Positions 1-38,995 of a stretch of 38,995 nt of DNA are shown in pieces. The notes under the pieces were generated by a model. The model searched no databases. It saw nothing but the letters and a program-made list of their open reading frames with translations, and was not told the origin of the DNA. Origin of the DNA: Verrucomicrobiota bacterium (GTDB lineage Bacteria; Verrucomicrobiota; Verrucomicrobiia; Limisphaerales; PALSA-1396); the NCBI GenBank assembly GCA_016200005.1, contig JACQFP010000041.1:1-38995 (forward strand), in the 5' to 3' direction. How positions within the stretch are numbered: position 1 is the stretch's first letter; the number at the start of each line of letters is the position of its first letter. Made by a program: the position numbers and the translations under genes.

Positions 1-2
1 AT

Positions 3-1229
3 CAGGAGGCGAGCGTCATCAAGTTCGTCAACCAGATCATCTGGGAGGCTTACAAGGACCGCTCCGCGGACATTCATTTTGAGCCGGCGGAAGATGAACT
101 GCGGATTCGGTATCGCATCGACGGCATTCTGCATCAGACGCCAATGCCGCCGCAGCTCAAGCGTTATCAAGCGGCGCTCATCTCCCGCATCAAGGTCATG
201 TCGGGAATGAACATCGCCGAGAAGCGGCTGCCGCAGGACGGACGCATCAACGTCCGGATCAAAGGCGAGGAGATCGACATCCGCGTTTCCACGGTGCCGA
301 CGGTGTATGGCGAAAGTGTTTCGCTGCGTTTGCTCACGCGCGGCAAAATATTTCTGAGCCTCGACAAGCTCGGGTTTTCGCAGTTGGAGGAGAACGCCAT
401 CCGAGAGATCATTCTCAAACCGCACGGCATTTTTCTAGTCACCGGGCCGACGGGTTCGGGCAAATCGACTTCGCTCTACGCTTTTCTGAGCACGATCAAT
501 TCGGTGCACAAGCGCATCATCACCATCGAAGAGCCGGTGGAATACGAACTCAAAGGCATCAATCAGATTGCCGTGCGCGCGGACATCGGCCTGACGTTTG
601 CGATGGGGTTGCGTCACATTCTGCGCCAGGACCCGAATGTCATCATGGTCGGGGAAATCCGCGATTTGGAGACGGCGGAGATCGCCATTCGCGCGGCGTT
701 GACCGGTCACTTGGTCTTCAGCACGCTCCATACAAACGATGCGCCGAGCGCATTCACTCGCTTGATCGACATGGGCATTGAACCGTTTCTCGTGGCCTCA
801 TCGGTGGAGGCGGTCATGGCGCAACGGTTGGTGCGCAATATCTGCCCAAACTGCAAGGTCGAACAAAAGGTTGAAGCCGATTACCTGCGCCGGATTGGGT
901 TTCCCGCGGCGGACATCGAGTCGGCCAAGGTCTGGCGTGGTGCGGGGTGCGAGGATTGCCGTCAACTCGGCTACCAGGGACGGCAGGGCATTTATGAACT
1001 GCTCATTTTGAATGAAGCTCTCCGGCCGCTCATCCTGAACCGCGCGGCGTCGTCCACGATAGCGCAAAAAGCGATTGAGCAAGGCATGCGAACCTTGCGC
1101 GTGGATGGCTGGAACAAAGTCAAGGAAGGCAAGACGACGATCGAGGAAGTCTTGCGCGTCACCCAAATCGAGGAGCATCTGGACGCGCTGGTGGATGATT
1201 CCAAGACCGAAATGTGGGTGAAGCCGTGA
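3..1229 (+). CDS. gspE: GspE/PilB-family secretion ATPase (5' partial)
   Basis: This is the cytoplasmic hexameric ATPase that powers type II secretion or type IV pilus assembly. The frame is open from the left edge, and residues such as SADIHFEP and LRIRYRIDG, typical of the N2 domain, are encoded before the first ATG at 144; that ATG is therefore internal and the true start lies outside the window. A Walker A motif GPTGSGKST is at about 444-470. The Asp box and Walker B region ([12 protein letters not shown]) and the His box (STLHTNDAP) follow at about 650-740. A four-cysteine zinc motif (CPNC, then CEDC) lies at about 840-965, which is typical of GspE rather than of retraction ATPases. The gene is followed by GspL-, GspM- and GspD-like genes on the same strand, which supports the role. 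The family is certain; type II versus type IV pilus use is not settled by sequence. Confidence 0.95.
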
Positions 1230-1240
1230 AGACCAAACGC

Positions 1241-1294
1241 TGTAATGGAGTGTTGGAGTGTTGGAGTGTTGGAGTTCTGCATTACTCCATTACA
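1241..1294. repeat. 8-nt tandem repeat inside an inverted repeat
   Basis: Three copies plus a partial copy of the octamer TGGAGTGT lie between 1245 and 1275. They are enclosed by a perfect 11-bp inverted repeat, TGTAATGGAGT at 1241-1251 and ACTCCATTACA at 1284-1294. The element fills the gap between the ATPase gene and the next gene. It could form a hairpin in the operon mRNA, but there is no T-tract, so a terminator role is doubtful. Confidence 0.7.
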
Positions 1295-1323
1295 CCACAA
1301 CTCCTTTTCCTCGCCTTCTGATC

Positions 1324-2703
1324 ATGGCTCGCTGGCATTCTTGTAACGTGCTGCACGTCGGTCAGGAAACCCGGCAGGTCTGGCAATTCGACGCCAGCAA
1401 GGACGATTTCGTTCTGGATCGCGAACAGACCATTCCTGCGGGCGCGCCTTTGCCGGACCACCTGATCGGAAAAAGCTGGCGCTCGCTTTGGCAACGCAAG
1501 TTGAACATCGCCTGGTTGCCGTCGGAGCGGGTCTTCCTGCGGGTGCTGCATTTGCCCGTGAGTGATTTTGCGGAGACGCTCGCCATCGTGGACCTGCAAC
1601 TGGAAAAAATTTCACCGCTACCCGTCGCGCAGATTGTCTGGAGCGTCCAGGTCCTGCCTCAAGTGGTGGACAAACTCCAAACCGTGGTGGTTGTCATTGT
1701 CGCGCGCAGTCTGGTGGAGGAATTTCTCGGGCAGTTGGAGGGGCAGGGGTATCTGGCGGATCGACTCGAAGTCCCATTGCTCGATCAACTGCTGGCCACC
1801 CCAATCAGCGGCGATGGGGCGTGGATTTATCTTGGCGGCACCGGCGGAAAAACCACCGGCCTTGTCGCCTGGTGGTACGGCGGGGCGTTGCGGAATCTCG
1901 GCCTGGTCCATTTGCCGGCGGGCGAGCGGCGCGGGGACGTCTTGAAGGAGCAACTGGCGCAGATGACTTGGGCGGGGGAACTGGAAGGGTGGTTGACCTC
2001 TCCGCCGCGCTGGTTTTTGGTGGTCAATGATGCCACGGCTGCTGATTGGCAGCCGATCTTCAGCCAATGGCCGGATCAATCGCTGGAGATCGTCGCGCCG
2101 CTGTCGCCGCCGGAATTGGCCGCGCTGACGGCCAAACGGTCGGCCGAGTCCAAGCCCGAAACGAATCTAATACCGGTGGAGTTTCCGAAACGTTACCACC
2201 AGCAATTTGTGGATCGCCTGTGGATGCGCGGCTTGGTGGCGGTGGGGGCAGTTTACATGGTGGGAGTGGCAATTTATTTCGGAGCGCTGACGGTATTGAA
2301 TTACCGTTACGACAAGGTCGCCAAGGAGGTGGCCGGCTTGGGGCGCAGTTATACCAACTCCATCAACCTCAAACTGCGCTACGAAGTATTGAAAGACCGG
2401 CAGGATCTGAAATTTGCCGCATTGAATTGCTGGAAAGTGACGGCGGAATTGTTGCCAGAGGATGTTTCGCTGGCCAGCCTCGATCTAAAAAGCGGTAGAA
2501 CACTTACTCTTACCGGCACCGCGCCAGCGGATAAATTCGAGCTGGTGACCGGCTTTTACGAAGCGCTCCGCAAGACCGCCGTCAACAACCTGCCGATGTT
2601 TGATAAGGAGAAAAGCGTGACTCCGACCACCCGGCAGAATCCAGACGGCAAGACCCTCACTTGGAGCTTTAACTGCGAACTCGCACGCGCGGAGGAGAAA
2701 TGA
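1324..2703 (+). CDS. GspL/PilM-PilN-like inner-membrane assembly protein
   Basis: A 459-residue protein. The N-terminal ~300 residues are cytoplasmic and resemble the actin-like half of GspL, with a motif LPSERVFLRVLHLP followed by a helix ending EKISPLP. One membrane segment (GLVAVGAVYMVGVAIYFG) lies at about residues 303-325, and a periplasmic ~130-residue tail resembles the PilN/GspL ferredoxin-like domain. Known GspL proteins recruit the GspE ATPase to the membrane. I chose ATG 1324 because an in-frame upstream ATG at 1258 would translate the tandem repeat. The gene overlaps the next by 4 nt (ATGA). Family assignment rests on layout and operon position more than on strong motifs. Confidence 0.75.
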   Translation: MARWHSCNVLHVGQETRQVWQFDASKDDFVLDREQTIPAGAPLPDHLIGKSWRSLWQRKLNIAWLPSERVFLRVLHLPVSDFAETLAIVDLQLEKISPLPVAQIVWSVQVLPQVVDKLQTVVVVIVARSLVEEFLGQLEGQGYLADRLEVPLLDQLLATPISGDGAWIYLGGTGGKTTGLVAWWYGGALRNLGLVHLPAGERRGDVLKEQLAQMTWAGELEGWLTSPPRWFLVVNDATAADWQPIFSQWPDQSLEIVAPLSPPELAALTAKRSAESKPETNLIPVEFPKRYHQQFVDRLWMRGLVAVGAVYMVGVAIYFGALTVLNYRYDKVAKEVAGLGRSYTNSINLKLRYEVLKDRQDLKFAALNCWKVTAELLPEDVSLASLDLKSGRTLTLTGTAPADKFELVTGFYEALRKTAVNNLPMFDKEKSVTPTTRQNPDGKTLTWSFNCELARAEEK

Positions 2704-3425
2704 GCAGTTATCTTGATAAACTCAATCTGCGCCCGCAGGAACGCCGGCTGCTCGTCGCCGTGGCGGCCATCGTCTTTATCGTGCTCAACATCTGGCTGGT
2801 GTGGCCCCACTTCAAGGACTGGGGCCAAGTGAAAAGCAAAATGAGAGAAGCGCAAAGAAAACTCGAAACCTACCAGACAGAAGTCAAAAAGATTCCTGAA
2901 TATGAAGCCCGCGTGAAAAGCTTGATGGGCGATGAGGCAGTGGTATTGCCGGAAGACCAGGCCATACAATTCTTGAGCATTGTCCGGAATCAGGCCGCCC
3001 AAAACGGGGTCGTGATCGTCAACAATTCCCGCGTCAGCAGCAGAACCAATGAAAGTTTTGTGGAACAGACGCAACAAATCAGTGTTCAATCAGGGGAAAA
3101 GCAATTGGTAAACTTTTTGTACAGCCTGGGGACAGGCAATTCGATGATTCGTGTCAAAGACTTGAGCCTGCGGCCGGAAGCCAACCGGATGTCGCTGGGC
3201 GGCAACGTTACGCTCGTGGCCAGCTACCAGCGCAATGTGGCGGCCAAGCCCACAGCCGCCGCGCCGCCGACTACCCAGGCGTCAAAGCCCACCCCAGCAA
3301 CTGAGAAACGTGCGGCACCGCCCGAAAAACGAAGCGGCCCCACGACCAACCGCGTTGCCTCGCCGACCGACCGCCGGCCAAAGCCGACGGATAAACCAAC
3401 CACCTCAACCAATAAACGATCGTGA
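2700..3425 (+). CDS. GspM/PilO-like inner-membrane protein
   Basis: A 241-residue protein with a short cytoplasmic N-terminus, one membrane helix at about residues 18-37 (LVAVAAIVFIVLNIWLVW), a coiled-coil stretch at about 40-75, and a small alpha/beta domain to about residue 180. This is the architecture of GspM and PilO, which pair with GspL/PilN in the inner-membrane platform. The last ~55 residues are rich in Pro, Thr, Lys and Arg and look disordered. The start overlaps the upstream stop (ATGA) and the stop overlaps the GTG of the secretin gene (GTGA), so the three are probably translationally coupled. Confidence 0.75.
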   Translation: MSSYLDKLNLRPQERRLLVAVAAIVFIVLNIWLVWPHFKDWGQVKSKMREAQRKLETYQTEVKKIPEYEARVKSLMGDEAVVLPEDQAIQFLSIVRNQAAQNGVVIVNNSRVSSRTNESFVEQTQQISVQSGEKQLVNFLYSLGTGNSMIRVKDLSLRPEANRMSLGGNVTLVASYQRNVAAKPTAAAPPTTQASKPTPATEKRAAPPEKRSGPTTNRVASPTDRRPKPTDKPTTSTNKRS

Positions 3426-5644
3426 AAACCACACTGCTTCTTTTGCTGATGACCAGCCTCGTTTTGCTGGCGCAAGCACCGCCGGATGGGTATCCTGCTG
3501 CCCCGGCCGCCAACGCGGCCACCATTACGAACCGTGACGAACTTCTGCGGCGCGCCATGAGGGATCGGTTGGCCGGCAAAACCAACGTCACCATTGTTCC
3601 GACGATCAACCCTACGGCGACGAATGTTCCAGCCAAGCCAACTGCCGCTCCCGCTTTGCCGACGCTACCGGCTGCCACCGCTCCTCAACCTGCAGCGACC
3701 ACTCCGGTGCCCACGGCGCCCGGCGCGCCCAAGCCGGACGAGACGCTCGTGGCCATTCCTCCGCCGGGCGGCACCAATGCGCCCGTTAATCCAGAAGATG
3801 AAAAAGGGTTCGAAGCTGGTGTAATCAATTTTCCGGCAGTTGACATTGAGGATGTGCTGAAAATCTACGCCATGTATGTTGGTCGTACGGTCTTGCGCCC
3901 ATCGGTTTTGCCCGCCCCGAAAATCACGCTGGTAAATCAAACCCCGCTGACCCGAAAGGAGGCCATTCAAGCTTTGGACAGTGTGCTCGCTCTGAACGGC
4001 ATCACGATGATTCCGTCGGGCGAGAAATTTGTTAAAGCGGTCCCTTCGACGCAGGCGATGCAGGAAGCCGCCGCTTTCAGCAAGTTGGACGGTAGTCAAT
4101 TGCCTGAAGCCGCGCAATACATCACCCACATCGTGCAACTCAAGTATGCCCGACCCAGTGAAGTGGTGCCGGTGCTGCAACCCTTCGCCAAGATCCCCAA
4201 CAGCATCCTGCCGGTCGAAAGCAGTCAGATTCTGGTGATCCGGGATTACGCCGAAAACGTGAAACGCATGTTGGAATTGATCAAGCAGATCGACATCATC
4301 ATTCCGTCGGAAATCATCTCGGAAGTCATTCCCATCAAGTACGCGCTGGCTGGCGACATCGCTTCCGTTTTGAGCAGCCTGACCACGGGTGGCGGCGGCG
4401 TCAGCGGAGGAACCACCACGGGCCGCACTGCGCGCGGACCGTCGGCTATGGGCCGCACGGGAGCGGGCGGCGTTGGCTCGCGAGGTGGCATTGGTGGGTA
4501 CGGCACCGGGACGCTTGCTCCTGGTGTTCCGGGACAACCGGGCACGCCCATTGGAGGATTGGGAGTCAATCCCACCCAACCGGGCACTTCGTTTCAGCAA
4601 CGCTTGCAGAACATCGTCAACCGCGCGCAGCAGGCGGGTGAATTTCAAATCATTGGCGAGGCGAAAATCATTGCCGATGAACGCACGAACTCCTTGTTGA
4701 TCTTCGCCAGCAAGCAGGATCTGGCCGCCATCAAGGACATCGTTGCCAAACTGGATGTCGTCCTCGCCCAGGTGTTGATCGAGGCGATCATCATGGAGGT
4801 GTCTCTCGACGACACCCGCAATTTGGGCGTGAGCTATCTGGGAAATCCCAAGGGCAACGGTTATTTCAGCGGCGTTGGCGCAATCAAGAACCACAGTGAC
4901 TTTTTGAACCTGGGGAACTTCGCCAGTGGCGGAACGAATGCCGCCGGCGGTCTTCCCGGCGGATTCAGCTACTTCGGAAAATTCGGCAATGACTTGGAAG
5001 CCACAGTAACGGCCATCGCTACGGACGCCAGGATCAACGTGCTGTCTCGCCCACGCATCCAAACTTCGCATGCGGTCGAGGCCCGGTTGAAGATCGGCGA
5101 TACCGTTCCCTACGTCAGTGGCACTTATTTCAATGGCATCGGTGGCGGCGCCAGTTCCCAATACCAGCAGACTTTTGTTGGTATCGAACTCGACGTTTTG
5201 CCATTGATCAACCCAGAAGGTCTGGTGGTCATGGATATTACTCAAGACATTCAACAGCTTGGGACGCCCACGATTATTGATGGGAATCCTGTACCGACCA
5301 CCACGCAGCGGAGTGCCTCTGCAAAGGTATCGGTGAGGGATCGTGAAACTATCATCCTGGGTGGATTCATTAGTTCCACGAAGAGTAACTCCAAATCCGG
5401 TGTCCCGTTGCTTAAGGACATCCCTCTGCTCGGTTATCTGTTTCGCAGCACCAGCGATTCAACCAAGCGGGTCGAGTTGGTGGTATTGATGCGTCCGACG
5501 GTTTTGCCCACGCCCGAAGCGGCGGCGTTGCAGGCTACCGTGGAGCAGGAAAAATTGCCCGGGGTCAGAAAAGCTGAAGCCGAATTCAAAGCCGATGAGA
5601 CCAGACGCTTGAAACAGGCGGAAAAGGACACCTTCAAAGAGTAA
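3422..5644 (+). CDS. gspD: Type II/IV secretin (GspD/PilQ family)
   Basis: A 740-residue outer-membrane channel protein with a GTG start. It has a signal peptide at residues 1-18, then a Pro/Ala/Thr-rich stretch to about residue 120, then N-domains (about 135-320) that include the KYA..SEVVPVL and KYALAGDIASVL repeats. A glycine-rich insert of about 65 residues begins near residue 320. The secretin beta-barrel domain follows, with the signatures VPYVSG, VGIELDVLP, VSVRDRETIILGGFI, GVPLLKDIPLLGYLF and the closing RVELVVLMRPTVL at about 681-694. The C-terminus is a charged helix. Position directly after GspL/M-like genes supports a role as the exit pore of the same machine. The glycine-rich insert between N-domains is longer than usual. 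Confidence 0.93.
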   Translation: MKTTLLLLLMTSLVLLAQAPPDGYPAAPAANAATITNRDELLRRAMRDRLAGKTNVTIVPTINPTATNVPAKPTAAPALPTLPAATAPQPAATTPVPTAPGAPKPDETLVAIPPPGGTNAPVNPEDEKGFEAGVINFPAVDIEDVLKIYAMYVGRTVLRPSVLPAPKITLVNQTPLTRKEAIQALDSVLALNGITMIPSGEKFVKAVPSTQAMQEAAAFSKLDGSQLPEAAQYITHIVQLKYARPSEVVPVLQPFAKIPNSILPVESSQILVIRDYAENVKRMLELIKQIDIIIPSEIISEVIPIKYALAGDIASVLSSLTTGGGGVSGGTTTGRTARGPSAMGRTGAGGVGSRGGIGGYGTGTLAPGVPGQPGTPIGGLGVNPTQPGTSFQQRLQNIVNRAQQAGEFQIIGEAKIIADERTNSLLIFASKQDLAAIKDIVAKLDVVLAQVLIEAIIMEVSLDDTRNLGVSYLGNPKGNGYFSGVGAIKNHSDFLNLGNFASGGTNAAGGLPGGFSYFGKFGNDLEATVTAIATDARINVLSRPRIQTSHAVEARLKIGDTVPYVSGTYFNGIGGGASSQYQQTFVGIELDVLPLINPEGLVVMDITQDIQQLGTPTIIDGNPVPTTTQRSASAKVSVRDRETIILGGFISSTKSNSKSGVPLLKDIPLLGYLFRSTSDSTKRVELVVLMRPTVLPTPEAAALQATVEQEKLPGVRKAEAEFKADETRRLKQAEKDTFKE

Positions 5645-5668
5645 TCGGTCCGACGGTTGAAATTCCAA

Positions 5669-7726
5669 ATGACAGCGTCCGAACTAATCTTACATCAGCT
5701 CAGGAGATCTTTTTTTCGTTCGGCACCGGCAGTTGCATTGTCATTCGTCCTGTATTGCCAGCCACGGGCGTACGCGGCAGGGACCGTCACCAACTGCACT
5801 TCCATCGATTTGCTGACGGCTCTGAGTGGCGGCGGGCTGGTGACGTTCGCTTGCAGCGGCACCATCAACCTCACCAACAGCCTCACCATCACAAACGACA
5901 CCGTGCTGGATGGCAACAGTCACGCGGTGATCATCAGCGGCTTGGGTGGCATTAATGCCGTGCGCGTGTTCAACGTAAACACCGGAGTCAACTTCACCAT
6001 CGCCAACCTGACCCTAGCCAACGGCAAGAGCACGAACGGCGGCGCAATTTTCAACAACGGCGGCAGCGTGGTGGCCACCGATTGCATTTTTGCCGGCAAC
6101 ACGGCCATTGGCATTGACGGCTTTGCCGGCGCGGATGGTAAGAGTCACCCGGACGCAGGCGCCAATGGGGTCCATGGCGGTGCTGGCGGTGTGGGTCTGG
6201 GCGGCGCGATTTACAATCTGGGTGAAATTTCGCTGAGTCGCTGTTCATTTCAAACCAACAGTGCCACCGGTGGCGATGGTGGCAGCGGTGGCAATGGCGG
6301 CGATGGCGGTTCGCAGGGTGGCGATGGCGCGAATGGTGGCGACGGCGGCAATGGCTTTGGCGGCGCCATCTACAGCGTGGGAGGAGTCTTCGCGACCAAT
6401 TGTTCTTTTGCGAACAACTCCGCCGTTGGTGGGAATGGCGGCGCGGGTGGCAGTGGCGGCAGTGGCACATTTCCCGGCTTCAATGGGAGCGGTGGTGCCG
6501 GGGCTTCAGCGGCGGGAGCAGGACTTTATTCTCTTGGCCCTTCCACGATTTTGAGTTCCACGTTTTCAGACAACAGCGCGCGCGGCGGGAACAGCGCGAC
6601 CGCGGGTCAGGCGAACAACGGCAACGGACTCGACGGTCAGCGTGGTGGTGAGAGCCTGGGCGGAGGCATTTGCAATCTCGGCAACGGCGCCATCACTAAT
6701 TGCACCTTCTACGCGAACCAAGCCACGGGCGGCGACGGCGGCGACGGTGGTGATGGTGGTGTGGGCGGCGACGGTGGCAATGGCGGTCCGGCCTCGGGTG
6801 GCGGATTTTACAATGCCGGTTTCGCCCTGGCGAACTATTGCACTTTTTCGAGTGGGAGCGCCCTCGGTGGTGCCAAAGGATTGGCGGGCAGCGGGACGTT
6901 CTCCGGAAGCGACGGCAGCAATGGCGCAAAACGCGGCGGCAACGTGGCGCGAAACAGCGGCAGTTTCACGTTGAAGAACACGATTATTGCCAACAGCGTG
7001 TCCGGCAACAACGGGTTCGGAACTTTCGTGGATGCCGGGCACAACCTCAGTTCGGACAACAGTATCAGCCTTGCCGCCGCCGGAAGTTTGAAGAACACCG
7101 ACGCCAAACTCGGTGTCCTCACTGACCTTGGTGGTTTCACGCGGATCGTTCCGCTGCTGACGCTCAGTCCGGCCATTGATGCCGCCGACGCTTCTGACTG
7201 TCCAGCCGTTGATCAGCGCGACAAGCCGCGTCCGATCGGAATCAATTGCGATATTGGGGCCTACGAATTTGAGCCGACTTTCAGTGTCCAGGGACGACTC
7301 ACCGAAGGAACAAATGGCGTAGGAGGCGTAACCGTTGCCACCGGGACATTCTCCGGCGTTTCGGATACGAACGGCAATTACCTCATCAGTAATCTGATCT
7401 CGAACAGCTACACGGTGACACCCGACCCGGTCGGAACCGGGTTTACTCCGTCCAATCAGGTTGTCACCTTGGGGCCGAGCGTCAGCAACATCAACTTCGT
7501 TCTCAACCGCGTGCAAATCACGGCCATCGCATCAACCACCTACGGCCAGTTCAAACTCTCCTTTCTGGGCGGTCCGAGCCGGACCTATCTGATTCAAGCT
7601 TCCACCAACCTGCTGTCATGGCAGACCATCTCCACCAACATCTCGCAAACGAACGGCGGGTTTCAATTCAACGATGTCGTGGCGACGAATTTCCCGCGGC
7701 GTTTTTATCGGACGGCGACGCCGTAA
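5669..7726 (+). CDS. Exported glycine-rich beta-helix protein
   Basis: A 685-residue secreted or surface protein. The signal peptide covers about residues 1-37 and ends AYA before AGTVTNC. The body is a series of parallel beta-helix rungs of the type [GG.I.N.G....NCTF..N.A.GG] interrupted by runs of GGDGG and GGNGG (about nt 6260-6360, 6430-6500 and 6720-6790). The motif CDIGAYEFE near nt 7249-7275 marks the end of a choice-of-anchor-type repeat domain. A carboxypeptidase-regulatory/CnaB-like beta-sandwich follows (about 7280-7500). The last ~75 residues (IQASTNLLSWQTI, FPRRFYR) are a domain widespread in Verrucomicrobia exported proteins. An in-frame TTG at 5657 is an alternative start. It lies 24 nt after the secretin stop, so it may be a substrate of that system; function unknown. 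Confidence 0.85.
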   Translation: MTASELILHQLRRSFFRSAPAVALSFVLYCQPRAYAAGTVTNCTSIDLLTALSGGGLVTFACSGTINLTNSLTITNDTVLDGNSHAVIISGLGGINAVRVFNVNTGVNFTIANLTLANGKSTNGGAIFNNGGSVVATDCIFAGNTAIGIDGFAGADGKSHPDAGANGVHGGAGGVGLGGAIYNLGEISLSRCSFQTNSATGGDGGSGGNGGDGGSQGGDGANGGDGGNGFGGAIYSVGGVFATNCSFANNSAVGGNGGAGGSGGSGTFPGFNGSGGAGASAAGAGLYSLGPSTILSSTFSDNSARGGNSATAGQANNGNGLDGQRGGESLGGGICNLGNGAITNCTFYANQATGGDGGDGGDGGVGGDGGNGGPASGGGFYNAGFALANYCTFSSGSALGGAKGLAGSGTFSGSDGSNGAKRGGNVARNSGSFTLKNTIIANSVSGNNGFGTFVDAGHNLSSDNSISLAAAGSLKNTDAKLGVLTDLGGFTRIVPLLTLSPAIDAADASDCPAVDQRDKPRPIGINCDIGAYEFEPTFSVQGRLTEGTNGVGGVTVATGTFSGVSDTNGNYLISNLISNSYTVTPDPVGTGFTPSNQVVTLGPSVSNINFVLNRVQITAIASTTYGQFKLSFLGGPSRTYLIQASTNLLSWQTISTNISQTNGGFQFNDVVATNFPRRFYRTATP

Positions 7727-8240
7727 ACAGCGACAAGAATTCTCCTGGTGATGATCTTCTTGTGGAACGCCTGGAAACGGTCGCGCCCTTCAGGCACGGC
7801 GAAACCCTGTCTGCCATGCCATCACGGGTTCAAAATCGGCAAGGACCATTGTGTCTGGAGTATTGCGCAGCAGCGGCGGCTTGCATGGTGGTTGGTGGCA
7901 ACCTCGCCCGGCAGCCGCTGGCGAGATCAGCGCCAGCCGGAAAGCGAACTGAACCAAGCCCGTGGCGGTGGCAACCATCGGGGGCAGCACCGGAATCGCC
8001 TAGCGCGCCCAAGCCGCAACCGAAGCGGAGCGCGGAATTTATTCCGCTGCGACTCTCGCCCCGCTGTACCGCCTGGAAAGTTCGGCGCGCTCGAACCGTC
8101 GGACGTTGAAGCGGAATAAATTCCGCGCGCCACAATCTTCGCAAGATGTGACGATGTTGCGAGATACCGTTGCAAAGCGCACAACAAAGCCCCGGCTTTC
8201 TGCTAGACGCCTCCTTCCGCCGTGTTAGACTGTATTCGGT
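7727..8240. other. Gap with no supported gene
   Basis: These 514 nt separate the secretion operon from ispH. Open frames exist on both strands but their translations are Arg/Pro/Trp-rich and resemble no family. The right half holds a composite palindrome (8030-8128). The promoter of ispH should lie between about 8130 and 8240, but I see no convincing -35/-10 pair. Confidence 0.6.
8030..8128. repeat. Composite palindrome (two hairpins forming a long inverted repeat)
   Basis: A perfect 19-bp inverted repeat is formed by GCGCGGAATTTATTCCGCT (8030-8048) and AGCGGAATAAATTCCGCGC (8110-8128). Each arm is itself a palindrome: GCGGAAT-TT-ATTCCGC at 8032-8047. The 61-nt spacer is GC-rich. A relative of one arm (17/18 identical) is at 24199-24216. 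The layout resembles a REP/BIME-type dispersed element. Confidence 0.8.
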
Positions 8241-9470
8241 ATGTCAACCCATGCTCCAGCAGCACCACAAAAGATCAACCTCCGTCGCCCGGACGTCATG
8301 GCGGCGGTCCAGGCCCAGGTCTTGTCGCATTATCGCAGCGAACTGGTGGAACGCATCCGCGCCAATGGCTACGTCCTCTCGGCGGACGGTTTGTTGACCG
8401 TTAAGTTGGCGAAGGAATTTGGCTTCTGTTACGGCGTCGAACGCGCCATTGACCTCGCCTACGCCGCGCGCAAATCTTTTCCGCCTGAGAAACGCATCTT
8501 TCTGCTCGGCGAAATCATTCACAACCCCGAGGTCAACGATCAAATCCGCAACCTCGGCATCAAGACCATCTCCAACAAACCGACGGACGAGGAGATGAAC
8601 CAACTGCGCCGCGAGGACGTCGTCATCATTCCCGCCTTTGGCACGGAAGTCGCCACGCGCCGCAAGCTGGAAGAGAAGGGTTGCGTGCTCGTGGACACCA
8701 CCTGCGGCGACGTGATGAGCGTGTGGAAGCGCGTCCGTCAATACACCAAGGACAAAGTCACCAGCATCATCCACGGCAAGGCGTGGCACGAGGAAACCAA
8801 GGCGACGAGTTCGCAGGCGACGGCGAACGGTGGCGGGCATTACCTCGTGGTATTCACGCTCGCGGAGACGGATTACGTCTGCAATTACATCGTCAACGGC
8901 GGCAATCGCGCCGAGTTCCTCGAAAAATTCAAAGGCGCATATTCCGAGGGCTTTGATCCTGATCTTCATTTGCAGGCCATCGGCGTGGCCAATCAAACCA
9001 CCATGTTGCGCGGTGAAACCGAGGAGGTGCAACACCGATTGAAGGCCGCCATGATCAGGAAATACGGCGAGGCGGAGATCGACAAGCATTTTCGCTTTTT
9101 CGACACGATCTGTGGCGCGACGCAGGACCGCCAGGATGCGTTGCAAAAGCTGTTGCAGGAACCACTCGACCTGTTGCTGGTCATTGGCGGGTACAACTCC
9201 TCCAACACGTCGCACCTGGCGGAAATGGGCGAGGCGAAACTCCCAACGTATTTTGTCAAGAATGCCGCCAAGATGGAATCCGACAAATTGATCAAACACT
9301 ACGACCAGCACAAAAGTCAGGAGGTCGAAACGCGCGACTGGCTGCCGGCGGGCAAGATCACCGTCGGCGTCACGGCCGGGGCTTCCTGTCCGAACAACCT
9401 GATCGAGGATACCATCCGCCGACTGTTCGAACTACGCGGAGTTTCCGTCCGCGAGTTATTGGCGAACTGA
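8241..9470 (+). CDS. ispH: 4-hydroxy-3-methylbut-2-enyl diphosphate reductase, long form
   Basis: The last enzyme of the MEP isoprenoid pathway, reducing HMBPP to IPP and DMAPP with a [4Fe-4S] cluster. The 409-residue protein is of the long cyanobacterial/plant type; E. coli IspH has 316 residues. An N-terminal extension of about 50 residues precedes KLAKEFGFCYGVERA. Predicted cluster ligands are C63 (GFCYGVE), C155 (VDTTCGDV) and C291 (DTICGATQDRQ). HNPEVN and SIIHGKAWHEE supply the conserved substrate-binding histidines. Another cysteine, C383 in GASCPNN, sits where many homologues have Ala or Thr. No clear Shine-Dalgarno precedes the ATG. The dGTPase gene follows 49 nt downstream and is probably cotranscribed. 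Confidence 0.95.
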   Translation: MSTHAPAAPQKINLRRPDVMAAVQAQVLSHYRSELVERIRANGYVLSADGLLTVKLAKEFGFCYGVERAIDLAYAARKSFPPEKRIFLLGEIIHNPEVNDQIRNLGIKTISNKPTDEEMNQLRREDVVIIPAFGTEVATRRKLEEKGCVLVDTTCGDVMSVWKRVRQYTKDKVTSIIHGKAWHEETKATSSQATANGGGHYLVVFTLAETDYVCNYIVNGGNRAEFLEKFKGAYSEGFDPDLHLQAIGVANQTTMLRGETEEVQHRLKAAMIRKYGEAEIDKHFRFFDTICGATQDRQDALQKLLQEPLDLLLVIGGYNSSNTSHLAEMGEAKLPTYFVKNAAKMESDKLIKHYDQHKSQEVETRDWLPAGKITVGVTAGASCPNNLIEDTIRRLFELRGVSVRELLAN

Positions 9471-9519
9471 CCTTGCGCCGTGGCCCGGATTCTCCAACTG
9501 GCACTCCGCATTTGAAACA

Positions 9520-10671
9520 ATGCCCCGCACGCGCGAACAACTCGAACAGATCGAACGACAAAACCTCGCGCCTTACGCCCAGTTCAGCGCCGACACCCGC
9601 GGCCGGATCTATGACGAACCGCCGCCAAAATGGCGCACTCAATACCAACGCGACCGCGACCGCGTCATTCACTCACGCGCGTTTCGCCGGCTCGAATACA
9701 AGACGCAGGTTTTTCTGAACGGCACGGGTGATCATTTGCGGACGCGGCTCACGCACACAATGGAAGTCGCGGCCATTGCCCGCAACATCGCCCGCGCCTT
9801 GAAGCTGAATGAAGACCTCGCGGAGACGCTGGCGTTGGCACACGACCTCGGCCATTCGCCGTTCGGCCACAAAGGCGAAATGGTTTTGAACAAGCTCATG
9901 AAGGGCCACGGTGGCTTCGAGCACAACCGACAAAGCCTGCGCGTCGTCGAGGAATTGGAACAGAAATATCCCGGCTTCGCCGGTTTGAATCTGACTTGGG
10001 AAGTCCGCGAAGGACTGGTCAAGCATCACACCAGTTACGATCATCCCGGCAAACGCAAAGGGTTCGACGCCAAATCCTCGTCGCTCGAGGCGCAGGTCGC
10101 CAATCTTTCCGATGAGATTACCTATTACAGCCACGATCTCGACGACGGATTGGATTCGGAACTGTTATCGGAAAGAAAACTCAGTCGCGATGTCCGCATC
10201 TGGCATCACGCCGCGCGCAAGGTAAAAAAAGAACATGGCGATTTACCGGACGAATGCCGCCGCTACTTCATCATTCGCTGCCTCATCGATGAGCAGGTCA
10301 CGGACGTGGTGGAAACCACCGAGCAACGAATTCTCGATGCCAAAGTCAAAACTGCCGACGATGTGCGGTTGCAACCGAAACCGCTGGTCCAATACAGCCC
10401 GAAACGGCGCGAACTCAATCTGGAACTGCGCGATTATCTTTACGAAAACTTGTATTTCAATCCCGTGGTGCACGAGCCGAATTCGCGCGCGGTGCGGATG
10501 CTGGAGGAATTGTTCAATTATTACCTGGAACACCCGAAGGAAATTGGCGGGCAGGCGCAGAAGCGCGCACGCAAAGCCGGCCGCCACCGCGCCATTTGCG
10601 ATTACATCGCTGGCATGACCGACCGCTACACCATCCTGGAGCACCAACGGTTGTTTGGCTTGAAGATTTGA
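9520..10671 (+). CDS. dgt: dGTP triphosphohydrolase-like HD-domain protein
   Basis: A 383-residue protein of the dGTPase family, which cleaves dNTPs to nucleoside and triphosphate. The HD metal site is complete: H in RLTHTMEVA, the HD pair in LALAHDLGHSPFGH at about residues 107-120, and a downstream Asp in NLSDEITYYSHDLDDGL. The N-terminus (YAQFSADTRGR, RDRVIHSRAFRRLEYKTQVF) matches the short bacterial branch of the family (about 380 residues) rather than the 505-residue E. coli Dgt. A cytosolic nucleotide-pool role is expected from the family; the exact dNTP preference cannot be read from sequence. It follows ispH closely and ends ahead of an inverted repeat. Confidence 0.92.
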   Translation: MPRTREQLEQIERQNLAPYAQFSADTRGRIYDEPPPKWRTQYQRDRDRVIHSRAFRRLEYKTQVFLNGTGDHLRTRLTHTMEVAAIARNIARALKLNEDLAETLALAHDLGHSPFGHKGEMVLNKLMKGHGGFEHNRQSLRVVEELEQKYPGFAGLNLTWEVREGLVKHHTSYDHPGKRKGFDAKSSSLEAQVANLSDEITYYSHDLDDGLDSELLSERKLSRDVRIWHHAARKVKKEHGDLPDECRRYFIIRCLIDEQVTDVVETTEQRILDAKVKTADDVRLQPKPLVQYSPKRRELNLELRDYLYENLYFNPVVHEPNSRAVRMLEELFNYYLEHPKEIGGQAQKRARKAGRHRAICDYIAGMTDRYTILEHQRLFGLKI

Positions 10672-10678
10672 AATCGCT

Positions 10679-10745
10679 GGAGTCCAAGCTTCAGCTTGTT
10701 TTTTGCACCGTAGCGCGAACCCGGACAAGCTGAAGCTTGAACTCC
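10679..10745. terminator. Inverted repeat between convergent genes, candidate bidirectional terminator
   Basis: Arms of 21 nt at 10679-10699 and 10725-10745 pair with a single mismatch; the core is AAGCTTCAGCTTGT against ACAAGCTGAAGCTT. The loop begins with a run of six T (10698-10703 region). It lies between dgt (+) and the redoxin gene (-), where a shared terminator would be expected. The T run is in the loop and not after the stem, so it may be a dispersed palindrome rather than a classic intrinsic terminator. Confidence 0.5.
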
Positions 10746-10755
10746 AACCTCGACT

Positions 10756-11349
10756 TCACCTTTCGGCCAACAACTCCTCAATCTTCGCCTTGATCGCGGC
10801 GTAATCCTTGTCGCCTTTCACATACTGGCCGCCGGGATGGATGTGGCGGATGACGCCTTTGCGGTCGATGAGAAAACTGACGCTTGTCCACGCCTGCTCA
10901 TCGCGATCGAGCCACCAGCGGTGCAGCGTTTTCCAATCGGAATCAATCGCCACTGGAAATTTGAATTCGAATGACTCTGAAAACTTTTTTACATGTTCCA
11001 CGTTCAGCGGCTCACTTGATTTGTGGTGGTAAAGACCGACCACCTCCAATCCTTTCTGATGGTAGTTCGCGTAAAACTCATTGAGCGCCGGCGCGGTCGC
11101 GGCGCAGTACGGACAGTCCGGGGCCGTCCACCAGCGCACCAACACCACCATGCCCCGCAGGTTTGCGAGCTTCAAAGGCGGCGAGTTCAACCAGTGATCA
11201 ACCTGCCATTCCGACGCTTTGGTGCCGATGAGCTTTTCCGCCCCGACGGCACCAAGCGCGGCGAACACAAACATGGAACAAAGCAAACCAACCGCGAAAC
11301 GCTGTCCAATGTTTGTTTTGAGATTGCTCGACCTCATCAATAATGCCAT
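10756..11349 (-). CDS. Exported thioredoxin-like (TlpA/redoxin family) protein
   Basis: A 197-residue protein with an N-terminal hydrophobic export segment at about residues 18-36 ending GAVGA, then a redoxin fold. The active-site motif is WTAPDCPYC, with cysteines 79 and 82 in CPYC form. The following pattern (FLIDRKGVIRHIHPGG) is the conserved cis-Pro and beta-strand region of AhpC/TSA-type redoxins. The family reduces disulfides or peroxides in the periplasm. An internal ATG at 11337 is an equally possible start. It ends 11 nt from the inverted repeat shared with dgt, and the next minus-strand gene lies 24 nt upstream, so they may form an operon. Confidence 0.85.
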   Translation of the reverse strand: MALLMRSSNLKTNIGQRFAVGLLCSMFVFAALGAVGAEKLIGTKASEWQVDHWLNSPPLKLANLRGMVVLVRWWTAPDCPYCAATAPALNEFYANYHQKGLEVVGLYHHKSSEPLNVEHVKKFSESFEFKFPVAIDSDWKTLHRWWLDRDEQAWTSVSFLIDRKGVIRHIHPGGQYVKGDKDYAAIKAKIEELLAER

Positions 11350-11373
11350 GTCGCAAGATACACCAAACCCGGA

Positions 11374-12042
11374 TCACGGGCTTGCGCGCGGTTGGATGGT
11401 AATCTTGTTGTCCTTGACTTCGAGGCTTTCGATTTTACGGATTGTCTCCGCATTCTTCGGATCGCGATAGACATCCTTCGCCAGGTTTTCATTTCTCAAC
11501 CGGGCCATGAAAGTTTCGGGAAGCGGTTTGTTCTTCACCACGATGGAATCCGCAGTGACAATCAGAACCCCGTTTTGCAAGGACGCCTTGAACGAAGCGG
11601 CACCATTGAGATAGCGCCCCTTGGTGAATGGTATCCCGGTCTCGCCCAGCGGGATGCTCAACTGCCCTTTGATCTTGTCGCCTTCGATGGACACGTAAAA
11701 CCTGTCTTTGAGTTGCTTGGTGTTCGTTCCATTGGCGATCAGCGCGTTGATCTCATCGCCGCTCAGCACCAGCGGCGAAACATTTGTTTTTTTGTCCACA
11801 CTTTCCTTGAACGCAGTCACACGCTTGTCCAAAGCCTCATATTGCGCCGCGGGCATTTCCACCTTGGGCAACGCCATCGGGCTGGTATCGGTGTACGTGT
11901 TGATCAGGTTCTTGACGTAGTTGACGGCGAGCACAGCCATGATGCCGACGACCACGGCGATGACAACCACGGTCAGGCAACCGTAGAAAAAACAACCGCG
12001 GCGCTTTTTGGTCTTCGGAAGAGGAGTTTGTTGGTAAGTCAT
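11374..12042 (-). CDS. Single-pass membrane protein of unknown function
   Basis: A 222-residue protein with a basic N-terminus (KTKKRR), two cysteines (CFFYGC) at the membrane boundary, and one transmembrane helix at about residues 20-43. The rest is predicted to face the periplasm: a helix at about 60-85 and then a beta-rich domain with SGDEINALI, KDRFYVSIEGDKIKGQLSIP and a closing LEVKDNKITIQPR. The layout resembles small LEA- or DUF-type lipid-binding beta domains, but I do not recognise the family. The product may act with the adjacent redoxin; this is only a neighbourhood guess. Confidence 0.75.
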   Translation of the reverse strand: MTYQQTPLPKTKKRRGCFFYGCLTVVVIAVVVGIMAVLAVNYVKNLINTYTDTSPMALPKVEMPAAQYEALDKRVTAFKESVDKKTNVSPLVLSGDEINALIANGTNTKQLKDRFYVSIEGDKIKGQLSIPLGETGIPFTKGRYLNGAASFKASLQNGVLIVTADSIVVKNKPLPETFMARLRNENLAKDVYRDPKNAETIRKIESLEVKDNKITIQPRASP

Positions 12043-12139
12043 AACAGGGCCTTTGGTTTTGCAGGACCATGGGCCATTTCTCCGCGATAGACAATCCCAA
12101 ATCGTTGCCGCAATTACCCCCGCCCAACCTCCGATAAGA

Positions 12140-12961
12140 TTACTTCCTCGCCTTCTGCAAATAAGGCCGAGGATGAATCCGCGGCGGCAAGGGAATCGGC
12201 TTCGGCAGCGGCTCTGCTTTGGGAGGCGGCGCGCCGGTTTGGGATTCCACGACGTGAAGTTCCGACATCCACTGAGTCGCGCCTGGATTGACTTCGCCGA
12301 TCTTGTTTTCAGGAAACTTCATCTCGCCCATGTTGAATCCACCCAATGGGCCTGTGGTCGCGGTGGGTTCGCTCGCCGGATGCTCGAGCGTTTGGGTGGT
12401 TGAGGCGGTGAGAAAGCACTGATAACCGTTGACGAGCCATTCGAGTTTGCCGGTCTCGATATCGACCAGCAATCCATGAACCGGTATGTTCGGGCCAATC
12501 AGCGGGCTGGACCTCACGACTTCCACGCCACGCAAAACGTTTTGTCGCTCGCTGGCAAAAAGACCAAAGAACTCGGTCAGGTTTTGCGGCAACTTGGCAG
12601 GATCAATGCCCAACGCCTGGAAACGGCTGGTCAATTCCATCACCGAAGTCTTGCGCACCAGACAATCGGTGTGGCCGATGATGGCGATCTCCCGCCCGCC
12701 CTTGACCGCGCAGGCCAGCGCCAGCGTGCGCGTCATCGAACTCATCGGATCGAAGATGATATTGCCCGCATTGCGCAACCAGATGAACTGCTTCTCCGGC
12801 ACGCCGAGCACTTCCGGTATCAACGGATTCAATCGAACGTCTATGCACGTCAGCGCGGCAATCGGCAACGCGTCCTCAAAGTCCGCCGGATGCAAACCGG
12901 CGGTCTCGTCACCCGCCAGCGCGCGGTGATTGGCGTCAAGGATGGCTTCAAAGAGGCGCAT
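12140..12961 (-). CDS. Beta-carbonic-anhydrase-like protein
   Basis: A 273-residue cytosolic protein. Residues 1-200 hold the beta-carbonic anhydrase core with all zinc-site residues visible: C39, D41 and R43 (TCIDVRL), then RNAGNI at 63-68, and H97/C100 in IIGHTDC. It resembles the shorter, carbonic-anhydrase-related branch that starts directly with the enzyme core. Carbonic anhydrase interconverts CO2 and bicarbonate. The last ~65 residues are Pro/Thr-rich and basic (PPPKAEPLPKPIPLPPR), a disordered tail absent from typical enzymes. The upstream neighbour on the same strand is about 260 nt away, so it probably has its own promoter. Confidence 0.88.
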   Translation of the reverse strand: MRLFEAILDANHRALAGDETAGLHPADFEDALPIAALTCIDVRLNPLIPEVLGVPEKQFIWLRNAGNIIFDPMSSMTRTLALACAVKGGREIAIIGHTDCLVRKTSVMELTSRFQALGIDPAKLPQNLTEFFGLFASERQNVLRGVEVVRSSPLIGPNIPVHGLLVDIETGKLEWLVNGYQCFLTASTTQTLEHPASEPTATTGPLGGFNMGEMKFPENKIGEVNPGATQWMSELHVVESQTGAPPPKAEPLPKPIPLPPRIHPRPYLQKARK

Positions 12962-13226
12962 GATGAATGTTTAAAACAGTGTTTGGTCATCGCCTGAATC
13001 AAGCAGGACCTCTGGCGGAGCGCTTTGAACTGGCTGACGGTTCGGAGCTGACCTGCGGAGGGTGTGGCTGCCAACCGTACCTGGCAAAATTAGCGCATCG
13101 TTGGCCATCGATCCGCTTCGGTTCGTTCGCTTGAGTTCCACGTGAGGCACGAGCTCTATCCTAGTCTTGCCCCGCCCGGAGGCAATCCCAAAACAGGAAT
13201 TTGTGTCCATTGCGGTTGATCCCCGG

Positions 13227-14726
13227 TCAAGGCTTCGTGTTCTTTGCCGCCTCCCGCGCCAGCCGCAGCAGTTCCCAATAGGGCGGCATGTAGCCGCGCT
13301 CGGTGTTGAACTGCTCCGCTTTCTCCATCACGCGCGCTTGGATGGCCGCATGATGTTGCGTCAAGCGGTCCACTCGCAAGGCGGTCGTGGCGTTCATGCC
13401 TTCGGGAATCGGGCCGACTTTGCCAAACCAATTCAGCAGCACGCTCCACGCTTTCGCGAGACGCACCAGCGGCAGCAACCAGCGATTGTAATCCAAATTC
13501 TCGCCGCGCTCGGCGGATTCGAGCATCACATCAATCACCGCATTGTCCACGTGGTCTTTGAACAACGTGTCCGGGTCGCGCCATTCGGCCACGACGCACA
13601 GTTGCGGATCGTATTCGAGGTCGGACGGTTCCTGCGTTTCAAAATGCCGGACCCCCAACGCGGAAAGCCACGCCGTCACGCCCGGCGTGGAGAGATGTGA
13701 CAGGCCCATCCACAACTTCACGCCAAAGGGTTGATAGGCCGACGATGCGACTTCCGAGCAAAACTGGTTGGTGGGGTCGGTGTAGTCCATCGCGAAGTCA
13801 TAAGCGATATGTTGCTTAAGAGCGTTGCTCAATGCGAGCGATGCGGCTTTGTGCGGCAGCATCGGATCGGCCACGAGCGCGGGCAGATTGCTACGTAGTC
13901 GCAACAGCATGACGCGGAGTTTGGTTTCCTCCAAATACGCCTCGATGGAACGCGTTACCACTCCGCACTCGATGTGCGCTTCGATGACGGAGGCGCTCTT
14001 GGTTTGCTCGTCCACGTGCGCCAGCGCGATGTGTGAGAAGTTTCCGGGAAAATCATTGCCGCGCGCGATGAGCGCCGACGTCGCCGCGCCGCCGCGCGAA
14101 GCGAGAATGTCGCCGCTGTGAAGGGTGACGCTGCGCACCACGGCGGATGGCGCGGTGGACGGTTCGTTGTCGCAGATGATCAAGGGCTGGAGTTGGGCGC
14201 GCGGCGCTTGCAACATAACTTCCTCCACTGCGGCACGAGTGCCATAGAGCGCGCGATAAAGTCGCTCGCGCGTCGCAGGCGCGGTCATGCTCCACAGTTC
14301 CGACTGACGCTTCACGATGCTGCGGATGCGAGCCGACAATTCCAGAAACTCCGGGAGGCGTTGAGGATTGGCGGCCACCATCGGCGCGGTGTGAAAGAAG
14401 TTGGTTTCGAGTTGGTCAAAGACTGGCGCATCTGACGGAAGCGCGGCGGCTTGGGCGGTGAGTGTCAGTTTCTTGAGTTGTTGCAGCGATGCATCCATGC
14501 GCTCCGTCAACTCCTTGCGGTCGAGCGACCGGGCGTTTTGGAAATCCAGTTCCAGCACCGACCAAAACTGATCGCGATTCCAGGCGAAAGGTTGTTTGCC
14601 GGCGCCCAACGGTTTCGGCGGCGGCGATTCGGGAAGCAGCAACAGCAGATACAACGCAACCAACGCTAGAACGCTCCGAAATGAAATGCGCCGCCAGCGA
14701 GTTCGGCGGTGAGGTTGGTCTTGCAC
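13227..14726 (-). CDS. Membrane-anchored YiiX-type permuted papain-fold hydrolase
   Basis: A 499-residue protein with a basic N-terminus and a signal anchor at about residues 16-32. Residues 45-190 form a helical region of unknown function. From about 200 the permuted NlpC/P60-like fold of YiiX/YebB begins: HSGDILASRGG (203-213), the catalytic His in FSHIALAHV (H232), an acidic EAHIE (249-253), and the nucleophile in NQFCSEVASSAY (C323). These residues match the family's Cys-His-Glu set. Known relatives hydrolyse amide or ester bonds in lipids or peptides. The C-terminal ~130 residues are helical. A divergent neighbour starts at 14813, leaving about 86 nt for two promoters. Confidence 0.8.
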   Translation of the reverse strand: MQDQPHRRTRWRRISFRSVLALVALYLLLLLPESPPPKPLGAGKQPFAWNRDQFWSVLELDFQNARSLDRKELTERMDASLQQLKKLTLTAQAAALPSDAPVFDQLETNFFHTAPMVAANPQRLPEFLELSARIRSIVKRQSELWSMTAPATRERLYRALYGTRAAVEEVMLQAPRAQLQPLIICDNEPSTAPSAVVRSVTLHSGDILASRGGAATSALIARGNDFPGNFSHIALAHVDEQTKSASVIEAHIECGVVTRSIEAYLEETKLRVMLLRLRSNLPALVADPMLPHKAASLALSNALKQHIAYDFAMDYTDPTNQFCSEVASSAYQPFGVKLWMGLSHLSTPGVTAWLSALGVRHFETQEPSDLEYDPQLCVVAEWRDPDTLFKDHVDNAVIDVMLESAERGENLDYNRWLLPLVRLAKAWSVLLNWFGKVGPIPEGMNATTALRVDRLTQHHAAIQARVMEKAEQFNTERGYMPPYWELLRLAREAAKNTKP

Positions 14727-14812
14727 GAGCCGAGGTTAAGCTGACGGCGCATCTCGGTTCAAGCGCGCGGCAGTCGTTGCACAGAACCGCGCAAATGGGT
14801 AGCATGTAGGAC

Positions 14813-17188
14813 ATGAACACGCCCTGGTCGGAATTGAACCGAAGAACTTTTCTCAAAGCCTCCGCCTTTTCCATCGGCGGGCTGGCGCTCGGTCGTAGCC
14901 AGCTCTTCGCCGCGGAAAAGAAGTCCCCGTCCGCAACAGCCAAGGGAATGCTCGCTTCGGACCTGCCCAAAGGCAGCGCTCCGCCAACGCTGGCCTTCCC
15001 CCACTTCCCGGACCGCCTGCACGCCTTTGTCTGGCGCAACTGGCCGCTCGTGCCAATGGAGCGCCTCGCCAAAGTTGTCGGCGCAAAACCAGCGGACATT
15101 CTTCGCATCGGAAAATCAATGGGCCTGGCCAAGCCGCCGCGCATCACCGCCGACCTGCAGCGCCGCTCTTACATCACCGTCATCAAACGCAACTGGCATT
15201 TGTTGCCGTATGAACAGTTGCTGGAATTGCTCGACTGGACGCCGGAGCAATTGGCATTCACGCTGCGCGAAGACGACTTTCTCTACGCCAAGCTCGGCAG
15301 CCTCAAGCCGCAGTGCGAACCGCTGAAGTACATTCCGCCGGACGAAAAGACATTGGCGCGTCAACGCGAAATCGCCCGCATACTTCACGAAGAATTTCCC
15401 GCTGGCGTCGGCCAGATTGACGAACCGCTGTTCGGCTTTGTCACCAAACTCTCTGCGCCATCGTCCGGCTCACGCATCACGCATCACGCATCACGCTCCG
15501 CCTTCTCCCCGCGCTACTGTTATTCCTACTTCGCGCTCTACGGTGATCCGTTGCTGGAAACGGAAGCTGATCCCTTCCCTGACGGTTTCCTCGCGCGACT
15601 CGCTGCGGTGGGCGTAAACGGCGTCTGGTTGCAAGCCGTCCTCTACAAACTGTCGCTGTTCCCGTGGGACGCCAGCCTCAGCGCGCATTATCAAGAGCGA
15701 CTCAAGAATCTACGATCACTCGTCGCGCGCGCGCGCAAACACGGCATCGGCGTTTATCTTTACCTCAACGAACCGCGCGCCATGCCCCTGTCCTTCTTCG
15801 AGACCCGGCCCGAATTGAAAGGCGTCGTCGAAGGCGATCACGCCACGCTTTGCACAAGCAATCCCGACGTTCAGAAATATCTCACCGACGCCGTCGCCTC
15901 GATTTGTCGCGCCGTGCCTGACCTCGCCGGTTTCTTCACCATCAGTGCCTCGGAGAATCTGACCAACTGCTGGTCGCACAACGGCGGCGCGAAATGCCCG
16001 CGCTGCGGCAAACGTTCGCCCGGCGAAGTCATCGGCGAACTGCACGGTTTGTTTCACGAAGGCATCCGCAAGTCCGGCAACGCAACCGAACTCATTGCCT
16101 GGGATTGGGGTTGGGCGGACAAGTGGGTGGAAGAAATCATCAATCGATTGCCAGCGGGCGTCGCCCTTCAGAGCGTCAGCGAATGGAGCATCCCCATCGA
16201 ACGCGGCGGAGTGAAACAAGTCGTTGGCGAATACTCAATCTCCACCATCGGCCCAGGCCCGCGCGCAACCAAGCACTGGGAACTGGCCCGCAAACGCGGA
16301 CTGAAAACCATCGCCAAGATTCAAGCCGGCAACACCTGGGAACTCTCGGCGACGCCTTACATTCCGGCCGTGGAAAACGTGGCGCAACACGCCGCCAATC
16401 TCCGCAATGCACACGTCGATGGTCTGATGCTCGGCTGGACGCTTGGTGGTTATCCTTCGCCCAACCTGGAAGTCGTTTCGGAGATTGGTCAGAGCGCCGA
16501 CCTTACACCCGCGCAAGCGATGCAGAATGTCGCGCGACGGCGTTTCGGTCCGGCACTGGCGCCGGCAGTCGTGAAAGCGTGGCATGAGTTCAGCGTGGCT
16601 TTCTGTGAGTTTCCCTATGGTGGCGGACTCTATTCAACGCCGATGCAGGTCGGCCCTTCGAATTTGCTCTGGGAAAAGCCGAGCGGTTACGCCGCGACCA
16701 TGGTCGGCTACCCGTATGACGACCTCGACGGTTGGCGCGCAGCTTATCCCGCGGACGTTTTCATCGGGCAATTTGAAAAAATCGCCGACGGATTTGATCA
16801 CGCCATCGTCGAACTAAAGGCCGCCGCAAAGAACGTGAAACTCTCCAGCATCGAACAGCGAACGTTTGCAGAAGAACTCAGTGTGACCGAAGCTGCGGCA
16901 ATTCATTTCCGTAGCTCAGCCAACCAATCCCGCTTCGTCCAAGCGCGTCGTAAGCTGGCCGATGCGAAGAACACGGCGGAAGCTGCGCCCGCGTTGAAAA
17001 CCTTGGAAGCAACAGTCAAAGATGAAATCGCGCTCGCCAGGAAGTTGTACGAAATTCAAATGCGCGATTCGCGAATCGGTTTTGAAGCTACCAACCAATA
17101 TTACTACATCCCGATTGATCTGGCGGAAAAAGTATTGAACAGCCACGACTTGCTGACTCGTTGGTTGCCAAGCCAAAAGGTAAAATGA
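14813..17188 (+). CDS. Tat-exported glycoside-hydrolase-like protein
   Basis: A 791-residue protein with a twin-arginine signal (NRRTFLKASAF at residues 9-19, then GGLALG). Residues ~60-170 carry two short helical repeats. From ~235 a (beta/alpha)8-like domain follows: YSYFALYGDPLLE, LAAVGVNGVWLQAVL, ARKHGIGVYLYLNEPRA, FTISASENLTNCW, a CPRCGKRSP knuckle, IAWDWGWADKW and GLMLGWTLGGYPSPN. Such proteins with a conserved CxxC and WDWGW are seen in PVC bacteria and look like carbohydrate-active enzymes, but I cannot name the family or substrate. Residues ~217-230 (SGSRITHHASRSA) are encoded by a heptamer tandem repeat and look inserted. The C-terminal 200 residues are helical. Confidence 0.8.
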   Translation: MNTPWSELNRRTFLKASAFSIGGLALGRSQLFAAEKKSPSATAKGMLASDLPKGSAPPTLAFPHFPDRLHAFVWRNWPLVPMERLAKVVGAKPADILRIGKSMGLAKPPRITADLQRRSYITVIKRNWHLLPYEQLLELLDWTPEQLAFTLREDDFLYAKLGSLKPQCEPLKYIPPDEKTLARQREIARILHEEFPAGVGQIDEPLFGFVTKLSAPSSGSRITHHASRSAFSPRYCYSYFALYGDPLLETEADPFPDGFLARLAAVGVNGVWLQAVLYKLSLFPWDASLSAHYQERLKNLRSLVARARKHGIGVYLYLNEPRAMPLSFFETRPELKGVVEGDHATLCTSNPDVQKYLTDAVASICRAVPDLAGFFTISASENLTNCWSHNGGAKCPRCGKRSPGEVIGELHGLFHEGIRKSGNATELIAWDWGWADKWVEEIINRLPAGVALQSVSEWSIPIERGGVKQVVGEYSISTIGPGPRATKHWELARKRGLKTIAKIQAGNTWELSATPYIPAVENVAQHAANLRNAHVDGLMLGWTLGGYPSPNLEVVSEIGQSADLTPAQAMQNVARRRFGPALAPAVVKAWHEFSVAFCEFPYGGGLYSTPMQVGPSNLLWEKPSGYAATMVGYPYDDLDGWRAAYPADVFIGQFEKIADGFDHAIVELKAAAKNVKLSSIEQRTFAEELSVTEAAAIHFRSSANQSRFVQARRKLADAKNTAEAAPALKTLEATVKDEIALARKLYEIQMRDSRIGFEATNQYYYIPIDLAEKVLNSHDLLTRWLPSQKVK
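15471..15498. repeat. CACGCAT heptamer tandem repeat inside a gene
   Basis: Three full copies of CACGCAT (15471-15491) and a degenerate fourth copy lie within the glycosidase-like gene and encode RITHHAS. Because 7 is not a multiple of 3, gain or loss of a single copy would shift the reading frame. Confidence 0.8.
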
Positions 17189-17303
17189 GAACACTGGAAG
17201 TCGTTGCTTTCGTACTTGCTCCAGTTTGAAAGCGATTTAGCATCACATTGAATGAATCCCAACCGACATAGTGGACGTGCAATTGCCTCGTCGATGCCAG
17301 GTT

Positions 17304-17311
17304 GGAAGGGG
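17304..17311 (+). promoter_or_regulatory. Ribosome-binding site deciding the start at 17317
   Basis: GGAAGGGG lies five nucleotides before ATG 17317. It overlaps the alternative TTG at 17302, so the ATG is preferred. Confidence 0.6.
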
Positions 17312-17316
17312 CAGCC

Positions 17317-17913
17317 ATGATCAGATTCCTCTCATCACGCCGCAGAACCTTCGCGGTTCTGCTTGTAGTCGGCTTCCTGCTTGGAGCCGCTTATCTGCTC
17401 TTGAAACCGGAGTCTCCTCGTATCAACGCGGGGGATTTCGTAGCCACCACAACCGCCTCGGTTGGCGTGCCGCCCAATGCGACTTTGATGGATAGAATCT
17501 TTATCACGTGGACCAGCTTTTCCCGAAGGTTTCGCCGCCCAGGTTCGGCGACTTCGGCCACGTATTCCTTTCCACCCAACGGAACTAATCTCTGTTCCAT
17601 CCACGGGTTGCTTAACCAATGCATGGAGATTTCTGGCTCCCGCTACTTGATAGCCAACGAGGTCGCCGCAGGAACTGTCCTGTTTGGTCACACAAATGTG
17701 CTTAATGGCGCTCAGTGGGTAAAAGCCTTTGAAGATGCGTTGCGAACAGGAACGCCCGAATGGTTTGACCCCAAAGCAAAATCATTCCGCAAGGAAAAGC
17801 TCGTTTTGGTACGACATGATCAATGGACTGTGCTGGTATTACCAAAAGAGAAGGCATTGCAGTTTCAAGGACCCGCGGCCGCAAACCAGTCCGCAGGGAC
17901 CATCGACAAGTGA
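17317..17913 (+). CDS. Membrane-anchored protein of unknown function
   Basis: A 198-residue protein with a basic N-terminus (SSRRR), a transmembrane or signal segment at about residues 11-27, and a soluble ~165-residue domain. I chose ATG 17317 over an in-frame TTG at 17302 because GGAAGGGG at 17304-17311 is well placed as its ribosome-binding site. No family motif is recognised. Sequence features are three cysteines, an ISGSRYLIANEVAAGTVLFG segment, and a C-terminal pattern KLVLVRHDQWTVLVLPKE. It is followed 81 nt later by another anchored protein, which may be cotranscribed. Confidence 0.7.
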   Translation: MIRFLSSRRRTFAVLLVVGFLLGAAYLLLKPESPRINAGDFVATTTASVGVPPNATLMDRIFITWTSFSRRFRRPGSATSATYSFPPNGTNLCSIHGLLNQCMEISGSRYLIANEVAAGTVLFGHTNVLNGAQWVKAFEDALRTGTPEWFDPKAKSFRKEKLVLVRHDQWTVLVLPKEKALQFQGPAAANQSAGTIDK

Positions 17914-17994
17914 GCCGGCAAGGCTGGACTTTCTCTGGCATGCTGTGCGACACGATTTATCCGCAGCCTTGTCTATTGTGTAGAACATAACTGC

Positions 17995-19089
17995 ATGAAG
18001 AGAAAAACCGTCTTTGCTATTGCCGTAGGAATGTTGGTGGTCGGAGTGGTCACATTCAGGCATTACCAGCCAGCCGCGCCCGTACCACCACAAGGTGATT
18101 CGCCCTCAACGAAGCACCCGGTTAAACCGCGTCTGCCCGCACCGCGCATGCCAATTACTACTCCGCTCGCCGAACCGCAGACGGATGACTTGCAGTCCAC
18201 CAACCTGATTGCCCGATTGTTCAATAGGGATGACGTAAATGAGTTAAGCCCGCAGCAACTCGAGGCTTATTTGAAATATAACCGACGGAGTGCAGCAAGC
18301 CTCCTCGCCGCTGATCGCACCACAGGCGACCGGACGTTTCTACGGGAAGCGATGGAGAAGTATCCCAACGATCCTCGGGTAGATTTCGCTGCGTGGTTAA
18401 GAAGCGAATCCCCCGAAGAACGCCGTCGGTGGCTGGACACTTTCAAACAGTCAGCCCCGGACAACGCGCTGGCGAATTACCTCTTGGCGCGCGATTACTT
18501 CAAGTCCGGCCAGAGCGACCAGGCCGTGCAGGAACTTCTGGCCTCCGGCAGCAAACCGATACAAGACTACGCGCTCGACTTTATCCAGAACAGCGAAGAA
18601 GCGTACCGCTCCGCAGGCTATTCGGATGCGGAGGCGAAAGCAATGGCCACATCCTCCTTGCTGCTCCCGCAATTGACCGAATTCAAACAAGTAGGTTTGA
18701 GCCTGGTGGATTTGGCAAAGGCGTACCGGCAGGCAGGCGATGAAGCGTCGGCGCAAGCGGCTTTCCAAATGGCGTCAAACCTCGGCCAGCGCCTCGACGA
18801 TTCCGGAACGCTCACTTTGATTCAAAGTCTGGTCGGCATCGCCGTTCAACGGAACGTCCTGAACGCAATGGACCCGAACAGCCCGTATGGTGATTCGGGC
18901 CAAACCGTGCAAAACCAGATTGACGCGCTGAATCAACGTCGCGCGTCTCTCAACGACATCACCAAGCAAGCCCAGGCTTTGCTGCCCACGATGTCGGAGC
19001 AGGATTTGAACACTTATTTCGACCGGCTGAAGCTTTTTGGCGAGGCCGCAACGCTGCGCTGGGCCGTGGACAGATTTGGCCAGCAATGA
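17995..19089 (+). CDS. Membrane-anchored TPR-like protein of unknown function
   Basis: A 364-residue protein with an N-terminal anchor at residues 5-22 (VFAIAVGMLVVGVVTF), a Pro-rich linker to about residue 65, and an all-helical body. Segments such as ALANYLLARDYFKSGQSDQAVQELL (about 160-182) and LVDLAKAYRQAGDEASAQAAF (about 238-258) have the spacing of tetratricopeptide repeats, which mediate protein contacts. The SPQQLEAYLKYNRRSAASLLAA region recalls helical repeats found in other verrucomicrobial periplasmic proteins. I do not recognise an enzyme domain. It probably forms a unit with the preceding anchored protein. Confidence 0.75.
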   Translation: MKRKTVFAIAVGMLVVGVVTFRHYQPAAPVPPQGDSPSTKHPVKPRLPAPRMPITTPLAEPQTDDLQSTNLIARLFNRDDVNELSPQQLEAYLKYNRRSAASLLAADRTTGDRTFLREAMEKYPNDPRVDFAAWLRSESPEERRRWLDTFKQSAPDNALANYLLARDYFKSGQSDQAVQELLASGSKPIQDYALDFIQNSEEAYRSAGYSDAEAKAMATSSLLLPQLTEFKQVGLSLVDLAKAYRQAGDEASAQAAFQMASNLGQRLDDSGTLTLIQSLVGIAVQRNVLNAMDPNSPYGDSGQTVQNQIDALNQRRASLNDITKQAQALLPTMSEQDLNTYFDRLKLFGEAATLRWAVDRFGQQ

Positions 19090-19181
19090 TTGTCCCGGCA
19101 GTGTACTAACTACTGCTTTTCCTGACATCCTTCTGAAATATTCCATCGACCGACTTGGGCGGTCTTCGTTAATTTCGCGTC

Positions 19182-20675
19182 GTGCCCGCGCCATTGCTCA
19201 AACTGGACGCTGTCGAAAAATCATTTTCCGGCGTTCGGGCGTTGAAACCAATCCAACTCGAACTGCCCGCCGGAGAAGTGCTCGGTTTGATTGGTGAAAA
19301 CGGCGCGGGCAAATCCACGCTCATCAAAATTCTGAGCGGTGTCCATGTGCCCGACGGTGGCGTCATCACTTGGGAGGGCCAACCTGTTCGGTTTGGCTCA
19401 CCCCACGATGCGCTGGTTGCGGGCATCGCCACCATTCATCAGGAGCTGGCGTTTTTCAGTCATCTTTCCGTCGCCGAAAACATGTTACTTGGCGAACCGT
19501 GGTCGCGCCGCCGTTGGGGCGGCGTGAACTGGAAACAGCTTCACGCTGAGGCGGAGCGGCGGCTTGAGCATTTTGAATTGACCATTCCGACCCACCGCTT
19601 TTTCAGCGAACTCAGTTCCGCGCAAAAACAGGAAGTGGCCATCGCCCGCGCGTTGTCGCGTCAGGCGCGGCTGCTGATTCTCGACGAACCGAGCGCGAGT
19701 TTGAGCGAGCCGGAAGTGAAGCGGCTCTTCGCGCATTTACAACGGTTGCGTCGAGCCGGCGTGGCAATTCTTTACGTCACCCATCGGCTCGATGAGATTG
19801 TGAAGCTGACCGACCGCGTCGCCATTCTGCGCGATGGCGAACTGGTCGCCTGTTATCCGACGGCGGGAGCCGACGTGAATCGCATGGTGCGCGACATGGT
19901 GGGACGTCCACTCGACCAGGTTTATCCGCACACACGGCGCGGCGTTTCCGGTCCGCCGCTCTTGGAACTGAAGTCGGCCACCTGCGCCGGGATGTTTCGC
20001 GACACTTCATTCTCAGTGCAAGGCGGTGAGATCGTTGGGCTGGCGGGTCTGGTGGGCGCAGGCCGTTCCGAACTGGCGCGGGCGATTTATGGATTGTATC
20101 CGCTCGACAGCGGCGAGATGCGGCTTAACACCCAACCGTGGTCGCCGCGCAACTCACGTCAAGCCGTCGCGAAAGGACTCGTTTACATTCCTGAAGAACG
20201 CAAACGTCAGGGTCTGGTGCTCGATCATTCCGTCGGTGCGTCCATCAGCATCGGCTTTTCTGATTTGCTCACGCGTTGGGGATTGATTCCTCGTGCAGCC
20301 GAATCCAAACGCGTGCAACGGGCTTTGGAATCGTTTGCCATTCGTAGCACCGGGCCAACGCAAGTGGTCGGCACATTGAGTGGTGGCAACCAACAGAAAA
20401 CCATTCTGGCTCGCTGGCTCGACCGCGATCCCCAAGTCATCATCCTTGACGAACCAACGCGCGGCGTCGATGTCGGGGCGAAGGCGGAAATCCACGGGCT
20501 GATTGATCGACTTGCCGGTCAAGGCAAGGCCGTGCTGTTGATTTCCAGCGACCTGCCCGAGGTGCTCGGCATGAGCGACCGGGTCCTCGTCATGCATCGC
20601 GGCACCATCTCCACCGAACTGCGCGGCGAAAGTATGACACAGGAGAATGTGATCCTGGCGGCGTCGGGACTTTAG
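19182..20675 (+). CDS. Sugar ABC importer ATPase with two nucleotide-binding domains (RbsA/MglA/RhaT type)
   Basis: A 497-residue tandem ATPase that energises uptake of a monosaccharide or similar ligand. It starts with GTG. Domain 1 has Walker A GENGAGKST (residues 38-46), signature LSSAQKQ and Walker B LLILDEPSASLS. Domain 2 has the degenerate Walker A AGLVGAGRSEL (about 287-297), signature LSGGNQQK (about 399-406) and VIILDEPTRGVDVGAKAEI. The degenerate second Walker A and GGNQQK are diagnostic for the CUT2 family. Two permease genes follow on the same strand. The substrate cannot be read from the sequence; paired different permeases occur in rhamnose, AI-2 and galactofuranose systems. Confidence 0.93.
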   Translation: MPAPLLKLDAVEKSFSGVRALKPIQLELPAGEVLGLIGENGAGKSTLIKILSGVHVPDGGVITWEGQPVRFGSPHDALVAGIATIHQELAFFSHLSVAENMLLGEPWSRRRWGGVNWKQLHAEAERRLEHFELTIPTHRFFSELSSAQKQEVAIARALSRQARLLILDEPSASLSEPEVKRLFAHLQRLRRAGVAILYVTHRLDEIVKLTDRVAILRDGELVACYPTAGADVNRMVRDMVGRPLDQVYPHTRRGVSGPPLLELKSATCAGMFRDTSFSVQGGEIVGLAGLVGAGRSELARAIYGLYPLDSGEMRLNTQPWSPRNSRQAVAKGLVYIPEERKRQGLVLDHSVGASISIGFSDLLTRWGLIPRAAESKRVQRALESFAIRSTGPTQVVGTLSGGNQQKTILARWLDRDPQVIILDEPTRGVDVGAKAEIHGLIDRLAGQGKAVLLISSDLPEVLGMSDRVLVMHRGTISTELRGESMTQENVILAASGL

Positions 20676-20707
20676 AACGACTCTCAAAATGAATGTCGAA
20701 AACACAA

Positions 20708-20772
20708 CCCCCTCACCCGTCCTAACGGACACCCTCTCCCCATCGGATGGGGAGAGGGACGGGGTGAGGGGC
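20708..20772. repeat. Dispersed palindromic element (intergenic copy)
   Basis: A nested inverted repeat. The inner stem CCCTCTCCCCAT (20732-20743) pairs perfectly with ATGGGGAGAGGG (20747-20758) around a 3-nt loop, and the outer arms CCCCTCACCCGTCC and GGACGGGGTGAGGGG pair with one bulge. The right 43 nt (20730-20772) are 40/43 identical to 29584-29626 inside nadE. It lies between the ATPase and the first permease gene, so it could also act as an mRNA hairpin that lowers or stabilises part of the transcript. Confidence 0.85.
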
Positions 20773-20830
20773 TTTCCGGGCGTTCGGCATCTGCGACATT
20801 CTGTTTGCAGTACACTCTATCGGGATGGGA

Positions 20831-20835
20831 AAGGA
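20831..20835 (+). promoter_or_regulatory. Ribosome-binding site deciding the start at 20844
   Basis: AAGGA lies eight nucleotides before ATG 20844. It favours this start over an in-frame TTG at 20805. Confidence 0.5.
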
Positions 20836-20843
20836 AACCGTCG

Positions 20844-21818
20844 ATGAAACAAAGCCGCTACTCGCGCTTCTTGATTCAACGGCTGATTTTTTTGTTTGCC
20901 GGCAACTTGCTCCTATTGCTCGCCATTCGTTTGTTGTTGAAGGAGGGCGGTTCATTTGCCGACGTGTTGCAACGCTGCGGTCCGGATGTTGCGCCGATCA
21001 TTCTGGCCGGGCTGGGCATGACCGGCGTCATCTTCACGGGGGCAATTGATCTGTCCATCGCGTCGATCATCGTCGTGGCCGGAACGGTGTTTGGAATTCT
21101 GGTCCAGCGCGGTTTTAGCCCGACGGTTTGTTTCGGCGCATGTTTCGGTGCGGCTTGGAGTCTTGCCATGTTGAATGGCGTTCTGATTCGCAGTCTCAAG
21201 ATTCCGGCCATCATCATCACGCTGGCGGGCCTGACGTTTTATCGCGGCGCGGCGCTCATTCTCGCGGACATCGGCATCCCGAACTTCGGCGGCAACATCT
21301 CGGTGCCGGACGAAGCGTACCACTCGCCCGGGAAACTTTATGGTGGATGGATTGTGTTCTTCGCACTTCTAGCCGCGTTGTTGTGGGAAGCGTTTGCGAA
21401 GACGCCGCGACGCTGGCTGGCGCTGGGCAGTTCGGAGGAAGCCTGCCGGCTGCTTGGATTATCGCCGGGACGCATCCTGCAAAGTGCATTTTTCGCGAGC
21501 GGCGTTTTTCTTGGCCTGGCCGCGCTGATCTTCGTGACGCGCGTGCAATACATCGAGCCGGCGCGTCTGGCTTTGGGGTTCGAACTGCAGGTCATCGGCG
21601 CGGTCGTGCTGGGGGGCACGAACATTTTCGGCGGTGAAGGCAGTTTTGCCGGCACGGTGCTCGGCGCGTTTTTTCTCTACTTCACTGCGCAAGTCCTCAC
21701 CTACGCCGGTGTGAACCCTTATTTTCAGGAAGCCGTGACCGGCGCGATCATCATCGGCGTGATCGGACTGGACTGCGCGTTGCATCGCCGCCGTAAACTG
21801 CTGGAGGAACTCGCGTGA
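20844..21818 (+). CDS. Sugar ABC importer permease 1 (RbsC family)
   Basis: A 324-residue polytopic inner-membrane protein with about eight to ten hydrophobic segments. The CUT2 permease signatures are visible: GLGMTGVIFTGAIDLSIASIIV near residues 55-77 and ELQVIGAVVLGGTNIFGGEGSFAGTVLGAF near 250-280. The latter contains the coupling EAA-like loop that contacts the ATPase. It follows the ATPase by 168 nt that contain a palindromic repeat, and overlaps the next permease by 4 nt (GTGA), so the two permeases are translated together and likely form a heterodimer. Confidence 0.9.
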   Translation: MKQSRYSRFLIQRLIFLFAGNLLLLLAIRLLLKEGGSFADVLQRCGPDVAPIILAGLGMTGVIFTGAIDLSIASIIVVAGTVFGILVQRGFSPTVCFGACFGAAWSLAMLNGVLIRSLKIPAIIITLAGLTFYRGAALILADIGIPNFGGNISVPDEAYHSPGKLYGGWIVFFALLAALLWEAFAKTPRRWLALGSSEEACRLLGLSPGRILQSAFFASGVFLGLAALIFVTRVQYIEPARLALGFELQVIGAVVLGGTNIFGGEGSFAGTVLGAFFLYFTAQVLTYAGVNPYFQEAVTGAIIIGVIGLDCALHRRRKLLEELA

Positions 21819-22777
21819 AGAAATGGCTTTTGCCGATACTGTTGCTGGTCGAAGTCGCCTTCTTCACAACCATCGGCGGAACAACGTTCCATTCCGCTGG
21901 CGAGTTCACGAACTACTTCAAGAGTTATTTTGCCGATCTGCTGACGCAATCGACGCCGGTGTTGTTGCTCGCGTTTGGCATGACGCTGGTATTGATGACG
22001 GCGGGCATCGACCTCTCCGTGGGTTCGCAAGTGGCGCTGGTAGCTTGTGTCATGGCCTCCTTCAAAAGCGGACCACACTTTTGGTGGACGGCGGTGCCGC
22101 TGGGTTTGGTGTTGGCAGCGGTGCTTGGACTGGTCAACGGTGCGCTGATTGCCCGGCTCGATATTCCACCGATCATTGCCACGCTGGGAACGATGATCTT
22201 CTATCGTGGACTCTGCTTCGTTGTGATGGGTGACTTGGAGAAGTCGCCGTTCATTGAGGTGCCGGGATATGAATGGTTCGGGAAATTCGTCGGTGTGGCG
22301 CTCGTCGTTGGAGCGGTATTTGTGGGGGGCGGATTATTCTTTCAACTCTCGCGCTGGCGACGGGAGATTTTGATGCTGGGGGGCAATCGTGTGGCCGCTC
22401 GTTACGCCGGCATCCCGGTAACGCGCCGCATCTGCGAGGTCTATGCGCTGATGGGCTTGCTGGCGTTTATTGCAGCGTTGTGTTTTACCGCTCGCAATAG
22501 TTCGGTAAGCGCAAGTTCACTCACTGGACTTGAACTGCAAGTCATTGTAGCGGTGGTGCTGGGTGGGACGCGCGTCCAAGGCGGCGGCGGATCGCTGGTT
22601 GGAACATTCTTCGGCGTATTGATCATCGCGGTTCTGGATGAGGGTTTGCGCGGCGCGGCGATTTGGGGCGACCAACATCTCCCGTTCAAGATCAGTCATC
22701 TGCAATATCTTCTGCTCGGCACGTTGCTGGTGGCGGGTGTGTGGCTTAACACTCGCCTTAATCAACGCAGAACGTAA
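21815..22777 (+). CDS. Sugar ABC importer permease 2 (RbsC family)
   Basis: A 320-residue polytopic permease with a GTG start overlapping the previous stop. Signatures of the CUT2 family are GMTLVLMTAGIDLSVGSQVALVA near residues 53-75 and GLELQVIVAVVLGGTRVQGGGGSLVGTFFG near 236-265. It is a diverged paralogue of the preceding permease, which points to a two-permease transporter as in the Rha, Lsr or Ytf/Yjf systems. No periplasmic binding-protein gene follows; the next gene is convergent. Confidence 0.9.
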   Translation: MKKWLLPILLLVEVAFFTTIGGTTFHSAGEFTNYFKSYFADLLTQSTPVLLLAFGMTLVLMTAGIDLSVGSQVALVACVMASFKSGPHFWWTAVPLGLVLAAVLGLVNGALIARLDIPPIIATLGTMIFYRGLCFVVMGDLEKSPFIEVPGYEWFGKFVGVALVVGAVFVGGGLFFQLSRWRREILMLGGNRVAARYAGIPVTRRICEVYALMGLLAFIAALCFTARNSSVSASSLTGLELQVIVAVVLGGTRVQGGGGSLVGTFFGVLIIAVLDEGLRGAAIWGDQHLPFKISHLQYLLLGTLLVAGVWLNTRLNQRRT

Positions 22778-22778
22778 C

Positions 22779-22796
22779 CGCCGAATTTGTCGGCGG
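22779..22796. terminator. Short hairpin between convergent genes
   Basis: CCGCCGA (22779-22785) pairs with TCGGCGG (22790-22796) in the 31-nt gap between the permease gene (+) and the metallophosphoesterase gene (-). It is placed to end transcription from both sides, but no T-tract follows. The right arm belongs to a GTAGCNGCCGAC motif also present twice in the hemL insert. Confidence 0.45.
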
Positions 22797-22808
22797 CTAC
22801 GAGGTTTG

Positions 22809-24071
22809 TTACCATTGCTGCCGGCCATTGATCTCGGCGGGAGGCACGTCGGGAAACTCGTAGGTGATCGTCCAGTCGGCGGTGAGAGGCAACAGGTCAG
22901 CCACCCTCAGTTGTGATTTGACTTCGAATTGCACATTGATGGTCTCGTTGGATTTGGGTTCAAGCGTCAGATGCGCTTCCGCTGGTTTTATGTGGACCTG
23001 ATCAGTTGAGTTGAATCGCGCACGAAATGTCATCGGCATATCCGTATCGTTCGTGATTTTCAATTTGGTGGCGGCACCGGGAAAAGTCACGTCGCCGCGA
23101 AATTTCCCTCCCCTGATCAGCATCTCCGAAGTAACTGCTTTTCCCTCGAGGGCGGTGCGCATGGTCTTGGCCATCTTCTCGGTGAGAACATTTTCATCCC
23201 AGATGCCGTCGAGAAAAAGATTGGCGATGCGCGGGCCTTTGTCGGTCATCGTCACCCACGCGACTTGATCGAACTCGCCAAACGCCCGACCGCGTAGTTT
23301 GCTGCCGCCGCCCGTCGTGGCGAGGACGATGTAACTCGTGTCGTTGCGCTCGAATTTGGTGTAGGTGTGCCGGTGACCGGCGATGACCGTGTGCGGGCGC
23401 TTTTTGATCATGGCTTCGACGGCCGCCCAGCCGGAATCCTCTTCGTAATCCCAAAGCGGTTTGTGCAGGAACACCAGCGTCCAATGCACGTTTGGATTCT
23501 CGGCCAACGCCTTGGCAACGTAATCCTGTTGCGCCTTGCTGATGTGCGTCGGCGGTGGGTCTTCACTGTCGAGACAGAGGAAGAGCACGTTTTGGTAAAC
23601 GAAATGATAATAGAGCCGCCCAAAGCGTTTGATCCATTCCTCCTCCATGATCTTGTTCGTGATGTCGTGATTGCCGGGAAGATAATAGAATTTCATGTCC
23701 AGTTGCTCGACGAAGCCCATGAACTCCCGCCATTCGGCGTCAATCTGCGAACGGTCCTCGGTATGGCCCGTGATCAAATCGCCCACGCTCATCACGAACT
23801 CGGGTTGCAGCAGGTTGATTTTCTTGACCGCGTCTTCAAAGACACCGGGGCGAACGCCGCCGGTCCGATCCGTCACGACCACGAATTGAAAGTGAGTCGG
23901 GTCGTTGTTGGTGACCTTGCTGGTCCAGGGATTACCGGTCGCACCGACGGCCGGAGCAACCAGCCCATCGCTACGCTGCAAGTTTTTGGGTCGCGCACAG
24001 CCGGCGCCTCCCGTCAGCACCAGCAACACCAGCAGTCCGCTCAAACTCCACCGCAAAACTTTCGTGGGCAT
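22809..24071 (-). CDS. Exported calcineurin-like metallophosphoesterase
   Basis: A 420-residue protein. I chose ATG 24071 because it places a signal peptide (LSGLLVLLVLTGGAGC) at the N-terminus, with a lipobox-like Cys at about residue 24; upstream in-frame ATGs at 24098 and 24146 are possible but add a non-signal stretch. The metal-site motifs appear in order: VVTDRTGG, VMSVGDLITGH, YLPGNHDITN, FLHKPLW and IAGHRHTYTKF. The DRTGG form replaces the usual DxH, as in many exported family members. The C-terminal ~130 residues form a beta-sandwich-like domain. The natural substrate is unknown; phosphoesters or nucleotides are typical for the family. Confidence 0.87.
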   Translation of the reverse strand: MPTKVLRWSLSGLLVLLVLTGGAGCARPKNLQRSDGLVAPAVGATGNPWTSKVTNNDPTHFQFVVVTDRTGGVRPGVFEDAVKKINLLQPEFVMSVGDLITGHTEDRSQIDAEWREFMGFVEQLDMKFYYLPGNHDITNKIMEEEWIKRFGRLYYHFVYQNVLFLCLDSEDPPPTHISKAQQDYVAKALAENPNVHWTLVFLHKPLWDYEEDSGWAAVEAMIKKRPHTVIAGHRHTYTKFERNDTSYIVLATTGGGSKLRGRAFGEFDQVAWVTMTDKGPRIANLFLDGIWDENVLTEKMAKTMRTALEGKAVTSEMLIRGGKFRGDVTFPGAATKLKITNDTDMPMTFRARFNSTDQVHIKPAEAHLTLEPKSNETINVQFEVKSQLRVADLLPLTADWTITYEFPDVPPAEINGRQQW

Positions 24072-24452
24072 AAATCGAATTCGATGCACTTTACCCATTG
24101 CTACGCTCCAACCGGATGAGACGCAAAGAAAAAGACTGGGCCGCACACCTGATTGGAACAGGACAGATGCAGTTGGGAATGTGCCGGAGCGCGCCAGGAG
24201 CGCGGGATTTATTCCGACGACCTCGGCGACGGCCGGCCACCAGGAATTCGTCCTGACTTACAACACGTTCGAAGCGATTGGCCCGGCCTGTCTGCCCGCC
24301 AACCCGGCATCCTGATGGACTGTTTGAATGCCGACGGCACGCCCGGAAAAATCTTCGCGCAATCAATGAGGATCAAGTAATGAAGCAGGCCGGCGTCGGC
24401 CACGACGACCCGATGCGTTTCGTTCCGTGATCGAGGGCGAGGAGGCGCATGG
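24072..24452. other. Gap with no supported gene
   Basis: These 381 nt hold the probable promoter region of the metallophosphoesterase. They also contain a degenerate copy (24199-24216) of the palindrome arm found at 8030-8048. Short open frames on either strand show no recognisable family. The sequence ends at the acetyltransferase gene stop. Confidence 0.55.
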
Positions 24453-24974
24453 TCAAGAAAAGGATTGCTCAATGGTTTTCATCGGTAGAAACAGCCGGTG
24501 TGTCTGGCCAATGACTGGCACGAAACCGAACTTCCGATAAAATCGCACGGCGGATTCGTCCTTGGCTTCCACTATGACCGCAAACGCCGCGGTGGATTCG
24601 CTCCCTCGCAGAGCGCGCCGCAAGGCGTCGCCGAGGAGAAACTCCCCCAAGCCGCGCCCGCGATGGTTCAAATCAACGGCCAGCCGCCCCAGCAGTGTCG
24701 CCGGGATTTGATGATAACGAGGAAGCTTCCTGGCCACCGCCTCGGGCAATTCGGTCAGGTCAAACCCGGCATTCGACCACGCGTAATAACCGGCGATGTC
24801 ACTCCCGACACGATGGATTAGGACGTATGGCGAAGCAACTCGTCGCCGGGCATCCTGCCCCGCCTGGGTTTGAAAGTAGTGGTCCAACGCTGCCACGCCA
24901 CACCGAAACCGTGAACGGTCATGCCGTTCAGACAGGGGTTCGACAAAATACGCCTGGGCCAATTCGAGGCTCAC
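24453..24974 (-). CDS. GNAT acetyltransferase toxin (TacT/AtaT-like)
   Basis: A 173-residue protein of the GNAT toxin family, which acetylates the amino group of charged tRNAs and blocks translation. Diagnostic segments are FRCGVAALDHYFQTQAGQDARRR (split here into the F.CG...LD and QAGQD parts) near residues 23-45, LPRYHQIPATLLGRLAVD, the acetyl-CoA loop RGRGLGEFLLGDAL near 107-120, and AKDESAVRFYRKFGFVP with the conserved Tyr near 148. The ATG overlaps the stop of the DUF1778 antitoxin gene by 4 nt, the classical arrangement of this toxin-antitoxin type. Confidence 0.93.
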   Translation of the reverse strand: MSLELAQAYFVEPLSERHDRSRFRCGVAALDHYFQTQAGQDARRRVASPYVLIHRVGSDIAGYYAWSNAGFDLTELPEAVARKLPRYHQIPATLLGRLAVDLNHRGRGLGEFLLGDALRRALRGSESTAAFAVIVEAKDESAVRFYRKFGFVPVIGQTHRLFLPMKTIEQSFS

Positions 24975-25300
24975 CGCCCATTCCCTTTTGGTTGCCGGGC
25001 CATGAGCTGAATGTAGCGTCGCGCCGCCGCCCGGAGCCGGGCGTTGGGCTTGGGCGGACGCAGCAGCGCGTTCGCGAACTGGATGGACGCCTCGCGGTTG
25101 AGGCGGATGAGCTTGTGCTGCTCCACCGTTTGCACGGCGGCATCGTGGGCGCTGTTTATGAGAAAATCACTGAGGGTGACGCCACGCATCGCGGCGGCAT
25201 CCAGCAGCAGTTCCTTCAACTCCGGCGAGACTCGCGCCTCCAGGCGGTCGTAACGGGGACGGGTGACTTTTCGTTTCGGTGCAGGCGTGGCGGGCTTCAT
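24971..25300 (-). CDS. DUF1778 antitoxin (TacA-like)
   Basis: A 109-residue antitoxin paired with the GNAT toxin. RYDRLEARVSPELKELL and AAAMRGVTLSDFLINSA form a ribbon-helix-helix DNA-binding domain. The C-terminal part, with RLNREASIQFANALL and PPKPNARLRAAA, matches the toxin-wrapping tail of TacA-like proteins. ATG 25300 is preferred to 25318 because the upstream one overlaps a perfect palindrome (25312-25326) that is likely the operator. The first ~18 residues are basic and Pro-rich. Autorepression by the toxin-antitoxin complex is known for the family. Confidence 0.92.
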   Translation of the reverse strand: MKPATPAPKRKVTRPRYDRLEARVSPELKELLLDAAAMRGVTLSDFLINSAHDAAVQTVEQHKLIRLNREASIQFANALLRPPKPNARLRAAARRYIQLMARQPKGNGR

Positions 25301-25311
25301 GGTTGGACTAT

Positions 25312-25326
25312 CCGGCAAATTGCCGG
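25312..25326. promoter_or_regulatory. Candidate operator of the TacA/TacT-like pair
   Basis: A perfect palindrome CCGGCAA-A-TTGCCGG sits 11 nt upstream of the antitoxin ATG. Ribbon-helix-helix antitoxins bind such symmetric sites to repress their own operon. The role is inferred from position and symmetry. Confidence 0.5.
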
Positions 25327-25402
25327 GTCAGTCAAGCGGCGAAGCCGAGCGCCGCATGCATTTCGTTCCGTGATCAAGGGGCGGCTGAGCGTGGACTGAA
25401 AA

Positions 25403-25804
25403 CTAGCTTCCCGGAGATTGTCCTGGGAAATTCTCGACCAATCGCTCATTGCCAACCAGTGAAAGAATTAGGCCTTTACCCCTAATCTGAACCTTGTGGA
25501 TTTCATCGAAAATCAGTTCGAGTTCAGCAGCGGCGGTTGAATTCACTGGGATCGGAATAGAATGATCATGAAGCCAACCTGCAGTTTTTGAGCGTCCCTC
25601 CCACACTGGACACGGAAAGTCCGGCAACTCACCCCGAATTTCGCCGGACTCGATAGCAAGTCTGGCAGCTTGGGTCCAGCCGGTTTCGGGATCAATTCCG
25701 GGGCGTCCTTCGAACTTATGAACATAGGCCGCCGAGAACGAAACGGTTATTCTTTGGCCAACCTGCGTAATGGACTCCACGTCCGAATCGTGAAGTTCGA
25801 TCAT
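25403..25804 (-). CDS. Small protein of unknown function
   Basis: A 133-residue (139 from an in-frame upstream ATG at 25822) acidic cytosolic protein. It looks like one beta-rich domain: ITQVGQRITVSFSAAYVH, PGIDPETGWTQAARLAI, PIPVNSTAAAELELIF and IRGKGLILSL. Similar sequences of unknown function occur scattered in many bacteria, often near toxin-antitoxin or immunity genes, but I cannot name a family. It lies between the acetyltransferase toxin pair and hemL, reading the same way, with 26 nt to the hemL stop. Confidence 0.65.
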   Translation of the reverse strand: MIELHDSDVESITQVGQRITVSFSAAYVHKFEGRPGIDPETGWTQAARLAIESGEIRGELPDFPCPVWEGRSKTAGWLHDHSIPIPVNSTAAAELELIFDEIHKVQIRGKGLILSLVGNERLVENFPGQSPGS

Positions 25805-25830
25805 GCTGTTGGGCGGGTTCACACGTTAAT

Positions 25831-27213
25831 CTAAAATGGTGTCATCACCTTTGCCGCCGAACTTACCGTCTTCTCAATGTCTGTCTCGCTGTGTGCCGTC
25901 GAGAGGAAACCCGCCTCAAATTGCGACGGCGCGAGATATACGCCCGCGTCCAACATGCCGTGGAAGAATTTCTTGAACCGCTCGCGGTCGCTCTTCATCG
26001 CGTCGGCGAGATTCCAGACCGGTTCGCCGGTAAAGTAACCGCAAAACATCGAGCCACAACGGTTGAAGGTCACAGGCACACCGGCGGATTTGGCGGCGTC
26101 CTTCATCCCGGCTTCCAGTTGCGAACCGAGTTGTTCGAGGTGGGTGTAAGCCTTCGTTTCATTCGTAGCAGCCGACGTGAGGAGGCTCGTTTCAATTTCG
26201 GATTTCGGATTTCGGATTTCGGGTTTTTCAATTAGAGCCTCCTTGCGTCGGCCGCTACATAGTTCTTGGAGATTCGCAATTCCCGCCGCCATCGCCAGCG
26301 GATTGCCGCTCAACGTGCCGGCTTGATAGACCGGCCCGAGCGGCGCGAGGTAATCCATGATATCCGCCCGCCCGCCAAATGCGCCCACCGGCAGTCCGCC
26401 GCCGATGATTTTGCCGAGGCACGTCAAATCCGGCTTGATGCCGAAGCGTTCCTGCGCGCCGCCGGGCGCAAGGCGGAAGCCCGTCATCACTTCGTCGAAG
26501 ATTAGCAACGCGCCGTCCTCCTGTGTGATCTTGCGCAGGAATTCCAGGTAGCCCGGCTTGGGCAAATACAGACCAGCGTTGCCTGGCACCGGCTCGACGA
26601 TGATGCAGGCGATTTCGTTCTTGTTGGCGGCAAACGCAGCTTTAACCGGCTCCGTTTCATTGAAGGGCAAAACGATGGTGAGCTTCGCAAACTCCGCGGG
26701 CACACCGGCGCTGTCGGGATGGCCGAACGTGAGCGCTCCGCTGCCCGCCTTGACGAGCAGCGAATCTCCGTGGCCATGATAACAGCCATCGAACTTGATG
26801 ATCTTGTCGCGCTTCGTAAATCCGCGCGCGAGCCGAATCGCGCTCATGCAGGCTTCCGTGCCGGAGTTGGTCATGCGCACCTTCTGCACGCTGGGGACGA
26901 GCGAGCAGATGAGCTTCGCCATCGTGACCTCGCTCGGATTCGGGATGCCGAAGCTCGTGCCGAGATCGGCGGCGGCTTTGATGGCGGAAACAATTTTTGG
27001 ATGTGCGTGCCCGAGGATGGCCGGCCCCCACGTGCCGACGTAATCAATGTATTCATTGCCGTCCACGTCCCATACACGACAGCCGCTGGCCTTGTTGACG
27101 AAAAAAGGTTTGCCGCCCACCGCGCGGAAAGCGCGCACAGGCGAGTTCACGCCACCGGGAATGTAGTTCAATGCTTCGGCGAAGAGAGCGTCGGATTTGC
27201 TTCGGGACAGCAT
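25831..27213 (-). CDS. hemL: Glutamate-1-semialdehyde 2,1-aminomutase with an in-frame repeat insertion
   Basis: A PLP enzyme that converts glutamate-1-semialdehyde to 5-aminolevulinate in tetrapyrrole synthesis. ATG 27213 gives the usual start ([14 protein letters not shown], then [17 protein letters not shown]); an in-frame TTG at 27240 overlaps the upstream toxin gene. Counting from TTG 27240, the catalytic Lys is K277 in [16 protein letters not shown], and the PLP-binding Asp is D249 in FDEVMTGFR. At 460 residues it is about 30 longer than usual. The excess is at residues ~329-361 ([12 protein letters not shown] and [10 protein letters not shown]), encoded by a heptamer repeat between inverted arms. 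The insert lies between the large domain and the C-terminal domain, so activity may be kept. Confidence 0.95.
26165..26258. repeat. Palindromic element with heptamer core inserted in hemL
   Basis: Two 24-nt arms (26165-26188 and 26235-26258) are inverted copies with about three mismatches; each begins or ends with GTAGCNGCCGAC and carries AGGAGGCTC. Between them lie three copies of TTTCGGA (26196-26216) and a fourth TTTCGGG. The element stays in frame with hemL and adds about 31 codons. Confidence 0.85.
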
Positions 27214-27236
27214 AGCATTATTGAGACGACTGAAGC

Positions 27237-27644
27237 TCAACGATCATCGGGTGAAAACTCACACGGGACGGCTTGGCGACCGTGACGGCGATAGACCTGG
27301 AAGTCTTTCCGGTCCACGGTCCAAATCTTGCAGCGCGTTGCCAGCTCAGTCATCCGTACGAGGCACGCATCGGCCAGTTCCATGTGCCGGTCGCGATACT
27401 TGTGCAACAAATCCAGCACCGATGTGGTTTCCGCGCAGAGATTGAATTCCAAAATCAGATCGCCGCGTTCAATCAGCTTGATTCCCGGAATTGGATCATT
27501 GAGGTGATAGGACAACTCCACCAGCACCGCATCACAAGTGATGAAGGGGGCGTTCGCAACAAATTCGCTGGCGCCCCATGCATGAAAGGATTCGCTTCGA
27601 TTCAATGCGGCCAGCAACAATCCCGTATCAGCGATTTTTTTCAC
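27237..27644 (-). CDS. PIN-domain ribonuclease toxin (VapC-like)
   Basis: A 135-residue PIN-domain protein, expected to be a Mg2+-dependent RNase that cuts tRNA or rRNA. The acidic site is visible: D6 ([11 protein letters not shown]), E near residue 43 ([10 protein letters not shown]), D near 91 ([10 protein letters not shown]) and D near 109 (IWTVDRKDF). The start overlaps the 3' end of the upstream gene by 17 nt, and that gene encodes its likely antitoxin. The stop lies 23 nt before hemL, so transcription may run into hemL. Confidence 0.88.
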
Positions 27645-27894
27645 CGCGCTCCTTGAGGCGTCTGGAAATCACGCGGCGCGTGTTCCGGTTGGTGGCCGGC
27701 CCGGTGTTCAGCCGCACCGAACCGATGAGGTCGTGCGAGACGAACTTGTGCTGGCGCGGCGATGCTTCTTCGCTCAAGTCGCGTTCAACCAACGTGAGAA
27801 TGTATTTGGTGCGGTCCTGACCCAGCTTGGCCGCGCGGGCGTCGATCGCTGCGATCACGGACGGACGCGCCCGAAGTGAAATAGGTTTTGTCAT
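27628..27894 (-). CDS. Probable ribbon-helix-helix antitoxin of the PIN toxin
   Basis: An 88-residue basic protein. ATG 27894 is chosen because it gives MTKPISLRARPSVIAAIDARA, a CopG/RHH-like start, and follows a perfect palindrome; a longer in-frame start at 27996 adds unrelated residues. The N-terminal beta strand plus two helices (IAAIDARAAKLGQDRTKYILTLV) fits DNA binding. The C-terminal half (NRNTRRVISRRLKE) should contact the toxin. The gene overlaps the PIN gene by 17 nt. Confidence 0.75.
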   Translation of the reverse strand: MTKPISLRARPSVIAAIDARAAKLGQDRTKYILTLVERDLSEEASPRQHKFVSHDLIGSVRLNTGPATNRNTRRVISRRLKERGEKNR

Positions 27895-27899
27895 ACGGC

Positions 27900-27912
27900 G
27901 TCGTATTACGAC
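27900..27912. promoter_or_regulatory. Candidate operator of the PIN toxin-antitoxin pair
   Basis: A perfect palindrome GTCGTA-T-TACGAC lies five nucleotides upstream of the antitoxin ATG. Position and symmetry suggest autoregulation by the antitoxin; function is inferred. Confidence 0.45.
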
Positions 27913-28073
27913 ATTGGGATGCGGAAAGCAAGTCCGCGGCGACTGAAAGCTTTTTCTTCTTAAGGAGTACCGTTCGCCGAATGGCTGCACAAGCATTTTT
28001 CGCCAGCATTACCTGAAGGGAGCCAGTGCCATAGGGAGGGAATCCTTCGCCGGCGCGCTTCCGGGAGGCCCAT

Positions 28074-28646
28074 TCAAGTCAATAGTTGCCCAAAGGAAAT
28101 TCTGAATCCCGCCAGCAGTTTGGATTTTGCCAATTCGGCATCCACCGCGCGGGAATGAAGTTGATAGACGCCTTTCACCAAAGCGAAGACTTCGATGGAG
28201 CGGCTTTCTGGATCAACTATCCAATACTCGCCAATGCCGACCTGTTCGTAGAGTGCCTTCTTTTCGACGCGGTCGCGTTTCCAACTTCCTTGCGAAATGA
28301 CTTCCACCACCAATTCCGGCACGCCTCGAATCCGGTCTTTGATGACTTCGTTGTTGGCACTTGAGATGAAAAAAACGTCGGGCTGAACAACGCGGTGTTG
28401 TGACAACACTACATCCAGCGGACTTAGAAAAACCTTTCCCGCCTTGTTGTCGCGCACAAAGTCGTGGAGCGCCCGGTAAAGACTCCCGACAATCGTTTGG
28501 TGTGAAGGTGTCGGTGTTGGTGACATAACAATTTCTCCATCCCACAATTCAATGGGCAGGTTGGTCTCCGGCAACTCGGCGAGCATGGCGTCGTACGTCC
28601 AGAGCCGTTTGGCTTTGGGCGGCTTGGGCAATACATCCGTTGTCAT
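28074..28646 (-). CDS. Uma2-family (DUF820) PD-(D/E)XK nuclease-like protein
   Basis: A 190-residue protein of the Uma2 family, a PD-(D/E)XK nuclease fold common in cyanobacteria and PVC bacteria and often near mobile genes. Family signs are IELWDGEIVMSPTPTPSHQ, VVQPDVFFIS (the catalytic PD), VPELVVEVIS (ExK-like core) and KKALYEQVGIGEYWIVDPE. ATG 28646 gives a start typical of the family; an upstream in-frame ATG at 28757 would overlap nadE. The in vivo role of these proteins is not established. It lies 64 nt after nadE on the same strand. Confidence 0.9.
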   Translation of the reverse strand: MTTDVLPKPPKAKRLWTYDAMLAELPETNLPIELWDGEIVMSPTPTPSHQTIVGSLYRALHDFVRDNKAGKVFLSPLDVVLSQHRVVQPDVFFISSANNEVIKDRIRGVPELVVEVISQGSWKRDRVEKKALYEQVGIGEYWIVDPESRSIEVFALVKGVYQLHSRAVDAELAKSKLLAGFRISFGQLLT

Positions 28647-28710
28647 GATTTCAATAAGTCCTGTCTGAGTCGGAAAGTCAAATTGTATTGCAAGTGGGCC
28701 GTTTTGAATT

Positions 28711-30393
28711 TCATTCCCGATATTGTTGTGCGACGGGCACGCGACGACCGACGCCAAACGCTTTCGTCGTCACCTTGAGGCCGGGCGCGGCCTGGCGGCG
28801 TTTATATTCGCTCAAGTCAATCAGGCGAACTACGCGCTTCACAGTCGTCTCGTCGAAACCAGCGGCGATGATTTCCCGTGGCGACTTGGCGTGGACGACG
28901 TAGGCTTCGAGAATGGCGTCGAGCACATCGTAGGGCGGCAGCGAATCCTGATCGGTCTGGTTGGGGCGTAGTTCAGCAGATGGCGCTTTGGTGATGGATG
29001 CGGTTGGGATGATTTCCCTCTCGCGGTTGATCCATTTCGCGAGGCGATAGACCATCATCTTCGGCACATCGCTGATGACGGCGAGGCCGCCATTCATGTC
29101 GCCGTAAAGTGTGCAATAGCCGACGGCGAGCTCGCTCTTGTTGCCGGTGGTCAGCAGCAGCGAGCCAAGTTTATTGGAGAGTGCCATGAGCAATGTGCCG
29201 CGAATGCGAGCCTGCAAATTCTCTTCCGCCACGTCTTCGGCGCGACCGGCAAACACACCTTTCAACTGCGCCTTGCATTGCTCGAAAACCGGCTGGATGG
29301 CGATGATATCGTAACGGATGCCGAGATTGCGCGAGAGAATTGCCGCGTCATCAAGGCTGCCCTGCGAGGAATATTGAGAAGGCAGCGAAATGCCGCGAAC
29401 ATTCTCCTTGCCCAACGCAGCAACAGCGAGGCACGCAACGAGCGCCGAATCGATGCCGCCGCTCAATCCGAGCACCGCCGACTTGAAACCGCATTTGTGC
29501 AGGTAATCGCGCAAGCCCAGCACCAGCGCGCGATAAACCAGTTCCTCGTCGGACGGCAACGAACCCCTCTCCCGGCCTTTGGCCACCCTCTCCCCATCTG
29601 ATGGCGAGAGGGATGGGGTGAGGGGCACGGCAGCCACATCCACAAAAAGCAAATCTTCCTCAAACAACTTTCCCTGCGCGACAAGTTCACCCGCGGCATT
29701 GAAAGCAAGGCTGCCGCCGTCGAAAATCAATTCGTCATTGCCACCAACTTGATTGCAGAACACGACCGGACGCTTAGTTTTCACCGCGATGCTGCGGAGC
29801 ATTTCAAAGCGGGTCTGATTTTTTCCGAGATGCCACGGCGACGCGGACAGATTGAAAATGATTTGCGCGCCAGCCTCAGCCAGCTCGACTGGCGGGTTGT
29901 TGCGATAGCGGCGCTCCGGCCAGAAATCGTCGTCGTTCCAGATGTCCTCGCAAATCGTCAGGCCGATTTTCAGTCCATTGAACTCGACCGGCGCGTTCTC
30001 GTTCGCGGGCTGGAAGTAGCGGTCTTCGTCGAACACATCGTAAGTGGGCAGCAAAGTTTTCGCGCGGGTTGCCACGATCTTGCGGTTCTGCAACAGCGCC
30101 ACGCTGTTCGTCACTTCGCGACCGGGTCGCTTCGCGTTCTCGCCGACGAAACCAAGCAGCAAGCCCGTCTTGCCCGTGGCAGCCGCGAGTTGATTGAGCG
30201 ACTCAAGATTTTTGGCGACGAAATCCTTTCGCAGCAGCAGATCACGCGGAGGGTAGCCGGTGACGGCCAGTTCGGTGCTTACGACCAAGTCGACGCCAGC
30301 CTCGACACCGCGACGATACGCCGCGAGAATTTTCTCTGCGTTGCCGGAGAGGTCGCCGACGGTGGTGTTGAGTTGTGCCAGCGCAATCTTCAT
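28711..30393 (-). CDS. nadE: Glutamine-dependent NAD+ synthetase with a repeat-encoded linker
   Basis: A two-domain 560-residue enzyme that amidates deamido-NAD with glutamine as nitrogen donor. The N-terminal nitrilase-type glutaminase has the triad E41 (STELAVTGYPP), K112 (RAKTLLPTY) and C148 (TICEDIW). The C-terminal ATP-pyrophosphatase domain has LGLSGGIDSALVA (S311-S316) and, later, TTGNKSELAVGYCTLYGDMNGG. Between the domains, residues ~257-280 (PLTPSLSPSDGERV and then AKGRERGSLP) are encoded by a palindromic repeat (29563-29626) also found between genes at 20708-20772. The insert falls in the inter-domain linker, where extra residues can be tolerated. Confidence 0.96.
   Translation of the reverse strand: MKIALAQLNTTVGDLSGNAEKILAAYRRGVEAGVDLVVSTELAVTGYPPRDLLLRKDFVAKNLESLNQLAAATGKTGLLLGFVGENAKRPGREVTNSVALLQNRKIVATRAKTLLPTYDVFDEDRYFQPANENAPVEFNGLKIGLTICEDIWNDDDFWPERRYRNNPPVELAEAGAQIIFNLSASPWHLGKNQTRFEMLRSIAVKTKRPVVFCNQVGGNDELIFDGGSLAFNAAGELVAQGKLFEEDLLFVDVAAVPLTPSLSPSDGERVAKGRERGSLPSDEELVYRALVLGLRDYLHKCGFKSAVLGLSGGIDSALVACLAVAALGKENVRGISLPSQYSSQGSLDDAAILSRNLGIRYDIIAIQPVFEQCKAQLKGVFAGRAEDVAEENLQARIRGTLLMALSNKLGSLLLTTGNKSELAVGYCTLYGDMNGGLAVISDVPKMMVYRLAKWINREREIIPTASITKAPSAELRPNQTDQDSLPPYDVLDAILEAYVVHAKSPREIIAAGFDETTVKRVVRLIDLSEYKRRQAAPGLKVTTKAFGVGRRVPVAQQYRE
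29563..29626. repeat. Dispersed palindromic element (copy inside nadE)
   Basis: An in-frame copy of the repeat seen at 20708-20772. The 43 nt at 29584-29626 match 20730-20772 at 40 positions and in the same orientation. The inner stem CCCTCTCCCCAT pairs with ATGGCGAGAGGG with one mismatch. It encodes the linker peptide described under nadE. Confidence 0.88.
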
Positions 30394-30453
30394 TGATCGA
30401 GGAACTTGAACAAACGTAATCCAACAAAAATCATACTCCGCGCTCCCACGCCG

Positions 30454-31014
30454 TCAGGGGCGGCGCAGGAAGGTTTGCGCCAACGAACCGCGTTCGGTGC
30501 GGATGACGGCGCCGGTGGAAACGTTGTGTCGCTGAAACCAACCCTGGCTGGTCTCCAATCCAAAGCGCACGTTCGTCGCCGCCGAAATGACAGGCGTCAC
30601 ATTGTGAGGTTGCAGGTTATGGATTTCCAAGATCACTCCATCCGTGTCGATGTAGGCGATGGAGAGCGGGACAAAACAATTGGTCATCCAGTAAGATGCC
30701 TGCCGCGCCGCAGGATGAACGAAAATCATCGCCTCATTCTCGGCGATGTTCGTCCGGAACATCATGCCCGTCATTTGTTGCTCGCCCGTGAGCGCCATTT
30801 CGGTGATCAACTCCTCCGTTCCCAGCCAGAGCCTGATCGTCGGCAGCCTGGGTTGGGCGTGCGTAGGAAGCAGGGGCGCGGAGGACGGCGGCGAACTGTC
30901 CTTCGATTTCTTCGAGCAACCAATAATCAAAGCCATGCCAACCAGAAAAAAACTCAATGTCCGAACGAATTGCACACCCAAAGAGTGCGGGAAGAAAGGA
31001 GCGCTTTCAATCAC
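30454..31014 (-). CDS. DUF192-family lipoprotein
   Basis: A 186-residue exported protein. A hydrophobic stretch ending ALIIGC (Cys33) looks like a lipobox, followed by a Ser/Pro-rich spacer. The DUF192 domain covers about residues 60-180: EMALTGEQQMTGMMFRTNI, EAMIFVHPAARQASYWMTN, FVPLSIAYIDTDGVILEI. DUF192 proteins are small periplasmic or archaeal beta-barrel-like domains of unknown biochemical role. The WMTNCFVPL form keeps the conserved W-M-x-N core. It lies 60 nt upstream of nadE on the same strand. Confidence 0.88.
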   Translation of the reverse strand: MIESAPFFPHSLGVQFVRTLSFFLVGMALIIGCSKKSKDSSPPSSAPLLPTHAQPRLPTIRLWLGTEELITEMALTGEQQMTGMMFRTNIAENEAMIFVHPAARQASYWMTNCFVPLSIAYIDTDGVILEIHNLQPHNVTPVISAATNVRFGLETSQGWFQRHNVSTGAVIRTERGSLAQTFLRRP

Positions 31015-31035
31015 TGTTTGGAGAACGCGCCCAAT

Positions 31036-32181
31036 TCAAGGCTTCGGCGACGCGGTTTTGAGGTGCCGGTCCATCCATGCCGTCATTTTATCCCACATGT
31101 CGGGAAGATAAACGTGGCCGACGCCCGGATAGATCACGCTTTCGTAAGCATCCTGCCGATTGTAAAGTTTATACACCGGACGCACCTTGGACTCGATGAT
31201 GCGAATGCCCTCCACCGGCGATGCGCTATCCTTGTCGCCGGTCAAAAACAATACCGGTCGCGGCGCGATGAGGGCCACCACCGCTTCCGTGTCGAAATGG
31301 TTCAGCACTCCCGGCACAAAATAATAAATGCCGTGACCGGGCAGGGATTGTTGTTCGATCAGGTTTTGGTAACGCGTGAGGCAGGCCACCGCCACGCCAG
31401 TTTTGATGCGGTCGTCCAACGCCAGCAACCACCAGGTGCGTGTCGCGCCCATGCTGATGCCGGTGACACCGACGCGGTTGGCATCGACTTCGGGTCGCGA
31501 CACCAGGTAATCCAACGCCATCAAATCGTCGCGGACGATCATGCCCCAGAGCGTGCGGCCGACCCAAAGGTTGAACTTACTCGCCGTCATCTCGCCCGCG
31601 CCGCCGCGTTCTTTGGCGCCACCCGGCCCTCGTCCGTTGCGTTCGCCGAAACAATACGCGTCGATCCCCAACACCACATAGCCACGCCGCGCCAACGTCG
31701 GACCTGGTTCCTGCGGCGTGTGCTCGGCGCGCAACATCTCCTCCTTGCCGTTGTCATACTGGCCGCCGTGCCAGTGGCAATACAGGATGGCAGGCGATTT
31801 GCCGGCGGCTTTTTTCGGCAGAAACAAATAGCCTGGAACGGTTGCGCCCGCGCCGTTGTCGAACTGAAATTTCTCCAGCCAATAATCGCCGCGATCTTCC
31901 CGCTTGAGGATTTGAACTTCGGGCTTGGTCGGTCCCGGCGGCAATTTGCCGAGCAATTGCCATAAGTCCGCGCGGATTTTGACGCGTTGCTTTTCCCACT
32001 TGGCGCGCGTGGCCGGAGCGGAAAACTCCGGCGTTGGGGGCGACTTCTCCAGCCAGCGTTGCCAGTCGGGTTTTGCGTTTTGAGCCATGATGCGGTTCGC
32101 GGACAAACCAAACCACACGCCCAGCAACAGCGTCAACGAGAATGCCGGACGACGGATGGCTGAAGAGAGCGCTGAAGACAT
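31036..32181 (-). CDS. Exported alpha/beta hydrolase (dienelactone-hydrolase/acetyl-esterase-like)
   Basis: A 381-residue protein with a signal peptide (residues ~10-34, ending IMAQ). The alpha/beta-hydrolase core is clear: oxyanion strand AILYCHWHGG (131-140), nucleophile elbow GVTGISMGATR with S243, a candidate acid D316/D318 in LTGDKDSASP, and H356 in GVGHVYLP. Such large exported hydrolases in PVC bacteria are usually annotated as acetyl xylan or glucuronoyl-type esterases; the precise substrate is unknown. The divergent gene at 32347 encodes another exported, sugar-hydrolase-like protein, so both may act on polysaccharide. Confidence 0.87.
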   Translation of the reverse strand: MSSALSSAIRRPAFSLTLLLGVWFGLSANRIMAQNAKPDWQRWLEKSPPTPEFSAPATRAKWEKQRVKIRADLWQLLGKLPPGPTKPEVQILKREDRGDYWLEKFQFDNGAGATVPGYLFLPKKAAGKSPAILYCHWHGGQYDNGKEEMLRAEHTPQEPGPTLARRGYVVLGIDAYCFGERNGRGPGGAKERGGAGEMTASKFNLWVGRTLWGMIVRDDLMALDYLVSRPEVDANRVGVTGISMGATRTWWLLALDDRIKTGVAVACLTRYQNLIEQQSLPGHGIYYFVPGVLNHFDTEAVVALIAPRPVLFLTGDKDSASPVEGIRIIESKVRPVYKLYNRQDAYESVIYPGVGHVYLPDMWDKMTAWMDRHLKTASPKP

Positions 32182-32346
32182 GCCCGCTTGAATACCAAAG
32201 TGTCAAGTCCTTCGCCAGCCAATTCAGATGCGCTTTGGTTGCGCCGCGAGTACGCTGACGTTGCCGCAGCGTGTTGCCGTTTTTTCCACTTTACGTCGCG
32301 TGCTTTTTTCGTCATACCCGGCTTCGCCAATCAACCGTGCATCGAC

Positions 32347-33450
32347 ATGACTTCGAAACTGTTAACCACGCTCATGACCTTGGCGCTCTCGGCGCACGTG
32401 GCGAGTTGCGCCGATGCGAAGGTCAGGAAGTTGATTGAGTTTGGTTGGGATGAGCCGGACACCGCATTCATCCGCCAACATCTCGCCGAAATGGAGCGAA
32501 CACCTTTTGATGGCTGTGTGTTTCACGTCAACTATCCCAAGCCGGACGGCCAGACGGGAAACTTCACCTGGGAATGTTGGAGTCACCGCGCCTTCAGGGC
32601 CGACGAACTCAAGACCGCGCTGGCTGATCTCAAGGCCACTCCATTCCGACGCTTCACGCACAATTTTCTGCGCTTCAACACCACGCCCGCTGACCTCGAC
32701 TGGTTTGATGATCACAGCGCCGTGCTGACCAACGCCCGGCTTGCTGCTGGATTGGCGCGGGACGGAAAATGCAAGGGCCTCCTCTTCGACATCGAGCAGT
32801 ACAACGCGCCGTTGTTCAACTACCGCAAACAACGCCAGGCAGCGACGCGAACCTGGAACGAGTACGCCGCGCAAGTACGCCAATGTGGACGGGAGACGAT
32901 GAACGCATTCCAGGAAGGTTATCCCGGCCTTACCGTATTTCTCACGTTCGGCTACTGCCTGCCTTGGGCAGAATCGCAGAACGGGACGAAACCGCTGGCC
33001 GATTGCAGTTACGGTTTGCTGGCGCCGTTCCTGGACGGAATGGTGGAAGCGGCGAAAGGAAAAACGCGGTTGGTGGACGGTTACGAACGTTCTTACGGCT
33101 ACAAGGACACAACGCGTTTTGCCGCAGCTTACGAAATTATGAAGACCGGTGTGCGGCCGATCGTCGCCGACGAGAAAAAGTATCATCGCGTTTTCTCCTT
33201 CGGGTTTGGCGTGTGGATGGACAACGACTGGCGCAAGCTCGGATGGAATGCAGATGATCCAACCAAGAACTTTTACTCGCCGGAGGAGTTCGCGGCGAGC
33301 GCGCGAAAGGCTCTGGAGGTGGCGGATGAATACGTCTGGATTTATACCGAGACGCCGCGTTGGTGGTCGCCGGAAGGCAAATCCGTCAAGCTGCCGGAAG
33401 CCTACGACGACGCCCTGCGCCGCGCCCGCAATGGACTGGCAAAGGATTGA
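32347..33450 (+). CDS. Exported protein with a TIM-barrel-like glycosidase layout, function unknown
   Basis: A 367-residue protein. ATG 32347 gives a signal peptide (LLTTLMTLALSAHVASCA), whereas an in-frame ATG at 32188 adds a non-signal leader. The body alternates strands and helices in a way that fits a (beta/alpha)8 fold: KLIEFGWDEPDT, FDGCVFHVNYP, GLLFDIEQYNAPLFNY, VFLTFGYCLPW, LVDGYERSYGY, VFSFGFGVWMDNDW and EYVWIYTETPRWW. Several acidic residues at strand ends (DIEQYN, DGYERS, YTETPRWW) could be catalytic. Similar proteins occur in Verrucomicrobia and Planctomycetes without characterised function. It converges with argF 29 nt away. Confidence 0.75.
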   Translation: MTSKLLTTLMTLALSAHVASCADAKVRKLIEFGWDEPDTAFIRQHLAEMERTPFDGCVFHVNYPKPDGQTGNFTWECWSHRAFRADELKTALADLKATPFRRFTHNFLRFNTTPADLDWFDDHSAVLTNARLAAGLARDGKCKGLLFDIEQYNAPLFNYRKQRQAATRTWNEYAAQVRQCGRETMNAFQEGYPGLTVFLTFGYCLPWAESQNGTKPLADCSYGLLAPFLDGMVEAAKGKTRLVDGYERSYGYKDTTRFAAAYEIMKTGVRPIVADEKKYHRVFSFGFGVWMDNDWRKLGWNADDPTKNFYSPEEFAASARKALEVADEYVWIYTETPRWWSPEGKSVKLPEAYDDALRRARNGLAKD

Positions 33451-33479
33451 GCCAGCAACACCGGCGGGCGTCCCTCAGA

Positions 33480-34376
33480 CTACGAGACAATCCAATTCAA
33501 AATCGCCTTCTGAACATGCAGCCGGTTTTCCGCCGCGTCGAAAATGGTTTGAGCATTGTCTTCAAACGTGGCCTCGTCAATTTCCTTGCCGCGATACGCC
33601 GGCAGGCAATGCATCACCAACGCGCCAGGCTTCGCCAGCTTGACCAGCCGGGCGTTGATCTGGTAGCCGGTTAGTTGTTTGATGCGCGCGGCGGATTCCG
33701 CCTCTTTACCCATTGAAACCCAAACATCAGTGTAGAGCAAATCCGCGCCCTTTGCGGCGGCTTTCAAATCCTCCGTGCACATAATTGTGCCGCCGGCGCG
33801 TTTCAGCGACGCGGCTGCCGGTTGAAACTTTTTTGGCGCGGCGATGCGCAATTCAAATCCCAGCTTCGCCGCGGCAAAAATCCAGGAGTTGGCTACGTTG
33901 CACGCACCATCGCCGATGAACGCGACGGTTTTACCTGCTATCGGTCCACGCTTCTCTTGAAACGTAAAAATGTCGGCAAGAATCTGGCAAGGATGCTCGT
34001 CATCCGTCAGCGCGTTGATGGTCGGGATGCCGGAATACGTTGCGAACTCCTCCACGTCGCTCTGCGCGTAGGTGCGGATGACCGCGCCGTGAATCATGCG
34101 ACCCAGCACCCGCGCGGTGTCCTTGATCGGTTCGCCGCGGCCGAGTTGGATTTCACTGGCGTTAAGAAACATCACTTCGCCGCCGAGTTCCCGGATTCCC
34201 ACTTCAAACGAAACGCGTGTCCGCGTGGACGACTTGGAAAAGAGCAACGCCCAGATTTTCCCCGTCAACGGTTTGTGCGCATGGTGACCGCGCTCCTTTT
34301 TGATGGTCGTGGCGGCGGTGAGAATTTGCTCCATGTCCGCGCGCGCCAGCTTTTCAATGCTCAACAAATGTTTCAT
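33480..34376 (-). CDS. argF: Ornithine carbamoyltransferase
   Basis: A 298-residue cytosolic enzyme of arginine synthesis that makes citrulline from ornithine and carbamoyl phosphate. The carbamoyl-phosphate loop SKSSTRTR is at 47-54. TDDEHPCQILAD carries the HPCQ motif, DVWVSMGKE the SMG loop, and VMHCLPAYRGKEI the HCLP motif for ornithine. ATG 34376 gives the standard start (MKHLLSIEKL); an upstream in-frame GTG/ATG at 34442 overlaps alkA. It is the last gene of the arg cluster here and converges with the exported protein gene. Confidence 0.96.
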   Translation of the reverse strand: MKHLLSIEKLARADMEQILTAATTIKKERGHHAHKPLTGKIWALLFSKSSTRTRVSFEVGIRELGGEVMFLNASEIQLGRGEPIKDTARVLGRMIHGAVIRTYAQSDVEEFATYSGIPTINALTDDEHPCQILADIFTFQEKRGPIAGKTVAFIGDGACNVANSWIFAAAKLGFELRIAAPKKFQPAAASLKRAGGTIMCTEDLKAAAKGADLLYTDVWVSMGKEAESAARIKQLTGYQINARLVKLAKPGALVMHCLPAYRGKEIDEATFEDNAQTIFDAAENRLHVQKAILNWIVS

Positions 34377-34438
34377 GATCGAATCGCATTCGGGAATCTC
34401 CCCGAAAGGCAGTTTATTAACCAAAGCGGGCGGGCGCG

Positions 34439-35062
34439 TCACTCATATTTCTTCGCCCGGTCCGCGACGCGCCAGAGATACCACGCCGCCGTGGTGCGGT
34501 GCGGACGCCAGCGTTCCCCGTGCGCGAGGATCTCCTTCGCCGTTGGTAATTCGCGCTTCTTGTAGGCAAGGCGGAAGCCCATCCGCACGCCAAAGTCATC
34601 CGCTGGCAAGACATCGAGCCGCCCAAGCTGGAAAATCAAAAGCATCTCGACGGTCCAGCGCCCGACGCCGCGTACTTCGGTGAGCCGCGCTACGATCTCG
34701 TCGTCGGACAACTGCGTAATCCGCCGCGACGGCGGCACAGTGCCGTCCAAGGTTCTTGCCGCGATGTCGCGAATCGAAGCCACCTTCGCTCGTGAGAAAC
34801 CCGCGCCACGGATCGCGTCGTCTGACACGGACGGCAGATCTTCCGGGCGCGGAAACCGGCGTCCCGGAAACAGCTTGATGAAACGTTTCAGAATGGTGCT
34901 GGCCGCCGTGCCGTTGAGTTGTTGATGCGCCACGGCCTGCACAAGCGATTGAAACGGCGGGCGGCGGGTCTCCGGCTCAAGCGCGCAAGGCCCGACTTCG
35001 CGGATGAGCCGCTGCATCACGGGGTCCGCACCGGAGAGATGACGAAGCGCGGCGGCGTTCAT
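34439..35062 (-). CDS. DNA-3-methyladenine glycosylase II-like (HhH-GPD) protein
   Basis: A 207-residue base-excision-repair glycosylase of the AlkA type that removes alkylated purines. FQSLVQAVAHQQLNGTAA is the typical N-terminal helix pair. The helix-hairpin-helix EVRGVGRWTVEMLLIF is followed by the catalytic Asp in VLPADDFGVRMGF. The C-terminus ends WRPHRTTAAWYLWRVAD, also conserved. It is shorter than E. coli AlkA, lacking that protein's N-terminal domain, as is common in bacteria. Six nucleotides separate it from argD upstream and 62 from argF downstream, so it is probably cotranscribed with arginine genes. Confidence 0.92.
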   Translation of the reverse strand: MNAAALRHLSGADPVMQRLIREVGPCALEPETRRPPFQSLVQAVAHQQLNGTAASTILKRFIKLFPGRRFPRPEDLPSVSDDAIRGAGFSRAKVASIRDIAARTLDGTVPPSRRITQLSDDEIVARLTEVRGVGRWTVEMLLIFQLGRLDVLPADDFGVRMGFRLAYKKRELPTAKEILAHGERWRPHRTTAAWYLWRVADRAKKYE

Positions 35063-35068
35063 GCAAGT

Positions 35069-36367
35069 TCAGACCAGCTTCGCCACCACCGATTCAATGA
35101 TCTTAATTCCTTCTTCCGCTTCGCTGCGCCGCAGGTTCAGGGCGGGCAATAAGCGCACTACTTGATTGCCGGAAGGAATCGTCAACAGACCCGCATCATG
35201 CAACCGGTTCACAAACTGAATGGCCGCCGACTTTTCGCCCGCGACTAAAGCGCGGATCTTCTCCTTCTCCCAGAGCTCAAGACCCAGCATGAAACCCAGA
35301 CCGCGCACGCCCTTGAGGACATTCGGAAATTGTTGAGTCATCCGCAACAACTCTGATTTCAAAAACTCTCCGGTTTGACGCGCATTGTCCGCGAGCTTTT
35401 CGCGCTGGATGACTTCCAGAATTTTCAGCGCGACAGCGCAGCCCAGTGGATTGCCGCCAAAAGTTGTCCCGTGTGTTCCGGCACCGAGCAGGTCGGCGTA
35501 TGGGTCGCGCACCCAGAACGCGCCGATGGGAAAACCACCACCGAGCGACTTGGCCATGGAGATGCCGTCGGGCACAAATCCCTCTCCGCGCTCCTTGGTC
35601 TCAAGAATCCGCTGGTAACTTTGAAACCGGCCCGTGCGGAAATGTCCGCATTGCACGCCGTCCATCAGCAGCAACAATTTCCTCTCGTCGCACAGTTGCC
35701 GCAGACCCAGCAGATATTCTGGCGCGGCCGGCGTGACACCACCCTCGCCTTGTATCCCTTCGATCAGTATGGCGGCGGTCGCCGGAGAAATCGCTTCGCG
35801 CATCGCGTCGAGATCATTGAAAGCAACGTGTCGAAAGCCCGTCATCAGCGGCTCAAAACCTTTTTTGACTTTCTCCTGACCGGTGGCCGCGATGCCGGCA
35901 AGCGTCCGCCCGTGAAACGAATTCAGCGCCGTAATGATTTCAAACCGGCCTTCATCGTGACCAAACTTGCGCGCGAGCTTGAACAACCCTTCATTGGCCT
36001 CCGCGCCGCTGTTGCAGAAGAAAACCTTGCCGGGCGCAATCAGGTTCACGAGCGACTGCGCCAGCCGCCCTTGCCCCTCGTGATAATAGAGATTGGAAAC
36101 GTGAACAAGCTTGCGTGACTGCTCGATGAGCGCCTCGGTGATTTCCGCGTTGGCATGGCCGAGCGAACAAACGGCGATGCCGCCTCCTAAATCAAGATAG
36201 CGTTTGCCGGTCACGTCCCAAACGTAGCTGCCCGCGCCGCGACTGAACGCCACATCAAAGCGCGCGTAACTTGGGACGACGTTTTTCTGAAACAACGCCT
36301 GGATCGCCGCAACGTCGTTGCGCACGATGGGCGGAGGCGAAGGAGCAATTTCTTTCATTGGCTTCAT
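35069..36367 (-). CDS. argD: Acetylornithine aminotransferase
   Basis: A 432-residue PLP aminotransferase of arginine synthesis that interconverts N-acetylglutamate-5-semialdehyde and N-acetylornithine. Features are KRYLDLGGGIAVCSLGHANAE (split as YLDLGGGIAV and SLGHANAE), FFCNSGAEANEGLFKLARK for phosphate binding, NSFHGRTLAGIAATGQ, LLLMDGVQCG where the Asp of DxVQ binds PLP, and the catalytic Lys in GISMAKSLGGGFPIGAF. THGTTFGGNPLGCAVA closes the active site. The family member could also serve as succinyl-diaminopimelate aminotransferase, but argB and argF beside it support arginine. argB ends 40 nt upstream. Confidence 0.94.
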   Translation of the reverse strand: MKPMKEIAPSPPPIVRNDVAAIQALFQKNVVPSYARFDVAFSRGAGSYVWDVTGKRYLDLGGGIAVCSLGHANAEITEALIEQSRKLVHVSNLYYHEGQGRLAQSLVNLIAPGKVFFCNSGAEANEGLFKLARKFGHDEGRFEIITALNSFHGRTLAGIAATGQEKVKKGFEPLMTGFRHVAFNDLDAMREAISPATAAILIEGIQGEGGVTPAAPEYLLGLRQLCDERKLLLLMDGVQCGHFRTGRFQSYQRILETKERGEGFVPDGISMAKSLGGGFPIGAFWVRDPYADLLGAGTHGTTFGGNPLGCAVALKILEVIQREKLADNARQTGEFLKSELLRMTQQFPNVLKGVRGLGFMLGLELWEKEKIRALVAGEKSAAIQFVNRLHDAGLLTIPSGNQVVRLLPALNLRRSEAEEGIKIIESVVAKLV

Positions 36368-36407
36368 TTAACCGAAGAGAGGCGGAGGCGCAGAGAAAAA
36401 AATGAAC

Positions 36408-37289
36408 TCACAAAACGATTTCTGTCCCGTTGCCTTCGTCGGTGAAGATTTCCAGTAACACCGAGTGCTGCAAACGACCGTCCACAAAGGAAACTTTTTC
36501 CACGCCGGCTCTGATGGCGGCGACGGCGCTATCCACTTTGGGAATCATACCCTCGTCAATAACACCGGCTTGCTTGAGTTGATCCACTTCGGAAACTTTC
36601 AGATGAGGGAGGACGGAGTCCGGCTGTTTAGGATTGCGCAGCAAGCCCGGCACGTCGCTCATGAACACAAGCCGCTTGGCCTTGAGAGCGATGGCGGCTT
36701 GCGCAGCGGCCACATCGGCGTTGCAGTTGTAAATCTTGCCGTCCTCGCCCAGCGCGGTCGGACTGATGACCGGTGTGATGCTGCGCCGGATGCACTCGCG
36801 CAACGGCTCGAGGTTCACCGCCGTGACTTCGCCGACGAAGCCGATGTCAATCTTCGCGCCGGGCTTGTCCTTGTCGTCGAGCCAGAGTTTACGGCATTTG
36901 AAAATGTCCGCGCCGCAAAAGCCGCGCGCCTTGCCGCCGAGCGATTCGATGGTCTTGACGATCTCCGGATTGATCTCGCGCGAAAGCACGCGGTCCACCA
37001 CGTCCACCGTCGCCTCGTCAGTCGTGCGCTGACCTTGAATGAAACTCGGCTTGAACCCCGCGGCCTCCATCGCCCGCGTGATGGCCTTGCCGCCACCGTG
37101 CACGACCACCGGGTTGATGCCCACGGCTTCGAGGAACACGACATCGCGTGCGACGCCGTTGCGGACGTTGGCGTCCGGAGAGTCCATGAATGAGCCGCCG
37201 TATTTGACGACGAACGTCTGGCTGCGGAAACGCTGGATGTAAGGCAGCGCTTCAAGCAGCGTCGCGGCTTTGGCAATGAGGTCTTGCAT
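36408..37289 (-). CDS. argB: Acetylglutamate kinase
   Basis: A 293-residue kinase that phosphorylates N-acetylglutamate, the second step of arginine synthesis. [10 protein letters not shown] (residues 27-36) is the phosphate-binding start, VVHGGGKAITRAMEAAG the glycine-rich loop, and IYNCNADVAAAQAAIALKAKRLVFMSDVPGLL the nucleotide and acidic site. ATG 37289 is the canonical start; a longer frame extends upstream into the HEPN gene. The first 48 codons have a near-identical duplicate upstream at 38087-38233. The HEPN gene stops 10 nt before this ATG, so argB now probably depends on transcription through, or promoters within, the HEPN-MNT pair. Confidence 0.96.
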   Translation of the reverse strand: MQDLIAKAATLLEALPYIQRFRSQTFVVKYGGSFMDSPDANVRNGVARDVVFLEAVGINPVVVHGGGKAITRAMEAAGFKPSFIQGQRTTDEATVDVVDRVLSREINPEIVKTIESLGGKARGFCGADIFKCRKLWLDDKDKPGAKIDIGFVGEVTAVNLEPLRECIRRSITPVISPTALGEDGKIYNCNADVAAAQAAIALKAKRLVFMSDVPGLLRNPKQPDSVLPHLKVSEVDQLKQAGVIDEGMIPKVDSAVAAIRAGVEKVSFVDGRLQHSVLLEIFTDEGNGTEIVL

Positions 37290-37299
37290 GAAGGAAAAT

Positions 37300-37710
37300 T
37301 CAAACTGCTGGGCCGATGACGGATTGCGCCCACGCAAAAACCTCTTCCGCGAGGGCCAGCAACCGTTGCTGCTCCTTTACACCGGGCTGCTGGACGTAAC
37401 CCGGATAACGCCGGTGCGTGGCATACGGCGTGAGTTCATTCAACGCGGCGCGGTCGAACGGAACGGAACGTCCCTGGCTGCAGTAAAGCGCGAATAATTC
37501 GGTGAGGTCGTGGGTGAAGGGAAATTTCGCCCCGGCTTGGATGAGCAAGCCTTTGATCGACTTCTCGACCGCTTGTTGCGCGTGAAAACCGACGATGTTC
37601 GGCAGGATGTCTGGGTCGCCGCAGAGTTTTCTGGCCGCTTTGAGGTCCTCCCCGGCAAAGCGCAACCACTCGCACGGGTTGGGGTCAGTTGAGAGTGGCT
37701 GGCCGCTCAT
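37300..37710 (-). CDS. HEPN-domain protein, toxin of a HEPN-MNT pair
   Basis: A 136-residue all-helical HEPN protein. ATG 37710 follows a second in-frame ATG at 37716. Key features are FAGEDLKAARKL, NIVGFHAQQAVEKSIKGLLI (the HAQQAxEK helix of the MNT-partner HEPN family) and FTHDLTELF. In known pairs HEPN acts as an RNase or inhibits growth and MNT neutralises it by AMPylating a tyrosine. The gene overlaps the MNT gene by about 26 nt and ends 10 nt before argB. Confidence 0.9.
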   Translation of the reverse strand: MSGQPLSTDPNPCEWLRFAGEDLKAARKLCGDPDILPNIVGFHAQQAVEKSIKGLLIQAGAKFPFTHDLTELFALYCSQGRSVPFDRAALNELTPYATHRRYPGYVQQPGVKEQQRLLALAEEVFAWAQSVIGPAV

Positions 37711-38044
37711 AAACAATGCGCCCGTTCTCCGTCGCCTCGTAGTAGATCAAATCCCAACGATGCCGCAGCCGCTCATATTCGCTGACCGGCACAACCAAAA
37801 TATCCATTGGCATATCAACGTCATCCACCGCGTTCCGCAGCCGCACACTTTCACTGTGCGGATTCTTGACCGTGTCATCCGTGACCACCAGCACATCCAG
37901 ATCGCTGTCACGGTTCGTTTGCTGGCGAACGTAAGAACCGAAGAGAATGATTTTGCGCGGAAGCGCGACTTCGATCAGCCGACGCACAACCGCCTCGACC
38001 TTTTCGGGCGTCACCGCCCAGGGAACATCCAGCGCCACGCTCAT
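37685..38044 (-). CDS. MNT nucleotidyltransferase, antitoxin of the HEPN-MNT pair
   Basis: A 119-residue minimal nucleotidyltransferase. The catalytic motif is ILFGSYVRQQTNRDSDLDVLVV, i.e. GS at 36-37 and D48/D50, and a third acidic residue lies in VDMPMDILVV near residue 80. Such proteins AMPylate and inactivate the partner HEPN toxin. The ATG is 3 nt from the stop of the truncated argB duplicate, so the cassette has a tight junction with it. Confidence 0.92.
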   Translation of the reverse strand: MSVALDVPWAVTPEKVEAVVRRLIEVALPRKIILFGSYVRQQTNRDSDLDVLVVTDDTVKNPHSESVRLRNAVDDVDMPMDILVVPVSEYERLRHRWDLIYYEATENGRIVYERPATLN

Positions 38045-38047
38045 GGC

Positions 38048-38233
38048 TCAAAGAAACTCCACGTTTGCAATGCTGGCAAGCTGATTCCCTCGCGCCACGC
38101 CGTTGCGGACGTTGGTGTCTGGCGAATCCATGAAGCTGCCGCCGTATTTGACGACGAACGTCTGGCTGCGGAAACGCTGGATGTAAGGCAACGCTTCAAG
38201 CAACGTCGCGGCTTTGGCGATGAGGTCTTGCAT
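38048..38233 (-). pseudogene. Truncated duplicate of the argB 5' end
   Basis: Codons 1-48 from ATG 38233 copy those of intact argB from ATG 37289; I count 13 differences in 144 nt (about 91% identity). Eleven codons differ and ten differences are synonymous: I5, L11, L15, S33 (TCA against AGC), D36, S37, P38, V46, A47, R48; only residue 40 changes, Ala to Thr. After codon 48 the similarity stops and the frame ends 13 codons later. The fragment lacks everything needed for kinase activity. Its ATG lies 5 nt after the TPR gene stop, a spacing that could be the original argB position. Confidence 0.9.
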
Positions 38234-38238
38234 GTCGG

Positions 38239-38829
38239 TCAGGAATTCTCCAATAGTGACGCGAGTTTTGCATCGTCCAATCGCTCTTTAGCGATTTTAT
38301 ATTTGGGGTCAATCTTCAAGGCTTCCTGATAACATTTTATCGCTTCAGCATAATCTCTTTTACCAAGTAAGATTCCGCCCAAGTTAAAGTAAGCTTCGTC
38401 CAAACAACCTTCAGAACATTTAAGCGCGCGGCGATAATACGCCTCGGATTGTTTAAGCAAGCCACGCCTAAAAGCATTGCTGGCCAAAAAAATGTGCCAA
38501 GTCGCATCTCTTGGATTATGAACCAAAGCTTTGCGATACCAAAACGCCGCTTGCTTGAAATCACCTTTGGCTTGGAACAAATGTCCCATCTGCGCGTATG
38601 CAATTGGCAGCGCTTTTTGGGGACACAACGTGATTGCCCGCCGAATTGCTTTTTCTGCCTCTGTATATCGAGCAAGTTCTCCTTGAGTCTTTCCATAAAG
38701 CAGCCAAACAAAAGAACCGCGCTTCTGAAATTTCCGCAGATGTTTTTTGCAAAGTTCCACGACGACCGCAACTTGGCCTCTATCGTCTGCCAAGCATATT
38801 TGATTAAAACTTTCTTTGGAATCATCCAT
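38239..38829 (-). CDS. TPR-repeat protein
   Basis: A 196-residue protein made almost wholly of tetratricopeptide repeats: [40 protein letters not shown], and [20 protein letters not shown] with [15 protein letters not shown] 38829 is selected because AGGAGG ends six nucleotides before it; an ATG at 38835 abuts that site and one at 38904 has none. TPRs mediate protein contacts; no enzymatic part is visible. The gene is visibly more AT-rich than its neighbours and has a strong ribosome-binding site, unlike most genes here, which suggests a different origin. Confidence 0.85.
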
Positions 38830-38835
38830 AATCAT

Positions 38836-38841
38836 CCTCCT
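38836..38841 (-). promoter_or_regulatory. Shine-Dalgarno site of the TPR gene
   Basis: AGGAGG on the minus strand, six nucleotides before ATG 38829. It is the clearest Shine-Dalgarno sequence in the window. Confidence 0.75.
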
Positions 38842-38916
38842 AAAGTCGTCGGGTCGGAGAAATTTCCAAAAGTTGTGGATGGCGGGGGGTGGAGGGCATC
38901 CCAAGGGTAAATGTGT

Positions 38917-38995
38917 TTACGCTGCTATTGCCTTGGGGTTGAGTTCGACACCATCGACGAACTTCACTCCCGCGATCACGCGATCCAGTAACTCA
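38917..38995 (-). CDS. C-terminal fragment of an unidentified protein (partial, runs off the right edge)
   Basis: The minus strand is open from the edge to a TAA at 38919-38917 and encodes ELLDRVIAGVKFVDGVEL and then NPKAIAA. Only 25 complete codons are visible. The ending IAGVKFVDGVEL recalls tails of some transposases, but the fragment is too short to assign. It is upstream of the AT-rich TPR gene. Confidence 0.35.
   Translation of the reverse strand, partial: ELLDRVIAGVKFVDGVELNPKAIAA

Follow-up and report, generated by a model that had tools for sequence, protein, structure and literature searches.

Palindromic repeats that lie both in intergenic DNA and, in frame, within the genes of conserved enzymes were described as Rickettsia palindromic elements (RPE; Ogata 2000, 2002; Claverie and Ogata 2003; PMC2229807, PMC3733652), which are 105-146 nt in size (PMC2229807). 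Among the REPs with GTAG/CGTC tags, intragenic copies have been reported in many bacteria including Opitutus terrae, and the host genes include uvrA and the genes of an RNA helicase, DNA ligase and tRNA synthetase (PMC3733652). Since in-frame palindromes are known from RPE and REPs, the phenomenon itself is not new. In the same study no transposase was found to be tied to the CGTC repeats, a super-family that includes the intragenic Rickettsia elements (PMC3733652). Homing nuclease genes, e.g. that of I-Bth0305I, drive their own spread (PMC3943268), and Caulobacter cells without the ScmA methylase show an SOS response that depends on the DUF559 protein VsrA (PMC12907096).

The DNA analyzed here (the window) is a stretch of 38,995 nt, corresponding to contig C41 in a draft genome of 6.54 Mb and 87 contigs. 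A GC-rich palindrome is found in frame within its nadE gene, between the regions encoding the CN_hydrolase and NAD_synthase domains, and there is little doubt that it is a mobile palindrome inserted in frame. The segment belongs to a repeat family with in-frame copies elsewhere, its peptide is missing in 109 relatives, and five sites of the family are empty in a sister genome and in outgroups. We propose as the likely explanation that the nadE segment is a copy of a dispersed mobile 61-nt palindrome that is tolerated in frame, with a DUF559 nuclease as its most likely mobilizer.

The palindrome within nadE and its three-armed structure

The features of the nadE locus are listed in Table 1. The Pfam domains of NadE extend over residues 2-254 (CN_hydrolase) and 287-535 (NAD_synthase), and the position of the insert between glutaminase and synthetase domains, as claimed by an earlier sequence-only reading, was thus confirmed. 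Residues E41, K112 and C148, which we take to be the nitrilase-type catalytic triad, and the SGGIDS motif are retained in the insert-bearing protein. The same reading had reported 40/43 identity to an intergenic hairpin; this held exactly (29584-29626 vs 20730-20772), the full element being longer (about 61-63 nt), and no comparable match to this pair was found in 100 shuffled versions of the window. Its estimate of a linker of about 24 residues failed on size: the stretch between the anchors is 37 residues in the window NadE vs a mode of 21 in relatives, a net gain of 16 residues. In a structure model of NadE the insert (residues 261-277) has pLDDT values below 50 and is flanked by confident blocks, which is consistent with a flexible linker; four other stretches of the model are also below 50, and the low score of the insert may reflect missing alignment depth.

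Table 1. Coordinates of nadE, the palindromic element and its parts in the window
Feature	Position	Strand	Remarks
nadE	28711..30393	-	glutamine-dependent NAD+ synthetase, 560 aa, insert-bearing
Palindromic element in nadE	29563..29626		residues 257-277, peptide PLTPSLSPSDGERVAKGRERG, read on minus strand
Outer stem, left arm CCCCTCTCCC	29564..29573		pairs with 29615-29625, one mismatch
Side hairpin GGCC-TTT-GGCC	29574..29584		stem with two co-varying pairs across copies
Inner hairpin CCCTCTCCCC-ATCTGAT-GGCGAGAGGG	29586..29612		nadE copy
Outer stem, right arm GGGGTGAGGGG	29615..29625		fits GGGGWSAS motif of TIRYT ends (PMC3733652)
Intergenic copy	20708..20772		between ABC transporter ATPase gene (ORF end 20675) and BPD_transp_2 permease gene

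Both the nadE copy (29564-29625/6) and the intergenic copy are three-armed, with the parts arranged in the order of CCCCTCACCC, side hairpin, CCCTCTCCCC..GGGGAGAGGG, and GGGGTGAGGGG. The third arm had been missed by the sequence-only reading, as had the DUF559 link described below. The consensus of 40 aligned copies is ACCCCTCACCC-GGCCTTCGGCC-A-CCCTCTCCCC-ATCGGAT-GGGGAGAGGG-AC-GGGGTGAGGGGC, for which RNAalifold and DNA folding agree on an outer stem of 10 pairs, a side hairpin of 4 bp, and an inner hairpin of at least 9 pairs. Compensatory double changes were observed at two pairs of the side hairpin (in 11/40 and 7/40 copies). Terminal inverted repeats, a trait of MITEs, are present, i.e. CCCCTCACCC and GGGGTGAGGGG are paired in 38-40 of the 40 copies per column pair when G-U pairs are counted. 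The folding energy of the nadE copy is -21 to -23 kcal/mol vs -28 to -29 kcal/mol for the intergenic copy, a weaker fold that would be expected if the nadE copy drifts while constrained by coding. At four loci (L009, L189, L202, L204) the element takes a longer form, about 190 nt in size, with two inner hairpins around a spacer. Of the six frames in which the element can be read four are open, and the peptide encoded by one frame pair (PLT...) is hydrophilic. A structured RNA was also considered and ruled out, no Rfam family being detected in the window at gathering thresholds.

Other repeats are also present in the window. A 144-nt direct repeat (37147-37290 and 38091-38234, 92% identical) has one copy in the 5' part of an apparent argB ORF and two small ORFs between the copies, as if an island had possibly entered with duplication. 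A different inverted repeat with 27-nt arms (89%) is located at 8027-8131.

Copies in this genome and in its relatives

The inner-hairpin pattern CCCTCTCCC N9 GGGAGAGGG was found at 152 places in the genome with up to two mismatches, and a long-side pattern at 67 places; the control for each (the reversed pattern for the former) gave 0. Copies were sampled from 4-kb stretches surrounding those 66 long-side places that lie outside the window, and from some others (0.28 Mb), so that the 73 element matches obtained, window included, do not represent the whole genome and most of the 152 places remain unclassified. Twenty-six of the 73 are in-frame cases. After 12 incomplete matches (three of the 26 among them) were left out, the 61 complete copies comprised 37 intergenic copies, 23 copies in frame with a coding score on both sides (threshold 8), and one weaker case inside an ORF (L145, scoring 4.3 on one side); no called ORF was found to be interrupted by any of the 61. 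Copies were called in frame from a home-made codon score and Pfam, without translation data. The finding of in-frame and intergenic copies with no called ORF cut is the Rickettsia pattern. The earlier claims that the repeat enters coding sequence and survives where it is tolerated, and that it behaves as the Rickettsia elements do, are thereby supported, the latter by analogy in behavior and not in descent, as host phylum and element size differ, and apparently the sequence as well.

The 37 intergenic copies are situated between same-strand ORFs (27), convergent ORFs (7) or divergent ORFs (2), or at a contig edge (1). In the 17 closest same-strand pairs the two ORFs matched different Pfam families in 12 cases and the same family in none, and in five pairs a member had no match. 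Different families on either side indicate two genes rather than one split gene; split genes posing as intergenic copies are thus argued against by these 12 pairs, and are not excluded for the five scanned pairs and 10 wider unscanned ones.

The host proteins named by Pfam are MnmA, an OppD-like ABC protein, a pyrimidine nucleoside phosphorylase, ValS, a LolD-like ABC protein, a type I phosphodiesterase, HrpB helicase, three TPR kinases, sulfite reductase subunits, TyrS, two UvrA-type proteins, UvrB, and a GMC oxidoreductase. In nine hosts (MnmA, the OppD-like, thymidine-phosphorylase-like and LolD-like proteins, the phosphodiesterase, the three kinases and sulfite reductase) the Pfam domain is continuous across the insert. 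Two frame pairs are open, and the PLT frame was chosen in 21/26 in-frame cases (binomial p 0.0025 vs 1:1); the three kinases may not be independent in this test. Near-identical insert peptides were found in unrelated proteins.

The three TPR-kinase genes (L134, L164, L177) carry the element at one common site, following 'NIAK.FDAG', with both orientations represented; these copies were possibly duplicated together or the site was repeatedly hit. In the locus L203 (G000 C34:41500-46800) palindromes, apparently of the longer double form, lie in frame in each of two nearby ORFs that match the flavoprotein and hemoprotein domains of sulfite reductase.

A set of relative NadE proteins was assembled from 114 ORFs, minus four with a span of less than 450 residues and minus the window's own copy (109 proteins, 106 distinct). 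They are at most 76% identical to the window NadE, and the nearest named records are Verrucomicrobia, Limisphaerales, and Pedosphaera-like. The inter-anchor length is 21 residues in 80/109, and the peptide PLTPSLSPSDGE was found in none of the 109 aligned relative proteins, indicating that the insert is not an old part of NadE. The presence of the same linker in all relatives, which would have refuted the sequence-only reading, was therefore not encountered, and an old NadE linker is ruled out.

In the same-genus genome G001 the NadE protein is 88% identical and its gene is split over two contigs, with the synthetase half preceded by a reversed element, beyond which lies, by reading, an apparent antisense purL; this arrangement indicates that the G001 contig is probably chimeric at the repeat. 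Whether the insertion at the nadE site is common to both genomes or the site was hit twice is undecided, both being possible. At the MnmA, OppD, ValS, PDE, and PQQ sites the element is missing in G001 and in the outgroups shown, which indicates that the element was gained at these five sites since the split. The UvrA1, GMC, and UvrB sites in G001 show other, unrelated length differences, and the DeoA site carries an eroded copy of the element; this decayed copy indicates at least one older insertion in which the palindrome has eroded and the frame is still open. Nine sites were compared between the present genome (G000) and G001 for a target-site duplication, but none could be recognized, since the flanking sequences are too diverged and differ by more than the element. 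In the ValS of G051 (L219), a genome of another family, a different insert (PTPSQEG...LPSSGGAGGG) is located where the ValS of the present genome has the element.

The NadE linker is at least 28 residues long in 7/109 relatives, and three of the linker inserts resemble palindromes unrelated to the present element, i.e. L100 (z -6.6), L129 (z -3.1, the stretch having been hand-trimmed to the stem) and, more weakly, L081 (z -2.1, with 7/200 shuffles equally good). The NadE linker is thus likely to be a repeated landing place for palindromes.

Two alternative explanations concern the insert itself. In the first, the insert would have been selected as a functional segment of NadE, e.g. a regulatory linker, instead of being tolerated mobile DNA. 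The preserved frame and the presence of the element at the same nadE site in G001 favor this explanation; the near-identical peptides in unrelated proteins, the relatives that manage without the insert, and the unrelated palindromes in the same linker elsewhere argue against it and make it very unlikely. The second is an assembly artefact in which repeats misjoined the contig inside nadE. The draft state of the genome and the seemingly chimeric G001 contig could be cited in its support, but both NadE halves lie on one contig, in one frame and with the length expected of an insert, as is the case for 25 further in-frame cases, and the artefact is all but excluded. An in-frame insertion of a mobile palindrome remains the preferred reading.

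In a covariance-model survey (E<=0.001, at most 36 candidates scored per genome) the element was detected in 84/146 genomes of the order, the present one included. A phylum-wide draw of 194 genomes (E<=1e-6) yielded five matches besides the present genome, all of them weak.

Candidate mobilizers: Y1 transposases and DUF559 nucleases

One rival explanation assigns the element to the REP/TIR type of sequences, which would be mobilized, as REPINs are, by a tyrosine (Y1, HUH) transposase of RAYT/TIRYT type, DUF559 being only a passenger. In its favor, the GGGGWSAS motif known from TIRYT ends is matched by the outer arm GGGGTGAG (PMC3733652), which is weak evidence as the motif is short; the 190-nt double form resembles a REPIN; there are four Y1_Tnp genes in the present genome, and Y1_Tnp is found in 123/146 genomes of the order; and one sampled Y1 gene (G129 C127) has an element 167 nt downstream. 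The sample consisted of only the best-scoring Y1 genes of element-rich genomes, each with about 1.2 kb on each side. Against this explanation, an element match (E<1e-6) was found in 2/40 such stretches (one of the two being the G129 C127 case) vs 1/20 random ones, and among the 34 long enough for the hairpin-flank test (6/40 were too short) none had hairpins on both sides and one had a hairpin on one side. At the four own Y1 loci (L046-L049) no CCCCTCACCC arm with up to one mismatch was found in the stretches examined, the gene of L049 having a degraded element copy about 1.4 kb away. Furthermore, G030 (96% complete) has 28 element matches with no Y1_Tnp match and no DUF559, and the element is still present in 7 of the 20 Y1-negative genomes listed. 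A RAYT/Y1 transposase was therefore rejected as the mobilizer, 40 genes compared with 20 random stretches showing no link beyond the one close case, and this rival is considered unlikely.

Two element copies 440 nt apart led to a DUF559 gene. In the present genome, contigs C21 and C42 each carry one DUF559 gene between outward hairpins, and the two are 80% identical over 502 nt. From 32 DUF559 loci one was left out as the domain motif was not found (L319), leaving 31, i.e. 29 from 29 genomes (one per genome) and the C21 and C42 loci (L200, L201). A hairpin CCCTCTCC..GGAGAGGG with up to two substitutions flanks the DUF559 gene on both sides in 27/31 loci and on one side in 4/31. Two-sided hairpins were absent from all controls (Y1 genes 0/34, random stretches 0/20, window tiles 0/119, NadE loci 0/109; total 0/282), and one-sided hairpins were seen at one Y1 gene, one random stretch, four window tiles, and no NadE locus. 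A motif-free hairpin measure agrees, with hairpins on both sides in 22/31 vs 4/35, 1/20, and 1/100. In the 27 two-hairpin loci the similarity between left and right hairpins is 0.64 within a locus vs 0.47 between loci, and hairpin similarity tracks nuclease similarity (Mantel r 0.30, 1 of 5000 permutations). The flanking hairpins are of the same type as the 61-nt element and are not identical to it.

All four full DUF559 matches in the present genome have both hairpins (by a loose pattern, one right-hand match being weak), and a partial match (L337) has none. A full-length DUF559 match co-occurs with the element in 34/37 genomes, vs 50/109 for the others (p 2.9e-7); no correction was applied to this association for relatedness among the genomes, draft quality, or the limit of 36 scored candidates. 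Among 32 element-rich genomes, nine are without any DUF559 match and 15 without a full-length one; in these the partner was possibly lost, missed in the drafts, or not required. A genome-specific match of hairpin and DUF559 subtypes was also examined for a second hairpin subtype, CTCTCCTCC, with mixed results: it occurs at 22 places in G003 including both flanks of the DUF559 gene, and in G042 and G129 there are matches next to DUF559 genes; its exact arms are absent from G131 and G009, and several are found in G099, G018, G062, and G000.

The DUF559 unit is also found in frame within type I restriction genes. DUF559 and hairpins lie within one open frame with HsdR domains at five loci (L298, L299, L300, L305, L308) and with HsdM domains at L302 in the present genome (G000 C6:256607-256924). 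The SWI2_SNF2 profile is matched in two separate parts in L298 and L299, and as the best of these stops at profile position 104, immediately ahead of DUF559, the domain appears to be split by the nuclease. The unit in hsdR and hsdM is likely to be a large version of the nadE insertion.

A structure model of the DUF559 protein has a pLDDT of 73 overall and above 80 in the blocks at residues 91-210 (the domain). Its fold matches 3hrl, a DUF559 structure (Z 15.2), I-Bth0305I (3r3p; Z 13.1, rmsd 2.8, 96 aligned) and Vsr (1cw0; Z 10.6, rmsd 2.1, 100 aligned), the typical best background Z being 7 to 8. DUF559 is thus predicted by the model to have an EDxHD/Vsr-like catalytic fold; the fold alone shows no function, and sequence-specific cutting is inferred.

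DUF559 genes on plasmids of alphaproteobacteria and one cyanobacterium (L328-L335; Azospirillum, Shinella, Sinorhizobium, Methylobacterium, Sphingomonas, Synechocystis) are also adjoined by GC-rich hairpins of similar appearance. These were scored by eye and without a control, with a hairpin on at least one side in 8/8 and alike on both sides in 2/8.

A further rival explanation requires no single enzyme: GC-rich hairpins would arise and multiply through slippage during replication, template switching, or gene conversion among copies, and DUF559 genes would be hot spots because the nuclease breaks DNA nearby. It is supported by the G001 DeoA copy that decayed in place, by the reversed G001 nadE copy, which conversion or inversion involving two palindromes would be expected to produce, and by some element-rich genomes without a candidate enzyme. 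Against it, the empty sites and a single consensus with conserved ends in scattered genes resemble insertion of a unit, as do the matched two-sided flanks of DUF559 (27/31), and we regard it as unlikely.

Proposed mechanism and comparison with known systems

In the explanation preferred here, the element would insert largely irrespective of genes. Copies that introduce a stop or a frameshift into a needed gene would be lost, and in-frame ones in flexible loops would survive, because four of the six element frames are open and the PLT frame pair is hydrophilic. The DUF559 nuclease would introduce a cut or a nick in or close to a target, and repair or replication at the hairpin ends would copy the unit, of which the short gene-less copies would be non-autonomous offspring. 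That this nuclease, with its Vsr/EDxHD homing-endonuclease fold, is the mobilizer may be as readily wrong as right, its role being inferred and untested. In a bolder reading, which we advance only tentatively and would not yet favor, the palindromes and DUF559 form one unrecognized class of mobile elements consisting of a nuclease gene and matched GC hairpin ends; the open frames through the ends would let the whole unit (hsdR, hsdM) or short solo copies (nadE, mnmA, valS and others) enter genes unspliced and remain translated. The plasmid hairpins, subject to the reservations above, are a hint that such a class is wide.

If the explanation is true, it would provide a route for selfish DNA to add peptide segments to essential enzymes, and a possible biological role for DUF559, a Pfam family of unknown function. 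The movement of protein-coding palindromes in bacteria is still an open question, for which DUF559 is a concrete and testable partner, and this lineage offers numerous in-frame insertions, sites that are empty in a sister species, and a NadE linker hit by several unrelated palindromes. No paper on a link between DUF559 and palindromes was found in the literature searched; most subscription journals were outside the search, and absence from print is not shown.

Among the known systems, the RPE are similar in having in-frame copies in conserved protein genes together with intergenic copies (here 23 and 37 of 61). They differ from the present element in that the latter is 61 nt in size, is found in a 6.5-Mb Verrucomicrobia-type genome, and is accompanied by a nuclease gene. 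The GTAG/CGTC REPs resemble it as short hairpins, single or paired, in many copies and some in frame, and O. terrae also belongs to the Verrucomicrobia; here, however, the fold is three-way and no link to a Y1 transposase was found. The GTAG/CGTC tag is at neither end of the 40-copy consensus (GACG occurs only at a variable inner position in some copies), and without a terminal tag membership in these super-families is ruled out. The REPIN/RAYT and TIR/TIRYT systems share with it the double form, the 190-nt form here resembling a REPIN, and the GGGGWSAS motif fitted by GGGGTGAG; in contrast to REP-RAYT (REPtron) and TIRtron arrangements, the sampled Y1 genes are not flanked by this element. 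The EDxHD homing endonuclease I-Bth0305I (PMC3943268) and Vsr are related in the fold of DUF559, but no intron or intein was seen around DUF559, for which homing is unproven, and the unit in hsdR and hsdM is translated through with the hairpins as its ends. What we infer to be new is a palindrome family without GTAG/CGTC tags, with a third arm, and with a likely mobilizer.
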